Source: Actinokineospora baliensis (GTDB lineage: Bacteria; Actinomycetota; Actinomycetes; Mycobacteriales; Pseudonocardiaceae). Taken from it: a stretch of 64,000 nt of DNA. Under the pieces are notes generated by a model. That model searched no databases and was not told the DNA's origin. It worked only from the letters and a program-made list of their open reading frames with translations. Shown in pieces: positions 1-64,000 of this stretch (its first letter is position 1; each line of letters begins with the position of its first letter). Both the position numbers and the translations under genes were made by a program. The DNA is taken from assembly GCF_016907695.1 (NCBI RefSeq), contig NZ_JAFBCK010000001.1, positions 1,860,001 through 1,924,000 of the forward strand, read 5' to 3'.

Positions 1-1455
1 CAGCTCCACGACCAGACGCTGTTCACCGTCACCGGCCTGCCCGAGGGCGGCCTGGTGCGCATCGCCACCCTCGACGACTACACCGGCACGGTGTGGGGCG
101 CGGGCGGCGGCAGCGCGGAAGCCGTTCCCGGGCAACCGAAGTACGGCTTCCAGCGGGTCGGCACCCGCATCCCGCCCACCGCGCAGGGGCAGCGGGCCAC
201 CGTCGAGGTGGAGATCGGCGCCGCGTACGCCTCGGCGGACGACGTGAACGCCTGGCTGCCCACCCCGGGCGCCCCCACCGCGATCCGGTTCGCCGGTCCC
301 AGCGCGCGCGGGCACTCCGACAGCTTCCGCTACAACCTGGCCACCACCTCGGGCATCGTCGCCGACCGGCTGCGCGCGGGCGACAAGTACACAGTGGACA
401 CCGTGGTGGACACCGTCGAGGTGCCCGACGACCCGCAGCCGTTCAGCAGGCCGACGGTCGAGCAGGCGTCGTACCAGTTCGTCGCGGCCAAGACCGGGAC
501 CTGGACGGCCAAGACCTCCGACCTGGGCGGCAAGCTCAAGGCGGTCGCGGCCTACCTGCGCGACAACGGCGCCTACAGCGACGGCGGCCCGGGGGAGACC
601 GAGTACCTGCCCGGGCACAGCGTCGGCAGGCTCAGCAGCTTCCTCAACGCCCAGCGCCCGGTCGGCGACGACGAGCAGTACGCGGCGGTCTTCGCGCTGG
701 TCGCCAACCAGCTCGGTATGCCAGCCCGGGTCGTCCTCGGCGCCAAGCCCGGTCCCGGCGGGGTCGTGCGCGGCGAGCACATCCAGGCCTGGGTGGAGAT
801 CCACCTGACCGACGGCCGCTGGGCGCAGGTCATGAGCAGCGAGTTCATGCCCGACCGGTCGAAGAAGCCGGACAAGATCCCGCCGCAGCAGTTCGAGAAC
901 ACCGAGGCGTCGATCGTCCCGCCGCCCAACACGGTGCACCCGCCCAGCTCGCTCACCGACGCCAGCCGGGTCGACCCCAACGTGGGCCGCTCCGCCTCGG
1001 CGAAGGGCGACGAGGGCTGGGAGATCCCCGGCTACCTGCTCACCATCATCACCTGGGCCGGTCCGCCGATCGGTCTGGTCGCGCTGGTCTGCACGGTGAT
1101 CATCGGTGGCAAGGCGCTGCGCAGGCGGCGGCGCAGGCTGCAGGGCGAACCGGCCGCCAGGGTCGCCTCGGGGTGGCAGGAGGTGATGGACCGCGCCCGC
1201 GACCTGGGCACCGCGGTCCCCGCCGGGCTCACCCGCCCCGAGCAGGCCACCACCCTCGGCGACGAGACCGTGCTGCGGCTGGCCCGCGCGGCCGACGCGA
1301 CGGTGTTCGGCCCGATCGACCCGAACGACGCGGCGGCCACCCGGTTCTGGGCCTCGGTCGACGAGGTGCGCAAGCAGCTCGGTGCCGGGGTGGGCCGGTT
1401 CCGCAGGCTGAAGGCGGCGCTGAGCCTGAGCACGGTGCGGTTGCGCCGGAGCTGA
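1..1455 (+). CDS. Transglutaminase-like membrane protein, C-terminal part (5' end outside window)
   Basis: The reading frame is open from base 1, so the gene begins upstream; the GTG at 55 is only an internal candidate. The visible part holds a transglutaminase-like core at about bases 661-860 (EQYAAVFALVANQLGMPARV, then a histidine in EHIQAWVEI), followed by one membrane segment near 1033-1100 (YLLTIITWAGPPIGLVAL), an Arg-rich stop-transfer stretch and a cytoplasmic tail. This matches the C-terminal half of actinobacterial TgpA-like proteins (DUF3488 plus transglutaminase plus C-terminal TM). The position of the catalytic cysteine of true transglutaminases is occupied by Glu-Gln, so cross-linking or protease activity is doubtful. 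Family assignment is good; function is unknown. Confidence 0.75.
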   Translation, partial: QLHDQTLFTVTGLPEGGLVRIATLDDYTGTVWGAGGGSAEAVPGQPKYGFQRVGTRIPPTAQGQRATVEVEIGAAYASADDVNAWLPTPGAPTAIRFAGPSARGHSDSFRYNLATTSGIVADRLRAGDKYTVDTVVDTVEVPDDPQPFSRPTVEQASYQFVAAKTGTWTAKTSDLGGKLKAVAAYLRDNGAYSDGGPGETEYLPGHSVGRLSSFLNAQRPVGDDEQYAAVFALVANQLGMPARVVLGAKPGPGGVVRGEHIQAWVEIHLTDGRWAQVMSSEFMPDRSKKPDKIPPQQFENTEASIVPPPNTVHPPSSLTDASRVDPNVGRSASAKGDEGWEIPGYLLTIITWAGPPIGLVALVCTVIIGGKALRRRRRRLQGEPAARVASGWQEVMDRARDLGTAVPAGLTRPEQATTLGDETVLRLARAADATVFGPIDPNDAAATRFWASVDEVRKQLGAGVGRFRRLKAALSLSTVRLRRS

Positions 1456-1563
1456 GTTTTCCCCAGGGTGGGGATGGGCCTGTGCATAGATCGACTTCGG
1501 ATGGCGGCTTGACAGGACCGTCCCCACCCGCAATAAACCCCGTCCCCCTCGGTGGCCTTACAC

Positions 1564-1582
1564 TTAGGTAAGCCTTACCTAT
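1564..1582. promoter_or_regulatory. Iron box (IdeR/DmdR1-type operator) 1
   Basis: TTAGGTAAGCCTTACCTAT is a near-perfect palindrome matching the actinobacterial iron box TTAGGTTAGGCTAACCTAA at about 15 of 19 positions. It lies 12 bp upstream of the chosen GTG start at 1594, so binding of the iron-loaded repressor would block expression of the hydroxamate siderophore genes when iron is plentiful. Confidence 0.8.
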
Positions 1583-1593
1583 CGGGGGATCAT

Positions 1594-2142
1594 GTGCGTA
1601 CCCGCTCGAGCACCCCGGCGGAGTTGATCGCCGCCGCGCCGGGTGACTTCTTCTACCTGGACACCTCGACCCACCGCTGGTTCGCCACCGGGATCGCGGC
1701 CCAGGTCGTCGTCGATCGCGACGCCGTGCACGTCTGGACGGCCGACGCGGCCGACGTCGAACCCTGGGTCGACCCGCTGCGGCAGGTCGTCGACCTGCTG
1801 CACGGTGCGGCCGGGGTGGGTCAGGACTGGCGCGCGTTCGGCTGGGCGGAGCCGGAACTGGGTTACGCGCTCGCCGGTCGGCCGGACCTGGTCGGCGGTG
1901 ACCACCCCCTGCTCCACCTGGTGGTGCCCGCCGAGATGGCCGACGTCACACCATCACTTTCCGTTGTGGGCGCTGGGCCGATCGCGGCCTTCCGACTGGG
2001 CGCCACCACGCGCGAGGTGTCGGACGGTCACCGCGTGGCGACCGGGTTCCGCAGTTTCCCCAGCCTCGTCGGCGAGGGCGCTGGTGCGATCTTCACCCTG
2101 GACTCTCGAACCGGGCTGGCCGACGTGATAAGGATAGGCTAA
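1594..2142 (+). CDS. Iron-regulated protein resembling the N-terminal domain of salicylate synthase
   Basis: A 182-residue protein. The start at GTG 1594 is chosen because an upstream in-frame start at 1552 would put the iron box inside the gene. The middle part (WRAFGWAEPELGYAL, then HPLLHLVVPAEMADV) resembles the N-terminal, non-catalytic region of MbtI/Irp9-type salicylate synthases (there: QAFGWVAFEFGVHRYGL ... TPLARVFSP). The C-terminal chorismate-binding catalytic half is absent, and the protein ends after about 60 further residues. It could be a remnant, a small regulator or scaffold, or an unrelated family. The iron box and the close formyltransferase (27 bp downstream) place it in siderophore metabolism. 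The homology is my reading by eye and is weak. Confidence 0.4.
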   Translation: MRTRSSTPAELIAAAPGDFFYLDTSTHRWFATGIAAQVVVDRDAVHVWTADAADVEPWVDPLRQVVDLLHGAAGVGQDWRAFGWAEPELGYALAGRPDLVGGDHPLLHLVVPAEMADVTPSLSVVGAGPIAAFRLGATTREVSDGHRVATGFRSFPSLVGEGAGAIFTLDSRTGLADVIRIG

Positions 2143-2147
2143 GCAAA
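2129..2147. promoter_or_regulatory. Iron box 2
   Basis: TAAGGATAGGCTAAGCAAA matches the iron-box consensus at 15 of 19 positions, including the unbroken core TAGGCTAA. It spans the stop codon of the preceding gene and lies 23 bp before the formyltransferase start, so that gene can probably be repressed independently of the first box. Confidence 0.65.
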
Positions 2148-2169
2148 GTTCCGAGTTGGAGGTCCCCGC

Positions 2170-3117
2170 ATGCGGGTCGTGATGTTCGGTTTCCAGACCT
2201 GGGGGCACCGCACCCTCGAGGCGCTGCTCGCCTCCAGCCACGAGGTGGTCGCCGTCGTGACCCACCCGCCTGGCGAGGGCGTCTACGAGAAGGTCTGGAG
2301 CGACTCGGTGGCGGAGTTGGCCGAGGCCAACGGCGTCGAGGTCATCGTGCGCGAGCGACCGGACGACGACGAGCTGTTCGACCGGCTCACCGAGCTCGCG
2401 CCGGAGGTGATCGTGGCCACCAACTGGCGCACCTGGATCCCGCCGCGCATCTTCACCCTGCCCGAGCGGGGCACCCTCAACGTGCACGACTCGCTGCTGC
2501 CGACCTACGCGGGCTTCTCCCCGCTGATCTGGGCGCTGATCAACGACGAGCCCGAGGTCGGCGTGACCGCGCACATGATGGACGACACCCTCGACGCCGG
2601 GCCGATCGTGCTGCAGCGCGCGGTACCGGTCGGTCCGCGCGACACCTCGGCCGACCTGTTCGCCAAGACCCTGGCGCTGTTCGGCCCGATCACCGTCGAC
2701 GGCCTCACCGAGATCGAGTCCGGCCGCACCGACTTCACCCAGCAGGACCGCTCCAAGGCCAGCTTCTTCCACAAGCGCGCCGAGGAGGACCTGCGCATCG
2801 ACTGGACCTGGTCGGCCGAGGAGCTCGACCGCCTGGTGCGCGCCCAGTCCGCGCCCTACCCGAGCGCCTTCTGCTTCCACCGGGGCAAGCGGCTGGAGAT
2901 CGTCGCCGCCGAGGTGTCGGCGGCCAACTACGGCGGCACCAACGGCCGAATCTTCTACCGCGAGGGCGACGGCGTGGCGATCGTCTCCGGCCCCGAGGCG
3001 CGCCGCGGCCGCAACCGCGCGCTGCTGGTCACCCGGGTGCGCACCGCGGACGGCACCGAGCTCGCCGCGCACGAGTACTTCAAGCACATGGGCGGATACC
3101 TCACCTCGCGCCCCTGA
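2170..3117 (+). CDS. N5-hydroxyornithine formyltransferase (CchA-like)
   Basis: This 315-residue enzyme belongs to the methionyl-tRNA formyltransferase fold. It has the formyl-transfer triad in VHDSLLP (Asn/His) and the later Asp of DTLDAGPI. It begins at ATG 2170 after a clear TTGGAGG ribosome site. A true tRNA formyltransferase (fmt) normally sits with def or sun. Here the iron box and the ornithine N5-hydroxylase three genes downstream point instead to transfer of a formyl group from N10-formyl-tetrahydrofolate to N5-hydroxyornithine, giving the formyl-hydroxyornithine building block of coelichelin-type siderophores. The C-terminal about 100 residues form the usual OB-like subdomain. Confidence 0.85.
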   Translation: MRVVMFGFQTWGHRTLEALLASSHEVVAVVTHPPGEGVYEKVWSDSVAELAEANGVEVIVRERPDDDELFDRLTELAPEVIVATNWRTWIPPRIFTLPERGTLNVHDSLLPTYAGFSPLIWALINDEPEVGVTAHMMDDTLDAGPIVLQRAVPVGPRDTSADLFAKTLALFGPITVDGLTEIESGRTDFTQQDRSKASFFHKRAEEDLRIDWTWSAEELDRLVRAQSAPYPSAFCFHRGKRLEIVAAEVSAANYGGTNGRIFYREGDGVAIVSGPEARRGRNRALLVTRVRTADGTELAAHEYFKHMGGYLTSRP

Positions 3118-3142
3118 TCCCACGAGGAAAGGTCCGTCCACC

Positions 3143-3955
3143 ATGGACACCCTGGAATCCGCCAGACCCGCCCTCGTCGCCAGGCCGCAGGTGCGCCGGG
3201 TCCTGTCGGAGGACCTGAGCGCGGCCCTGCTCGACGGCGTCACCGCCTACTACGCCACCGACATCGCCGACGTTCTGCGCGCGGCGCTCGTCGTGGCCGT
3301 CGGCGACACCGCGACCGTCGTCGCCAGTGGTGGGCTCGCGCGCACCATCCGCAGGCTGACCGCGCCGACCGACCGCTCGGTCATCGCCCTGAACTGGGTC
3401 GACTCCCCGCCGGAGGTGGCCGGGTCGATCGACGTGGCCGCCGATGTCGTCGCCGGGCGCATCACCACCACGTGGTCCTGGTGCGCCCGGACGCGGACCG
3501 AGCGCGCGGTCGTCGAGCTCTCCCACGCCTGGTCGGACGCGTTGGTCGCCCTGGCGGCGCAGGCGAGCGTCGTCAGTCCACTCCCGACGGTGCTCGACGA
3601 GTCGGCCAGCGTCGCGGTGGACCTGCCCGGTGCCATCAGCCCGGACTCCGTGCGCCGGGCGATCGACGCGGTCACCTGCCGGTACCCGTATCTCGCGACC
3701 GGGCGGCGGGTGGTCGGCGGCACCGCGTTCGCCGTGCGCGGCGCGGGGACCTCGTTGCGCTGCACCCGGTCCGACGCGCTGCACCCGGACTGGACGCCCA
3801 TGGTCCAGTTCGAGCTCACCAGGGCGGGCGCGGCGCGGACCCGGCTGGCCATCACGGCCAACCCGCGGCTGGTCGGCGACCTGCCCGGGTTGGTGCGGGA
3901 GCTGCGGGCGGAGCTGCTGGGAGATCCAGAACACTCCCCGGTCGCCGGTTATTAG
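3143..3955 (+). CDS. Degenerate NRPS epimerization/condensation-junction-like protein
   Basis: A 270-residue protein with a good ribosome site (GAGGAAAGG) and ATG 3143. Residues about 15-60 (VRRVLSEDLSAALL...TDIADVLRAAL) and 95-140 (VVAGRITTTWSW...) look like the C-terminal half of an NRPS epimerization or condensation domain. Residues about 155-265 look like the N-terminal half of a condensation domain (LPGAISPDSVRRAIDAV ... PMVQFELTRAG ... LVRELRAELL). The order is therefore that of an E-C junction cut out of an NRPS. Where HHxxxDG is expected the sequence reads NPRLVGD, so catalysis is not expected. It is in an iron-regulated operon with hydroxyornithine genes. It may be an NRPS relic or a repurposed partner protein. 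Assigned by eye. Confidence 0.5.
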   Translation: MDTLESARPALVARPQVRRVLSEDLSAALLDGVTAYYATDIADVLRAALVVAVGDTATVVASGGLARTIRRLTAPTDRSVIALNWVDSPPEVAGSIDVAADVVAGRITTTWSWCARTRTERAVVELSHAWSDALVALAAQASVVSPLPTVLDESASVAVDLPGAISPDSVRRAIDAVTCRYPYLATGRRVVGGTAFAVRGAGTSLRCTRSDALHPDWTPMVQFELTRAGAARTRLAITANPRLVGDLPGLVRELRAELLGDPEHSPVAGY

Positions 3956-3970
3956 GTTAGCCTTACCTCC
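3952..3970. promoter_or_regulatory. Iron box 3
   Basis: TTAGGTTAGCCTTACCTCC has a perfect left half-site (TTAGGTTAG) and matches 15 of 19 consensus positions. It overlaps the stop codon of the preceding gene and lies 33 bp before the ornithine hydroxylase start. Confidence 0.7.
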
Positions 3971-4003
3971 GCTTGTCGATTTCCTGCCGACGAAGGGACC
4001 GCC

Positions 4004-5341
4004 GTGACCAGCGACGCTCTGCCGCACGAGGTGCGCGACGTGGTGGGGATCGGCTTCGGCCCGTCCAACCTCGCCCTGGCCATCGCGGTCCACGAGCACA
4101 ACCGGCGGCACCCCGAGCAGGCGGTCGACGCCCTGTTCCTGGAGCGGCAGGCCGGGTTCGGCTGGCACCGCGGCATGCTGATCGACGACGCGACCATGCA
4201 GGTGTCCTTCCTCAAGGACCTGGTCACCATGCGCGACCCGGCCAGCGACTTCAGCTTCCTGTGCTACCTGCGCGACCGGGGCAGGCTGGCCGAGTTCATC
4301 AACCACAAGACGATGTTCCCGCTGCGCACCGAGTTCCACGACTACTTCGAGTGGGCAGCGGCCAGGGTCGCCGACCAGGTCCGCTACGGCGCCGAGGTCG
4401 TCTCGGTCCGCCCGGTCGAGGTCGACGGCGGGGTCGCGCACTTCGACGTCGCCGCCAAGGACGCGCAGGGCCGGATCAGCGTGGTCCGGGCCCGCAACGT
4501 GGTGATCGCGACCGGGCTCAAGCCGAAGCTGCCCGCCGACGCGGTGCCCTCGGAGCGGGTCTGGCACAACATCGAGCTGATGCACCGGGTCGAGCGGCTG
4601 GCCGGGACCGACCCGCACCGGGTGCTGGTGGTCGGGTCGGGGCAGAGCGGCGCGGAGACCGTCGCCGAGCTGCACAGCGCCCTGCCCAGGACCCAGGTGT
4701 GCGCGGTGTTCGCCCGCTACGGCTACGCCCCGGCCGACGACAGCCCGTTCGCCAACCGGATCTTCGACCCGCAGGCGGTCGACCACTTCCACGGCGCCTC
4801 CCCCGAGGTCAAGCGGATGCTGCTGGACTACCACCGGAACACGAACTACTCGGTGGTCGACATGGACCTCATCGAGGAGCTCTACCGCCGCGAGTACCGG
4901 GAGAAGGTGACCGGCCGCAAGCGGTTGGACATCCGCAACGCCTCCCGGGTCACCTACACCCGCGAGACCGACGAGGCCGTGTACGTGACGGTCGAGTTCC
5001 TGCCCACCGGCGAGACCGAGGTCCTCGAGTGCGACGCGGTGGTCTACGCCACCGGGTTCCAGGCGCCGGACCTGTTCGACCTGCTCGGCCGGGCGGCGTC
5101 GGTGTGCGAGCGCGACGCGGCGGGCAACCCGGTCGTCGGCCGCGACTACCGGGTCCGCACCGGCGCGGGGGTCACCGCGGGCGTGTACCTGCAGGGGTCC
5201 GAGCACAGCCACGGTCTCACCGCGACACTGCTGTCGACCACGGCCGTGCGGGTCGGCGAGATCCTCGACTCGATCCTGCGCGGCCCGGTCGAGCAGGCCA
5301 CCGAGGTCGTGGCCGACGTCCAGCGGGTCGCCATCGGCTAG
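4004..5341 (+). CDS. L-ornithine N5-monooxygenase (siderophore biosynthesis)
   Basis: A 445-residue flavin N-hydroxylating monooxygenase of the SidA/PvdA/CchB family, full length. The FAD-binding GIGFGPSNLALA motif is at about residues 16-27, the substrate-region signature FLKDLVTMRDPASDFSFL at about 69-86, the NADPH-binding VVGSGQSGAETVAEL at about 210-224, and the family ATGF motif near residue 350. It uses NADPH and oxygen to hydroxylate the side-chain amine of ornithine (lysine is the alternative substrate). Together with the formyltransferase it would supply formyl-hydroxyornithine. The gene has its own iron box 33 bp upstream and starts at GTG 4004 after GAAGGGA. Confidence 0.9.
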   Translation: MTSDALPHEVRDVVGIGFGPSNLALAIAVHEHNRRHPEQAVDALFLERQAGFGWHRGMLIDDATMQVSFLKDLVTMRDPASDFSFLCYLRDRGRLAEFINHKTMFPLRTEFHDYFEWAAARVADQVRYGAEVVSVRPVEVDGGVAHFDVAAKDAQGRISVVRARNVVIATGLKPKLPADAVPSERVWHNIELMHRVERLAGTDPHRVLVVGSGQSGAETVAELHSALPRTQVCAVFARYGYAPADDSPFANRIFDPQAVDHFHGASPEVKRMLLDYHRNTNYSVVDMDLIEELYRREYREKVTGRKRLDIRNASRVTYTRETDEAVYVTVEFLPTGETEVLECDAVVYATGFQAPDLFDLLGRAASVCERDAAGNPVVGRDYRVRTGAGVTAGVYLQGSEHSHGLTATLLSTTAVRVGEILDSILRGPVEQATEVVADVQRVAIG

Positions 5342-5378
5342 CTGCCGGGTTGTCGGCCGGGTTCAGTACTTTGGTGCC

Positions 5379-6161
5379 ATGGCAACATTGGTGACCTTCC
5401 ACGCCCACCCCGACGACGAGTGCATCAACTGCGGCGGCGTCATGCGCAAAGCCGCCGACGAGGGCCACCGGGTGGTCCTGGTGGTGGCGACCAGGGGTGA
5501 ACTCGGCGAGGTCGAGGACGGTTTCCTGGCCCCCGGCGAGGACCTGACCACGCGCCGGGTCGCCGAGACGCACGCCGCGGCCGAGATCCTCGGTGTGTCG
5601 CGTGTGGAGTTCCTCGGCTACACCGACTCCGGGATGATGGGCGAGCCGACCAACGACACCCCAGGCACCTTCTGGACCGCCTCCGTCGAAGAGGCCGCCG
5701 CCCGCCTGGCCAAGATCCTCGTCGACGAGTCGGCCGACGTCCTGACCATCTACGACGACAACGGCGGCTACGGCCACCCCGACCACATCCAGGTCCACCG
5801 CGTGGGCAAGCGAGCCGCCGAACTGGCAGGCACCCCCCGCGTCTACCAGGCAACAGCCAACCGCGACGACGTCCGCAAGCACATGAGCGAAGCTGCAGCC
5901 GACGGCGACGACTCCTTCGGTCCCCCGGAGGAGTGGGAGATCGGCAAGCCCCTGGAGGAGCTGACCGCCCGCGTGGACGTCAGCGCCTATGTGGTCGCCA
6001 AGCGGGCCGCCATGCGGGCGCACGCCAGCCAGATCTCCGAGGAGAGCTTCTTCCTCTCCATGCCGGACCCAGCCTTCGCCCAAGCCTTCGGCGTCGAGTG
6101 GTTCATCCGCGAAGGCGCCGGACCGGGCATCACCGAAACCGACATCATGGCCGGTCTCTAG
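5379..6161 (+). CDS. PIG-L family deacetylase (mycothiol/LmbE-type)
   Basis: A 260-residue zinc-dependent deacetylase or amidase. The N-terminal AHPDDE motif (residues 9-14) provides zinc ligands and the catalytic Asp; a second metal histidine is in GHPDH at about residue 130. This superfamily includes MshB and the mycothiol S-conjugate amidase Mca, common in actinomycetes, and also natural-product deacetylases. Without comparison, the exact substrate (mycothiol conjugates or another GlcNAc-type substrate) cannot be decided. It stands alone, 37 bp after the hydroxylase gene. Confidence 0.75.
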   Translation: MATLVTFHAHPDDECINCGGVMRKAADEGHRVVLVVATRGELGEVEDGFLAPGEDLTTRRVAETHAAAEILGVSRVEFLGYTDSGMMGEPTNDTPGTFWTASVEEAAARLAKILVDESADVLTIYDDNGGYGHPDHIQVHRVGKRAAELAGTPRVYQATANRDDVRKHMSEAAADGDDSFGPPEEWEIGKPLEELTARVDVSAYVVAKRAAMRAHASQISEESFFLSMPDPAFAQAFGVEWFIREGAGPGITETDIMAGL

Positions 6162-6529
6162 CCGCCGCGAGACTGAACACGACTGGCTGGACGGCCTGCT
6201 TCTGGCGCCGCCTCGGCAGCCCGATACCGCCAGAGCTCGCCTGCCCGCAACGCCGAACTCGGACGCGGGCGAGTTCAATGACCGCGCGCTTCGACTGCGA
6301 CTTGGCAGCGATAGCGCTGGCGGTGTGGCGGGTCGCCCGGGGGTTGAGTGCCGCCATCGGTCGGCCGTGGTCTGGCTGCGGTGTTGCTGGACTGTGGCCG
6401 CCTTGCTCGGGTGCAGGTTCGGCGGCTTCGTGGTTGGGGGTGCGGCGGGGTGGCCTCGGGGGCCGAGTGCCGCCACCATCGGGTGAAGAGGCTGGTCAGG
6501 GGCTGTCAGGCGGCCTACCTTCTGGGGCC
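6162..6529. other. Intergenic stretch, no gene recognised
   Basis: A 368-bp gap. Short ORFs on both strands show no recognisable protein and no ribosome site of note. I see no clear hairpin or operator. Confidence 0.5.
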
Positions 6530-7132
6530 ATGTCCGCCTTTGACGACATGGTTCGCCGGGTCGCGGCTGGCAAGCCGGGGTCTGTGGCGGCTCTGCGCGC
6601 GCGGCTGCTGACCCAGCCCCGGGAGTGGTTGGTGGACCAGTTGCTGGTCACCCTCGGGCCGCTCGACGGGTATCGGCCGCGGCCGGTGGAGCTCGATGAG
6701 CGGCTGCTGGTCGAGCACACCGCCCGGTTCGGGGCCTGGGACACCAGTGCCTGCCTGCTCGGTGCCCCGCCGCCCGCCGGGCTCATGATCGGGTTGGCCG
6801 CGCGCACCCCCTTCGGCGATGAACTCCTGGCCGAGGCGAAGGACCTGCTGCACGCGCTGGTGTCCGGGGTGGCCGGGCTGACCCCGGTCCGCCGTGCCCG
6901 GCTCGCGCTGACGCTGCCCGAGCGCAAGGCCGACGTCTTCAGCTTCCTCGACGCGACCGCCACCGCGCTCGGCCACGGCGAGACCGCGCTGCTGTTGGAC
7001 TACCCGGAGGTCGCCGATGGCCTGGTCGGGGACGCCGTGGTGGCGGCGCTGCGGGTGGTCAACGGGCTGGAGCTCAACGAGGAGGTCCTCTACGCCCGCC
7101 GTGCGGACCTGGACGCAGCCACCCTGATCTGA
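6530..7132 (+). CDS. Hypothetical protein
   Basis: A 200-residue soluble protein from ATG 6530. It is rich in Ala, Leu and Arg, with alternating predicted helices and no membrane segment or metal motif. The start is chosen as the first Met followed by coding-like composition (MSAFDDMVRRVAAG); longer in-frame starts would extend into a region of poor coding character. I do not recognise a family. The downstream aldo/keto reductase follows 40 bp later on the same strand, but a functional link is not apparent. Confidence 0.6.
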   Translation: MSAFDDMVRRVAAGKPGSVAALRARLLTQPREWLVDQLLVTLGPLDGYRPRPVELDERLLVEHTARFGAWDTSACLLGAPPPAGLMIGLAARTPFGDELLAEAKDLLHALVSGVAGLTPVRRARLALTLPERKADVFSFLDATATALGHGETALLLDYPEVADGLVGDAVVAALRVVNGLELNEEVLYARRADLDAATLI

Positions 7133-7172
7133 GCGAGAATCACCGGGCAGCAACCGCGACCCGAGGAGTCCC

Positions 7173-8216
7173 ATGCCGTTCCCAGCCGCGCCCTACCGCG
7201 CCGACGAGAGCCGCTACGACAGCACCGCCTACCGCAGGTCCGGGCGCAGCGGTCTGAAGCTGCCACCGGTCTCGCTGGGCCTGTGGCACAACTTCGGTGA
7301 CGACCGTCCGTTCGAGACCGGTCGCGCCATCCTGCACCGCGCCTTCGACCTCGGGGTGACCCACTTCGACCTGGCCAACAACTACGGCCCGCCCTACGGC
7401 AGCGCGGAGGCCAACTTCGGCCGCGTGCTGGCGGGCGACTTCAAGGCCTACCGCGACGAGATGGTCATCTCCACCAAGGCGGGCTACGACATGTGGCCGG
7501 GCCCGTACGGGGAGTGGGGGTCGCGCAAGTACGTGCTGTCCTCTTTGGACCAGTCGTTGACCAGGCTCGGCCTCGACTACGTGGACATCTTCTACTCGCA
7601 CCGCTTCGACCCGGACACCCCGCTGGAGGAGACCGTCGGCGCGCTGGTCACCGCGGTCGAGTCGGGCAAGGCGCTCTACGCCGGTGTGTCGTCGTACTCG
7701 CCGATCGCGACCAAGCGCGCGGCGGAGATCCTGCGCGGCGCCAACATCCCGCTGCTGATCCACCAGCCGTCGTACTCGCTGCTCAACCGCTGGATCGAGG
7801 CCGAGCTGCTCGACACCCTCGACGAGCTCGGCGCGGGGTGCATCGCGTTCTCCCCGCTGGGCCAGGGGTTGCTCACCGACCGGTACCTCGACGGCATCCC
7901 CGAGGGCTCGCGGGCCAGCCGGGACTCGTCGTTGTCGCCGTCGCTGATCTCCGAGGAGAACCTGGCCAGGGTGCGCGGGCTCAACGAGGTCGCCCGCCAG
8001 CGGGGCCAGTCGCTAGCGCAGCTCGCGATCGCGTGGGTGTTGCGGGATTCCCGGGTGACCTCCGCGCTCATCGGCGCCAGTTCGGTCGCGCAGTTGGAGG
8101 CCAACCTCGCCGCAGTGGACGCGCCGCCGTTCACCGACGACGAACTGGCCGAGATCGACCGGTACGCGGTGGAGTCCGGCATCAACCTGTGGGCCAGTTC
8201 CAGCGCAGCGGGCTGA
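7173..8216 (+). CDS. Aldo/keto reductase (L-glyceraldehyde 3-phosphate reductase, YghZ/Gpr-like)
   Basis: A 347-residue NADPH-dependent TIM-barrel oxidoreductase. The AKR catalytic tetrad is visible: Asp and Tyr in HFDLANNYG (residues about 64-72), Lys in STKAG (about 101) and His in YSHRF (about 142). The early SGLKLPPVSLGLWHNFGD signature and overall length match the AKR14/YghZ group, which reduces L-glyceraldehyde 3-phosphate and methylglyoxal-type aldehydes. It starts at ATG 7173 after GAGGAGTC. It ends just before a hairpin that separates it from the ectoine operon. Confidence 0.85.
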   Translation: MPFPAAPYRADESRYDSTAYRRSGRSGLKLPPVSLGLWHNFGDDRPFETGRAILHRAFDLGVTHFDLANNYGPPYGSAEANFGRVLAGDFKAYRDEMVISTKAGYDMWPGPYGEWGSRKYVLSSLDQSLTRLGLDYVDIFYSHRFDPDTPLEETVGALVTAVESGKALYAGVSSYSPIATKRAAEILRGANIPLLIHQPSYSLLNRWIEAELLDTLDELGAGCIAFSPLGQGLLTDRYLDGIPEGSRASRDSSLSPSLISEENLARVRGLNEVARQRGQSLAQLAIAWVLRDSRVTSALIGASSVAQLEANLAAVDAPPFTDDELAEIDRYAVESGINLWASSSAAG

Positions 8217-8230
8217 GCCCTAACACGCCG

Positions 8231-8270
8231 CCGGTGCGGGGGGCAACCGCGCTGTTGCCCTCCTCACCGG
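8231..8270. terminator. Hairpin terminator between reductase and ectA
   Basis: An interrupted inverted repeat pairs CCGGTG with CACCGG and GGCAAC with GTTGCC, located 15 bp after the reductase stop. There is no T-run, which is common in high-G+C actinomycetes. Confidence 0.5.
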
Positions 8271-8356
8271 TGATCCTCCGAAACCCCAGGTAGTCGCGGG
8301 GGTGCGGGTTCGGCTCGTCCACAGCTGTCGAATCTTCGCTGTTACGTTCCCTGGGT

Positions 8357-8869
8357 ATGTCCGGGGAAACGCACGACGCCGTGATCACCGAGCCGTCCAC
8401 AGAGGACGGCTCCGAGCTGTGGCGGATCGCCCGCGATTCGCGTTCGCTCGACCTGAACTCCTCCTACGCATACCTGCTCTGGTGCCGCGACTTCGCCGAC
8501 ACCTCCGCGGTCGCCCTCGTCGAGGGCCGCCCGGTCGGCTTCGTGATCGGGTTCGTCCGGCCCGCCGCGCCGGACACCGTTGTGGTGTGGCAGATCGCCG
8601 TCGACGGCGGCCAGCGCGGCAAGGGCTTGGCTGGCAGGCTGCTCGACCACCTGCTCGACCGGCTCGCCCCGCGCGGCGTGCGGCACCTGGAAACCACCAT
8701 CACCGCCGACAACACCGCCTCCATCGCGCTGTTCAGCGCGCTGGGCAGGCGCAGGGGCGCGCCGGTCCGCCGCGCCGACCTGTTCGCCGCCGACCACTTC
8801 CCGGACGAGCACGCCGCCGAGGACCTCTACCGCATCGGTCCGTTCGCGCCAGTGCCTGCTCTGGTCTGA
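8357..8869 (+). CDS. ectA: L-2,4-diaminobutyrate N4-acetyltransferase
   Basis: A 170-residue GNAT acetyltransferase, the second step of ectoine synthesis: it acetylates diaminobutyrate using acetyl-CoA. The acetyl-CoA loop is seen as GGQRGKGLAGRLLDHLL (about residues 83-99), and ITADNTASIALFSALG matches the EctA signature. It is the first gene of an ectABCD operon; ectB follows after 28 bp with a good ribosome site. The compatible solutes made here protect against osmotic and heat stress. Confidence 0.95.
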   Translation: MSGETHDAVITEPSTEDGSELWRIARDSRSLDLNSSYAYLLWCRDFADTSAVALVEGRPVGFVIGFVRPAAPDTVVVWQIAVDGGQRGKGLAGRLLDHLLDRLAPRGVRHLETTITADNTASIALFSALGRRRGAPVRRADLFAADHFPDEHAAEDLYRIGPFAPVPALV

Positions 8870-8897
8870 CTTTCCCCCTGGGGAGGGAGATTTCGCG

Positions 8898-10160
8898 ATG
8901 AGTGTGTTCGAGACCCTCGAGTCCGAGGTCCGCAGCTACAGCCGGGGTTGGCCGGTCGTGTTCGACCGCGCGGTGGGCAGCCACCTCTACGACGAGTCGG
9001 GGAAGTCCTATTTGGACTTCTTCGCGGGCGCGGGAGCGCTGAACTACGGCCACAACAACCCGGTCCTCAAGCGGGCCGTCGTCGACTACATCATGCGCGA
9101 CGGCGTCACCCACGCCCTGGACATGAACACCGCCGCCAAACGGGACTTCCTGGAGTCCTTCCGCGACATCGTGCTCGCGCCGCGCGAGCTGGACTACAAG
9201 GTCATGTTCCCCGGCCCGGCCGGTGCCAACGCCGTCGAGGCCGCGCTGAAGCTGGCCCGCAAGGTTACTGGCCGCGAGTCGGTGGTCAACTTCACCAACG
9301 CCTTCCACGGCATGACGCTCGGCGCGCTGTCGGTCACCGGCAACTCGATGAAGCGCGGCGGCGCGGGCATCCCGCTGGTGCACGCCACCCCGATGCCCTT
9401 CGACAACTACCTCGACGGGCAGGTGCCGGACTTCCTGTGGTTCGAGCGGTTGCTCGCCGACAGCGGCAGCGGCCTCAACGAGCCCGCCGCGGTGATCGTG
9501 GAGACCGTGCAGGGCGAGGGCGGGATCAACGCCGCCCGCGTGCAGTGGCTGCGCGGTTTGGCCGACCTGTGCCAGCGGCACGGCATGCTGCTGATCGTGG
9601 ACGACGTGCAGATGGGCTGCGGCCGTACCGGCCCGTTCTTCAGCTTCGAGTTGGCTGGCATCAAGCCGGACATCGTCTGCCTGTCCAAGTCGATCGGCGC
9701 GTTCGGCTTCCCGATGGCGCTCACCCTGATGCGCCCCGACCTCGACATCTGGGAGCCCGGCGAGCACAACGGCACCTTCCGCGGCATCAACCCGGCCTTC
9801 GTCGCCGCCACCGAGGCCTTGCGCACCTACTGGACCGACGACACCCTGGAGAAGGGCACGCTGGCCAAGGGCGAGCAGGTGGAGCGGGTCATGCACGGTA
9901 TCGCCGAGGCGCACCCGGCCGCCGAGCTCAAGGTCAAGGGCCGTGGCCTGGCCCGCGGCCTGCGCTTCACCGACGGCGCGACCGCGGCCGCGGTCTGCCG
10001 TGCCGCTTTCGAGCGCGGCCTGCTCATGGAGACCTCCGGCCCCGACGGCGAGGTCGCCAAGGTCATGCCGCCGCTGACCATCACCGACGACGAGCTCGAC
10101 GCGGGCCTGCGGGTCCTCGTCGACTCCGTCGCCGCGACCGTGGGGAAGGGGACCGCATGA
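8898..10160 (+). CDS. ectB: Diaminobutyrate--2-oxoglutarate aminotransferase
   Basis: A 420-residue class III PLP aminotransferase that converts aspartate semialdehyde to L-2,4-diaminobutyrate, the first ectoine-specific step. The PLP lysine is in [10 protein letters not shown] (about residue 269) and the cofactor-binding Asp in [15 protein letters not shown]. The N-terminus [19 protein letters not shown] is typical of EctB. ATG 8898 follows a GGGAGGGAG ribosome site. It overlaps ectC by 4 bp (ATGA), indicating translational coupling. Confidence 0.96.
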
Positions 10161-10552
10161 TCGTCCGCAGCACCGCAGAGATCACCGACACCGACCGCGA
10201 CGTCAAGACCGAGAACTGGCGCAGCAAGCGGATCGTCCTGGCTGGCGACCGGGTCGGTTTCTCGGTGCACGAGACCACGCTGTACCCGGGTGCGGTCAAC
10301 GACTTCTGGTACGCCAACCACGTCGAGGCCGTCTTCGTCGTCGAGGGCGAGGGGGAGTTGCTGGACAAGGAAACCGGCCAGACCCACGCGCTCGGCCCTG
10401 GCTCGCTCTACCTGCTCGACGGCAACGAGCGCCACCAACTGCGGCCCCGCACCGAGATGCGCACCGTCTGCGTGTTCAACCCCCCGGTCACCGGCCGGGA
10501 GGTGCACGACGAGAACGGCGTCTACCCGCTGATCACCGAGGAGGAGGCGTGA
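10157..10552 (+). CDS. ectC: L-ectoine synthase
   Basis: A 131-residue cupin that cyclises N4-acetyl-diaminobutyrate to ectoine. The cupin metal region is seen in [18 protein letters not shown] and [11 protein letters not shown]. Length and the start [16 protein letters not shown] agree with EctC. The ATG overlaps the ectB stop, and its own stop overlaps the ectD start by one base. Confidence 0.96.
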
Positions 10553-11451
10553 TGACCCTGACCGACACCCGCGTCCACGACCGCTACCCCACCCGGACCC
10601 GCGAACCCCTGGCCCCCTTCGGCCGCGTCGAACCGACCGTCTGGGGCGGGGTCAGCGGCCCGCTCGACCCGGCGACCCTGGCCGCGCACGACACCCACGG
10701 CTACTCCCGCCACGACGCCCTGCTCGGTCCCGGTGAGGTGGCCGCCTTCCGCGCCGAACTCGACCGCTTGGCAGGCGATGACGCCGTGCGCGCCGACGAG
10801 CGCACCATCGTCGAGCGGGCCACCGACGAGGTCCGGTCGATCTTCGAGGTGCACCGGATCAGCGGGCTGATCGCCGAGCTCGTCCGCGACCCGCGGGTGC
10901 TCGGCCGGGCGCGGCAGATCCTGGGGTCCGAGGTGTACGTGCACCAGAGCCGGGTCAACTACATGCCCGGCTTCGAGGGCAAGGGTTTCTACTGGCACTC
11001 CGACTTCGAGACCTGGCACGCCGAGGACGGCATGCCGGTGCCGCGCGCGGTGAGCATGTCCATCGCGCTCACCGACAACTACCCGTTCAACGGCGGCCTC
11101 ATGGTGATGCCCGGTTCGCACCGCACCTTCGTCCCGTGCGTCGGCGAGACCCCGGCCGAGCACTACAAGGCCTCGCTGACCGAGCAGGAGATCGGCGTGC
11201 CGAGCCGGTCGGCGATCACCAGGCTCGCCGCCGAGCACGGCATCGACCAGTTCACCGGCCCCGCAGGCTCCGCGCTGATGTTCGACTCGAACCTCATGCA
11301 CGGCTCGGGGAACAACATCACCCCGTTCCCCAGGTCGAACATCTTCCTGTGCTTCAACTCGGTGGACAACGCCCTGGTGCGGCCGTACGCGGCGGCCGCG
11401 CCCCGGCCCGGTTTCATCGCCGCGCGAACCTTCGCGCCGCTAAGCAGGTGA
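10552..11451 (+). CDS. ectD: Ectoine 5-hydroxylase
   Basis: A 299-residue non-haem iron/2-oxoglutarate dioxygenase that hydroxylates ectoine to 5-hydroxyectoine. The iron triad is visible as HSD in YWHSDFETWH (about residues 145-147) and the distal His in LMHGSGNN (about 247). VHQSRVNYMPGFEGKGFYWH is the EctD signature. ATG 10552 is preferred over GTG 10549 because the GAGGAGG ribosome site at 10541-10547 is better spaced. It is the last gene of the operon. Confidence 0.95.
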   Translation: MTLTDTRVHDRYPTRTREPLAPFGRVEPTVWGGVSGPLDPATLAAHDTHGYSRHDALLGPGEVAAFRAELDRLAGDDAVRADERTIVERATDEVRSIFEVHRISGLIAELVRDPRVLGRARQILGSEVYVHQSRVNYMPGFEGKGFYWHSDFETWHAEDGMPVPRAVSMSIALTDNYPFNGGLMVMPGSHRTFVPCVGETPAEHYKASLTEQEIGVPSRSAITRLAAEHGIDQFTGPAGSALMFDSNLMHGSGNNITPFPRSNIFLCFNSVDNALVRPYAAAAPRPGFIAARTFAPLSR

Positions 11452-11869
11452 CCCGTACGTGATCATGCGTAATCCATCTGTTACCATCAGCGGGCGCTCC
11501 GCCCCTCGTTGATCAAGAGCTGGTCGTGGTTCCCACTCGGGGTGAACCCGACGTGCTGTCGACCAACCCAGGCGGAGTACGGCCCCGCGCCCACCGAGTC
11601 GGGATCGGTCGGGTGGCGGGGCCGACCCCTGTCCGGACACCTCTGGCAATTCCCAGTTCCACCACCGCGCAATCGCCCGCCCGCCCGCGAATGGCCCATC
11701 TCCCAGCACTTTCCGGCCGGGGCCGCTCATACCGCCGCCCCATAACGGTTAGGCCATCCGGTTGACTAGTGCCACAACCACGCCCACGGGTTCGCGCACG
11801 CCCTAGGTTTGTCGCGGGAGCGCTGGGAACCGGCTTAGGGGAGTCGGTCCGATCGGGGGGTGGTACCGA
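11452..11869. other. Intergenic region between ectD and the SARP gene
   Basis: A 418-bp region. It should hold the ect terminator and the promoter of the SARP gene. I see a small hairpin near 11490 (GGGCG/CGCCC) and a TTGACT hexamer at about 11763 without a convincing -10. No supported gene. Confidence 0.4.
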
Positions 11870-14668
11870 GTGGCGCATGTCGTGCTCGCGCGTCCGGAGC
11901 AGGACGGGCCGCGGTTCTGCGTGTTGGGGCCGGTGTGCGCGCTGGTGGGGGCGAACACGCTGGTACCGGGTGGGCCCGGGTTGCGCGGGCTGCTGGCGAT
12001 GCTGCTGTTGGAGCCTAACCAGGTCGTCTCGGTCGAGCACGTGATGGACGTGCTGTGGGACCACGAACCGCCCGCGACCGCGCGGACGATCGTGCAGGGC
12101 TACGTGTCCAGGCTGCGCCGCTGGCTGTCCACAGTGGACCCCACGCGGGAGGTCAGGATCCAGACCTCCGGTCCCGGCTACCGGCTGGTCGTCGACGAGG
12201 CCCGCATCGATGTGGCGCTGGCCCGCGAACTGCTCGCCGCGTCGCGGGACCGGCCCGCTGGCGAGCGGGCCGAACTGCTGGCCAGGGCGCAGAGCCTCTG
12301 GCGCGGACCGGAGCTGTCCGGGATCGGCGGCCGGGTCCGCGCCCCGGAACTGGCCGAGCTGCGGCTGACCGTGCTGGAAGCGCGCGTCGACGCCGACCTC
12401 GAACTCGGCCGCCACGACGAGGTCATCGGCGAACTGGCCGCCCTGGTCGACACCCACCCGTTCCGCGAACACCTGGTCGGCCAACTCGTGCTCGCCCTCT
12501 ACCGCTCCGGCAGGCGCGCCGCGGCACTGGAGATCTACCAGCGCTTCGCCCACCGCGCCGCCAGGGAACTCGGTCTCGACCCGGGTCCTGGCCTGCGCGA
12601 GCTGCACAGCCGGATCCTGCGCGACGACACCGCTCTGCTCGAACCGCGCCCGTCGCCGGTGATCGCGCCGCGGGTCGGCGTGCTCACCCCGGCGCAACTA
12701 CCCGCCGCACCACCGGGGTTCACCGGCCGTGAGACCGAACTCGAGTGGCTGGACGGCATCCGCGACAACGCCGACGGCACCGCGCCCGCGATCGCGGTCC
12801 TGGCCGGTTCCGCGGGCGTCGGCAAGAGCGCGCTCGCCGTGGTGTGGGGGACCCGCACGGCCAAAGCCTTCCCGGACGGCAGGCTCTACGCGTCGTTGCG
12901 GGGTTTCGACCCCCGGCACGAACCGGTCGAACCGGCCGAGGTCCTGGCGCGGTTTCTGCTCGCCCTCGGTGTCGCCGCCGAGCACATCCCGGAAGACCTG
13001 GCCCAGCGCACGGCGTTCTACCGGTCGCTGCTGGCCGATCGGCGGCTGCTGGTCGTGCTCGACGACGCCAGGGACTCCGACCAGGTGCGGCCGTTGCTGC
13101 CCAGCGGCCCCGGGTCGATGGTCCTGGTCACCAGCAGGCGCAAGCTCGACGGCTTGGTGACCCACGGTGCGGCGCTGCGGGTGCTCGGCACGCTCTCGGC
13201 CGAGGAGGCGGAGGCGGTCATCGAGCACGCGGCCGGGCCGCCCGCCGCGCACGAACGCGCGCTGCGCACCAGGTTGGCCCGCTTGTGCGACTACCTGCCG
13301 CTCGCGCTGCGGATCTCGGGCGCACGGTTGGCCGTCAGTCCACAGTGGTCACTGGGCGAACTCGTCGCCGAACTCGCCGACGAGCGCACCCGCCTCGGCG
13401 CCCTGCGCGTGCACGACGTCGACACCGGGGTCCGGGCCGCGCTCGACCTGACCGTCGGTGGCCTGGACCCCGCGCTGGCCGAGACCCTGCGGTTGCTCGG
13501 CGCCGTGCCCGGCCCGACGTTCGGCCCGCACCTGGTGGGCGCCTTGGCCGGGACGTCCCCGGACGCGGCGCGGGAGCGGCTGCGCGGGTTGGCCGCGCTG
13601 TTCCTGGTCACCGAGTCGGAGCCGGACGTGTTCGGCATGCACGACCTGGTCCGGCTCTACGCCAGGGAACTGGGCACCGACGACCTGCTGCCCTCGGTAC
13701 TGCGCTACTACCTGGTCGCCGCCGACCTGAGCCGCCGCCACCTGCGCGCGGCCGCCGACGACCTCGACCACGCCGACACCGAACCGCACGTCCCGCGCCC
13801 GGCGGTCCGCGGCCGCGAGGACGCCCTCGCCTGGTTTGAACGCGAGTGGCCCAACCTGGTCGCCGCCGCCGAGGCGGGTGCAAAGGCGGGCCTGCACACC
13901 CAGGTTTGGCAACTGGCCCGTATGGCCAGCGAGTTCCGCCGGGTCCGCCCACGCCGCGACGACTGGGAGCACGTCCTGCGCCTGGGTCTGACCGCCGCCA
14001 GGGCCTCCGGCGACCGCAGGGGCGAGGTCCTCATGCGCCTGAGCCGCTGCGTCCTGCTGACCCGCTTCGACCAGGAGCACGAGACCGTCGCCGACGCAGA
14101 ACGCGCCGTGGCCATCGCGACCGAGCTGCGCGACTCCAAGCTGATGGCGATGGGCTTCAACACGGTGGCCAGCGCGCTCTACGGCCAGAAGCGCTACCCC
14201 GAGGCCCTCGCCGGTTACCGCAAAGCCCTGGAGCTCTCCGGCCGCGCGGGCTACCGCCTCGGCGAGGCGAACCTGCTCAACAACATCGCCCAGGTCCACC
14301 GCAACCTGGGCGCCCCAGCCGAAGCGGTCGGACCGCAAGCCCAGGCCGTGTCCATCTTCCGCGAGGTCGGCGACCTGGGGTTCGTCGGGCTGGCGCTGGC
14401 CAACCTGGCCGAACTCGAACACGAGCTCAACCTCCCCGAGGCGGCGGAGACGCACTCCAGGGAAGCGATCGCCATGGCCGAGGCCAACGGTCTTGACCTC
14501 ACCGAAGCGTTCGCCCGCGAGGTCCTGGCCCGAGTCCACCGGGACCGGGGCGAGATCGCCGAGGCCAGGGTGGAGCTGACCCTGTCCCTCGAGCTCTACC
14601 GACTAGTCCAATCCCCAGCCGCCGACGCCGTCCAAGCCGGACTCGCCGCCCTGCCAACCGACGTTTAG
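11870..14668 (+). CDS. SARP/AfsR-family transcriptional regulator (BTAD, NB-ARC, TPR)
   Basis: A 932-residue activator. Residues about 15-100 are an OmpR-like winged-helix DNA-binding domain (LRGLLAMLLLEPNQVVSVEH ... ATARTIVQGYVSRLRRWL). Residues about 110-250 are the bacterial transcriptional activation (BTAD) domain. An NB-ARC ATPase follows with Walker A GSAGVGKSALAV (about 320) and Walker B-like LLVVLDDA (about 397). From about 690 to the end there are TPR helices. This is the AfsR architecture. SARPs usually bind direct heptamer repeats near natural-product promoters, but no biosynthetic cluster adjoins it here, so the target is unknown. GTG start at 11870. Confidence 0.9.
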   Translation: MAHVVLARPEQDGPRFCVLGPVCALVGANTLVPGGPGLRGLLAMLLLEPNQVVSVEHVMDVLWDHEPPATARTIVQGYVSRLRRWLSTVDPTREVRIQTSGPGYRLVVDEARIDVALARELLAASRDRPAGERAELLARAQSLWRGPELSGIGGRVRAPELAELRLTVLEARVDADLELGRHDEVIGELAALVDTHPFREHLVGQLVLALYRSGRRAAALEIYQRFAHRAARELGLDPGPGLRELHSRILRDDTALLEPRPSPVIAPRVGVLTPAQLPAAPPGFTGRETELEWLDGIRDNADGTAPAIAVLAGSAGVGKSALAVVWGTRTAKAFPDGRLYASLRGFDPRHEPVEPAEVLARFLLALGVAAEHIPEDLAQRTAFYRSLLADRRLLVVLDDARDSDQVRPLLPSGPGSMVLVTSRRKLDGLVTHGAALRVLGTLSAEEAEAVIEHAAGPPAAHERALRTRLARLCDYLPLALRISGARLAVSPQWSLGELVAELADERTRLGALRVHDVDTGVRAALDLTVGGLDPALAETLRLLGAVPGPTFGPHLVGALAGTSPDAARERLRGLAALFLVTESEPDVFGMHDLVRLYARELGTDDLLPSVLRYYLVAADLSRRHLRAAADDLDHADTEPHVPRPAVRGREDALAWFEREWPNLVAAAEAGAKAGLHTQVWQLARMASEFRRVRPRRDDWEHVLRLGLTAARASGDRRGEVLMRLSRCVLLTRFDQEHETVADAERAVAIATELRDSKLMAMGFNTVASALYGQKRYPEALAGYRKALELSGRAGYRLGEANLLNNIAQVHRNLGAPAEAVGPQAQAVSIFREVGDLGFVGLALANLAELEHELNLPEAAETHSREAIAMAEANGLDLTEAFAREVLARVHRDRGEIAEARVELTLSLELYRLVQSPAADAVQAGLAALPTDV

Positions 14669-14865
14669 CGAACGCTTAGCCACACCAGCCCCGCGGCCGG
14701 CACCCTCTCCGCGCAGGGTGACCAGGTGTCACCCAGGGCCGCTGGCGGGAGACAATTGGGGGTGCGGCCCGACGCACCGGCCGGCGCTCTCGGGGGAGGG
14801 AGAGCCGGCCGGTCGTCGTTGCGCAGCTTCTGAGTGGACCCTGCGCCCGACACGAGGAACGGCGA

Positions 14866-15720
14866 GCGCAGGCCGATCTCGTTCTGGCGTCTGCCGCGGA
14901 CTGGCCCCGCCGCCCACCCCTCGTGCTGGCTCCTAGCCCGGCCGCTCCACTGAGGATGCCTCGCGCACCGGTGTCGGCTCGGGCCGCTTCGGCGGCCGGG
15001 TGGGCAGGCCAACTCGGGGTTCGCGGCCGGTGCGCCTGGGCGACCGTGTCGGTGGCTTGGGGGTGCGGGCCATGCGGATGCCCGCCGCGCACAGCCAGCA
15101 CAAGCCGATCCCGTTCTGGCGCCAGCCTCCACCGCTTGCCCCGCGCCGACCACTCCACTGGGGAGGCCTCGCGTCCCGGTGTCAGCTCCGGCCGCTTCAA
15201 CGGCCGCGTTCGGCAGCCCGAGACGGGGGTCGCGGCCGGTGCGCCAGGGGCGACCGCGTCGGTGGCTTGGCGGTGCGGGCCATGCGGATGCCCGCCGCGC
15301 ACAGCCAGCACAAGCCGATCCCGTTCTGGCGCCAGCCTCCACCGCTTGCACCGCGCCGACCACTCGACTGGGGAGGCCTTGCGTCCCGGTGTCAGCTCCG
15401 GACCGCTTCGACGCCGGGGTGTGCAGACCGGCAAGGGTTCGCGGCCGGTGCGTCAGGGCGACCGTGTCGCTGGCTTGGCGGGTCGGGCCATGCGGATGCC
15501 CGTTGCACACGGCGAGGCTAGGTCGCCGCCACTGGCCGTGCCGGGCTCCCAGGCGGCCTGGTGGTGCGAGCCACGCGGTGTGCGCCGCGCACAGCCAGGG
15601 CAGGCCGTGCCGTTCTGGGCGTATGTTTCCCGCGCCGGGTTCCTAGCTCGACTGCTCCACTGAGGAGGCGCCGCGTACCGGTGTCAGCTCCGGCCGCTTC
15701 GGGTGCAGACCGTCCCCCAG
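14866..15720. repeat. Imperfect tandem repeat, about 209-bp unit, four copies, overlapping a gene end
   Basis: Anchor words recur at a nearly fixed spacing: CGCGGCCGGTGCG at 15022, 15231 and 15440; CATGCGGATGCCCG at 15071, 15281 and 15489; and CACTGRGGA-type at 14948, 15156, 15366 and 15658. The last interval is 292 bp because of an extra partial copy near 15570-15625. The final copy contains the last about 18 codons and the stop of the SGNH hydrolase gene (minus strand), so the array is a run of degenerate copies of that gene's 3' end plus flank. The rest of 14669-15642 holds no supported gene. Confidence 0.8.
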
Positions 15721-16431
15721 CGACTCCCCGGTGATCTGCCGCCGTACCCACGGGATCAGGTGCGTGGTGGTCCAGGCCAGGTCGTCCTGGCGTAGGCGCA
15801 ACCACGGCCTCCTGGCCTCGGCGGGCAGTGGCTCTCGCCAGTCTTGCGCCACCGGCACGTCGAGCACCTCCGCGGCGCGCAGGGCGATCCGGCGGTGGCC
15901 TTCGGTGGAGAAGTGCAGGCGGTCGTCGCACCAGGAGCGGCGGTCGTGCAGGACGCCCATGGACCAGAGGTCGACCAGGCGGGCGCCGTGCCGGTCGGCG
16001 ATGGCGTGCAGGTGTCCGTTGTAGATGGCGACCTTGCCGCGGAAGCGGCGGATCAGCGGCTGCACCTTCGGGTCGGGGCCGGTGAAGATCAGGACTTCGC
16101 TGCCCGCCTCGCGCAGCCGCACGACCGCGGTCTCGAACAGGGCGGCCACGTCGTCGACGTCGGTGCCCGGGGTGATGATGTCGTTGCCGCCGCCGCACAG
16201 GGTGACCAGGTCGGGGCGGGCCGCGACCGCGATGTGCAGCTGCTCGTCGATGATCTCCTGCAGCATCTTGCCGCGCAGCGCCAGGTTCGCGTACTGGAAC
16301 CCGGGCCGTTGCCCGTCGAGCAGTTCGGCGAGCCGGTCCGCCCAGCCGACGTACTTGCCGTCGGCGCCGACATCGCTCATGCCCTCGGTGAAGCTGTCCC
16401 CGACCGCGATCCAGCTGTTCCACCCATGCAC
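15643..16431 (-). CDS. SGNH/GDSL-family hydrolase
   Basis: A 262-residue esterase-like hydrolase with no signal peptide. Block I is WIAVGDSFTEGMSDV (nucleophile Ser about 13), block III is CGGGNDI (Asn about 83) and block V is DDRLHFSTEGH (Asp/His about 190-193). All four SGNH residues are present, so it is likely active on an ester or acyl substrate that is not predictable. The GTG start at 16431 has a strong upstream AGGGGAGG. The frame is open far upstream, but those extensions read into another gene. The C-terminal tail (KRPELTPVRGASSVEQSS) is encoded by the last unit of the downstream repeat array. Confidence 0.85.
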   Translation of the reverse strand: MHGWNSWIAVGDSFTEGMSDVGADGKYVGWADRLAELLDGQRPGFQYANLALRGKMLQEIIDEQLHIAVAARPDLVTLCGGGNDIITPGTDVDDVAALFETAVVRLREAGSEVLIFTGPDPKVQPLIRRFRGKVAIYNGHLHAIADRHGARLVDLWSMGVLHDRRSWCDDRLHFSTEGHRRIALRAAEVLDVPVAQDWREPLPAEARRPWLRLRQDDLAWTTTHLIPWVRRQITGESLGDGLHPKRPELTPVRGASSVEQSS

Positions 16432-16614
16432 AGCCCGACCTCCCCTTCGACCAAGACGGTCCGCCGACCCTGGCGGGCCACAGTTGCCCCAGACAACCAA
16501 CGCGAGCAGTATGCCCGGGTATTCCCGGCGGGTCGTCAGCGCAGAGTATGACCTCGGGCCGACACCCGGCGAAGCCGATAGCGGCCCGCGAGAGCGTAAT
16601 GGCAGGCTGGGGGC

Positions 16615-17253
16615 GTGACCGACTCCCTGTCCGACCTGCTCGGCGGCAGGCGCGGCGCCCTCGACGCGACCGTGCCGCCACTGGCCTTCGCCGTCGTGTG
16701 GCTGCTCACCGACACGATCGGCTGGGCGACCGTGGCCGCGCTGGCGGCCGCCGGTGTCGTGGCGGGGGTGCGGTTGGCGCGCGGCGGTCGGGTCACCGCG
16801 GTGGTGGGCAGCATGGCGGCAGTGGTCGTCGGCGCGCTCGTCGTGCTCTACACCGGGCGGGCGGAGGACTTCTTCCTCATCCAGCTGCTGTCCAACATCG
16901 CCAGTGCGCTCGCCTGGGCCGTGAGCATCCTCATCCGCTGGCCGCTGCTCGGTGTCGTCGTCGGCGTGCTGCTGGGGCAGCGCTTCCGCTGGCGCCGCGA
17001 TCCCGCGCTCGTGCGCGCCTACGGCAGGGCGAGCTGGGTGTGGGTCCTGCTCCAGTACACCTTGCGCACGGCCGTGTTCGGTGCGCTGTGGTGGCTGGGC
17101 GACGTGGCCGCGCTCGCGGTGGCCAGGGTCGCGCTGTCCTGGCCGCTGGTCGCCCTGGTGATCGCCGTCAGCGCCGCCGTGCTGCGCAAGTCGCTCCCGG
17201 ACGACCACCCGGGCCTGCGCCACCCGCGCGTGCCAGAGCCAGCGGGCAACTAG
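16615..17253 (+). CDS. DUF3159 family membrane protein
   Basis: A 212-residue integral membrane protein with about five hydrophobic segments (about residues 22-48, 62-80, 86-125, 140-165, 168-185). The pattern EDFFLIQLLSNIASALAWA and the paired LIRWPLLGVVVG is that of the actinobacterial DUF3159 family, of unknown function. Its stop overlaps the stop of the convergent kinase gene (shared CTAG), so transcription collides there. Confidence 0.8.
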   Translation: MTDSLSDLLGGRRGALDATVPPLAFAVVWLLTDTIGWATVAALAAAGVVAGVRLARGGRVTAVVGSMAAVVVGALVVLYTGRAEDFFLIQLLSNIASALAWAVSILIRWPLLGVVVGVLLGQRFRWRRDPALVRAYGRASWVWVLLQYTLRTAVFGALWWLGDVAALAVARVALSWPLVALVIAVSAAVLRKSLPDDHPGLRHPRVPEPAGN

Positions 17254-18146
17254 AGCTCGGGTCGGTGCGCCTCGGGGCCGAACGCGTCCAGTGACGCCAG
17301 CCAGGCGGCGCCCACCGTCCCGTCCTTGGCGTCCACCACCTCGTGGTCGCCGAGCAGTTCCCGGACCCGGGCGCCGACCGCCGTCTGCATGACCGCGCCT
17401 GCCAGGACCACCGGTCCGGTGTCGTGCACCGCGAGCGCCTGCGCGGCCAGCGACTGGGCCGCCCGCTCCACGATCTCGTGCGCGGCCGGGTCGTCCACCG
17501 ACGAGGCCAGCGGGGCGAACCGCGCCAACCGGATCGGCTCCTCCCGGTTCACCTGCCGGATCAACCGGCCGAACGGGATCCGCGGGTCGCCTTCGATCGG
17601 CAGCCCCGCCGAGGTCAGCACGGCCCGCGGCAGCGGCCCGAGCGGTTTCCCGCTCTGCAGCGCGTACAGCGTGACCCGCACCGCTTCCCGGCCGATCCAG
17701 AACGCCGATCCCTCGTCGCCGAGCAGCCAGCCGAACCCGCCGTAGGTGGCGACCCGCTCGCGCCCGGTGATCCGGCTCGCGATCGACCCGGTGCCGGAGA
17801 TCAGCACCGTCCCGAACGCCGACGAGGTCCCCGAGGCGAAGGCCACCTCCGCGTCGGACACCACCCTCGGCCGCAGCAGTTCGAACACCACGTCGAACTC
17901 GGCGGCCACCGCCGGGTCCAGCAGCGCCGACGACCCGGCCATCCCGATCACGCACGTCTCGGCCTGCGAGCCCGACAGCGCCGTGTTCGCCGCCGCCAGC
18001 AGCTGCGCCGCGGCCGCGGCCGGGCCGTTGGTGTTCGGGTTCCCGCCACCGGCGACACCCCGGCCGATCACCGCTCCCGAGGAGTCGACGGCCAGCGCGC
18101 GGGTGGTGCTCCCGCCGATGTCGACGCCCAACGCGACCCCGGTCAT
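17250..18146 (-). CDS. BadF/BadG-type sugar kinase, probably N-acetylglucosamine kinase
   Basis: A 298-residue ASKHA-fold kinase. The phosphate-1 motif is LGVDIGGSTTRALAVD (about 5-20), phosphate-2 is VLISGTGSIA (about 110-119) and the adenosine motif is VVLAGAVMQ (about 249). This matches the eukaryote-like GlcNAc kinase/BadF family, which phosphorylates N-acetylglucosamine with ATP. The start at ATG 18146 overlaps the stop of the upstream HxlR gene by 4 bp, so the two are co-transcribed. The nearby dasR gene, the GlcNAc-responsive regulator, supports an aminosugar role. Confidence 0.75.
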   Translation of the reverse strand: MTGVALGVDIGGSTTRALAVDSSGAVIGRGVAGGGNPNTNGPAAAAAQLLAAANTALSGSQAETCVIGMAGSSALLDPAVAAEFDVVFELLRPRVVSDAEVAFASGTSSAFGTVLISGTGSIASRITGRERVATYGGFGWLLGDEGSAFWIGREAVRVTLYALQSGKPLGPLPRAVLTSAGLPIEGDPRIPFGRLIRQVNREEPIRLARFAPLASSVDDPAAHEIVERAAQSLAAQALAVHDTGPVVLAGAVMQTAVGARVRELLGDHEVVDAKDGTVGAAWLASLDAFGPEAHRPEL

Positions 18147-18670
18147 CGGACCGCTACTCCGTTCGGCGTAACATGACCTTGCCCGCTCCGCTCCACCCCC
18201 TCGGCGGAGCGGGCTCCCAACATCACCGACCTCGCGCTGTGCTGCTCGGCCTCGACCTCGCGCACCCGCAGCGGGTCGCCGCAGGAGGCGCAGGTGACCA
18301 CCGCGTGCGTCTCGTGCCCGCAGGTGCGGTGCCGCAGCCGGACCGGTCGGTCCTCGGTCAGCCACCGCTCACCCCAGTGCATGATCGCCGCGAGCGCGGG
18401 CCAGAAGTCGCGGCCCATGTCGGTGAGCACGTACTCGTAGCGCACCGGCCGCTCTTGATATGGCTCCCGGCGCAGCAGACCGGCGCCGACCAGCCGGTCG
18501 AGCCGCTCCGTGAGGGTGTTGCGGGCGATGCCCAGCTCTGCCTGGATCCGGTCGAACCGCCGGACTCCCAGGTAGGCCTCCCGCAGCACGAGCAGGGTCC
18601 ACTGGTCACCGAGCAGGTCCATCGCGCGGGCGATCGAGCACGGCCACTGCGCGAACGAGGTCCTCCGCAT
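18143..18670 (-). CDS. HxlR-family transcriptional regulator
   Basis: A 175-residue winged-helix regulator. Residues 1-110 are a classical HxlR domain (CSIARAMDLLGDQWTLLVLR, then a recognition helix in IARNTLTERLDRLVGAGLL). The C-terminal extension contains a CxxC pair (CASC) and the upstream RHRTCGHE, suggesting a small metal- or redox-sensing part, though this tail is also common in this subgroup. It is the first gene of a two-gene operon with the sugar kinase and is divergent from dasR. Confidence 0.85.
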   Translation of the reverse strand: MRRTSFAQWPCSIARAMDLLGDQWTLLVLREAYLGVRRFDRIQAELGIARNTLTERLDRLVGAGLLRREPYQERPVRYEYVLTDMGRDFWPALAAIMHWGERWLTEDRPVRLRHRTCGHETHAVVTCASCGDPLRVREVEAEQHSARSVMLGARSAEGVERSGQGHVTPNGVAVR

Positions 18671-19193
18671 CTGCCCAGTCTAGGAAGCCGGGCGCCCGGG
18701 TGGAACGTCCATCACCTCGGCCGGGTGACTTCGCCGCCCCCGTCCCCGGCCGGAGATCCCGGGGCCCAGCGGCCCGCGGGGGTCGCCCGCGGCCGCCGCG
18801 GTGTCACCCGATGGGTCGCCGACGCCTCGCCGCGGGCCGCTCCGGCGGCCAAGATGTCCGCGCGCGGCGCGCTGGTGATCGCCGCCACACCTGTGTCGGC
18901 GCTCACTGCTCCGGATGCCGAGCCGTCCACTTCGGTCACCCCGGCCGGGTCGACCAGCGGGTTGACCGCGCGCGTCGCGCTCGGGTCCGCGAACGAGAAC
19001 CACCCGACCGGATGACACCGCTGTGGGGTCAACCGGACAAACCGGGTGGCGTGCGCCGCGGAGCCGCTGACGGGTTGACCACGGCCCCGACGTGGTACTT
19101 CTCATACCGGGGTGGGTCACCGCGGTGTTCCGGCCTTCGCCGCCCGCGGGCCCGGCGCCGCCGGTTGCCCGCCATCCGGACGCGCCAGGGCGG
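18671..19193. other. Divergent intergenic region between hxlR-like gene and dasR
   Basis: About 520 bp with no supported gene, although GC-biased ORFs cross it. It should hold the promoter of the HxlR-kinase operon close to 18671 (TAGACT resembles a -10 on the minus strand near 18680). Nothing else could be assigned. Confidence 0.4.
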
Positions 19194-19209
19194 TAAGGTC
19201 TAGACCAAT
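19194..19209. promoter_or_regulatory. DasR-responsive element (dre) candidate
   Basis: TAAGGTCTAGACCAAT contains the uninterrupted dre core GGTCTAGACCA and matches the published 16-bp consensus ACTGGTCTAGACCACT at 12 positions. It lies about 145 bp upstream of the dasR start, consistent with autoregulation, and could also act on the divergent sugar-kinase operon. Confidence 0.7.
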
Positions 19210-19352
19210 CATGAGCCGGGTGGGGCGCCGCGCCCGCTCGCGCGGGGCGCCGCGCCGGTCACGGTAGGGCCAAACAGGCGGGGTGTGATCGCGTGAGGCA
19301 CCCCCGACAAGGCATTCTGTACGGGTCGGGCGCAATACTCAGGAGGGACGCC

Positions 19353-20108
19353 ATGCTGGAGATGTCCACGGCCGACGGGTCGGACACGGTGGCGCGCGTG
19401 CAACGGGAACCCAAGTACTGGGGGCTCAAGCGCCACTTGCTCGACCTGCTCGGGTCGCTGCCTCCCGGCTCGCCCATCCCGACCGAACGTTCACTGGCCA
19501 CCGAGTTCGACGTCTCCCGCACCACGGTCCGCCAGGCGCTGGCCGAGCTGACCGTCGAGGGCAGGCTGCTGCGGGTGCAGGGCAAGGGCACCTTCGCCGC
19601 CGAACCCAAGGTCGCCCAGCGGTTGCAGCTCTCGTCCTACACCGAGGACATGCGCGCCCAGGGCCGCGAGCCCTCCAGCAAGCTGCTGGAGGTCTCCGAG
19701 ATCCCCGCCGAGGCCGATCTGGCCAGGCTGCTGGGGATCCGCGCTGGCGCGAAGGTGTTGCGGCTGCACCGGCTGCGGTTGGCCGACGGCGAACCCATGG
19801 CCATGGAGACCACGCACCTGCCGCTGGGCCGCTTCCGCGGTCTGCGCCGCTACGTCAGCGGCGGCGGCTCGCTCTACCAGGTGCTGCGTGAGCGGTTCGA
19901 CGTCGAGATGGGCCACGCCGAGGAGACGATCGAGACCGCGTTGGCCGGTCCGCACGAGGCCGAGTTGCTCGGCGCGGACGTGGGCATGCCGATGCTGCTG
20001 CTGTCGCGGCACTCGTTCGACACCGACGAGCGACCGGTCGAGTGGGTGCGGTCGGTCTACCGGGGCGATCGCTACAAGTTCGTCGCCACGCTCAACCGGC
20101 CGTCCTGA
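19353..20108 (+). CDS. dasR: GntR/HutC-family regulator DasR
   Basis: A 251-residue regulator very similar to Streptomyces DasR from end to end. It has an N-terminal winged helix ([20 protein letters not shown] at about 47-66), then the UTRA effector domain, with long identical-looking stretches such as [22 protein letters not shown] and [18 protein letters not shown]. DasR senses glucosamine-6-phosphate and controls chitin/GlcNAc uptake and antibiotic production. ATG 19353 is chosen for its AGGAGGG site at 19341-19347; an upstream start at 19293 lacks one. An MFS gene begins 3 bp after its stop. Confidence 0.92.
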
Positions 20109-20111
20109 CCG

Positions 20112-21566
20112 GTGACCACCCAGGTCCGCTGGGGCACCGCGGGTGCGCGCGGGGTGCTGGCGACCACGATCCTCGGGTCGGGCATGGCGATGCTGGACAG
20201 CAGCGTCGTCAACATCGCCCTCCCCAGGCTCGGCCACGAGCTCGGCGCCTCGGTGTCGGGTCTGCAGTGGGTGCTCGACGGGTACCTGCTGGCGCTGGCC
20301 GCGCTGATCCTGGTGGCCGGGTCGCTGGGTGACCGGTACGGCCGCCGCCGGGTGTTCGTGGTCGGCGTCGTGTGGTTCGGGGTGGCGTCGGTGCTGTGCG
20401 GGCTCGCGGTGTCCACACCGATGCTCGTGGCTTCCAGGATTTTGCAGGGAATTGGCGGCGCGCTGCTGACGCCGGGATCGTTGGCGATCCTGCAGGCGGT
20501 GTTCCACCGGGAGGACCGCGCCCGTGCGATCGGCACGTGGTCGGGTCTGGGTGGGATCGCCGCCGCGGTGGGGCCGTTGGTCGGCGGGCTGCTCGTGCAG
20601 CTGTGGTCGTGGCGGTTGGCGTTCCTGGTGAACATCCCGCTCGTGGTGGTCTGCGTGCTGCTGGCCATGCGGTACGTGCCGGAGACGCGCGACGAGGAGT
20701 TCACCGGGCACCCGAACGTCCTCGATTCCGTGCTGGGCGCCGTCGGTCTCGCCGGGATCACCGCGGCGCTGGTGGAGCTACCGGTGCGCGGGCCGGACTG
20801 GCTGGTCGTCGGCTCCGGTGTCGTCGGGGTCGTGTCGTTCACCGCTTTCGTGCTGCTGCAACGCCGCCAGGCGAACCCGCTCGTGCCGCCCGCCCTGTTC
20901 GCCAACCACACGTTCGTCGTGGCCAACTCGCTCACCCTGGTCGTCTACGCGGCACTGACCGGCGTGATGATGCTGATGGGCCTGCAATTGCAGACGTCCC
21001 TGGGCTACTCGCCGACGGCCGCGGGCGTGGCCGGGCTGCCGATCACGCTGATCATGCTGGCCCTGTCGGCGCGGTCTGGGCAGTTGGCCGCCCGCTGGGG
21101 CCCGCGCTGGTTCCTGGTGCTGGGTCCGCTGGTGATCGCCGCCGCGATGCTGCTGATGACCCGGATCACCCCTGGCGCGTCCTACTGGGGCTCGGTGCTG
21201 CCCTCGGTGCTGCTGTTCGGTCTCGGGCTGTCCATTGTGGTCGCACCGGTGACGGCGACCGTCCTGGCCGCCGCGCCGGACCGGTACGCGGGTATGGCGT
21301 CCGGGGTGAACAACGCGGTGGCCAGGACGGGTGGATTGCTCGCTGTCGCGGTCTTACCGGCCGCGGCGGGCCTGACCGGCGCCGCCTACACCGACCCGAC
21401 CGCGTTGACGTCGGGCTGGCGCACGGCCCTGCTGATCTGCGCGGGCCTGGCCGCGGTCGGCGGTCTGCTCGCACTGAGCATCCGCGACAACGTCCTCGCA
21501 CCGTCGACCCCGCCGCACTCGTGCGCGATCGACTCGCCGCCCACCCAGGTCGCCGAGCAGGCCTGA
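20112..21566 (+). CDS. MFS drug-exporter (DHA2/EmrB-QacA family)
   Basis: A 484-residue transporter with about 14 membrane segments. The MFS motif A GSLGDRYGRRRVF follows TM2, and the antiporter motif C is GLGGIAAAVGPLVGGLL in TM5. The TM1 motif ILGSGMAMLDSSVVNIALP is typical of DHA2 proton-driven multidrug exporters. It starts at GTG 20112, 3 bp after dasR, so it is probably co-transcribed and thus under the dre site. The substrate is unknown. Confidence 0.88.
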   Translation: MTTQVRWGTAGARGVLATTILGSGMAMLDSSVVNIALPRLGHELGASVSGLQWVLDGYLLALAALILVAGSLGDRYGRRRVFVVGVVWFGVASVLCGLAVSTPMLVASRILQGIGGALLTPGSLAILQAVFHREDRARAIGTWSGLGGIAAAVGPLVGGLLVQLWSWRLAFLVNIPLVVVCVLLAMRYVPETRDEEFTGHPNVLDSVLGAVGLAGITAALVELPVRGPDWLVVGSGVVGVVSFTAFVLLQRRQANPLVPPALFANHTFVVANSLTLVVYAALTGVMMLMGLQLQTSLGYSPTAAGVAGLPITLIMLALSARSGQLAARWGPRWFLVLGPLVIAAAMLLMTRITPGASYWGSVLPSVLLFGLGLSIVVAPVTATVLAAAPDRYAGMASGVNNAVARTGGLLAVAVLPAAAGLTGAAYTDPTALTSGWRTALLICAGLAAVGGLLALSIRDNVLAPSTPPHSCAIDSPPTQVAEQA

Positions 21567-21568
21567 GG

Positions 21569-22516
21569 TCAGGCCTTCAGCAGTTCGACCAGGACGTCCG
21601 GGTCGATGTTGCCGCCGCTGACCACGGCAACCGTGCGACCAGCGGGCAGTTCGTCGGCGTGGTGCAGCACCGCGGCCGTGGCCACCGCGCCGCTGGGCTC
21701 GGCGACCAGGCGGGCCTGTCGGGCGAGCACCGCGACGGTCGACCGGATCTCATCCTCTGAGACGGTCACGATGCCGTCCACCAGGGCCCGCTGGTGGGCG
21801 AAGGTCAGCGGGGACGGCTGGCTGCGCAGCCCGTCGGCGATGGTCCGGTTGCGGTCCTCGACCGACCAGGACACCAGTTCGCCGCTGGCCAGGCTGGCCG
21901 CGGTGTCGGCCGCCAGCTCCGGCTCCACCGCCCACACCTGCGCCTGCGGCCGCAGCGCCTTGACCGCCGCGGCGATGCCCGAGATCAGCCCACCGCCGCT
22001 GACCGGCACCAGCACCAGGTCCACATCGGGCAGGTCGGCCACGATCTCCAGCCCGATCGTGCCCTGCCCGGCGATCACGTCCGGGTGGTCGAACGGCGGC
22101 ACCAAGGTGGCGTCGCGCTGCTCGACGATCTCGTAGGCCTTCGACTCGCGCTGACCGGTCTCGACCAGCACCACCTCAGCCCCGTGCGACCGGGTCGCCT
22201 CGACCTTCACGGTGGGCGTGTCGTGCGGCACCACGATCCACGCGGGCACCCCGAACGCCTTCGCCGCGTACGCGACGGCCTGGGCGTGGTTGCCGCTGGA
22301 GTACGCCACCACACCGCGCTCCCGCCGCCCCGGCTCGATGTTGGCCACCGCGTTGTAGGCGCCGCGGATCTTGAACGCGCCGATCGGCTGCAGGTTCTCC
22401 GGTTTGATCCACAGTGGCCGGTCCGCCCACGGCGCGGGGACCAGCGGGGTCCGCACGGCGTGCCCGGCGATCCGGTCGGCGGCTGCGGTGATGTCGGCGA
22501 GGGTGACCAGGTTCAC
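21569..22516 (-). CDS. Threonine/serine dehydratase-like PLP enzyme
   Basis: A 315-residue fold-type II PLP enzyme without the C-terminal ACT regulatory domain, so of catabolic or serine-racemase-like type. The PLP lysine is in GAFKIRGAYNA (about residue 49), the substrate Ser/Asn loop is SSGNHAQ (about 73-79), and the phosphate-binding glycine loop is VSGGGLISG (about 174). It deaminates threonine or serine to the 2-oxo acid; threo-3-hydroxyaspartate ammonia-lyase and serine racemase are alternatives. It is convergent with the MFS gene, with stops 3 bp apart. Confidence 0.85.
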   Translation of the reverse strand: MNLVTLADITAAADRIAGHAVRTPLVPAPWADRPLWIKPENLQPIGAFKIRGAYNAVANIEPGRRERGVVAYSSGNHAQAVAYAAKAFGVPAWIVVPHDTPTVKVEATRSHGAEVVLVETGQRESKAYEIVEQRDATLVPPFDHPDVIAGQGTIGLEIVADLPDVDLVLVPVSGGGLISGIAAAVKALRPQAQVWAVEPELAADTAASLASGELVSWSVEDRNRTIADGLRSQPSPLTFAHQRALVDGIVTVSEDEIRSTVAVLARQARLVAEPSGAVATAAVLHHADELPAGRTVAVVSGGNIDPDVLVELLKA

Positions 22517-22565
22517 CGCACCAGTGTGCCCGGCCCGGCGGTGCGCGCGGTGTCGCGCTGCTCAC

Positions 22566-23066
22566 TCACAACTCGTCGGCCCAGTCGTAGTCGTCGTGGT
22601 CCGGCGGCGTCGTGCTCACCCCGATGGCGGCCAGGTCGTCCTGGGTGAACACCCGGTCGGCCTTGTCGCCGAGCAACTGGGCGACCAGCGTGTCCAAGAT
22701 GTCCAGGTGCGCGGCCTTGGACTCGGCGTTGATCTCCGTGATCCGCCCCATGTCGCGCAGCACCACCTCGTGGATGCCCGCCCGCTCCAGCCGCGAGTGG
22801 ATCAGACCCGCCTCCAGGAACCCGCTCATCGGCCCGGTGATCGCCAGGTACGACCTGGTCGTGGCCCGGAAGAGCATGAACAACGGCCCGTCGGGAGCGG
22901 CCTCCATGGTCAGCTCGAGCTCGAACAGCCGCTCCAAGCCCGCCAAGAGCTCGGCCCGGTGCCTGCGCACCGCGTCGAAGTACCCCCCAGGCTTGGGATC
23001 GGTGATGTCAGGGTCGTTGGCCTTCGCGTAGGCCAGCACGAACGCTTTGCGATCGTAGGTGTCCAC
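22566..23066 (-). CDS. Hypothetical protein
   Basis: A 166-residue acidic, mainly helical soluble protein from a GTG start (MDTYDRKAFVLAYAKAND). No membrane segment, metal motif or known family was recognised. The C-terminus is strongly acidic (PPDHDDYDWADEL). It sits alone between the dehydratase and thiE on the minus strand; the ribosome site is weak, so the start is uncertain. Confidence 0.6.
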   Translation of the reverse strand: MDTYDRKAFVLAYAKANDPDITDPKPGGYFDAVRRHRAELLAGLERLFELELTMEAAPDGPLFMLFRATTRSYLAITGPMSGFLEAGLIHSRLERAGIHEVVLRDMGRITEINAESKAAHLDILDTLVAQLLGDKADRVFTQDDLAAIGVSTTPPDHDDYDWADEL

Positions 23067-23172
23067 CTTTCGGAGGCTAGGCCGCTCCCGCCCAGCCCGC
23101 CTGCGCTGAGCAGCGCTTTCACCCGTGCCCACCCGCCCTGCCTGGGCCGCTCGCTCCCAGCGCGGCAGTGGT

Positions 23173-23844
23173 TCACTCCTGCCGCAGTGCCGCCGAGAGT
23201 GCCTCTGCCGCTGCCTTGGGGTCCTCAGCCTCCGTGATGGCCCGCACCACCACCGCCCTGCGGGCACCGGCGGCGAGCACCTCCGGCAGCCGCTGCGTGT
23301 CGATCCCGCCAATGGCGAACCAGGGCAAGGCAGGAGCCGCGGCCGCAGTCGCCCGGACCAGGTCGAGGCCAGCGGCCGGGCGGCCGGGCTTGGTGGGGGT
23401 CGTCCAGCAGGGGCCGGTGCAGAAGTAGTCCACTCCCGGCTCGGTCGAGGCGGCGATGGCCTGGGCGAAGTCGTGTGTCGAGCGGCCGATGACCATCTCC
23501 TCTCCGACCACGCGGCGGGCGGTGGGTACGGGGAGGTCGTCCTGGCCGAGGTGCAGCACGTCCGCCTGCGCGGCCAGGGCGATGTCGGCGCGGTCGTTGA
23601 CGGCCAGGAGGGCGCCGTGGGCGGCGCAGACCTCGGCGATCACCGACAGTGCGCGCAGTTGCGGGCCCGCCTCCAGCGACACCCCGGCCCGCTTGTCGCG
23701 CAGCTGCACCACGTCGACCCCACCCGCCAGTGCCGCGTCCACGAAGTCGGCGAGGTCGCCGCGCTCGGTGCGCGCGTCGGTGCACAGGTAGAGCCGTGCG
23801 TCAGCGAGCCTGCGCCTGATCTGGGTCCCGTCGAGTCCTGGCAT
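23173..23844 (-). CDS. thiE: Thiamine-phosphate synthase
   Basis: A 223-residue TIM barrel that joins HMP-pyrophosphate and the thiazole phosphate to give thiamine phosphate. Diagnostic motifs are [10 protein letters not shown] (pyrophosphate-binding), [26 protein letters not shown] and the phosphate loop FAIGGID. It is divergent from the riboswitch-controlled thiOSG operon; no riboswitch is seen on its own 5' side. Confidence 0.93.
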
Positions 23845-23883
23845 GGAGTTGACGCTAGCGCCTGCGCTACGGTGGGGATCGGT

Positions 23884-23971
23884 CGCACGGGAGTCCGGGA
23901 ACGGGCTGAGAGGGAGCTGAACCGCTCCGACCGTCGAACCTGATCCGGGTCATGCCGGCGCAGGGAGCGTG
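23884..23971 (+). ncRNA. TPP riboswitch (THI element) upstream of thiO
   Basis: The conserved THI-element blocks occur in order: GGGAGTCC, then GGGCTGAGAGG, then the long conserved 3' part GAACCTGATCCGGGTCATGC, closing with GGCGCAGGGAG. It ends within 10 bp of the thiO start, and the AGGGAG that may act as ribosome site lies inside it, so thiamine pyrophosphate probably blocks translation initiation. Confidence 0.93.
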
Positions 23972-23977
23972 AGGGAC

Positions 23978-25089
23978 ATGGGACATGAGCGGGTTGTCGC
24001 CGTCGTCGGCGGCGGGGTCATCGGGTTGTCGGTGGCGTGGGCGGTCGCCGACGCCGGGTTCTCGGTGCGCCTGATCGATCCGACCCCGGCGCGGGGCGCG
24101 TCGTGGCTGGCTGGCGGGATGCTGGCCCCGGTCACCGAGTCCTGGCCGGGGGAGGAGCACGTCCTCGAGCTGGGCAGCGCGTCGCTGGCGAGCTGGCCGG
24201 ACTTCGCGTCCCGGTTGGCCGCTGCCGGTGGTGACCCGGGGTTGCGGTTCGACGGGACCCTCGCGGTCGCCATGGACTCCGCCGACGCGGCCACGCTGGA
24301 GGTCCTCGCGGAGTTCCTGCGCGGACTCGGCCGTTCGGCGGTGCGGTGCTCGGCGCGGGAGCTGCGCGAGCTGGAACCCGGCCTGGGCCCAGGTGTCCGA
24401 AGTGGACTCCACGTGCCCGGCGATTTGGCCGTGGACAACCGGGCGCTGCTCACCGCGTTGCACACCGCGTGCCGCCGTTCGGGTGTGGAGTTCATCACGG
24501 CCGCTGCCGCGCGGGTCCACCCGAACGCCGTGACACTGGCCGACGAGTCCACTGTGGAATGTGCGGCGGTGGTCGTCGCGGCAGGCGCGTGGAGCTCTGG
24601 TCTGCACCCCGCGCTCGCGCCGCTGGTGCGCCCGGTGAAGGGCGAGATCCTGCGGCTGCGCGCCAGGCGGGCGACCCTGCCGATCCCCACCCGCACGATC
24701 CGCGCGCACGTCGAGTCCCGCCCGGTGTACCTGGTGCCCAGGGCCGACGGCGAACTGGTCCTCGGCGCGACCCAACTCGACGTCGGTTTCGACGAGTCGG
24801 TGACCGCTGGCGGTGTCCGCGACCTGCTGCGCGACGCCGAGCAGGTGCTGCCCGGGATCGCGGAGTACGAGCTCACCGAGGTCGCGGCCGGTCTGCGCGC
24901 GGGCAGCCCGGACAACCTGCCGCTGATCGGCACCCTCGAACCCGGCCTGCTGGTGGCGACCGGTCACCACCGCAACGGCCTGCTGCTGGCCCCGGTCACC
25001 GCGTCGGCGGTGGTCTCCCTGCTGCGCGGCGATCCGCTGCCGGGGCCGGTGCTCGCCGCCGACCCCGCGCGGTTCACCGGGAGGAACAC

Positions 25090-25093
<4 letters not shown>
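23978..25093 (+). CDS. thiO: Glycine oxidase, thiamine biosynthesis
   Basis: A 371-residue FAD enzyme of the DAO family that oxidises glycine to iminoglyoxylate for thiazole formation. The dinucleotide-binding motif VVGGGVIGLSVAW is at residues about 8-20, GASWLAGGMLAP follows, and the C-terminal GHHRNGLLLAPVTA motif is typical of ThiO. ATG 23978 is preferred to GTG 23969 because the latter would lie inside the riboswitch with almost no spacing. It overlaps thiS by 4 bp. Confidence 0.93.
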
Positions 25094-26400
<1,307 letters not shown>

Positions 26401-26532
26401 CGGATTCGCGCGGCGATCGGGAAGGCCGCTAGGTGCTCTTATGCGCGGCGGTGCACTTGTTGGGGGTCGGGTGGCGTGGGGCGGGTGGGGGTCGGGTCGT
26501 TGAACTCCGGGTGGTTCCCGGCACAATGAGGT

Positions 26533-26970
26533 ATGACGACATCGGCCGCCGAGCCCGCCGTCGGGGACGTGCCAGCCCGGTTGTACCTCGCGATCGGGCG
26601 GTTGTCCCGGGCGCTGCGCCGGTCCGGGTCCCCTGGCCTGGGGCACGGGTCCATCTCCGCTCTGTCCACTCTGGTCAACTGCGGCGAGCTGCGCCTGGGC
26701 GACCTGGCCGCCAAGGAGGGCGTCGCGGCGCCCACCATGTCCCGGATCGTGGCCAGCCTGGTCGAATCCGGGTACGTCGGTCGCGAACCGGATCCGGCCG
26801 ATCGCAGGGCGTGGTTGGTGCGGGCCACCGATTCCGGCGAGCGGATCGTGTCCGGGGTGCGTTCCACCAGGGTGCTGGAGCTTGGCAGGCGGCTCGACCG
26901 GCTCGCCCCGGACGAACGCGAGCGACTGGTCGCCGCCATCCCGGTGCTGGAGTCGTTGCTCGCCGACTGA
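26533..26970 (+). CDS. MarR-family transcriptional regulator
   Basis: A 145-residue winged-helix protein. The recognition helix region GVAAPTMSRIVASLVESGYV (about 75-94) is followed by the wing DPADRRAWLVRATDSGE (DxRR motif). Length and helical ends fit the MarR family. Target and ligand are unknown; it sits between the two thiamine operons and shares a hairpin terminator with thiD. Confidence 0.9.
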   Translation: MTTSAAEPAVGDVPARLYLAIGRLSRALRRSGSPGLGHGSISALSTLVNCGELRLGDLAAKEGVAAPTMSRIVASLVESGYVGREPDPADRRAWLVRATDSGERIVSGVRSTRVLELGRRLDRLAPDERERLVAAIPVLESLLAD

Positions 26971-27015
26971 GCCGGGGCGGGCTTCGCTTGCGGTGCAAGG
27001 CAAGTCCGCCCCGGC
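26971..27015. terminator. Bidirectional hairpin between marR-like gene and thiD
   Basis: Arms GCCGGGGCGGGCTT and AAGTCCGCCCCGGC pair with one mismatch around the loop CGCTTGCGGTGCAAGGC, which can itself pair. It begins directly at the MarR gene stop and ends 10 bp before the convergent thiD stop. Confidence 0.85.
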
Positions 27016-27024
27016 TGGTCGTGC

Positions 27025-29640
<2,616 letters not shown>

Positions 29641-29695
29641 TGTCTTCAGTTGTCGCCCCGACCCTAGCCGGCCGCGGCACCACTGCCAAGTGACG

Positions 29696-30310
29696 CTAGC
29701 CGGTGCGCCACGGCAGGTCGGCGAGCGCGGCCATGGCCGCGAAATCGGGGGCCTCGGCCAGCTCGTCGGCGCGGCCCGCGATCAGGTGCACCCGGATCCG
29801 GCCCACCTGCACCGGCGTGGCGACCGCGCCGACCAGCAAGAACGGCAGTGACAGCCGCCAGAACGCGAGAACGGTGTCGCGGCGTTCCCCCGCCCCCCGT
29901 AGGGCGGCGACGGCCAGCCGCAGCGCGTGTTCGTTGGCGGTGATCGCCCCGGCGGGCGCCGCGTGGTCCCAGCCCCACCTGGCCTGGTCGGCCTTGACGC
30001 AATGCGGGCACGCCGGGCCGGTCCCCAGCTCGCTGCGGCACACCGGGCACGGGAACACCCGCATGGCCCAGTCCGTGCAGGTCCACGCGTGCGTGCCCAA
30101 CGGCGCGGCGAGCACCGCCGCGGCGAGCTCCCGCTCGTCACCTGCCGCGGCCGCCAGCGCCGCCCAGTCCGCCTTCCAGAAGGCGTCGACCCGCTCGGCG
30201 CAGGTGGGACAGGTCGGGTAGCCGCGGCCGAGGGGGTCCGCACACGCCGGACACGGCTCGACCGCCTCGGGTCTGGCCAGAAGCCGGGCTCCAGGCGGGT
30301 ACGGCGGCAT
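29696..30310 (-). CDS. Hypothetical protein with paired CxxC zinc ribbons
   Basis: A 204-residue protein whose first half carries four Cys-x2-Cys pairs (CPAC, CPTC, CPVC, CPHC), enough for two zinc ribbons, and an aromatic stretch HAWTCTDWAMRVFPC between them. The second half is Ala-rich with one moderately hydrophobic segment (LSLPFLLVGAVATPVQVG). I do not recognise a named family. It could be a nucleic-acid or protein-binding zinc protein. It is separated from thiC by the riboswitch. Confidence 0.65.
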   Translation of the reverse strand: MPPYPPGARLLARPEAVEPCPACADPLGRGYPTCPTCAERVDAFWKADWAALAAAAGDERELAAAVLAAPLGTHAWTCTDWAMRVFPCPVCRSELGTGPACPHCVKADQARWGWDHAAPAGAITANEHALRLAVAALRGAGERRDTVLAFWRLSLPFLLVGAVATPVQVGRIRVHLIAGRADELAEAPDFAAMAALADLPWRTG

Positions 30311-30394
30311 GGGGGAACCTTAGTGCTCACGCCCCGATCCCGGCGCGGTGCTCACAAGGCTTCCCCCGTGCCCAAGCTCACGGCCCCGGCCGGT

Positions 30395-30997
30395 TCAGGA
30401 CTGCACGGCCAGCTTGATGCCGAGGCCGATGAGCACGGCACCGGAGACCCGCTCCAGCCGGGTGCGCACAGTGGCCCGCCGCAGCCAGCCCACGATCTTG
30501 GTGAGCAGGGCGATGATCAGCAGGTACCAGAGCGTGTCGACCAGGACCCAGAGCCCGGCCAGGGTGACCAGCACCCACTTGCCCGCGCCGGGTTCGACGA
30601 ACTGCGGCAGGAAGGAGATCGCGAACACCGCCAGCTTCGGGTTCGCCACGTTGACGACCAGACCCGCGCGGAACCCGGAACCGCTGGTCGGCGGCTCCGG
30701 CTCGACGTCCTTGTGCTTGCCGAACAGGGCTTTCACGCCGAACCAGAGCAGCACGGCGACGCCGCCGATCCGCAGCGCCTGGTAGGCCACCTCCGAGGCG
30801 ACCAGCAGAACCGACAGGCCCAGTGCCGCCGCGACCGCCCACACCGCGACCCCGACCTCCATGCCCGCGACTGTGGCCAGCGCGGCCCGGCGGCCACCGC
30901 GGATCGACTGCCGCAGCAGCATCGCCGTACCCACGCCGGGGACCATGGCGAGGATCAGGGAGGCCAACAGGAACGCGAGGAAGCCGGACCAGGTCAT
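30395..30997 (-). CDS. LysE-family amino-acid/metabolite exporter
   Basis: A 200-residue membrane protein with about six hydrophobic segments. The N-terminal segment LILAMVPGVGTAMLLRQSIR and the second repeat region NVANPKLAVFAISFLPQFV carry the LysE/RhtB signatures (PGP-like and NPK). It probably exports a basic or neutral amino acid or a homoserine-type compound; the substrate is not predictable. Confidence 0.88.
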   Translation of the reverse strand: MTWSGFLAFLLASLILAMVPGVGTAMLLRQSIRGGRRAALATVAGMEVGVAVWAVAAALGLSVLLVASEVAYQALRIGGVAVLLWFGVKALFGKHKDVEPEPPTSGSGFRAGLVVNVANPKLAVFAISFLPQFVEPGAGKWVLVTLAGLWVLVDTLWYLLIIALLTKIVGWLRRATVRTRLERVSGAVLIGLGIKLAVQS

Positions 30998-31040
30998 GGC
31001 GCGATGATGCGCTCAGCCCGGCCCCGGTCGCGACCGGATA

Positions 31041-31610
31041 TCAGGCGAACGGGTCGTCGGACACCGACGGGTCCCAGGACAGGCCGGGCACGCCCCACTT
31101 GTTGGCCTTGAGCATCCGCTTGGCCTCGCGCTGGTTGCGGCCCACGAGGCGGTTCAGGTAGAGGTACCCGTCCAGGTGATCGGTCTCGTGCTGCAGGCAG
31201 CGCGCGAAGAACCCGGTGCCCTCGACCTCGATCGCCGCGCCCTCGAGGTCCTGCCCGGTGACCTTCGCCCAGCTGGCCCGACCGGTGGGGTAGGTCTCGC
31301 CGGGCACCGAGAGGCAGCCCTCGTAGTCGTCGTCCGGGTCCGGCATGCCCTCGGGGATCTCCGAGGTGGTCAGCACCGGGTTCACCACGACGCCGCGGTG
31401 GCGCACCCCTTCGTCGTCGGGGCAGTCGTAGACGAACACCCGCTGGTCGACGCCGATCTGGTTGGCCGCGAGCCCGACCCCGTTGGCCGCCGCCATGGTG
31501 TCGTACATGTCCGCGACCAGCGCCGAGAGTTCCTCGTCGAACCGCTCGACCGGCTTGGTCGGGTTGTGCAGTACCGGGTCGCCGACGATGCGGATCGGGT
31601 GAACTGTCAT
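31041..31610 (-). CDS. def: Peptide deformylase
   Basis: A 189-residue iron/zinc hydrolase that removes the formyl group from new proteins. All three motifs are present: [10 protein letters not shown] (about 45-54), EGCLSVPG (Cys ligand, about 98-105) and QHETDHLDG (His ligands and catalytic Glu, about 140-148). ATG 31610 is used; a longer open frame upstream lacks support. It is not adjacent to fmt, which fits a second deformylase paralogue. Confidence 0.95.
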
Positions 31611-31751
31611 GGCGCAAGGGTAGAAGAGGTGGGGAGCCGGACGCGCCGCGGACGTGACGATCACATCCGGCGGTGACGTGGTGTAATGGCCACCGGCGGG
31701 TGGTGGGCGTGCGCCGCCCCGCCGGAGCCGACCCGTGAGGCGAGGAGCCAG

Positions 31752-32066
31752 ATGGACGCAGCTGAGTTGCCCCCGCCGGAACCGGCGACGTCGCGGGCAC
31801 CCGCTGGTCCGCAGGGGCTCAGTGAGCGCGACCGCGCGATCCTGGCGTTCGAGCGGCAGTGGTGGAAGTACGCGGGGGCCAAGGACCAGGCGATCCGCGA
31901 GCTGTTCGAGCTCTCCAGCACCCGGTACTACCAGGTGCTCAACGAGCTGATCGAGAAGACCGAGGCCCTGGAGGCAGACCCGATGCTGGTCAAGCGCCTG
32001 CGCCGGATGCGGGCCACCCGGCACCGCGCCCGCGCGGCCCGACGCCTGGGGATGGACCCGCGATGA
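31752..32066 (+). CDS. DUF3263 family protein
   Basis: A 104-residue basic protein. The core [20 protein letters not shown], then [20 protein letters not shown], is the DUF3263 signature seen throughout actinobacteria and suggests a helix-turn-helix. The start ATG 31752 follows CGAGGAGCCA. It overlaps the LytR_C gene by 4 bp, a conserved pair in actinomycetes. Its function is unknown. Confidence 0.88.
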
Positions 32067-32692
32067 GCACCGACCCCACCGGCCAGGCCCGCACCGCCCG
32101 CGTCGTCGGCCTGACCCTGCTGGCCGTGGCCGCCGCGGCCGCCGTGATCGGCGTGATCACCCTCTTCGACACCGGTGAGGAAGCGCCCCCCTCGGCCCAG
32201 GCCCCCCAGACAACGGTGACCACCACCCAACCCGCCCCACCCAGCGGCGACCTCACCAGCCTCCCGCCGCGCCCCACGACCCCCGGGTTGACCAGCGCCC
32301 AGCCCACCACCACGGCGCAACCCCCGGTGACCTCCGCGCCGCCGGTCAGCACCGCGCCCCCGGTCACCACCAAACCGGGCAACACCGCGGACGCCCCGAG
32401 CGAACCCCTCCGGATCTACAACAACAGCACCGTCGCAGGCCTCGCCGCCCGAGCCGCCGAGGACATCGGCTCAGCAGGCTGGAAAATCGCCCAAACCGGC
32501 AACTACTCCGGCGGCAAAATCCCCACGACGACCGTCTACTTCGAACCGGGAACCAGCCAGGAAGCGGCCGCCCGCCAGTTGGCCGACCAGTTCGGCTTCC
32601 GCGTCGAAGCCCGCTTCGACGGCATCAAGGACGCTTCCCCCGGCCTGATCCTGATCGTCACCAACGACTACAAGGTCGTCAAGGAGAAGTAG
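32063..32692 (+). CDS. LytR C-terminal-domain (LytR_C) cell-envelope protein
   Basis: A 209-residue membrane-anchored protein. An N-terminal TM segment (about 14-36, [19 protein letters not shown]) is followed by a Pro/Thr-rich extracellular linker (about 45-115) and a C-terminal LytR_C domain (about 120-205: [20 protein letters not shown] ... TVYFEPG). LytR_C domains accompany LCP cell-wall glycopolymer ligases but occur alone here. Translationally coupled to the DUF3263 gene. Confidence 0.88.
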
Positions 32693-32879
32693 CCCTCCCG
32701 GAAGCACCCCCGCCAACCCAGCTCCCCGAGCCCACCGAGCCAGCCCCGCCAGCCCAACCACCCGACTCCGACCACTCGAACCCAGCCACTGGACACTCGG
32801 AAGTCGCTGGTGCCACCCCAGCCCGCTGAGTCAGCCCCGCCAGGCCGGCCACCGCTCCCGGAAGTCGCTGGTGCCAACT

Positions 32880-33023
32880 GCTCGATGGGGTGGACCTGTT
32901 TTGTGTGGGGTGGCGGCGTTCGTAGCGTTGTGCGCTGCAGGGCCATGCTTTTCGGCCCCAGCTTTGCGGTCCTGCCACGGGCGGTGCAGGGGCCCCGCGC
33001 AAAACAGGTCCACCGCATCGAGC
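32880..33023 (+). repeat. Self-complementary 144-bp element, copy 1
   Basis: The ends are inverted repeats of about 31 bp: GCTCGATGGGGTGGACCTG at the left and the complement of GCTCGATGCGGTGGACCTG at the right. The core contains further short stems (GGGCC/GGCCC, CCTGCCAC with GGTGCAGG). It shares its core with copy 2 in opposite orientation. No coding capacity. It resembles a MITE or a large RNA/DNA hairpin. Confidence 0.8.
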
Positions 33024-33172
33024 TTTCGCTTTGTCGCGGATCCAGCCGATGGCGCAGCCGAGGCGAGGATCCGATGCAATGCCGAAGGCGAGCCGACTGA
33101 CTACGACCCCATCGAGCCTTCACCCACGCGCATCGGGTCGCGTCGCGACCCGGTCCCGTCGTGGTGCGGTGT

Positions 33173-33317
33173 GCTCGATGGGGCGAACTTGGTTTGCGCG
33201 GGGCCCCTGCGCCACCCGTGGCAGGACCGCAAAGCTGGGGCCGAAAAGCATGGCCCTGTCCGCGCACAACGCTACGGGCACCGCTCCCCCACGCAAACCA
33301 AGTCCGCCCCATCGAGC
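33173..33317 (-). repeat. Self-complementary 145-bp element, copy 2 (inverted)
   Basis: Terminal inverted repeats begin GCTCGATGGGGCGAACTTGG at the left and the complement of GCTCGATGGGGCGGACTTGG at the right, with two mismatches in about 31 bp. The reverse complement matches copy 1 through the core (AGGGCCATGCTTTTCGGCCC, then CAGCTTTGCGGTCCTGCCAC). The terminal arms differ from those of copy 1 but remain paired with each other. Confidence 0.8.
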
Positions 33318-33467
33318 ATTGGGTGGGCGGCTTCCTGGGAGCGGTGGTGGGGCTGGCGGGGCTGACTCGGTGGGGCGGGTTGGCGGGACCGGCTCGGTGG
33401 GCTGGGTTGGCGGGGTCGGGTCGTGGTGGCTGGGTGGGCCGGCTCGGTGGGCTGGCGGGGGTTGGGT

Positions 33468-35693
33468 CTAGGTGCGGTTCGCATAGGCCTCCAGCTCTGC
33501 CAACTGCTGCGCATCCAGCGAAGGCCGCACGTTCTCTCGTGCTGCCTCAAGGTGCTTGGCGGTGACGACCGTTGCCTCCAGCGACTCCCGCATCGCGGTC
33601 AGTGCTGCCTCGCGAACCAGTGCCGCGCAGTCGGCGGCTGAGTAGCCCTCCAGCGTCGTCGCGTAGGTGTCTAGGTCTACGTCTTCGGCGAGGGGGGTGT
33701 TTTTGCTGGTCGCGCGCAGGATCGCTGCTCGGGCTTCCGCGTCGGGTGGGGGGACGTAGATGAGGCGTTCTAGGCGGCCGGGGCGCAGGAGGGCGGGGTC
33801 TACCAGTTCTGGGCGGTTGGTGGCGCCGACGACCACCACGTCGCGGAGGGGTTCTACGCCGTCGAGTTCGGTGAGGAGGGCGGCGACTACTCGATCGGCC
33901 ACGCCGGAGTCTGAGGATTGGCCTCGGCGGGGGGCCAGGGCGTCGATTTCGTCGAGGAAGACCAGGGCGGGGGCGGCTTCGCTGGCTTTGCGGAACAGTT
34001 CGCGGACCGCGCGTTCGGACTCGCCGACCCACTTGTCCATCAGTTCGGCGCCCTTGACCGACAGGACGTTCAGCTGGCCGGTCCCGGCCAGGGCCCGCAC
34101 GAGGAACGTCTTGCCCCCACCCGGCGGCCCGTACAGCAGGACACCGCGCGGCGGCGCGACCCCGAGCCTGGCGAAGGAATCGGGGTACCGCAGGGGCCAC
34201 AGCACGGCCTCGGTGAGCGCCTGCTTGGTCGCCACCATGTCGCCGACGTCGTCGAGCTGGATGTCGCCGGTGCGGACCGAGGTGGTGCTGATCGACGTCG
34301 GGCGGACCGACTGCAGGGCGCCGAGCAGGTCATCGGCGCTGATCGTCCCGGCTTCGCGCAGCGCGGCGCGGATGGCCGACTCCCGGCGCAGCGCGACCAG
34401 GTCGGCTGCGACGAACCCGGGCGTGCGCTCGGCGACCACGGTGAAGTCCACTCCGGACTCGACCGGCAGGTCGCGGTAGAGCACGCGCAGCAACTCCGCC
34501 CTGGTCTTCGCGTCCGGCGACGGCAACCGCAGTTCCCGGTCCACCAGCTCGACCCCGCGCAGCCGCGGGTCGACCGCCTCCGGGTGCGCCGTCGTGGCCA
34601 CCAGCGCGACCCGCGCGATGCCCATCGCGGACCGCAGGGTGTCCAGCACGACCGTCGACAGCGGCGGCGGTGCTGTCGCGGGCAGCAGCGCGTCGACGTC
34701 GTTGATCATCAGGACCGCGGCGCGACCGGCGGTCGAGTGCGCCCGCACCTCCTCGACCGCGGCACCGACCCTGGCCGCCGCCGCGTTCGCCTCCAGGACG
34801 GCGATCGTCGGCCCGGCCAGCTCCACCACCGGCGCCTCGACCGACTGCGCCACCGCCCGCACCACGCTCGCCTTGCCGACCCCCTCCGGGCCGCACACCA
34901 GCACCCCGAGCCGTGGCGCCGCGCCGAGCCGCTCCAGCAGCTCCGGCCGCAGGAACGCCAGCTCAAGCCACTCGCCGAGGGTGCGAACCGCCTCCTGCGC
35001 GCCGACCAGGTCCGCCAGCGGCACCGGTTCCGGCAGAGGTGCCGTCACCGCCGCGGGCTCCACCGGCCGCTCGACCGCGACGACGACCTCGCCCCCACCG
35101 ACCGCGACGGCCGCCCGCTCACCCGTGCGCACCCCGTCCCGCCAACCGACCACAGTGGACGGGTGCACCGTCACAGCGCCGGGCGGCTCGACCGAGGTGA
35201 CCGTCAGCAACTCGTTGGTCCAGGTCATCCCGATCGCACGGGACAGCTTGCCGCGCACCGCAGGCACGTCGGCCCCCGGCGGCGGCGCCAAGTCCTGCGG
35301 CAGCAGCGACACCGCATCGCCCACGGTGAGCACCTTGCCGATCAGCGCCAGCCGCACCGTCTCCGGACTCAGCGACGTCGCCGCCAGCCGGGAACCGGAG
35401 ACCGTGACCGCGCGCGCCGCCGCCACCTCGACCGGCGCCACCACGACCTCCGAGCCCTCGGTGACCCCAAGGTTGGACATGGTGACGTCGTCGAGCAGCA
35501 ACACCCCGGCGGCCCCGCCCGGGTCCCCCTCGGCGGCCAGCGCGGCGCTCACCCTGGCCCCGGTCAGCCGCACGGCGTCCCACTGCCGCAACCCGAGCGC
35601 GTCGAACACCTCGGGGTGCAGCCGAACAACACCGCGGCGGGTGTCCAACGCGGACGGCGTGAGCCGCGCGGTCAGCGTGATCTGATTTCCCAC
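33468..35693 (-). CDS. CDC48/VCP-like double AAA+ ATPase
   Basis: About 741 residues with the order N-domain (about 1-190, double-psi barrel-like: LTPSALDTRRGVVRLHPEV), D1 AAA (about 220-440) and D2 AAA (about 470-700). D2 is canonical: Walker A YGPPGGGKTFLV, Walker B LVFLDEIDAL, sensor GATNRP and arginine finger in LLRPGRLERLIYV. D1 has Walker A GPEGVGKASVV but Walker B reads LMINDVDAL, so the Asp-Glu pair is Asn-Asp and hydrolysis in D1 is doubtful. It probably unfolds or remodels proteins. GTG 35693 (MGNQITLTARLTP) is preferred; GTG 35741 is possible. Confidence 0.88.
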   Translation of the reverse strand: MGNQITLTARLTPSALDTRRGVVRLHPEVFDALGLRQWDAVRLTGARVSAALAAEGDPGGAAGVLLLDDVTMSNLGVTEGSEVVVAPVEVAAARAVTVSGSRLAATSLSPETVRLALIGKVLTVGDAVSLLPQDLAPPPGADVPAVRGKLSRAIGMTWTNELLTVTSVEPPGAVTVHPSTVVGWRDGVRTGERAAVAVGGGEVVVAVERPVEPAAVTAPLPEPVPLADLVGAQEAVRTLGEWLELAFLRPELLERLGAAPRLGVLVCGPEGVGKASVVRAVAQSVEAPVVELAGPTIAVLEANAAAARVGAAVEEVRAHSTAGRAAVLMINDVDALLPATAPPPLSTVVLDTLRSAMGIARVALVATTAHPEAVDPRLRGVELVDRELRLPSPDAKTRAELLRVLYRDLPVESGVDFTVVAERTPGFVAADLVALRRESAIRAALREAGTISADDLLGALQSVRPTSISTTSVRTGDIQLDDVGDMVATKQALTEAVLWPLRYPDSFARLGVAPPRGVLLYGPPGGGKTFLVRALAGTGQLNVLSVKGAELMDKWVGESERAVRELFRKASEAAPALVFLDEIDALAPRRGQSSDSGVADRVVAALLTELDGVEPLRDVVVVGATNRPELVDPALLRPGRLERLIYVPPPDAEARAAILRATSKNTPLAEDVDLDTYATTLEGYSAADCAALVREAALTAMRESLEATVVTAKHLEAARENVRPSLDAQQLAELEAYANRT

Positions 35694-35852
35694 AGGACCA
35701 AGAGTAGTTCTTCTTCGAAGATCACCGCGGAAGTTGTCCACAGCGCCGCCCGCCCCTGCGGCACCGACTCACCGCACCGAGCGACCGCCCCCGCCAACCC
35801 CGGCTCCCACATCCGCGCCCGCTCCCCACCGGCGACCCACCCCAGAGGACGG

Positions 35853-36008
35853 CTGTCCCTCGCGCTGGCGGGTCACTGTTCCCCCACCCTGGCGGACGAC
35901 AGACCCCGCCCACCTCGGGGGCCGCCCGCTTCCAGCGTAGTCGGTTCTCCGCGCTGTCAAGGGGGTTCGGGGGGAGCTGTGGATGGGCGAGCGGGTTGTG
36001 GACAAAGC
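35853..36008. repeat. Upstream direct repeat, copy A
   Basis: From GGCTGTCCCTC at 35861 through CTGGCGGACGACAGACCCCG, CCGCCCGCTTCCAGCGTAGT, GCTGTCAAGGGGGTTCGG and GAGCGGGTTGTGGA. The same blocks recur in copy B about 212-221 bp further on. The rest of 35694-36357 holds no gene. Confidence 0.75.
35934..35960 (-). promoter_or_regulatory. Promoter-like sequence in repeat copy A
   Basis: Read on the minus strand: TTGACA, 15 bp, TACGCT. The -35 is a perfect consensus; the -10 is fair and the spacing short. It points toward the CDC48-like gene about 240 bp downstream. Confidence 0.35.
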
Positions 36009-36064
36009 CAACTGCGGGGAGCGCCGGGATCAGCGGGCTTGTTCTCGCCGGTCGGTTGTCACGC

Positions 36065-36238
36065 CTGCGGGCGGCTGTCCCTCACGCCGGTGGGCGGTTG
36101 TTCTCCATGCTGGCGGACGACAGACCCCGCCCACCACGGGGGACCGCCCGCTTCCAGCGTAGTCGATTACTGGGGCTGTCAAGGGGGTTCGGCGGGGGCT
36201 GTGGATGGGTGAGCGGGTTGTGGATGGGCGAGCAGCGG
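36065..36238. repeat. Upstream direct repeat, copy B
   Basis: The second copy of the block described for 35853-36008, with the same order of conserved words and a 9-bp length difference in its left third. Both copies lie upstream of the CDC48-like gene and downstream of pssA. Confidence 0.75.
36156..36182 (-). promoter_or_regulatory. Promoter-like sequence in repeat copy B
   Basis: Same TTGACA-15 bp-TACGCT arrangement as in copy A, preserved although the spacer bases differ, which suggests that the two hexamers are under selection. Confidence 0.35.
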
Positions 36239-36357
36239 CGGCCAGCCAGGTGCGGCGGTTGGCGCGGGGAGAATGGGTGGGAGCCCGCAGCGTTGGGTCA
36301 GCCGCTCTCGGAGGCCGGGCGGGAGCGGTCCGAGTAGGCGGGGAACTGCTGGCGAGG

Positions 36358-37329
36358 TCAGCGGGGCTCGCCGGGGCGGTTGTTCTTGCGTAGGCCTGTG
36401 CGCCGCCACGCCCGGCCTCGGGCGCTGGGTGGGCGGGGGTCGGTGGGCAGGGAGATGCGCGGCCACTCGCCGTTGCGCATGGGGCGGAGGACGGCTCCGG
36501 CTGCTCGGCGTAGTGGGGGGCGTAGGCCCAGCCTGCGGCGCGAGCCGTGCGCTCGGCGGATGGCTCGGCGTTCCTTGGGGGGCACGTCCCAGGCTTCGGG
36601 GTGGTTCGCCAGCCAGTGCTTGCGGCGGACCGCGTAGGGGATGTGCAGCAGGTAGACGACCAGCACCACGGACAGGGTCACCAGCGGGTAGGTGATGACG
36701 GCGGCGGCTAGGAGTCCGACGAGGACCAGTAGCGGGGCCACCGCGCGCGGGGACACGCGGACCGTCTTGACCGACAGCGTGGGGAGGCGGCTGATGGCCA
36801 GGGCGGCCACCGCGACCACCCACACCATCACCGCGGCCTTGGACTGCCACCATTGGCCCGTGTCGCCGAACTCGTTGGTCAGGATCAGCGGCAGCAGGAC
36901 CAGCAGCCCGCCTGCGGGTGCGGGGACGCCGACGAAGAACTCCTTGGTGTACACCGGTTGTTCGGTGTCCTCTAGGAGCGTGTTGAACCGCGCGAGCCGC
37001 AGCACCATGCAGACCGCGAAGATGAGGGCGAACACCCAGCCGACGCGGTCTCCGCTGAATCGCCAGATGTAGAGCATCAGCGCGGGTGCCACCCCGAACG
37101 AGATCGCGTCCGCGAGCGAGTCGAGCTCCGCGCCCATCTTGCTGGTGGCGTCGAGCAACCGGGCGATGCGCCCGTCGAGGCTGTCGAGCACGGCGGCGAT
37201 CGCGATGGCGGCGATCGCGGCGCTGTACTGGCGGTTGAGGGTGAACTGGACGGCGGACAGGCCCGCGCACATGGCGAGGACGGTCAGCGCGTTAGGCAGC
37301 AGCCGGACACCGGGCGCGGTTGGGGCCAT
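36358..37329 (-). CDS. pssA: CDP-diacylglycerol--serine O-phosphatidyltransferase
   Basis: A 323-residue membrane enzyme that makes phosphatidylserine. The CDP-alcohol phosphotransferase motif D-G-x2-A-R-x8-G-x3-D-x3-D is present as DGRIARLLDATSKMGAELDS (about residues 52-71), and about seven or eight membrane segments follow. The C-terminal 80 residues are very basic (many Arg) and probably cytoplasmic. It begins 3 bp after psd, so the two steps to phosphatidylethanolamine are one operon. Confidence 0.93.
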   Translation of the reverse strand: MAPTAPGVRLLPNALTVLAMCAGLSAVQFTLNRQYSAAIAAIAIAAVLDSLDGRIARLLDATSKMGAELDSLADAISFGVAPALMLYIWRFSGDRVGWVFALIFAVCMVLRLARFNTLLEDTEQPVYTKEFFVGVPAPAGGLLVLLPLILTNEFGDTGQWWQSKAAVMVWVVAVAALAISRLPTLSVKTVRVSPRAVAPLLVLVGLLAAAVITYPLVTLSVVLVVYLLHIPYAVRRKHWLANHPEAWDVPPKERRAIRRAHGSRRRLGLRPPLRRAAGAVLRPMRNGEWPRISLPTDPRPPSARGRAWRRTGLRKNNRPGEPR

Positions 37330-37332
37330 CGG

Positions 37333-38046
37333 TCAGCCCGCCGAGGGCAGCTCGGCGAGCACGGTCTCCCCACCGATGGTCCGCTGGCCGGGTTCCACCA
37401 GAACGCGGCTACCGGTGGGCACATAGAGGTCTACGCGCGAACCGAAGCGGATGAGCCCATAGGTGGTGCCTGCGAGGACCTTGTCGCCATCGGACACGTG
37501 GCAGATGATGCGCCGCGCGATAAGACCCGCGATCTGCACTACGGCGAGGTCGTGGCCTTCGTCGGTACGCAGGTGCAGGCTGTTGCGCTCGTTGACCTCA
37601 CTGGCTTCGTCGAGGTCGGCCGAGAGGAACTGGCCCTTCTTGTGCACGGCGCGGACGACCTGCCCGGTCCCGGGCGCGCGCTGCACGTGCACGTCGAACA
37701 CGGACAAGAACACGCTGACGCGCAGCATGGGCTCGTCGCCCAGGTCCAACTCCGCCGGGGGGACCGCCTCGATGATGTGCGAGACAGTGCCGTCGGCGGG
37801 CGCTACGGCGATGCCGGGCCGCCTAGGGGTGACGCGCTTGGGCTCGCGGAAGAACCACGCCAGCCACGCTGTGAGCACCGCGGCGCCAACGCCCGCCTTC
37901 TTGGACGCCAGTCGCACCGCCAGGGTCGTGCCGAGCGCGCCGAGGATGAACGGGCGGCCGCCCGGGTGCACCGGCGGGATGATGCTCTTGGTCAACTCGA
38001 CGGCGTGCTGGAGCGCGCCTGCCTTCTTGGGCTGGTGAGCGGTCAT
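37333..38046 (-). CDS. psd: Phosphatidylserine decarboxylase
   Basis: A 237-residue pyruvoyl enzyme of the short (class II) type. The self-cleaving motif is GLIRFGSRVDLYVP near residue 206, where the Ser after Gly becomes the pyruvoyl group. FLSVFDVHVQRAPGTG is another Psd signature. A membrane segment lies near residues 45-75. ATG 38046. The mRNA leader carries a long hairpin (38142-38200). Confidence 0.94.
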   Translation of the reverse strand: MTAHQPKKAGALQHAVELTKSIIPPVHPGGRPFILGALGTTLAVRLASKKAGVGAAVLTAWLAWFFREPKRVTPRRPGIAVAPADGTVSHIIEAVPPAELDLGDEPMLRVSVFLSVFDVHVQRAPGTGQVVRAVHKKGQFLSADLDEASEVNERNSLHLRTDEGHDLAVVQIAGLIARRIICHVSDGDKVLAGTTYGLIRFGSRVDLYVPTGSRVLVEPGQRTIGGETVLAELPSAG

Positions 38047-38141
38047 CTGGTCGCGGTGTCCTCGTGTCTCGGCCGGATTTCCGCACACGCTACGCCAGCC
38101 GGGCGCGAGCCCGGGGAGGGAGCCGCCACCTGGTCGGACAG

Positions 38142-38200
38142 GGGCGCCCGATGGCTGGGTATGCACCCCCCGACGGCACATACCCGGCCATCGGGCGCCC
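38142..38200 (-). other. Long hairpin in the psd leader
   Basis: Two 22-base arms (38142-38163 and 38179-38200) pair completely except for one G-T position, around a 15-base loop. The outer arm is GGGCGCCCGATGGC. It lies 96-154 bp upstream of psd. Terminator, RNA switch, protein-binding palindrome and mobile repeat are all possible; no T-run follows on either strand. Confidence 0.7.
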
Positions 38201-38279
38201 ATCCTGGAACCCGTCCAGTGTAGCCGGCGGCCACCATGTGGATCAATGGCCGGTGGTGAGGAATTGACTTGCTCGCGTC

Positions 38280-38309
38280 AGTATATGGTTACTTGGCGCC
38301 ATCAGTCGA
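38280..38309 (-). promoter_or_regulatory. Candidate promoter of the psd-pssA operon
   Basis: Minus strand TCGACT, 18 bp, TATACT. The -10 hexamer is close to TATAAT and stands out in this G+C-rich region. It overlaps the end of moeA and would give a leader of about 230 nt that includes the long hairpin. Confidence 0.4.
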
Positions 38310-39516
38310 GCAGGACCAGGTCGACCTCGTCCCCGGCGGACACCTGGGCGACGCCCGCCGGGATCTCGATCAGGCAGTTCGACGCGGCGAACGAGGCCAA
38401 CAGGTGGGAGCCCGGTCCACCCACCGGGACCACCTCGACCTGACCTGCGTCGTGGCGACCGCGCCGGTACTGGACCCGGGTCGGCGGTGACGACAACGCC
38501 GCCGCGACACGCGCACGCACCCGGGGTCGTTGCGTCTGGCTATGGCCCATGGCCGCCAAGAGGGCGGGGCGCACGAACAGTTCGAACGACAGCGCGGCGC
38601 TGACCGGGTTGCCCGGCAGTGTCAGCACCGGGAGTCCTGCGAACACCCCGCGCCCCTGTGGTCCGCCGGGCTGCATGGCCACCCGCACGAACTCGACCCC
38701 GTGACCGGTGAGGGCATCCTTGACCACCTCGTACGCACCGGCGCTGACCCCACCCGAAGTCACCAGCACGTCCGCGGTGGCCGCGTGCTCGGTGACAACC
38801 GCGCGGAACTCGTCCACGTCGTCGGGCACGAACCGCAGCACAGTGGCTTCGCCGCCGATCTCTTCCACGGCTGCGGCCAAGAGCACGCTGTTCGACTCAT
38901 AGATCTGCCCAGGCGCCAATGGCTCGCCAGGAGCGACCAGTTCTGATCCGGTGGAAAGCACAAGAACGCGCGGCCGCCTACGCACTGGAAGCTCGCCTAC
39001 TCCAACAGCGGCGGCCAGGCCCAGTTGCGGCGGGTGTAGGACCGTCCCGGCCCGTAGTACGACGTCCCCGGCGATCACGTCTTCTCCCGTGAACCGCACA
39101 TGTGTCCGTGGCGGCACAGACGCATCAATCCGCACGGTGTCCACTCCGCCGTCGGTCAACTCCACTTGGATGATCGCGTCGGCACCCTCGGGCAGCGGCG
39201 CGCCGGTCATGATCCGCTGGGTTGTGCCGGGCTCGAGCGGACGAACGTCGGTCCGCCCCGCCGGGATGTCATCGGCGACCGGTAGCCGTACGGGGTTCTC
39301 GGCGGACGCACCGACCACATCGGACGCCCGCACGGCGTACCCGTCCATCGCGGAGTTGTCGAACGGCGGCAGGGACACGCCCGCCACGACGTCCTCGGCC
39401 AAGACCAGCCCCCTGCACCGCGCCAGGGGGAGCCGCACTACGGGCATCGGCGGTACCAACGCCTCCACTTCGAGCCGGTACTCCTGCGGGGTCAACGCGC
39501 GCTTGGCCGTGTTCAC
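38302..39516 (-). CDS. moeA: Molybdopterin molybdotransferase
   Basis: A 404-residue enzyme inserting molybdenum into adenylated molybdopterin. Motifs are PPFDNSAMDGYAVRASD (about 49-65), IMTGAPLPEGADAII (about 101-115), LSTGSELV (about 188) and LPGNPVSA (about 304). The three-domain MoeA architecture is complete. It may support the molybdenum hydroxylase encoded at 57046-60823, though it is a general cofactor gene. Confidence 0.94.
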   Translation of the reverse strand: MNTAKRALTPQEYRLEVEALVPPMPVVRLPLARCRGLVLAEDVVAGVSLPPFDNSAMDGYAVRASDVVGASAENPVRLPVADDIPAGRTDVRPLEPGTTQRIMTGAPLPEGADAIIQVELTDGGVDTVRIDASVPPRTHVRFTGEDVIAGDVVLRAGTVLHPPQLGLAAAVGVGELPVRRRPRVLVLSTGSELVAPGEPLAPGQIYESNSVLLAAAVEEIGGEATVLRFVPDDVDEFRAVVTEHAATADVLVTSGGVSAGAYEVVKDALTGHGVEFVRVAMQPGGPQGRGVFAGLPVLTLPGNPVSAALSFELFVRPALLAAMGHSQTQRPRVRARVAAALSSPPTRVQYRRGRHDAGQVEVVPVGGPGSHLLASFAASNCLIEIPAGVAQVSAGDEVDLVLLD

Positions 39517-39616
39517 CCGTCAATCTTGTCAATCTCGCCCGGCCATTGGTCCAACCGGACGCGCCATTGGTCGAACCCGACGCGGCCGACACAACGCGGA
39601 CGTTAGGCTCGCCTGC

Positions 39617-40882
39617 GTGTCGGAAGACCTCACCGGGCGTCGCCTCGGGCACTACCGCATCGACGGTGTGCTCGGTAAGGGCGGCATGAGCGTTATGTAC
39701 CGGGCGACCGACATCCGCTTGGGTCGCAAGGTGGCCCTCAAAGTCATCGCCGAGCACCTCACCGAGGACCCCGAGTTCCGCGAGCGGTTCGTGGACGAGG
39801 CGCGCAACACCTCCGCCATCGACCACGCCAACGTCGTCCCGCTCTACGACTTCGGCGAGGTCGACGGCCTGCTCTACATCGCGATGCGGCTCGTCGACGG
39901 CTCCGACATGTCCAGCCTGATCAAGGACGGCCCGCTCGCCCCGCAGCGCACCCTGAGCCTGCTCGCCCAGGTCGCCGAGGCCCTGGACAACCTGCACGAG
40001 CGCGGCCTGGTCCACCTGGACGTCAAGCCCGCCAACGTGCTGGTCACCACGCGCGAGTCCGCCTCCGAGCACATCTACGTCGCCGACTTCGGCCTGACCC
40101 GCCGGGGCGCGACCGGCCACCGCACCCGGGGTGGCGACTTCCTCGGTTCGCCCACCTACGCCGCTCCGGAGCACCTACGCGGGGAGCCGGTCGATGGTCG
40201 TACCGACGCCTACTCCCTCGCGTGCGTCCTCTTCGCGTGCCTCGCGGGTAGGCCGCCCTTTTACGGTCAAGTGTCGGAAGTCATCCAGGGGCACCTCAAC
40301 CGTGACGTCCCGTCGCTGACCGACTACATCGCGCTGCCGCCCGCGATCAACGACGTGGTCCGCCGCGGCATGGCGAAGAACCCCGCGCACCGCTACGGGA
40401 GCTGCCGTGAGCTGGTCGCCGCTGCCCGTCAGGCCCTGTCCCGGCCGATGCCGCCGCCCCAGCGCCTACCGAGCCAGACGCTGGTCGCGCCTATAGAGCC
40501 GATCCGGCAGCAGTACCAGGCCCCGCACACCCTGCAGCAGCCGATCCAGCACCAGGCGCCCCCGATCCAGCCCGAGCCGGTTCGCCTGCGCCCGCCCGCG
40601 CCGGTCAGGACCACCGCGTTCGACGAGAAGAGGACCGGCACCCGCTGGATCGTGCCGGTGATCGTCGGCGTGCTCGCCATCGGTGCCATCGTGGCCGCGA
40701 TCCTGCTGCTCACCGGCGAGTCCGGGGGCGGCGACCCGGGGACGAGCACCGGTCCGACCGTGCCGTCGATCCCGGTGGGGCCGGAGACCGGGGTGAGCAG
40801 GCCCAGCACCCCGAGTTCGCCGCCGCCCACCACGACCACGCGCAGGACCGGTCCGTCCTTCACGATCGTGCCACCCCCCTGA
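39617..40882 (+). CDS. Membrane-anchored serine/threonine protein kinase
   Basis: A 421-residue Hanks-type kinase. Gly-rich loop LGKGGMSVMYRA (about 19-30), ATP lysine Lys42 in VALKVIAEH, catalytic loop HLDVKPANV (His133-Asp135-Lys137-Asn140), DFG 157-159 and APE at APEHLRG. The residue before the catalytic Asp is Leu rather than Arg, so it is a non-RD kinase. A Pro/Gln-rich linker (about 275-335) leads to one TM (about 337-360, IVPVIVGVLAIGAIVAAILL) and a short Pro/Thr-rich outer tail without PASTA repeats. GTG 39617 lacks a clear ribosome site. Confidence 0.9.
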   Translation: MSEDLTGRRLGHYRIDGVLGKGGMSVMYRATDIRLGRKVALKVIAEHLTEDPEFRERFVDEARNTSAIDHANVVPLYDFGEVDGLLYIAMRLVDGSDMSSLIKDGPLAPQRTLSLLAQVAEALDNLHERGLVHLDVKPANVLVTTRESASEHIYVADFGLTRRGATGHRTRGGDFLGSPTYAAPEHLRGEPVDGRTDAYSLACVLFACLAGRPPFYGQVSEVIQGHLNRDVPSLTDYIALPPAINDVVRRGMAKNPAHRYGSCRELVAAARQALSRPMPPPQRLPSQTLVAPIEPIRQQYQAPHTLQQPIQHQAPPIQPEPVRLRPPAPVRTTAFDEKRTGTRWIVPVIVGVLAIGAIVAAILLLTGESGGGDPGTSTGPTVPSIPVGPETGVSRPSTPSSPPPTTTTRRTGPSFTIVPPP

Positions 40883-40891
40883 GCTGCATTT

Positions 40892-40918
40892 CTTGCACTC
40901 GCGTGCCCCGAGTGCTAA
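40892..40918. promoter_or_regulatory. CIRCE element 1 (HrcA operator)
   Basis: CTTGCACTC, 9 bp, GAGTGCTAA. The right half is a perfect CIRCE half-site and the left half matches 7 of 9. Confidence 0.75.
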
Positions 40919-42679
<1,761 letters not shown>

Positions 42680-42697
42680 GTCCAGCCCCACGCCGAC

Positions 42698-42730
42698 AAG
42701 GCCCGGTCCCCCTCGGGGGGCCGGGCCTTT
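42698..42730 (+). terminator. groEL terminator
   Basis: AAGGCCCGG and CCGGGCCTT form a perfect 9-bp stem, with additional CCCC/GGGG pairing inside, followed by a short T-run (CCTTTCG), 18 bp after the groEL stop. Confidence 0.9.
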
Positions 42731-42811
42731 CGCGTTGGCGGGGGAGGAGCTGACCGACCGCACGGCGCCATCCCGAGAATGGATGCGCTACATTGGGGAA
42801 TCGGTGCGTGA

Positions 42812-45100
42812 ATGGCCGAGACAATTGCGGCCCGTGGCGATTATAAGGCAATTGGAGGACGGTTGTCAACCGAGCTCGATGTGGAGCAGAACTACATCAG
42901 CATGCTCTACGCGCACCTCGACCGGTTGCGCGCCGACACCGACTCCCGGCTGGCCAGGACCCTGCGGGAGACCAGTAGCAGCCCCACGGCGATGACCCAC
43001 CGGGACGCGGCGACCTCGCATTACAGCGACCAGTTGGCGCAATACGGCGCCGCCGAGAACGGTTTGTGCTTCGGCAGGCTCGATTTCGTCGACGGCACCC
43101 GCAGCTACATCGGTCGCATTGGTTTGTTCGACGCGGAAGGCGACTACGAACCGCTGCTGATGGATTGGCGGGCCCCGGCGAGCAGGCCGTTCTACCTGGC
43201 CACCGCCGCCTCCCCGGACGGGGTGCGCAGGCGCCGCCACATCCGCACGTCCCGGCGCGAGGTCACCGGCATCGACGACGAGGTGCTCGACCTCGCCGAC
43301 GGCCAGGACGGGGCCGCCGCGGGCGTGGTCGGCGAAGCCGCCCTGCTGTCGGCCCTGAACGCGACCAGGACCGGCCGCATGTCCGACATCGTCGAGACCA
43401 TCCAGGCCGAGCAGGACGAGATCATCCGCTCGGGGCTCAACGGGGTCCTCGTCGTCCAAGGCGGTCCTGGCACCGGTAAGACAGCCGTGGCGCTGCACCG
43501 CGCCGCGTACCTGCTTTTCACCTACCGCCAGCAATTGGCCCGCCGTGGTGTGCTCATCGTTGGTCCTAACGCGACGTTCCTGAAGTACATAGGCCAGGTC
43601 CTGCCGTCTCTAGGCGAGACCGGCGTCCTCTTGCAGACCGTTGGCGACCTCTACCCCGGAGTGCGTGGGCACCGCCCCGAGCCCGCCCGGGCCGCGGAGA
43701 TCAAGGGCCGCATAGAGATGGTGGCGGCTGTGCGCCGCGCGGTGGCGGATAGGCAAGAAGCACCTGACGAGCCCTTGGTGCTCGTAGTCGAGCGGGTGGA
43801 GATGGTGCTCGACCCCGCGACCATCACTGCCGCGCGAGAACGGGCCAGACGCACCCGCCGCCCGCACAACGAAGCAAGACCGTTCTTCGCCGAAGCGATC
43901 GTCGCGGCGCTGACCAAGCAAGAGGCCAACCGCCTCGGTGCCGAGTTCCTCGACGAAGGCGACCTCGCCGACATCCGCCGCGAGCTCGCGGCCGATGACG
44001 TCGTCCAAGACGCGATCGAGGCCCTATGGCCGCAACTGACCCCGCAGCAACTCCTCGTCGACCTCTACGCGTCCGCTGACCGCCTAGAGTCCGCTCTGCC
44101 TGATCTCAGCGCGGACGACCGGGCGCTGCTGTTGCGGTCCCCCAGGCTCGGGTGGACCGCCGCGGACGCCCCGCTGCTCGACGAGGCCGCCGAGTGGCTC
44201 GGTGTGGACGACCGCGCCGAGCGGGCCGCGGCCGAGCGCCGCCGCCGCGACGAGCAGGACTACGCGCAAGGCGTCCTCGACATCCTCCAGATGGAAGACG
44301 ACGCCGACCCGGACATCCTCACCGCCTACGACCTCATCGACGCCAGCCGCCTCGCCGAGCGCTACGACGACGAAGACCACCGCACGGCCGCCGAGCGCGC
44401 CGCGGCGGACCGGTCCTGGACGTTCGGCCACATCATCGTCGACGAGGCGCAGGAGCTGTCCGCGATGGCGTGGCGGGTCCTCATGCGCCGGTGCCCCACC
44501 AGGTCGATGACCCTGGTCGGCGATGTCGCCCAGACCGGCGACCTGGCCGGTACCGACACGTGGGCAGGCATCCTGGCCCCGTACGTCGAAGACCGCTGGC
44601 GGTTGACGGAACTTTCCGTCAATTACCGCACTCCGGCGGAGATTATGGCCGTCGCCTCTGATGTACTTGCCGCGCTGAAGACGGGATTGGTCCCACCCAG
44701 CTCGGTACGGGAAACCGGCGTCGAGCCATGGGCGCGGCGAGTGGCCTACGCGGATCTGCCAGGCACAGTGGCGGATCTAGCCGCTCAAGACCACCCAGGA
44801 ACGTTGGCGGTACTCGTGCCCGCGGCTCTGGTCGAGGAAGTAGGCCAAGCGGTGCTCGCGCGGGTGCCGGGCGCGGCAGTAGGGGAGAGACCAGAACTGG
44901 AGAGCCGGGTCGTGGTGCTGACAGTCCGGCAGTCCAAGGGCTTGGAGTTCGACGGCGTGCTCGTTGTCGAGCCCGCCGCGATCGTCGACGAGTCCGAGCG
45001 CGGGCTCAACGACCTCTATGTGGCGCTCACGCGAGCGACGCAGTGGGTCGGTGTTGTGAGCTCGACAGACCTGCCTGCCGCCCTGAGCAGGCTGCGGTAG
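42812..45100 (+). CDS. helD: HelD-family RNA polymerase-recycling ATPase (UvrD/Rep-like)
   Basis: A 762-residue superfamily 1 helicase-like protein. An N-terminal coiled arm (about 1-60) precedes the HelD-specific segment FGRLDFVDGTRSYIGRIGLF and MDWRAPASRPFY. Walker A is VVQGGPGTGKTAVALHRAAY (about 210-229), motif II is IIVDEAQELS (about 545), motif III-like LVGDVAQTGD and motif VI LYVALTRATQWVGVV near the end. HelD proteins bind RNA polymerase and remove it from DNA using ATP; the HelR subgroup gives rifamycin tolerance. I see no rifamycin-associated promoter element upstream, so the HelR role is unproven. Alone on its strand after the groEL terminator. Confidence 0.88.
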   Translation: MAETIAARGDYKAIGGRLSTELDVEQNYISMLYAHLDRLRADTDSRLARTLRETSSSPTAMTHRDAATSHYSDQLAQYGAAENGLCFGRLDFVDGTRSYIGRIGLFDAEGDYEPLLMDWRAPASRPFYLATAASPDGVRRRRHIRTSRREVTGIDDEVLDLADGQDGAAAGVVGEAALLSALNATRTGRMSDIVETIQAEQDEIIRSGLNGVLVVQGGPGTGKTAVALHRAAYLLFTYRQQLARRGVLIVGPNATFLKYIGQVLPSLGETGVLLQTVGDLYPGVRGHRPEPARAAEIKGRIEMVAAVRRAVADRQEAPDEPLVLVVERVEMVLDPATITAARERARRTRRPHNEARPFFAEAIVAALTKQEANRLGAEFLDEGDLADIRRELAADDVVQDAIEALWPQLTPQQLLVDLYASADRLESALPDLSADDRALLLRSPRLGWTAADAPLLDEAAEWLGVDDRAERAAAERRRRDEQDYAQGVLDILQMEDDADPDILTAYDLIDASRLAERYDDEDHRTAAERAAADRSWTFGHIIVDEAQELSAMAWRVLMRRCPTRSMTLVGDVAQTGDLAGTDTWAGILAPYVEDRWRLTELSVNYRTPAEIMAVASDVLAALKTGLVPPSSVRETGVEPWARRVAYADLPGTVADLAAQDHPGTLAVLVPAALVEEVGQAVLARVPGAAVGERPELESRVVVLTVRQSKGLEFDGVLVVEPAAIVDESERGLNDLYVALTRATQWVGVVSSTDLPAALSRLR

Positions 45101-45116
45101 GAGGCGCTACAGCGCT

Positions 45117-45602
45117 CTATAGCTCCACAGTAGGGGTGACCACGGTGCGCGGCTTGCCGCCGTTCATCCGCACCAGGATCTGCGTGGTGCCCCGCGGCAC
45201 CTCCGTGAGCACGAAGCGGCCGCCCTCGTCGGCCGTGGTCGCGGTCGAGCCGTGGTCGGCCACGCGGACCTCGACCCCGTGCTCGCCCGCGGGCACCAAC
45301 CACCCGTCGATGCGCTGCTTCTCGCCGGTCCTGGTCACGTTGACCATCACCGTCAGGTCGCCGACGAAGAAGGTGATGGTCCCCGGTGCGCCGCCGCGCA
45401 CGCCCGCCAGCGGGCGCTGGTCGGCCCACCGCGCGGCCTCCAGCTCCACCTCGGCGTCGATGTCCTCGAGGTCGATGGCGAACTGGGCCCGCTCGACCAG
45501 ACCGGGGGGGACCGGGTCGAGTTCGTCGACCAGCCTGGCGACCTGGGCCAGCCAGTACTCCTGCTCGGCCGGGTCCATCTCGTAGTCGTCCATGGTCCTC
45601 AT
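45117..45602 (-). CDS. Small protein coupled to ECF sigma factor (carboxypeptidase-regulatory-like fold)
   Basis: A 161-residue acidic protein. The N-terminal half is helical (EQEYWLAQVARLVDELDPVPPGL...), and the C-terminal half has an Ig-like beta pattern with GWLVPAGEHGVEVRV ... GRFVLTEVPRGTTQILVRM, like carboxypeptidase regulatory domains. ATG 45602 overlaps the sigma factor stop by 4 bp, so it is co-translated and is probably its regulator or partner. In other actinomycetes such pairs are often followed by a CHAT-domain gene; none is present here. Confidence 0.7.
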   Translation of the reverse strand: MRTMDDYEMDPAEQEYWLAQVARLVDELDPVPPGLVERAQFAIDLEDIDAEVELEAARWADQRPLAGVRGGAPGTITFFVGDLTVMVNVTRTGEKQRIDGWLVPAGEHGVEVRVADHGSTATTADEGGRFVLTEVPRGTTQILVRMNGGKPRTVVTPTVEL

Positions 45603-46204
45603 CTGCCACCATCCCCATTGTCGTACAGCGCGCGCAGTGCGGTGAGGCATCGCCCCCGCGTCGGTCCGATGCTCCCGTGCGGCATCCGCAGCACCTCGGC
45701 GACGACCTTGTACTCCGCGCGCCCGGCCAGCACGGTGAGCCGGAGCAGCTCCTGGCAGCGCTGGTCCAGCCGGTGGAAAGCCGACCACAGGGTGTGGTCG
45801 CGCTCGGTGCGCAGCGCCTCGGCCTCCGGCTGCGGTTCGGTGCTCGGTACGTGTTCGGCGACCTCCGGGGGCAGCTCGACCTGGGTGGCCGACCGCTGCC
45901 TGGTGCGCTTGGCCTCGCGCCGGGTGGTGGTGATCAGCCAGCCGACCACCGCTCGCGGTTCGGCGATCGAGTCGAGGTGGCGCAGCAGCGCCAGCCACAC
46001 CGTCTGGGCGACGTCCTCGGCCGCTGAGCGGTCCAGTCCGGCGCCTCTGGAGATGTGCCACACCAACGGGGTCAGCTCGGCCACCAGGACGTCGAGCGCC
46101 CCCTTGTGGCCGTCTCTGGCGGCGATCACGCACGCGGCGTGCCGCTCGGTACCCTCCAGGCCCTCCCACGGCGGGTTCGTCCTCGTCGCGTGGAGCTCGG
46201 TCAC
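45599..46204 (-). CDS. ECF-type RNA polymerase sigma factor
   Basis: A 201-residue sigma-70-family protein. Region 2 lies at about 30-95 (ALDVLVAELTPLVWHISRGA ... AEDVAQTVWLALLRHLD, GWLITTTRREAKRTRQR). Region 4 lies at about 140-195 (RCQELLRLTVLAGRAEYKVV, then MPHGSIGPTRGRCLTALR). There is no transmembrane anti-sigma gene beside it; the overlapping downstream protein is the likely partner. GTG 46204 follows GGGTGGGAG. Confidence 0.9.
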   Translation of the reverse strand: MTELHATRTNPPWEGLEGTERHAACVIAARDGHKGALDVLVAELTPLVWHISRGAGLDRSAAEDVAQTVWLALLRHLDSIAEPRAVVGWLITTTRREAKRTRQRSATQVELPPEVAEHVPSTEPQPEAEALRTERDHTLWSAFHRLDQRCQELLRLTVLAGRAEYKVVAEVLRMPHGSIGPTRGRCLTALRALYDNGDGGR

Positions 46205-46335
46205 CGCTCCCACCCCATTCTCCGTCTGCCGGGGTCGTGCATCGTGGCACTGGCTACATCGTCCGGTGCCCGGTCTGTGCGTCCGGGCCCATCCTGACTC
46301 ACTCGTTCGGGTGAAGATGTACTCCACCAGTGTCA

Positions 46336-46653
46336 CTAACGCGCGTGCAGGACGAACGTCAGGGCCTGACGCGCCTGCCCTTCCCACGGTCTGGCCAATT
46401 CGGCCCGGAGTTCGTGCCGCCCCGACGTGGTGACGTCGAAGGCCAGCCGCCGCTCGCCGGCGGAACCCGGCGCACCGGCGCCGACCGTCGCCGGGACGTG
46501 CTCGTCGGCGATCATGCGCAGTGCTTCCGGGAGCCACCAGCGCCACCGGAAGCCGGTGGTCGCGGACTCCGGGAGTCGCAACTCGACGGTATCCCCCCGG
46601 TGCAACTCGGTTGGCCCCTCGGCGTCCAGAGCCGACAGCTGCACCAGCGCCAC
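46336..46653 (-). CDS. Chagasin-like cysteine-protease inhibitor (family I42)
   Basis: A 105-residue beta-rich protein. The three inhibitory loop motifs of chagasin are recognisable: SATTGFRW (for NPTTGY), a Gly-rich loop VGAGAPGSAG, and ARPWEGQA (RPWE). GDTVELRLPE before loop 1 and TFVLHAR at the end complete the fold. The family blocks papain-like cysteine peptidases. GTG 46653 is chosen for the GGAGGGGGAG ribosome site; a longer form from 46728 is possible. No signal peptide is seen in either form. Confidence 0.75.
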   Translation of the reverse strand: MALVQLSALDAEGPTELHRGDTVELRLPESATTGFRWRWWLPEALRMIADEHVPATVGAGAPGSAGERRLAFDVTTSGRHELRAELARPWEGQARQALTFVLHAR

Positions 46654-46743
46654 GACGTGCTCCCCCTCCGCTGCGCTCGACGCGGGCGGCCCGGTGGCCG
46701 GACAGGTCCCCTGCACCCGTCCGGCCACCGGTCGCCGCCGCGG

Positions 46744-46905
46744 TCACACCGGCGCCCGGTCGAACCGACCGAGCGCGCCCGTGTGACCGTCTTCCCGCTG
46801 GTCGAACCCGGCGGGCGGGCTGGTGACCGCCAGGACCGCCGCCGCACCCGCGCCCGGCGCCGCCAGCGACCGCGGGATCCCCCGCGCGGTGTGCTGCTGG
46901 CTCAT
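46744..46905 (-). CDS. Possible small protein (53 residues)
   Basis: ATG 46905 with GGAGCC upstream opens a 53-codon frame (MSQQHTARGIPRSLAAPGAG...) that ends before the I42 inhibitor gene on the same strand. There is no recognisable family; the middle is Ala/Val-rich. It may be a chance ORF. The rest of 46906-47030 shows nothing else. Confidence 0.2.
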   Translation of the reverse strand: MSQQHTARGIPRSLAAPGAGAAAVLAVTSPPAGFDQREDGHTGALGRFDRAPV

Positions 46906-47030
46906 GGTGGCTCCGTGGGCGAGTAGTTCTACTCAGACACCGGTAAAGAGCCGGGACGGGGCCGCGGGATACAAACGAGCCTTGGCCGGTTTGTGACGTG
47001 GCACGCTTTTGTCACCCGTCAGGTCGCCAG

Positions 47031-47327
47031 TCAGGTCAGCAACCAGACCATCGCTCCAGCGGCCAGCAGCGTTCCGACCAGCAGCGTCCCGCAGCCACCC
47101 AGGACGACTCGGCGGGTGTCGACGGCTCTGACAGCGAACGCCACCGCGGTGGCCGCGGTGGCGAGGCTGAGCACTGTGTACGCGATGGCCCCGGCGACGG
47201 GGTTGCCGTCGCGGATCGCGGGGCCGAGCAGCAGGACGAGGAAGCAGACCACCCCACCGGCGGCGAACACCGCGGCCGAGGCGATCAGGACGAAGACGCG
47301 GGCGGTCCCGGTCCGCTGGTCGGCCAC
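47031..47327 (-). CDS. Small membrane protein, unknown
   Basis: 98 residues with three hydrophobic segments (about 10-35, 43-66, 73-97). No family recognised. It follows the PspC-domain gene on the same strand after a 17-bp gap, so the two may be co-transcribed. Confidence 0.65.
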   Translation of the reverse strand: MADQRTGTARVFVLIASAAVFAAGGVVCFLVLLLGPAIRDGNPVAGAIAYTVLSLATAATAVAFAVRAVDTRRVVLGGCGTLLVGTLLAAGAMVWLLT

Positions 47328-47344
47328 CAGCCGACCCTAGCCGG

Positions 47345-47566
47345 TCAGTCCTCCTCGGGGAGCAGGATCCAGCAGGCCAGGTAGATGACCGCGCCGGTGC
47401 CGAAGCCCAGCAGCGTCGCGGCGACCAGGCCGATGCGCACGATCGGCGCCTCGATCCCCATGGCCTTGGCGATGCCGCCGCACACGCCTGCCACCATCCG
47501 GTCGGACCGGCTGCGGCGGAACTTGCGGGTCTGCTGGTTGACCTTGGTGTACATGTCGTTCGTCAT
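47345..47566 (-). CDS. PspC-domain protein
   Basis: A 73-residue protein. The PspC domain is clear: KFRRSRSDRMVAGVCGGIAK, then one hydrophobic segment IVRIGLVAATLLGFGTGAVI and a short acidic end LLPEED. Such proteins act at the membrane in envelope-stress responses. Confidence 0.88.
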   Translation of the reverse strand: MTNDMYTKVNQQTRKFRRSRSDRMVAGVCGGIAKAMGIEAPIVRIGLVAATLLGFGTGAVIYLACWILLPEED

Positions 47567-47652
47567 GACTCAAGAGTGGCTGGTCAGCGGCCTCCTGCCA
47601 TCGGGGAGAGCCCCGGTTCCGGACTAGGGGTCGGGTCCGGGGCGGGGCTAGG

Positions 47653-48504
47653 GTGACCCGCATGCGGGTCCGGACTCCGGCCGAGATGGCCAGCGCGCTC
47701 GACCAGGTCGGGTACCTGGCCGACGAAGGCCTCGCCACGGCCGCCTACCTCGCCGTGGCGATGGGGCGGCCGCTGTTCTGCGAGGGGGAGCCGGGCACAG
47801 GTAAGACGGCCCTGGCGACCGCGTTGGCCTCGGCGTTGGGTGTCGAGCTCGTGCGGCTCCAGTGCTACGAAGGCATAGACGCCACGCAGGCCCTCTATGA
47901 GTGGGACTTCCCGCGGCAGCTTCTTGAGCTAAGAGCTGGTACGTCCGTCGAGTCGCTCTACACGCGGAGGTTCCTCCTAGCTCGACCGTTGCTGCGGGCG
48001 TTGGAGTCGCCGTGTGTGCTGTTGGTCGACGAGATCGACCGCGCGGACGACGAGTTCGAGGCGTTCTTGCTGGAGGTGTTGAGCGAGAGCGCGGTGACGG
48101 TGCCGGAGCTAGGGGAGATCCGCGCCGCAGTGCCGCCGTTGGTGGTTCTTACGTCGAATCGGACGCGAGAGGTGCACGACGCTCTTAAGCGGCGATGCCT
48201 CTACCACTGGTTGGATCACCCTTCGCTTGATCGTGAACTCGCGATTCTCCGGAAACGGCTACCGGGCTTGGAAGAGCGGTTGGCGACCCAGGTTGTAACG
48301 GCCGTTAGGCGGCTGCGTGAGATGGAGTTGTTGAAGCCACCAGGAGTGGCTGAGACGATTGACTGGGCGGCCGCTCTTGTCGCCTTGGGGCGCGAAAGCG
48401 CTGACGTGTCGACGGCGGCCCTGACGCTGGGTGCGGTCTTGAAGTACCGCGAGGACGTCGACCGGGTCGTGGCCGCCGGGCTGGACGCGCTCCTCGCCGG
48501 TTGA
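47653..48504 (+). CDS. coxD: MoxR/CoxD-type AAA+ ATPase
   Basis: A 283-residue AAA+ protein. Walker A GEPGTGKTALATALA (about 44-58), Walker B VLLVDEIDRADDEFEAFLLE (about 121-140), sensor 1 VLTSNRTREVHDALKRRCLY. The segment LQCYEGIDATQALYEWDFPR is the CoxD signature. CoxD works with the VWA protein CoxE to mature the copper/molybdenum active site of aerobic CO dehydrogenase-type enzymes. Its partner coxE is 6.1 kb downstream, separated by the Pls-like block. The ATG at 47662 is an alternative start. Confidence 0.88.
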   Translation: MTRMRVRTPAEMASALDQVGYLADEGLATAAYLAVAMGRPLFCEGEPGTGKTALATALASALGVELVRLQCYEGIDATQALYEWDFPRQLLELRAGTSVESLYTRRFLLARPLLRALESPCVLLVDEIDRADDEFEAFLLEVLSESAVTVPELGEIRAAVPPLVVLTSNRTREVHDALKRRCLYHWLDHPSLDRELAILRKRLPGLEERLATQVVTAVRRLREMELLKPPGVAETIDWAAALVALGRESADVSTAALTLGAVLKYREDVDRVVAAGLDALLAG

Positions 48505-48706
48505 TCACTTTCGGTGATCGGCCGCGGACCCGGAAAATCGCTCGTCAGAGTGGGTTTCGCGGTGCATCATAGATCCGGGAAACCAAGCGGAGGTCACCGT
48601 TCGCGGTGGGCGGTCCGGGCGGCGGTGGCGCGTGGCGGCGCCGTGGTGCGCCCACCCGGAACGCGGTTCGACGGGACCCCTCCCGGTTTTCCGAACGCCG
48701 TAACCG

Positions 48707-48753
48707 GTGCCTTTCGCGCCCGGCCTAACTAGCCGCGCGGCCGCGAAAGGCAC
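48707..48753. terminator. Hairpin terminator between coxD and the M1 peptidase gene
   Basis: GTGCCTTTCGCG and CGCGAAAGGCAC form a perfect 12-bp stem with a 23-base loop that is itself partly paired (GCCGCGCGGC). It can serve both convergent genes. The rest of 48505-48774 contains no supported gene. Confidence 0.85.
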
Positions 48754-48754
48754 A

Positions 48755-48795
48755 CCTGGCGCGGACCAGTCACACTACTCCCGGTCCGCGCCAGG
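48755..48795. terminator. Second hairpin spanning the M1 peptidase stop
   Basis: CCTGGCGCGGACC and GGTCCGCGCCAGG are perfect 13-base complements around a 15-base loop containing the peptidase stop codon. It lies two bases from the first hairpin, giving a double terminator. Confidence 0.8.
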
Positions 48796-50151
48796 CGTTC
48801 GGCGTGGGAACGCGGGCAGAACGGGCGAGTTCAGCCAGCTCGCGAACAACTCGGTCAGCGGCCACGGGGTGTGCCGCTGCGCCAATGTCGTGAATTCCTC
48901 GGTTGTGACCGTGCTGTGCCGGTGCGCCGAAGTCCACACCTTCAGCAGCGCGAAGAACCGCTCGTCGCCCAGCCGCAGGCGCAGCGCGTGCAGGGTGACC
49001 GCGCCGCGCAGGTACACGCGGTCGTCGAACAGGTGCCGGGTGCCCGGGTCGGCGATGCGCAGGTCCTGCGGCAGGTCCGACAGTTGGCGCCACGCGCGTC
49101 GGGCGTGGTTGTCGGCGGGCTCGCCGCCGGAGGCCTCTGACCACAGCCACTCCGCGTAGTTCGCGAAGCCCTCGTTGAGCCAGATGTGCTGCCACCGCGC
49201 CACGGTGAGGCTGTTGCCGAACCACTGGTGCGCCAGTTCGTGCGCGACGAGCCGCTCGCTGCCGCGCACGCCGTCGACGTGGTTGCTGCCGAACACCGAC
49301 AGCGACTGGGCCTCGATCGGGGCGTCCAGCTCGGCGTCGACCACGACCACCCCGTACTGCTCGAACGGGTACGGGCCGAACATCCGCTCGAACTCGACCA
49401 GCATCCGCGGCTGGCGGCCGAAGTCGTGCTCGAACGGCGCGGCGAGCCTGGCGGGCACTGCGGCGTGCATCATCGGCACCGTCGCGAACGACGACTCGGT
49501 GTACCGTCCGATTTGGACGCTCACCAGGTACGTCGGGGTCGGCTGCGAGAGCCGGAAGTCCCACCTGGTCAGGCTGGCCGACGACTGCTTGGCCTCCAGC
49601 ACCCCGGTGGCGACCACCTGGTACGACGAGGCGACCGCCACCGAGATCCGGTAGGTCGCCTTGTCGCTGGGGTGGTCGTTGCACGGGAACCAGGACGGCG
49701 CGCCGACCGGTTGGCTCGCGACGATCACGCCGTCGTCGAGGTAGTCCCACCCGATCTCGCCCCAGTGGCTGGGGATCGGCGCCGGTGAGCCGGTGTAGCG
49801 GATCTCCACGGTGAACCGGCCGCCGTCCGGCAGGGCGCGGTTCGGGGTGATCTGCAGCTTCTTGCCGCGCTGGGCGTAGCGGACCGGCTTGCCGTTGACG
49901 CTGACCTTGCCGCTGCGCAACCCCGCGAAGTCCAGGCTGAACCGCGATAAGGCCTGGGTGGCCACCGCGGTGATCCTGGCGCGGCCCTCGAGCCTGCCGG
50001 GACCGACGCGGTAGGTCAGGTCCAGGTCGTAGTGCAGCACCCGGTAGCCGCCGTTGCCGTGGTTGGGCAGGTAGGGGTCCGGTGATGTGCTCGCGCCGGG
50101 CTGCCCGGCGCGAGCCGGGTCAGCCTTGGCGCTCATACCCACATTCAACAT
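48775..50151 (-). CDS. M1-family zinc metallopeptidase (aminopeptidase N-like)
   Basis: A 458-residue gluzincin, shorter than full aminopeptidase N because it lacks the C-terminal helical domain. Zinc motif HELAHQWFGN (about 307-316) with the third ligand in NEGFANYAEW 18 residues later. The substrate N-terminus-binding segment is APIEAQSLSVFG in place of GxMEN. No signal peptide is seen at the ATG 50151 start. It begins 17 bp after the stop of the Pls-like synthetase, so they form an operon. Known epsilon-poly-lysine producers have zinc aminopeptidases that degrade the polymer, so a trimming or self-protection role is plausible but inferred. Confidence 0.88.
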   Translation of the reverse strand: MLNVGMSAKADPARAGQPGASTSPDPYLPNHGNGGYRVLHYDLDLTYRVGPGRLEGRARITAVATQALSRFSLDFAGLRSGKVSVNGKPVRYAQRGKKLQITPNRALPDGGRFTVEIRYTGSPAPIPSHWGEIGWDYLDDGVIVASQPVGAPSWFPCNDHPSDKATYRISVAVASSYQVVATGVLEAKQSSASLTRWDFRLSQPTPTYLVSVQIGRYTESSFATVPMMHAAVPARLAAPFEHDFGRQPRMLVEFERMFGPYPFEQYGVVVVDAELDAPIEAQSLSVFGSNHVDGVRGSERLVAHELAHQWFGNSLTVARWQHIWLNEGFANYAEWLWSEASGGEPADNHARRAWRQLSDLPQDLRIADPGTRHLFDDRVYLRGAVTLHALRLRLGDERFFALLKVWTSAHRHSTVTTEEFTTLAQRHTPWPLTELFASWLNSPVLPAFPRRTPGADRE

Positions 50152-50168
50152 GACGACCGGGGCTCCAG

Positions 50169-53100
50169 TCAGCGCTTGCCCGGCCACGCGGCGATCGGGT
50201 TGCCCAGCCAGCGACTGCCGTCCGGTACCGATTCACCCCGCATGACCAGCGACGCCGGGCCCACAGTGGTCCGTTCGCCGATGGACGCGCCGGGCAGCAC
50301 GATCCCGTGCGGACCGAGCGTGCCGCCCTCGCCCACGGTCACCTGCGCCATGCGCATCACGCGGTCGTGGAACAGGTGGGTCTGCAGCACGCAGCCGCGG
50401 TTGACCGTGGCGCCGTCGCCGACGTGCACGAGGTCGGCTTCGGGCAGCCAATAGGTCTCCACCCACGCGCCCTTGCCGATCTTGGCGCCCAGGCCGCGCA
50501 GCCACACGGACAGCAGCGGCGAGCCGTGCGCCCAAGTCGCGAACCACGGCACTGCGAGCATCTCGACGAAGGTGTCCGCCAACTCGTTGCGCCACACGAA
50601 CGAGCTCCACAGCGGATGGTCCACAGTGCCGAAGCGACCCACCAGTGCCCACTTCGCCGCGATCGCCACTAGGCAAGCGACAACACCCGCGCCGAACAGC
50701 AGGAGACCCGCAACCGCGAGGCCCAGCCAGAAACCGGTGTAGGTCAGCGCTGCCGCGACCAGGAACAGAAGCGCGGTTGACGCCATGACCGGAACCACGC
50801 GGCACACCTCAACCAACGCGCGCGCGACCATGAGCCTCTTAGGCGGATCGAAGGTCTTGCTCTCGTCGGAGTCTTCAACCGTGCGCGGCAGCTTGATTGG
50901 CGGCATACCAAGGTAAGAGGAGCCAGCCTTGGCCTTCTTAGGCGTAGAGGACAGCACACCGACGAGGCCCCGCTTGGGGACAGCCCGGCCGGGCGCGGTC
51001 ATGCCGGAGTTGCCGAGGAAGGCGCGCTTTCCGATGCTCGCCTCGCCGATCCGCAGCCAACCGCCGCCGAGCTCGTAAGAGCCGATCATCGTGTCGTCGG
51101 CGAGGAAGGCGCCATCGCCAACGGTGGTCATGCTCGGCAGTGCCAGCACCGTCGATGCCTCGACCCGCTTGCCGACCTTCATGCCAAGCGCCCGTAGCCA
51201 CACCGGGGTCAGCAGGCTCGCGTACATCGGGAACAGCCCGGAGCGGGCCATCTCCATCAGTCGCTCGGTCGCCCAGGCCTGCCACGCGACGCGGCTGTGC
51301 ACGGCGTGCTTACCAGCCCGGAGGCGTAGCGACAGCAGCCGAACCAGGACCAGGATGAGCAGCGCGTACGCGGCCATCCAGGTCAGCGTCACGGCCGGAA
51401 CCGCCACCATCGCCTGGACAGTCGCAGCGCCGAGCGTCGTCGTCCCTTCGAGGAACGCGGACAGCACCAGCAGCGCCGGTACGGCTGCCGCGATCGGCAG
51501 CACACTCAGCACGAACGACGTCATCGCGTAGATGGCCACCCAGCGACGACGACGCGCGGGACGGGAGCCGGTGGCGTTGGCCTTACCGGTGCGCGCGGCG
51601 GGGGACCCGGACCAACGCTGCCCGGCGGGAACTACGCCGAGCACACCAGAGCCCGCAGCGACCTCGGCACGCTTACCCACCCGCGAACCGGGGAACAGCG
51701 TGCTGCGCGCGCCGACCGTGGCGTGGGCGTCCACCCGAACCTGGCCGATGTGCAGTACGTCGCCGTCCAGCCAATGGCCGGAGAGGTCCACCTCGGGCTC
51801 GATGGCCGCGCCGCGACCAAGCCGCAGCATGCCGGTGACCGGCGGCAGCGAGTGCAGGTCGACCTCGTCGCCGATCCGCGCGCCGAGTGCACGCGCGTAG
51901 TGCGTCATCCACGGCGCCCCTTGGAGCCCGGCGGCGCCCGTAAGGTCCACGATCCGTTCCGCGGCCCACAGCCGCAGGTGGACACTGCCGCCACGCGGGT
52001 ACGAGCCCGGTTTCACGCCGCGCAGCAGCAGGCGTGCGCTACCGGCCGCGAGGGCCATACGACCCCACGGGCTCAGGAAGACGAACCAGCCCGCGAGGAC
52101 GAGCCACCACGACACGTGGGGCGCCCACGAGAAGCCCAAGATGTTGTTCACCGCAGCCAGTGCGACGACCCACCGGGCGCCAACGACCGTCAGCATCGGG
52201 AGGGTCAAGAGCGTCTGGATGACCTGCGCGCGGCGCGGCGTCGGCAGGACGACCCGGTCGACCTGGGTGCTGGCCGCGGCCGCGTCGATGTGGTCGGCGA
52301 GCTTGCCCAGCGTGGGGTGCTGGTAGAGGTCCGCGACCGCGATGCTCGAATACTGCTCGCGGATCTTCGAGACCAGCTGCGCGGCGGACAGGCTGCCACC
52401 GCCGTTGGCGAAGAAGTCGGCCCTCGGGCTGCTGACCGCCACACCGAGCAGGTCGCGCCAGAGACCGGCCAGCCAGCGCTGGGTGTCGGTCAGCGCTGCC
52501 GTGTCGACCTCGGAGGTGTCGAGGTCCAGCGGCCACGGCAGTGCGTTGCGGTCGACCTTGCCGGACGTGCGGGTCGGCAGGGTGTCGACTTCGGCGATAA
52601 GAGGCACCAAAGCGGCCGGGAGCTCGGTCCGCAGCTGCTCCACAGCGGCGTCAGCGTCGAAACCCTCGGTCGCGACCACGTAGCCGACAAGAAGTTGGTT
52701 ACCGGCGGCCGTAGTGCGAACAGCGGCGGCAGCGCCAGCCACGTTCGGCAGGCCCTGCAGCGCGGCATCGACCTCGCCGAGTTCGATGCGCCTACCGCCG
52801 AGCTTGATCTGCTCGTCGGCCCGGCCGAGGAACAGCAGCCCCTCGGGTTCGGCCTTCACCATGTCGCCACTGCGGTACGCGCGGTCCCACGACAGCGCGG
52901 GCAGCGCGGCGAACTTCTCGGCGTCCTTCACCGGGTCCAGGTAGCGGGCCAGGCCCGCGCCACCGATGACGAGCTGGCCGGTGCCGCCCATCGGCACCAG
53001 CTCGCCAGCCTCGTCGACGACGGCCAGCTCCCAGCCGTCGAGCGGCAGGCCGATGCGCACCGGGCCCTCGCCGGTCATCCTGGCGCCGCAGGCCACCACG

Positions 53101-54068
53101 GTCGCCTCGGTCGGGCCGTAGGTGTTCCACACCTCCCGGCCCTCGATGGCCAGCCGCTCGGCCAGCTCGGGCGGGCACGCCTCGCCGCCGAAGATCAGCA
53201 GCCGGATGTCGTCGAGCGCGTCGGCGGGCCACAGCGCGGCCAGCGTCGGCACGGTCGACACCACGGTGATGGCCTTCTCGACCAGCCACGGGCCCAGGTC
53301 GACGCCGGTGCGCACCAGAGCGCGCGGCGCGGCGACGAGGCACGCCCCGTTGCGCCAGGCCAGCCACATCTCCTCGCACGAGGCGTCGAACGCGACGGAC
53401 AGGCCCGCCAAGACGCGGTCGTCGGCGTTGATGGGCTCGTCGGGCAGGAACAGCTCCGCCTCGGCGTCCACGAACGCGGCGGCGCTGCGGTGGCTCACCG
53501 CGACGCCCTTGGGCTTACCAGTGGAGCCTGAGGTGAAGATGATCCAGGCGTCGTCCTCGGTGGTCGGCGCGCCGGGGCGCCCGAGCGGGGTGGCGCCGGG
53601 CCGCAGGGTGATGGACCGGTGCTCACCGAGGATCGCGCAAGCGTTTGCCTCGCCGAAGACCAGTTCGGCGCGCTCGTCCGGGTCGTCGAAGTCGACCGGC
53701 ACGTAGGCGGCACCGGCGGCGAGCGCGGCGAGGATGCAGATGTAGAGGTCGGCGGTGCCGGACGGGGCGCGGATGCCCACCCGGTCGCCGCGGCCGACAC
53801 CGGCCTCGGCCAGCCGCGCGGCCAGGGTGCCGACCTCGGCCAGCAGGGCGCGGTAGCTGAGCACGGTGGTGCCGTCGTCGATGGCGTCCGCGTCGGGGTG
53901 CCGGGCGGCGGTGGCGGTCAGCACGTCGACCAGGGTGCGCGGTGCGCTCTCCGGGCCCGCGCGGAACACGGCGAGCCCCAGCGCCGCGGCGTCGGCGAGC
54001 GGGTCGAGGGCGGTGAGCAGAGGAGCCGGGGGGTGGACCATCGTCATCGCGGCGAACGCATTTCTCAC
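50169..54068 (-). CDS. Pls/PosA-class single-module NRPS, probable homo-poly(amino acid) synthetase
   Basis: 1299 residues, close to the 1319 of Streptomyces Pls. Adenylation domain 45-510: A3 FTSGSTGKPKG (178-188), A5 NTYGPTE (315-321), A10 Lys504. Carrier domain 530-600 with the phosphopantetheine Ser559 in FFANGGGSL. From about 615 to the end, about six membrane segments alternate with three soluble blocks that contain hexapeptide-repeat acyltransferase-like sequence (WLDGDVLHIGQVRVDAHATV and similar); this is the Pls terminal domain that joins monomers without a condensation or thioesterase domain. By alignment with GrsA the pocket is Asp228, Ala229, Glu232, Ser271, Ile292, Gly294, Thr316, Val324, Val325, Lys504, i.e. 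DAESIGTVVK, near the lysine code DAESIGSVCK. Product inferred: a polymer of lysine or a related basic amino acid. Confidence 0.88.
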   Translation of the reverse strand: MRNAFAAMTMVHPPAPLLTALDPLADAAALGLAVFRAGPESAPRTLVDVLTATAARHPDADAIDDGTTVLSYRALLAEVGTLAARLAEAGVGRGDRVGIRAPSGTADLYICILAALAAGAAYVPVDFDDPDERAELVFGEANACAILGEHRSITLRPGATPLGRPGAPTTEDDAWIIFTSGSTGKPKGVAVSHRSAAAFVDAEAELFLPDEPINADDRVLAGLSVAFDASCEEMWLAWRNGACLVAAPRALVRTGVDLGPWLVEKAITVVSTVPTLAALWPADALDDIRLLIFGGEACPPELAERLAIEGREVWNTYGPTEATVVACGARMTGEGPVRIGLPLDGWELAVVDEAGELVPMGGTGQLVIGGAGLARYLDPVKDAEKFAALPALSWDRAYRSGDMVKAEPEGLLFLGRADEQIKLGGRRIELGEVDAALQGLPNVAGAAAAVRTTAAGNQLLVGYVVATEGFDADAAVEQLRTELPAALVPLIAEVDTLPTRTSGKVDRNALPWPLDLDTSEVDTAALTDTQRWLAGLWRDLLGVAVSSPRADFFANGGGSLSAAQLVSKIREQYSSIAVADLYQHPTLGKLADHIDAAAASTQVDRVVLPTPRRAQVIQTLLTLPMLTVVGARWVVALAAVNNILGFSWAPHVSWWLVLAGWFVFLSPWGRMALAAGSARLLLRGVKPGSYPRGGSVHLRLWAAERIVDLTGAAGLQGAPWMTHYARALGARIGDEVDLHSLPPVTGMLRLGRGAAIEPEVDLSGHWLDGDVLHIGQVRVDAHATVGARSTLFPGSRVGKRAEVAAGSGVLGVVPAGQRWSGSPAARTGKANATGSRPARRRRWVAIYAMTSFVLSVLPIAAAVPALLVLSAFLEGTTTLGAATVQAMVAVPAVTLTWMAAYALLILVLVRLLSLRLRAGKHAVHSRVAWQAWATERLMEMARSGLFPMYASLLTPVWLRALGMKVGKRVEASTVLALPSMTTVGDGAFLADDTMIGSYELGGGWLRIGEASIGKRAFLGNSGMTAPGRAVPKRGLVGVLSSTPKKAKAGSSYLGMPPIKLPRTVEDSDESKTFDPPKRLMVARALVEVCRVVPVMASTALLFLVAAALTYTGFWLGLAVAGLLLFGAGVVACLVAIAAKWALVGRFGTVDHPLWSSFVWRNELADTFVEMLAVPWFATWAHGSPLLSVWLRGLGAKIGKGAWVETYWLPEADLVHVGDGATVNRGCVLQTHLFHDRVMRMAQVTVGEGGTLGPHGIVLPGASIGERTTVGPASLVMRGESVPDGSRWLGNPIAAWPGKR

Positions 54069-54152
54069 CTTTTCTTGCAGCTATGCGGAGGGCGGTTGCC
54101 CCAGGTCGTGGCCGTTCCAGCGCCACGACCAGAGCACGTTACCGGTCGTGAC

Positions 54153-54171
54153 ATCGACCTGTCTCGTCGAT
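54153..54171. promoter_or_regulatory. Inverted repeat in the pls-padR intergenic region, site 1
   Basis: ATCGAC, 7 bp, GTCGAT. A perfect 6-bp palindrome arm pair about 85 bp upstream of the synthetase start. Confidence 0.4.
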
Positions 54172-54232
54172 CTATTACCGACGTGGTGCGGTTCACATCC
54201 TTGTGCCACAAGGGTTTTCCTATCGGGATCAG

Positions 54233-54249
54233 ATATCGGTTCACGATAT
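54233..54249. promoter_or_regulatory. PadR-type operator candidate, site 2
   Basis: ATATCG, 5 bp, CGATAT. A perfect inverted repeat with the ATAT-rich arms usual for PadR operators, in an unusually A+T-rich patch of the divergent promoter region. Confidence 0.55.
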
Positions 54250-54298
54250 TTGCGGTTGCTGGGCCGTGTGGACTGCGGTTTTCGCCGCTTCTCCTGCT

Positions 54299-54319
54299 CG
54301 ATATCGAGGTGCGATATCG
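54299..54319. promoter_or_regulatory. PadR-type operator candidate, site 3
   Basis: CGATATC, 7 bp, GATATCG. A perfect inverted repeat ending 7 bp before the padR start codon, sharing the GATATC core with site 2; suitable for autorepression. Confidence 0.6.
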
Positions 54320-54326
54320 TGGAGCG

Positions 54327-54626
54327 ATGGATGTGGTGCGTGAGTTCGCCAACGGGGCGCTGCGGTTGCGGGTGCTGCGCTACGCGGCCAACGAGGAGGT
54401 CCACGGGGCCTTGCTGACCGAGGAGTTGGCCGCACGGGGGCACCGCGTGTCGCCGGGCACGCTGTACCCGCTGCTGCACCGGCTGCAGGAGGCCGGGCTG
54501 CTCAAGTCGCGCACCGAGGTCGTCGGCGGCAGGCGGGTCCGCCGCTACCGGACGACCAAACGCGGCAAGAAGGTCCTGGCCGACTGCAAGGCCGTGCTGG
54601 CCGAACTGGCCGACGACGTGGCCTGA
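54327..54626 (+). CDS. PadR-family transcriptional regulator
   Basis: A 99-residue winged-helix protein of the minimal PadR size: MDVVREFANGALRLRVLRYA, then VHGALLTEELAARGHRVSPG and TLYPLLHRLQEAGLL (recognition helix and wing). It is divergent from the Pls-like gene, with three inverted repeats between them, so it likely controls that operon and itself. ATG 54327 is set by homology; much longer in-frame extensions run through the promoter region. coxE starts 34 bp after its stop. Confidence 0.9.
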   Translation: MDVVREFANGALRLRVLRYAANEEVHGALLTEELAARGHRVSPGTLYPLLHRLQEAGLLKSRTEVVGGRRVRRYRTTKRGKKVLADCKAVLAELADDVA

Positions 54627-54660
54627 GCGGCCACCCGGTGACCTGGGGCACACTGCGGGG

Positions 54661-55758
54661 GTGAGTCAGGTAGCCCCGCTCCCCGGTTTCGTCGGGTTCG
54701 CAGTGGCGTTGCGAGCCGCTGGCGTGAACTGCGGTTCAGAGCGCGTAAGGGCCTACCTGGCTGCCATAGAGCTGCTCGACCTCGCAGACGTCAACCAGGC
54801 CTACTGGGCGGGCAGGCTCACCCTGTGCTCCGAGCCCGACGACCTGCCCCGCTACGACAACGCCTTCCACGCCTGGTTCAGCGGTGACACCCCACGCGCG
54901 CCTAGGCCGACCCAGGACCCTCGGCCAAAGCGCGGTCACATCGCTGCTCTAGTCGCGGGCAGGTCCACTGATGGCGAGAGCGCTACTCACATAGACCCGC
55001 TGGCCAGCTCCGCGGAGGTCCTGCGGCACCGGGATCTTGCCGACCTCACTGCCGCGGAGCGGGCACACCTGCGCGAGATGATCGACCTTTTGCGTCCCGA
55101 GCCACCCCAGCGACCTGCGGTGCGGTGGCGCCCCAACCGACGCGGCCGGGTCGACGAGCGCCGCACGCTGCGCATGATGCGTGCCACGGGCGGCGAGCCC
55201 ATGCGCATCGCCCGTAAACGCCGGGCCAGTAGGCCTCGTCGGGTGGTCCTGCTGGTCGACGTGTCCGGCTCGATGACGCCCTACGCAGACGCGCTGCTGC
55301 GTTTCGCACACGCTATGGCTCGTCGCGCGCCTACAGAGGTGTTCACCCTCGGGACCCGCCTAACGCGGCTCACTCGACAACTACGCCAACGCGACCCCGA
55401 ACAGGCTCTTACCGCTGCCGCCCGCGCGGTGCCCGACTTCGCCGGTGGTACCCGGCTCGGTGAGACGCTCCGGGCGTTCTTGGACCGCTGGGGTCAACGG
55501 GGTGTCGCGCGGCAGGCGGTCGTCGTGCTGTTCTCCGACGGGTGGGAGCGCGGCGACCCGTCGCTACTCGCCGCCCAGATGGCCAGGCTGAGCCGCCTCG
55601 CGCACCGGGTGCTCTGGGTCAACCCGCACGCGGGAGCAGCGTCCTACGAGCCCGTGCAGTCCGGCATCGCGGCGGCACTACCGCACGTTGACCGGTTGCT
55701 CGCCGGGCACAGCGTGGCCACACTCGACCTCTTGCTCCGGGAGGTGCGCCGTGCGTGA
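54661..55758 (+). CDS. coxE: CoxE-type VWA-domain protein
   Basis: A 365-residue protein with a C-terminal von Willebrand factor A domain. MIDAS begins VVLLVDVSGSMTPYADALLR (about 198-217), with later Thr in GGTRLGETL and Asp in VVVLFSDGWERGD. The N-terminal part (FVGFAVALRAAGVNCGSERV) is typical of CoxE. It pairs with the CoxD ATPase for maturation of the molybdenum hydroxylase. It overlaps xdhC by 8 bp. Confidence 0.9.
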   Translation: MSQVAPLPGFVGFAVALRAAGVNCGSERVRAYLAAIELLDLADVNQAYWAGRLTLCSEPDDLPRYDNAFHAWFSGDTPRAPRPTQDPRPKRGHIAALVAGRSTDGESATHIDPLASSAEVLRHRDLADLTAAERAHLREMIDLLRPEPPQRPAVRWRPNRRGRVDERRTLRMMRATGGEPMRIARKRRASRPRRVVLLVDVSGSMTPYADALLRFAHAMARRAPTEVFTLGTRLTRLTRQLRQRDPEQALTAAARAVPDFAGGTRLGETLRAFLDRWGQRGVARQAVVVLFSDGWERGDPSLLAAQMARLSRLAHRVLWVNPHAGAASYEPVQSGIAAALPHVDRLLAGHSVATLDLLLREVRRA

Positions 55759-56863
55759 CGTGCTCGACGAGGTCCTGCGCCGCTACCAGGCGGGCGAGCC
55801 GGTCGCTCTCGGGACCGTCGTCGCCACCTTCTCGTCCGCACCGAGGTCACCTGGCGCAGCCATGGTGGTCGCGACGGATGGCACCGTCACCGGCAGTGTC
55901 TCTGGGGGGTGCGTCGAAGGAGCCGTCTACGAACTCGGCAGGGAAGTCCTCGACACCGGTAGTCCTGTTCTGCAGCGCTATGGCGTGAGCGATGACGACG
56001 CCTTCGGGGTGGGTCTTACCTGCGGCGGGATCATCGACATCTATGTAGAGCGCATCGCCGCCGACACCTTCGCCGAGTTCGAGCAGCTCGCCGAGTCGGT
56101 GCGGGCCGAGGTCCCCGTCGCTGTCGCGACCGTCGTCGCCCACAGCGACCCGGACCGGCTGGGGCGGCGCATCCTCGTCTGGACGGACCGGCACGCCGGG
56201 AGCACCGGCTCGGACCGGGTCGACGCCGCCGTCGTCGACGACGCCCGCGGCCTGCTCGCGGCGGGGCGCACCGGCATGCTCGGGTACGGCCCGGACGGGG
56301 AGCGGCGCGGCGAGGGCATGTCGGTGTTCGTCAGCTCGTTCGAACCACCGCCCCGCATGCTGGTGTTCGGCGCGATCGACTTCGCGGCCGCCATGGCGCG
56401 GATGGGCGCCTACCTCGGCTACCGGGTCACGGTCTGCGACGCGCGGCCCGTCTTCGCCACGACCAGCAGGTTCCCCAGCGCCCACGAGGTGGTGGTCGAC
56501 TGGCCGCACCGCTACCTGGAGCGGCAGCTCGCCGAGGGCAAGGTCGACGAGCGCACGGTCGTCACGGTCCTGACCCACGACCCCAAGTTCGACGTCCCCG
56601 TCCTGCAGGTCGCGCTGCGCGCGAAGCTCGGCTACGTCGGTGCCATGGGGTCGCGGCGCACCCACGCGGACCGGCTGGCCCGCCTGCGCGACGCCGGTCT
56701 GACCGAGGCCGACCTGACTGCGCTGGCTTCGCCTATAGGCCTCGACCTGGGCGCGCGGACCCCGGAGGAGACCGCCGTGTCGATCGCGGCGGAGATCATC
56801 GCGACCCGGTGGGGCGGTGGCGGGCAGCGGCTGTCCGTCCTGTCCGGACGCATCCACGGCTAG
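55751..56863 (+). CDS. coxF: XdhC/CoxF-family molybdenum-cofactor maturation protein
   Basis: 370 residues. N-terminal XdhC/CoxI domain (RSPGAAMVVATDGTVTGSVS, GGCVEGAVY, GLTCGGIIDIYVE) and C-terminal Rossmann domain (MLVFGAIDFAAAMARMGAYL, then GYVGAMGSRRTHADRLARL). XdhC proteins bind molybdenum cofactor, support its sulfuration and insert it into xanthine-dehydrogenase-type enzymes. GTG 55751 lies inside the end of coxE, so the genes are coupled. Confidence 0.9.
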   Translation: MRDVLDEVLRRYQAGEPVALGTVVATFSSAPRSPGAAMVVATDGTVTGSVSGGCVEGAVYELGREVLDTGSPVLQRYGVSDDDAFGVGLTCGGIIDIYVERIAADTFAEFEQLAESVRAEVPVAVATVVAHSDPDRLGRRILVWTDRHAGSTGSDRVDAAVVDDARGLLAAGRTGMLGYGPDGERRGEGMSVFVSSFEPPPRMLVFGAIDFAAAMARMGAYLGYRVTVCDARPVFATTSRFPSAHEVVVDWPHRYLERQLAEGKVDERTVVTVLTHDPKFDVPVLQVALRAKLGYVGAMGSRRTHADRLARLRDAGLTEADLTALASPIGLDLGARTPEETAVSIAAEIIATRWGGGGQRLSVLSGRIHG

Positions 56864-56981
56864 TCGGCGCCGTCCCCAGTGGAACCACGCTGACCTGCGG
56901 ATACCCCAATGGCGGGGGTCAGTTGTCCACAGGTCGGCCGATCGGGCTTGTCGGGACGGTCGAACCGGGGCAGGCTGGTTT

Positions 56982-57010
56982 GTGAGCCCGATCACGCGCC
57001 ACGGGCTCAC
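56982..57010. promoter_or_regulatory. Inverted repeat before coxS
   Basis: GTGAGCCCG, 11 bp, CGGGCTCAC: a perfect 9-base inverted repeat in the 182-bp gap between xdhC and coxS, ending 35 bp before the coxS start. It could be an operator or a processing hairpin that sets structural-gene expression apart from the maturation genes. Confidence 0.4.
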
Positions 57011-57045
57011 CCGGGCTGACCACCACGCCACCGCTGGGAGGCAGG

Positions 57046-57537
57046 ATGCGCATCACCGTCACCGTCGACGGGACCACCTACACCGACGAGGTGGAACCGC
57101 GAAAGCTGCTGGTCCACCACTTGCGCGAGACCATCGGCAAGACCGGGACCGTCGTCGGCTGCGACACGAGCAACTGCGGCTCGTGCACGGTGCACCTCAA
57201 CGGCCAGAGCGTGAAGTCCTGCTCGGTGCTCGCCGTGCAGGCCGACGGCGCCGAGGTCACCACCATCGAGGGCCTCGCCCGCGACGGCGTGCTGCACCCC
57301 GTGCAGCAGGCCTTCCACGACAACCACGCCCTGCAGTGCGGTTTCTGCACGCCGGGGATGATCATGCAGTCGATCGACCTGCTCGCCGACGACCCGGACC
57401 CGGACGAGGACACCGTCCGGCACGGCCTGGAGGGCAACCTCTGCCGCTGCACCGGCTACCAGAACATCGTCCGGGCGGTCCAGGACGCGGCCCAGAAGCT
57501 CAAGCCCGGGTCGCACCAGCCGGTTGGGGGTCAGTGA
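57046..57537 (+). CDS. coxS: Molybdenum hydroxylase iron-sulfur subunit
   Basis: A 163-residue protein with two [2Fe-2S] domains. The ferredoxin-type site is [16 protein letters not shown] plus a fourth Cys in VKSC; the helical site is CGFCTPGM and CRCTGY. Length and order match CoxS. It passes electrons from the molybdenum site to the FAD subunit. ATG 57046 follows GGGAGGCAG; its stop overlaps the coxL start by one base. Confidence 0.95.
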
Positions 57538-59972
57538 TGACCGCGACCGCGGAACCCGAGGTCGGCAAGGCCAGGCTGCGCAAAGAGGACGCTCGGCTGA
57601 TCACCGGCCGCACCCGGTGGACAGACAACCTCAGCGTCCCCGGGCTGCTCCACCTGGCTTTCCTCCGCAGCCCCGTCGCACACGCGAAAATCACCTCTAT
57701 AGACGTCGAGGAAGCTAGGCACAGGCCCGGCGTCATAGCGGTGTTCACCGGTCGAGACCTCGCGGAGGCCCAAGGCAGCCTCCCCTGTGCTTGGCCGATC
57801 ACAGCGGACCAGAAGGCCCCCACAGCGCCCTCACTAGCGGTCGACCAGGTGAACTTCGCCGGTGAGGCCGTGGCGGTCGTAGTCGCTCGCGGCAACGCAG
57901 AGGCGCACGACGCGCTAGAGGCCATAGAGGTCGAGTACGAGGATCTCCCGGTTGTGCTCGACATGACGGCCGCGGTCGCCGACGGCGCCGACCTCGTCCA
58001 CGCGGATCTAGGCACCAACAAGTCCGCGCATTGGGTGTTCGACTCCGCGGAGGCGGGCACCGGCGGCGATGTGGAGCAGGCCATCGCGGACGCGGAGGTG
58101 CTCATCGAGCGCACATACCGCCAGCAGCGTCTCATCCCGGCCTTCATGGAGCCGCGTTCTGTCCTCGTAGACCCCACCGGTGAACAGACCACCGTGTGGT
58201 CCGCCACGCAGATCCCGCACATCCTGCGGCTCATGCTGGCGCTGACCACGGGCACCCCCGAGCACAAACTCCGCGTCATCGCGCCGGACGTCGGCGGCGG
58301 GTTCGGCGGCAAGCTGCAGGTCACTCCGGAGGAAGTCGTTTCGCTGGTGGTCGCGACCCGGCTGGGCAAGCCGGTGAAGTGGACCGAAACGCGCTCGGAG
58401 TCGCTGCTGTCGGCCCACCACGGTCGCGACCAGGTCCAGAAGCTCACGCTCGCTGCCCGCCGCGACGGCACAGTCACCGGCCTCAAAGTGGACCTGCTCG
58501 CCGACATGGGCGCGTACCTGCGGCTGGTCACACCAGGCGTGCCGATCCTGGGCGCGTTCATGTTCAACGCCATCTACAAGTTCCCCGCGTACCGGTTCGC
58601 GTGCACCAACGTCTTCACCAACAAGACCCCAACAGACGCCTATAGGGGCGCGGGTAGGCCAGAGGCCACCTTCGCCATAGAGCGGCTGATGGACGAGTTG
58701 GCAGCCGAGCTCGGCCGCGACCCGATCGAACTGCGCGAGCAGAACTGGATCAAGCACGACGAGTTCCCGTTCACCACCGTGTGCGGCCTGGAGTACGACA
58801 CGGGCAACTACGAGGCCGCGACCGCCAAGGCCAAGGAGATGTTCGGGTACGACGCACTGCGCGCGGAGCAGCGGGAACGCCGCGAGCGCGGTGATGTCGT
58901 GCAGTTGGGCATCGGCACCTCCACCTTCACGGAGATGTGCGGGTTGGCTCCGTCGCGAGTGCTCGGGTCGCTGTCCTACGGCGCGGGCGGGTGGGAGCAC
59001 GCCGCCATCCGGGTGCTGCCCAGCGGCAAGGTCGAGGTCGTCACCGGGTCGTCCGCGCACGGGCAGGGACACGAGACGGCGTGGAGCCAGATCGTCGCGG
59101 ACCAGTTGGGTGTGCCCTTCGAGGACGTCGAGGTACTGCACGGCGACACCCAGTCCTCACCGAAGGGGCTCGACACCTACGGCTCCCGTTCGCTCACCGT
59201 CGGCGCGATGGCCGTGCTCAAGGCGGGGGAGAAGGTCATCCGCAAGGCGCGCCGGATCGCCGCGCACACCATGGAGTGCGCCGAGGACGACCTGGAGTTC
59301 TCGGGCGGCAAGTTCACCGTGAAGGGCACGGAACGCTCCACCGGGCTCACCGACGTCGCCCTCGCCGTCTTCGCCGCGCACGACCTGCCAGACGGCGTGG
59401 AGCCGTCGCTGGACTCCGAGGCGACGTTCGACCCGGACAACTTCTCCTTCCCGCACGGGACCCACCTGTGCGCGGTGGAGGTCGACACCGAGACCGGGTT
59501 CGTGAAGATCCGCAAGTACGTCTGCGTCGACGATGTCGGCGTAGTGGTGAACCCGATCATCGTGGAGGGCCAGGTCCACGGTGGACTCGCGCAAGGACTC
59601 GCGCAGGCGCTCTATGAAGAGGCCGTGCACGACGAAAGCGGCACGCTCACAACGGGAACACTGGCCGACTACCTCGTCCCGTCAGCCGTAGACCTGCCGC
59701 ACTTCGACACCGATCGCACCGAGACGCCGTCGACCACCAACCAGCTCGGCGTCAAGGGCGTCGGGGAGGCGGGCACCATCGCCTCCACACCCGCCGTGGT
59801 CAACGCCGTAGTGGACGCGGTGCGGCACTACGGCGTCAACGACATCCAGATGCCGTGCACGCCGATGCGCGTGTGGACGGCGATCAACGGTGGACCCACC
59901 GACGCGGGCGGCCTCGGCGGCGAGGCGGGCGGCGGCCTCGGGTCGATCGACACCAGCGGAGGTGTGGCGTGA
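57537..59972 (+). CDS. coxL: Molybdenum hydroxylase large subunit, form II CO-dehydrogenase-like
   Basis: An 811-residue molybdopterin-binding subunit of the xanthine oxidase family. The active-site loop at 368-374 is AYRGAGR, which defines form II CoxL; the proven CO dehydrogenases (form I) have AYxCSFR with the copper-binding Cys. DVGGGFGGKLQ (about 252-262), the late VGEAGTI catalytic-Glu region and GSSAHGQGHETA are conserved. The substrate is therefore uncertain: CO at low rate, an aldehyde or an N-heterocycle. It overlaps coxM by 4 bp (GTGA). Confidence 0.92.
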   Translation: MTATAEPEVGKARLRKEDARLITGRTRWTDNLSVPGLLHLAFLRSPVAHAKITSIDVEEARHRPGVIAVFTGRDLAEAQGSLPCAWPITADQKAPTAPSLAVDQVNFAGEAVAVVVARGNAEAHDALEAIEVEYEDLPVVLDMTAAVADGADLVHADLGTNKSAHWVFDSAEAGTGGDVEQAIADAEVLIERTYRQQRLIPAFMEPRSVLVDPTGEQTTVWSATQIPHILRLMLALTTGTPEHKLRVIAPDVGGGFGGKLQVTPEEVVSLVVATRLGKPVKWTETRSESLLSAHHGRDQVQKLTLAARRDGTVTGLKVDLLADMGAYLRLVTPGVPILGAFMFNAIYKFPAYRFACTNVFTNKTPTDAYRGAGRPEATFAIERLMDELAAELGRDPIELREQNWIKHDEFPFTTVCGLEYDTGNYEAATAKAKEMFGYDALRAEQRERRERGDVVQLGIGTSTFTEMCGLAPSRVLGSLSYGAGGWEHAAIRVLPSGKVEVVTGSSAHGQGHETAWSQIVADQLGVPFEDVEVLHGDTQSSPKGLDTYGSRSLTVGAMAVLKAGEKVIRKARRIAAHTMECAEDDLEFSGGKFTVKGTERSTGLTDVALAVFAAHDLPDGVEPSLDSEATFDPDNFSFPHGTHLCAVEVDTETGFVKIRKYVCVDDVGVVVNPIIVEGQVHGGLAQGLAQALYEEAVHDESGTLTTGTLADYLVPSAVDLPHFDTDRTETPSTTNQLGVKGVGEAGTIASTPAVVNAVVDAVRHYGVNDIQMPCTPMRVWTAINGGPTDAGGLGGEAGGGLGSIDTSGGVA

Positions 59973-60823
59973 TCCCAGCGGCGTTCGACTACACGGCTCC
60001 ATCCACAGTGGACGAAGCGGTGCGCGCGCTTGCCGACGCGGGCGACGACGCGAAGGTCATCGCGGGCGGCCAGAGCCTGATCCCGGTGTTGCGCATGCGG
60101 CTCGCCGCGCCGACCACCCTGGTGGACATCGGCCGGATCCCCGAACTGCGCGGCATCCGCGACGAAGGTGACTCCGTGGTCATCGGGGCAACCACAACGC
60201 ACTACGAGGTCCAGCGCGACCCTGCGGTGCGCGACCACGCCCTGTTGCTCAAGGTCGCGACGGACACCGTTGCCGATCCACAGGTCCGCCACCGCGGCAC
60301 CTTCGGCGGAGCCATAGCGCACGCGGATCCCGCGGGCGACCTACTGGCGCCGGTCCTGGCTCTGGACGCGGAGTTGGTGTTGCACGGTCTGGAGGGCGAA
60401 CGCACAGTCGCCGCTTCGGACTTCTTCGTGGACTACTTCACCACCGCACTGCGCCAAGACGAGATCCTCGTCGCAGTGCGCGTCCCGAAGCACACGGGCT
60501 GGGGCGCGCACTACGAGAAGTTCAACCGCGTTGCCCAGGCATGGTCGATCGTGGCCGTTGCCGCCGCTGTGCGCACCGAAGGCGGGGTAATCGCGGAAGC
60601 CAGGGTCGGTCTCACCAACATGTCCTCTGTGCCCGTGCGAGCGCGCGCGGTCGAAGAGGCACTGGTGGGCCAACCAGCAACTGCTGAGGCCATCAAAGCA
60701 GCGGCGGCCCACGCCGCGGATGGCACCAGCGCGACCGAAGACAGCAACGCAGATACCGCCTACCGCGAACACCTGGCCCGCGTGCTCACCTCGCGGGCTA
60801 TAGCCGCGGCGGCGGGCGTCTAG
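59969..60823 (+). CDS. coxM: Molybdenum hydroxylase FAD subunit
   Basis: A 284-residue FAD-binding protein of the PCMH fold. FAD motifs AGGQSLIPVLRMRLA (about 32-46) and RHRGTFGGAIAHADPAGDL (about 105-123) are present. It re-oxidises the enzyme by passing electrons to the quinone pool or another acceptor. GTG 59969 overlaps the coxL stop; coxG follows after 11 bp. Confidence 0.94.
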   Translation: MIPAAFDYTAPSTVDEAVRALADAGDDAKVIAGGQSLIPVLRMRLAAPTTLVDIGRIPELRGIRDEGDSVVIGATTTHYEVQRDPAVRDHALLLKVATDTVADPQVRHRGTFGGAIAHADPAGDLLAPVLALDAELVLHGLEGERTVAASDFFVDYFTTALRQDEILVAVRVPKHTGWGAHYEKFNRVAQAWSIVAVAAAVRTEGGVIAEARVGLTNMSSVPVRARAVEEALVGQPATAEAIKAAAAHAADGTSATEDSNADTAYREHLARVLTSRAIAAAAGV

Positions 60824-60834
60824 GAGGTCATGCC

Positions 60835-61518
60835 GTGCAGTTGGAGCACCAGTTCACCGTCGCGGCCCCGCGGGCCGTGGTGTGGGCGGCGCTGCTCGAC
60901 CCGAGCCGGGTGGCGCCGTGCATGCCGGGCGCCACCCTGACCGAGGTCGACGGCGACTCCTTCACCGGGACGGTCAAGGTCAAGCTCGGCCCCATCTCCC
61001 TGCTCTACAAGGGCAACGGCCGGTTCCTCGACCGGGACGAGCAGGCGGGCAAGCTCGTGATCAAGGCGTCCGGCAAGGACTCCAGGGGCAACGGCACCGC
61101 GACCGCGACGGTCACCGTGACCCTCACCGAGGACGGTGGCACCACCACCGGCAGCGTCCGCACCGACCTGGCGATCACCGGCAAACCGGCCCAGTTCGGC
61201 CGCGGTCTCATCGCCGAGGTGGGCGGCAAGATCCTCGACACCTTCGCCACCTGCCTGGCCGACAAGCTCGCCCCGGCCGAGGAAGCCGCGGCCGTGCCAG
61301 AAGAGCCTGAGCCCGAGTCTGAAACGCCCGAGGCGGCCCCGGCCGTCGAAGCCGAGCCGGACCCGGTCGTTGCGCCGGTGCCGCCGCCGGTGGCCGAGGC
61401 CGAGCCGGTGGACCTGCTGCAGTACGCGGGCGGATCGGTCGCCAAGCGGGCACTGCCGGTGGTGGTGGCCTTGGTGGCGCTCGTGATCGTCCTGTTGATC
61501 CGGCGGGGCCGACGCTGA
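60835..61518 (+). CDS. coxG: CoxG-type SRPBCC membrane-recruitment protein
   Basis: A 227-residue protein with an N-terminal SRPBCC/CoxG domain (about 1-150: FTVAAPRAVVWAALLDPSRV ... CMPGATL), a Pro/Glu/Ala-rich linker (about 150-200) and a C-terminal TM segment (ALPVVVALVALVIVLLI) ending in basic residues. CoxG anchors the hydroxylase to the membrane and delivers menaquinone in related systems. It is the last gene of the cox operon. Confidence 0.9.
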   Translation: MQLEHQFTVAAPRAVVWAALLDPSRVAPCMPGATLTEVDGDSFTGTVKVKLGPISLLYKGNGRFLDRDEQAGKLVIKASGKDSRGNGTATATVTVTLTEDGGTTTGSVRTDLAITGKPAQFGRGLIAEVGGKILDTFATCLADKLAPAEEAAAVPEEPEPESETPEAAPAVEAEPDPVVAPVPPPVAEAEPVDLLQYAGGSVAKRALPVVVALVALVIVLLIRRGRR

Positions 61519-61521
61519 GTG

Positions 61522-61556
61522 CCCGGTCGGGAGGGCCACTTGCCCTCCCCACCGGG
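61522..61556 (+). terminator. Hairpin after coxG
   Basis: CCCGGT and GGGAGGGC pair with GCCCTCCC and ACCGGG around CACTT, with one unpaired C on each side, directly after the coxG stop. No T-run. Confidence 0.7.
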
Positions 61557-61620
61557 TGTCCCCGGCGACCACTAGGGTTGGGTCGCAGCGACCGCTGCGG
61601 ATCTGGCCTGGTCAACGGGA

Positions 61621-62565
61621 GTGCGTGTGCGGGACATCGCGTTGTTCGGTGGGAGTGCGCATCCGGCGCTGTCCGCGGAGATCTCCGAGCACCTGGGGGT
61701 GCCGCTGCACCCGGTGCGGGTCCAGCGGTTCGCCAACGACTGCCTAGAGGTGCAGTTGCAGGCGAACTGCCGCGAGCGCGATGTCTTCCTCATCCAGCCG
61801 CTCGTGCAGCCGGTGCAGGAGAACCTGGTCGAGCTGCTGCTGATGATCGACGCCGCCCGGGGTGCCTCGGCGCGGCGGATCACTGTTGTCCTGCCGCACT
61901 ACGCCTACGCGCGGTCGGACAAGAAGGACGCGCCGCGGATCTCTATAGGCGGCAGGTTGGTCGCTGATCTCATGGTCGCCGCCGGTGCCGATCGAGTGTT
62001 GACCATGACGCTGCACTCGCCGCAGGTGCACGGGTTCTTCAGCGTGCCGGTCGACCACCTGCACGCCCTGCGCGAACTGGCGGGTCACTTCCGGAGCCTG
62101 GACCTGTCCAACACCACCGTCGTCTCGCCGGACCTCGGCAACGCCAAGGAGGCCGCGCGGTTCGCCAGGATGCTCGGGGTGCCGGTCGCCGCGGGCGCCA
62201 AGCAGCGGTTCGCCGACGACCGGGTGGCCATCTCCTCGGTGATCGGCGACGTCGACGGCCGCGATGTCATCGTGCTCGACGACGAGATCGCCAAGGGCAG
62301 CACCGTGATCGAACTGCTCGCCCGCCTGCGCGAGCACGACGTGCGGTCGGTGCGGGTGGCGTGCACGCACGGCCTGTTCGCCGCCGGGGCGCTCAAGCGG
62401 ATCGGTGAGCAGCCTGAGGTGGTGGAGATCGTGTGTACCAACACGGTCCCGATCCACGAGGGGTCAGACAAGCTCACTGTGCTCTCCGTCGCGCCCGCGC
62501 TGGCCGAGGCCGTGCGCCGCATCCACAACGGCGAGTCCGTCAGCGCCCTCTTCGATGCGCAGTGA
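61621..62565 (+). CDS. Ribose-phosphate pyrophosphokinase-like protein
   Basis: A 314-residue PRPP synthetase homologue. The tandem PRTase halves are present with FLIQPLVQPVQENLVELLLM, DLMVAAGADRVLTMTLHSPQ and the PRPP loop VIVLDDEIAKGSTVIELL. The flexible catalytic loop is KQRFADD instead of the usual KRR, and the PRPP loop has AKGST rather than the usual DTGGT/DTAGT. It is therefore a diverged paralogue; the housekeeping prs is presumably elsewhere. It could still make PRPP, or be regulatory. Its stop overlaps the capA-like start by one codon shift. Confidence 0.85.
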   Translation: MRVRDIALFGGSAHPALSAEISEHLGVPLHPVRVQRFANDCLEVQLQANCRERDVFLIQPLVQPVQENLVELLLMIDAARGASARRITVVLPHYAYARSDKKDAPRISIGGRLVADLMVAAGADRVLTMTLHSPQVHGFFSVPVDHLHALRELAGHFRSLDLSNTTVVSPDLGNAKEAARFARMLGVPVAAGAKQRFADDRVAISSVIGDVDGRDVIVLDDEIAKGSTVIELLARLREHDVRSVRVACTHGLFAAGALKRIGEQPEVVEIVCTNTVPIHEGSDKLTVLSVAPALAEAVRRIHNGESVSALFDAQ

Positions 62566-63692
62566 GGCGGTTGCCCGCCATCGCCGGGGTGTTCCTCCTG
62601 GCGGCGTGCAGCGGTAACCCCACTGTGGGTGAGGTACCGGAAGACCCGCAGGTCACCACGGCACCGCCGACAACCGCACCGCCCACCCAGGCCAAGTCCG
62701 GCTTCAGCTTGATCGCGGGTGGCGATGTCCTGATCCACCCCGCTCTCACCGAGCAGGCCACCAAGGACGGCGGCGGCACCCGCGACTACGTCCCGCTCCT
62801 GGAAGGCATCAAGCCCGCGGTTGAAGCTGCCGACGTTGCCTTGTGCCACCTAGAGGTGCCCATCGCGGCGCCTAGTGGCCCGTTCCGGGGCTACCCCAAG
62901 TTCAGCGCACCCCCAGAGGTCGTCACGGCTCTTGCCGCGACTGGCTTCGACACGTGTTCTACGGCCTCTAACCACACTCTCGACCAGGGGCCAACGGGCG
63001 TCACGAGCACGCTCGACGCCTTAGACGCCGCCAAGATCACACACACCGGCTCTGCCCGTTCAGCCACCGAGGCAGCCAAGCCTCTTATCCGCGAGGTCGC
63101 AGGCGTCAAAGTCGGCTTCTTGTCCTTCACCTTCGGTCTTAACCAGGGCACGTCACGGCCGGCAGGTTCACCGTGGATGGCCAACATGCTCACGCCCGAG
63201 GCAGTGAGCACCGCGGCTCGCGCGGCAAGGGATGCTGGCGCCGAGGTAGTGGTCGCCAGCTTGCACTGGGGGATCGAGGGGCAACACAACGCCAGCCCCG
63301 ATCAGCTGCGCACCGCTAAGACCCTGCTCGCCGACCCGGCCATCGATCTGATCATCGGCCACCACGCCCACGTCGTGCAGCCCATAGAGCGCATCGGCGA
63401 CAAGTGGGTCACCTACGGCCTGGGCAACATGGTCGCCCGCCATGAAACCCCCAAGGGCGACACAGAAGAGGGCGTCCTGGCTCGCTTCCACTTCACGAAG
63501 TCGGCTACCGGCTGGACCGTGGACACCGCCGAGTACCTGCCCATCCTGACCGACCTAGGGCCGCCGATCCGCCTACGCGACCTCACGTCCGACACCAAGG
63601 TCGCCGCCGCCCGCAAGAACGAGGCTCTTACCCGCACCGACGAAACCGTGCTCAGTCGAGGAGCGGCAGCTGCGGGGCTTAAGCGCCCTTAG
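62562..63692 (+). CDS. CapA/PgsA-family lipoprotein (metallophosphatase fold)
   Basis: 376 residues. The N-terminus RRLPAIAGVFLLAACSG is a lipoprotein signal with lipobox LAAC, so the mature protein is anchored outside the cell. A Pro/Thr linker (about 20-45) precedes the CapA domain with metal-site motifs GGDVLIH (about 53), LEVPI, NHTLDQG (about 141) and IIGHHAHVVQP (about 265). CapA proteins take part in poly-gamma-glutamate synthesis or release in Bacillus; in actinomycetes the function is mostly unknown. GTG 62562 overlaps the upstream stop. Confidence 0.85.
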   Translation: MRRLPAIAGVFLLAACSGNPTVGEVPEDPQVTTAPPTTAPPTQAKSGFSLIAGGDVLIHPALTEQATKDGGGTRDYVPLLEGIKPAVEAADVALCHLEVPIAAPSGPFRGYPKFSAPPEVVTALAATGFDTCSTASNHTLDQGPTGVTSTLDALDAAKITHTGSARSATEAAKPLIREVAGVKVGFLSFTFGLNQGTSRPAGSPWMANMLTPEAVSTAARAARDAGAEVVVASLHWGIEGQHNASPDQLRTAKTLLADPAIDLIIGHHAHVVQPIERIGDKWVTYGLGNMVARHETPKGDTEEGVLARFHFTKSATGWTVDTAEYLPILTDLGPPIRLRDLTSDTKVAAARKNEALTRTDETVLSRGAAAAGLKRP

Positions 63693-64000
63693 CGGTGGGT
63701 GTGGTGGCCGCTAAGGGCCGTGACGCGGCCCAAGCGGGAGAGCCAGCGGTCGCGAGTGCGGTCGTCCGCTTCGGTGAGGGCATCAGGCGCCGGGGCGGTG
63801 CGTGGGACCGGTAGCCAGCCGTCGACAGGGCGGAAAGGGCGCGAGACGGCGTCGGTCGTGAGAAGCGACAGGGTGCCCAGGCCGCAGGCGTAGTCGAGGC
63901 TGGGTAGAGCGCCCGCGAGAGCCAACCCCGCTGCCATACCGACGCTGGTCTCCAAAGCCGAGGACACCACGCACGGCAGACCCGCGGACTCGGCCACGGC
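63689..64000 (-). CDS. menC: o-Succinylbenzoate synthase, C-terminal part (5' end outside window)
   Basis: The visible 103 codons contain SSALETSVGMAAGLALAGAL and LDYACGLGTLSLLTTD, characteristic of the C-terminal barrel of actinobacterial MenC (menaquinone synthesis, enolase superfamily). The frame runs to the window edge. Its stop overlaps that of the CapA-like gene (TTAG). Confidence 0.8.
   Translation of the reverse strand, partial: AVAESAGLPCVVSSALETSVGMAAGLALAGALPSLDYACGLGTLSLLTTDAVSRPFRPVDGWLPVPRTAPAPDALTEADDRTRDRWLSRLGRVTALSGHHTHR

Follow-up and report, generated by a model that had tools for sequence, protein, structure and literature searches.

Gene organisation

The window, the whole stretch of 64,000 nucleotides of Actinokineospora baliensis DNA that was analysed, carries a polymer synthetase gene followed by a zinc peptidase gene on one strand and a regulator gene on the other. 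The features of this locus are the following:

50169..54068, minus strand: pls, 1299 aa, a synthetase of the form A-T-[hydrophobic hairpin + beta-helix repeat] x3, predicted epsilon-poly-L-lysine synthetase
52260..54005, minus strand: adenylation and carrier domains, Pls residues about 22-603
50172..52259, minus strand: C-terminal polymerisation domain, Pls residues 604-1299, three repeats
48775..50151, minus strand: M1 zinc metallopeptidase, 458 aa, PF01433 and PF17900, predicted poly-lysine hydrolase
54327..54626, plus strand: padR, 99-aa PadR-type regulator divergent from pls, PF03551
54219..54237, no strand: predicted operator site 1, 3 mismatches in 14, overlapping site 2 in a 13-bp register
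54232..54250, no strand: predicted operator site 2, 1 mismatch in 14, on the pls side
54300..54318, no strand: predicted operator site 3, 0 mismatches in 14, beginning 27 bp before the padR start codon

The start codon of pls is the GTG at 54068, with an in-frame ATG (54045-54047) as a possible alternative. The M1 gene is read from the same strand and its ATG (50149-50151) lies 17 nt past the pls stop codon. An alternative M1 ORF of 470 aa starts from an upstream GTG and overlaps pls; the database entry is the 458-aa form from the ATG. The peptidase gene directly behind pls and the padR gene facing it across three inverted repeats are placed as in the initial annotation. A MoxR-type gene flanks the M1-pls block on the side far from padR.

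Architecture of the synthetase

In an NCBIfam profile search Pls scores 781.6 bits against TIGR02353 (cut-off 423.1) and the model is complete, its positions 1-695 falling on Pls residues 616-1292, which bears out the A-T-transmembrane Pls/PosA architecture that had been proposed. A Pfam search at E 0.001 finds AMP-binding and PP-binding as well as Hexapep and AMP-binding_C, the last two under their cut-offs, and as anticipated it gives no match to a condensation or thioesterase domain. The terminal domain does contain the three Pls-type repeats on which the initial annotation had staked its assignment. Aligned with one another they score 107, 140 and 121, where shuffled sequences reach at most 60, 56 and 50, and in the AF2 model (pLDDT 90.9) a helix pair followed by a beta-rich unit occurs three times. 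There are six hydrophobic windows, some of which overlap, and the number of membrane spans is therefore only putative. Q1229, H1231 and D1235 in the third repeat are invariant in a comparison of C-terminal domains that covered 45 of the 95 located ranges plus the window. By sequence, all parts of a Pls/PosA synthetase are present in the 1299-residue protein.

Substrate code and predicted product

The best PDB match of the window Pls is 7wew, a crystallised epsilon-poly-L-lysine synthase (661.6 bits), with which its A domain shares 67.4% identity over 479 residues; a second Pls-like protein of the same genome reaches 42.7% over 443 residues. At the positions that we take to be those of the specificity code, the window A domain reads DAESIGTVV, as in the alignment with 7wew, plus the A10 lysine. 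Code reading was tried at 97 loci and worked at 95 (L075 and L094 are without a long ORF), and DAESIGTVV is present at 93 of the 94 readable pls loci when the second synthetase of the window genome (L050) is set aside. The tenth position could be read by pattern in none of the rows; the A10 lysine comes from a check of the window Pls alone.

By its PDB match and in a tree of 55 fetched loci, the window and 7wew, the A domain groups with Pls, and the grouping with unrelated acyl-CoA ligases named in the initial annotation is not seen; the branch that roots this tree is very long (4.5 changes per column), and the root is unsure. The placement among characterised polymer synthetases that had been envisaged is achieved in part, as the 7wew A domain is the sole characterised row and the other polymer synthetases were compared by their codes (PMC10522769). 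Epsilon-poly-L-lysine is the predicted product of the window Pls. The initial annotation had presented the product as inferred and it is still a prediction, but a less open one, because the window Pls and the 7wew Pls agree in their specificity residues.

It is very improbable that the polymer is instead built from ornithine, diaminobutyrate or beta-lysine. Substrate identity is no certain outcome of a specificity code, and the same genome encodes the second synthetase with the different code DFECLSVVT. That protein, however, looks like a diaminobutyrate synthetase with dat and ask behind it, and position 2 of the window Pls is alanine, as in Pls, whereas methionine is reported for PosA, phenylalanine for PDAP and PDAB and glycine for the beta-lysine enzymes (PMC10522769). 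The gamma-poly-diaminobutyrate clusters (pldA or pddA with dat and ask) have their synthetase family in common with the window, but carry phenylalanine at position 2 and have dat and ask where the window has the M1 gene; they resemble the second-synthetase locus of the window genome and not the window locus. PosA, the delta-poly-L-ornithine synthetase of Acinetobacter baumannii, has an A-T-terminal-domain architecture like that of the window Pls but is reported with the code DMEHNGTVSK and in a single-gene operon (PMC10522769).

The M1 peptidase and its relation to known systems

The zinc motif of the window M1 is intact (HELAH-x18-E), and HEXXH-18-E is present in 68 of the 69 M1 proteins from the best 80 named loci, the exception being L085. 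Three Streptomyces PldII-like proteins have the window M1 as their best match in the window genome (47-49%), compared with 37-38%, 33% and 26-29% for its three other M1-like proteins. By eye, the starts of two other M1 relatives in this genome resemble a signal or a lipobox. An M1 gene is linked to pls in 16 of 16 Actinokineospora genomes and lies behind pls at 69 of 80 named actinobacterial loci, which are the best 80 by the 7wew A domain and not a random sample. Among the other 11 loci, L053, L094 and L101 have 0-2 nt of contig left and L107 has 757 nt, while at L057, L060, L061, L067, L077, L096 and L106 no M1 was found within 2.4-5.6 kb. This linkage agrees with the earlier suggestion that the peptidase likely acts on the polymer, and the window M1 is a predicted poly-lysine hydrolase.

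The system had also been called possibly new and its architecture rare. Neither description can be kept, since pls-peptidase operons are already published for Streptomyces and Corynebacterium (PMC8117764, PMC4361855, PMC9223678), the pls-M1 pairing recurs as above, and TIGR02353 is found above its cut-off in 136 of 200 genomes of the family (Pseudonocardiaceae), other Pls/PosA types included. The S. albulus pls-pldII pair, for which the locus L051 with a 92% identical A domain served as stand-in, has in common with the window the synthetase architecture, the specificity residues and an M1-type peptidase encoded immediately behind it on the same strand. It differs in its published 4-nt overlap (PMC4361855), where the window has a 17-nt gap, and in its peptidase; in the window M1 no export signal is recognised, and it falls in a different clade from the S. 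albulus-like M1. Nor did any of the S. albulus-like loci examined show the divergent padR with its operators. In Corynebacterium variabile, Pls and a peptidase are reported to form an operon, as in the window (PMC8117764). The C. variabile Pls is 51% identical to the Streptomyces Pls and makes epsilon-poly-lysine when expressed in S. coelicolor, but the organism's own cultures yielded no detectable polymer despite the functional Pls (PMC8117764), and pls genes alone are therefore not proof of production.

No export signal was seen in the window M1 or its 15 genus relatives, as judged by hydropathy and by eye over up to 70 codons upstream of the domain. Among 85 pls-linked M1 enzymes a signal is seen in eight, all from Streptomyces (seven pass the set threshold and L071, score 1.36, was added by eye), and none is seen in the other 77. 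Read from its ATG, the window M1 lacks a hydrophobic stretch at the N-terminus (15-residue score of 0.05 at best). From the upstream GTG it scores 1.35, near L071, which was counted as exported, and L042 scores 1.45; about half of this stretch lies before the ATG, it contains no twin arginine, and the matching stretch carries charged residues in L036-L038. The S. albulus-like enzymes begin twin-arginine-like and form one clade (support 98/88), with the signal-less enzymes apart (97/98), in a tree of 51 of the 85 M1 proteins and two paralogs. Neither the exported nor the signal-less form of M1 is placed first by the M1 and Pls trees.

The S. albulus PldII is described as surface-located and self-protective (PMC9205021, PMC9223678), and among the literature matches listed there is no title on a PldII signal peptide or an intracellular PldII. 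If the window M1 were a classical PldII, it would have to get to the surface through a route that is non-classical or has escaped recognition, and would shield the producer from its own secreted polymer, in line with the operon order, the best-match relation to the Streptomyces PldII-like proteins, the published role and the mildly hydrophobic GTG-start N-terminus. We regard this as quite unlikely, given the 77 enzymes, the window M1 included, in which no signal is seen, the twin-arginine-like starts and distinct clade of the S. albulus-like group, and the recognisable starts of the two other M1 relatives in the same genome. Because no export signal was seen, the window M1 is filed as a PldII relative and not as PldII, and it may act inside the cell.

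The PadR regulator and its predicted operator sites

PadR matches PF03551 with 57.9 bits (cut-off 27) and the NCBIfam Rv3488 family with 111.1, which is under the cut-off of 140. The gene adjoins pls divergently in 16 of 16 Actinokineospora genomes, in keeping with the earlier view that it is part of the unit, and near the best 80 named pls loci one weak PadR match only was found. Among the loci examined, a PadR of the window type adjoins pls only in Actinokineospora.

The operator consensus is GATATCG-N5-CGATATC. Site 3 is its sole perfect copy in the 7.68-Mb genome, and sites 2 and 3 are the sole genome sites with at most one mismatch. The intergenic regions of the 16 genus genomes hold 56 sites with up to four mismatches, far more than chance would give, against a shuffled mean of 0.91 and maximum of 5; the shuffle preserves single-base composition only, sites can overlap and the 16 regions are kin. 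Both operator groups are present in all 16, 67-69 bp apart and with variable spacers. Perfect copies turned up in six of 120 family genomes, always beside the window PadR or a relative of it. These sequence comparisons strongly support a dedicated pair of regulator and operator.

It is unlikely that PadR acts on the cox (molybdenum hydroxylase) genes next to it, or on its own gene alone, and that its adjacency to pls is historical. A coxE gene does follow 34 nt past the padR end on the same strand, a MoxR-type gene lies beyond the M1-pls block, and PadR relatives in other genera have the same site in examined stretches that contain no pls. The site therefore speaks first for self-control, and for control of pls by position only. 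Against the cox reading, a coxE match is missing from the fetched stretch in five of the 16 genus genomes (the L043 contig being only 9.8 kb) and these five still keep padR, pls and both site groups, and the pls-side group is retained throughout the genus at its near-constant distance from the other. In the passages seen, two S. albulus expression studies mention PadR but do not connect it with the pls locus.

Proposed mechanism and implications

The reading that we favour, and consider reasonably likely, is a pls-hydrolase pair with its own PadR repressor and with M1 acting inside the cell. By analogy with its family, Pls would activate L-lysine as an adenylate and load it onto its own carrier domain, and the membrane domain with its three beta-helix repeats would link the lysines via the epsilon-amino group into epsilon-poly-L-lysine. 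M1 would cleave this polymer, most likely its intracellular form since no export signal is seen, for clean-up, chain-length control or lysine recovery. PadR would act as a repressor at GATATCG-N5-CGATATC sites, both over the padR start and towards pls, and would thereby govern its own gene as well as pls-M1.

A wider proposal is conceivable, though doubtful. In most pls-carrying actinobacteria the polymer might be made and degraded intracellularly through pairing with a cytosolic M1, and would not, or not only, be a secreted antibiotic. Its role could be that of a lysine or nitrogen reserve, of a polycation for use with DNA, with polyphosphate or under pH stress, or of a chain that is proof-read before it leaves the cell. 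Export of the hydrolase and use as an antibiotic would be peculiar to the S. albulus group, and the Actinokineospora PadR would sense the state of the pool.

The enzyme pair itself is known, and what sets the Actinokineospora type apart from the S. albulus pair is its own PadR-operator pair and an M1 in which no export signal was seen. With the gene set in the window, this soil actinobacterium probably makes and breaks down epsilon-poly-lysine. The published role of the partner hydrolase, surface protection from secreted polymer, rests on S. albulus (PMC9205021, PMC9223678), and the 77 of 85 pls-linked hydrolases that show no export signal raise the question of what epsilon-poly-lysine does in gene carriers that are not known as producers. 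The silence of many pls loci has been named as a problem (PMC8117764), and the PadR-operator pair may therefore offer a concrete handle for switching on the pls locus in one genus.

Synthetase and predicted substrate

The locus is built around a synthetase gene (pls), with a zinc metallopeptidase gene (M1) behind it and a divergent regulator gene (padR):

50169-54068, minus strand: pls, 1299 residues, with AMP-binding, PP-binding and complete TIGR02353 domains
48775-50151, minus strand: M1 peptidase, 458 residues, directly behind pls
54327-54626, plus strand: padR, 99 residues, PadR regulator

The initial annotation proposed a Pls-class synthetase, and this is borne out by the NCBIfam profile TIGR02353 ("Pls/PosA family"), which matches the complete terminal domain at 781.6 bits (cut-off 423.1), and by the presence of both AMP-binding and PP-binding domains. 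The three Pls-type terminal repeats are also present, as residues 604-1299 divide into units that align with each other at 107, 140 and 121, where shuffled sequences reach at most 60, 56 and 50. The predicted structure (46 input sequences; pLDDT 90.9, pTM 0.89) contains three successive segments, each a pair of helices leading into a beta-rich unit. Acetyltransferases match the fold of the modelled terminal domain with middling strength, and the sequence of the third repeat is similar to that of gamma carbonic anhydrase and other hexapeptide-repeat proteins (E 1.5e-5). Q1229, H1231 and D1235 of this repeat are invariant in the 46 sequences, including three with a phenylalanine code, and are candidate active-site residues of the polymerising domain. 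pls is found in all 16 genomes searched of the genus, and among the best 120 of 7768 matches the closest named relatives are Actinokineospora proteins with up to 91% identity.

The top solved-structure match is the epsilon-poly-L-lysine synthase 7wew (661.6 bits), followed by a two-domain gramicidin synthase (404.2 bits summed over two stretches). The adenylation (A) domain is 67.4% identical to that of 7wew over 479 residues and the nine variable specificity residues, read from the alignment, are DAESIGTVV in both. This code is common to 93 of the 94 readable pls loci (second synthetase of the same genome left out), and the tenth residue, checked in the window only, is the lysine of motif A10. 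Residues were mapped to code positions by GrsA numbering. L-lysine is clearly predicted as the substrate. PMC10522769 gives alanine at code position 2 in Pls, methionine in PosA, phenylalanine in PDAP/PDAB synthetases and glycine in the beta-lysine enzyme.

At 3.89 Mb the same genome encodes a second member of the Pls/PosA family (TIGR02353, 688.4 bits), whose code is DFECLSVVT:

G000:C1:3891153-3897854 (L050:7154-13855): second synthetase, dat and ask

Downstream of it lie a diaminobutyrate transaminase gene (TIGR00709, 458 bits, cut-off 401.6) and an aspartate kinase gene; pldA, dat and ask are genes of poly-diaminobutyrate contexts (PMC8117764). The locus is predicted to be a gamma-poly-diaminobutyrate cluster. 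Among its listed ORFs of at least 200 aa, inspection by eye revealed no racemase gene. A second synthetase of this kind occurs in at least seven of the 16 genus genomes, five with DFECLSVVT and two with DFECLSCVS.

The pls-M1 pair

M1 follows pls in all 16 genus genomes. Of 80 named actinobacterial loci, 69 also have M1 behind pls; the 80 are not a random sample, having been taken as the top matches to the 7wew A domain among at least 592 relatives. Of the other 11, four reach a contig end and seven have no M1 match in the stretch covered (L060, L061, L067, L077, L106, L057 and L096); these seven comprise five Kitasatospora or close kin in the A-domain tree, one Streptomyces rimosus and one Kocuria. 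CC55 and Actinokineospora sp. PR83 are named in PMC9973853. The gene cluster class linked to them is an antiSMASH class. PMC4361855 and PMC9223678 describe a 4-nt overlap and coupling of pls and pldII. With this precedent and M1 behind pls at so many loci, the system cannot be called new, which was initially suggested as a possibility; it is a member of a known pls-hydrolase kind with an ordinary core and two variant features, the PadR switch and an M1 in which no export signal was recognised.

PadR and its predicted operator

padR is divergent from pls in 16/16 genus genomes (relatives 75-93% identical). Near 79 of the 80 named pls loci the search brought up no padR relative at E 1e-4; the single match lies 1.2 kb upstream, covers query residues 12-64 and is weak at 39%. 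Among the loci examined, a PadR switch beside pls is found only in this genus.

Two groups of GATATCG-N5-CGATATC copies, whose GATATC units are spaced at 13 bp, occupy the padR-pls intergenic region. In all 16 genus genomes a padR-side site at -27 has no more than one mismatch and a pls-side site at -94 to -96 no more than three, and the only two sites with at most one mismatch in the window's own genome both lie between padR and pls. A perfect site occurs in six of 120 family genomes: four belong to the genus, all with the site in the padR-pls intergenic region, and one to each of two other genera. In these two, the site has a PadR relative (58% and 55%) no more than about 0.5 kb away, and the stretch inspected showed no pls. 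The sites of two more PadR relatives, 54% and 48% identical, carry one or two mismatches. The backward control pattern is found in none of the 120. This distribution, together with the absent control pattern, argues that the site belongs to this PadR, of which it is the predicted operator, most simply for self-control. The GATATC-operator PadR is a portable module, probably self-controlled. Since the second group of sites sits on the pls side, putative control of pls also follows by position.

PadR relatives in other genera (54-58%) share the GATATC operator at L172:4775-4819, L173:5076-5107 and L183:1501-1519; named by eye, a glyoxalase-like gene adjoins it in L172, and DoxX-like and permease-like genes in L173. 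Between the operator and the pls start, a TTCACA...TGTG block (54189-54215), with several columns identical in 16/16 genus genomes, may belong to a promoter or serve a second regulator.

The block is flanked by the following genes:

47653-48504: MoxR-type ATPase gene, beyond the M1 end
54661-60823: coxE, xdhC and three molybdenum hydroxylase subunits, on the padR side

The order MoxR, M1, pls, padR, coxE, xdhC, coxS is kept in 11/16 genus genomes. Control of the neighbouring cox genes by padR is a real rival because padR ends 34 nt before coxE; however, padR, pls and the sites are retained in the five genus genomes with no coxE match in the stretch fetched (the L043 contig being 9.8 kb).

Location of the hydrolase

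PMC9205021 and PMC9223678 report the poly-lysine hydrolase PldII of S. albulus at the outer face of the membrane. In L051, which stands in for the S. albulus locus (nearest, 92% in the pls A domain), the PldII-like protein begins with a twin-arginine-like signal, as do those of six other Streptomyces; an eighth signal-bearing M1 (L071) is just under the threshold and alike by inspection. The export test combined hydropathy of up to 70 codons ahead of the domain (threshold 1.5) with inspection; no export signal was seen in the remaining 77 pls-linked M1 proteins, including those of the window and 15 genus relatives. Values near the threshold are 1.45 (L042) and 1.36 (L071), and charged residues interrupt the hydrophobic stretch in L036-L038. 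The window M1 scores 0.05 from its ATG and 1.35 from an upstream GTG that overlaps pls.

A tree of 53 M1 proteins separates a clade of those predicted to be exported (98/88) from a clade of signal-less ones (97/98); its outgroup is a pair of M1 paralogs from the window's own genome, with starts that are signal-like or lipobox-like by eye. The A-domain tree nests the S. albulus group within lineages with signal-less M1, its outgroup branch being very long. The exported form could be ancestral, derived or a replacement.

The window hydrolase, having no recognised export signal, is predicted to stay inside, and we consider it reasonably probable that the locus is a pls-hydrolase pair with its own PadR repressor and an M1 acting inside the cell. 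That M1 instead reaches the cell surface as in S. albulus seems unlikely, although it gains slightly, and the intracellular reading loses slightly, because the ATG-called protein takes in about half of the mildly hydrophobic stretch, the other half preceding the ATG, and because L042 is near the threshold. The apparent lack of an export signal deserves a test, since it bears on the role of the polymer in many actinobacteria.
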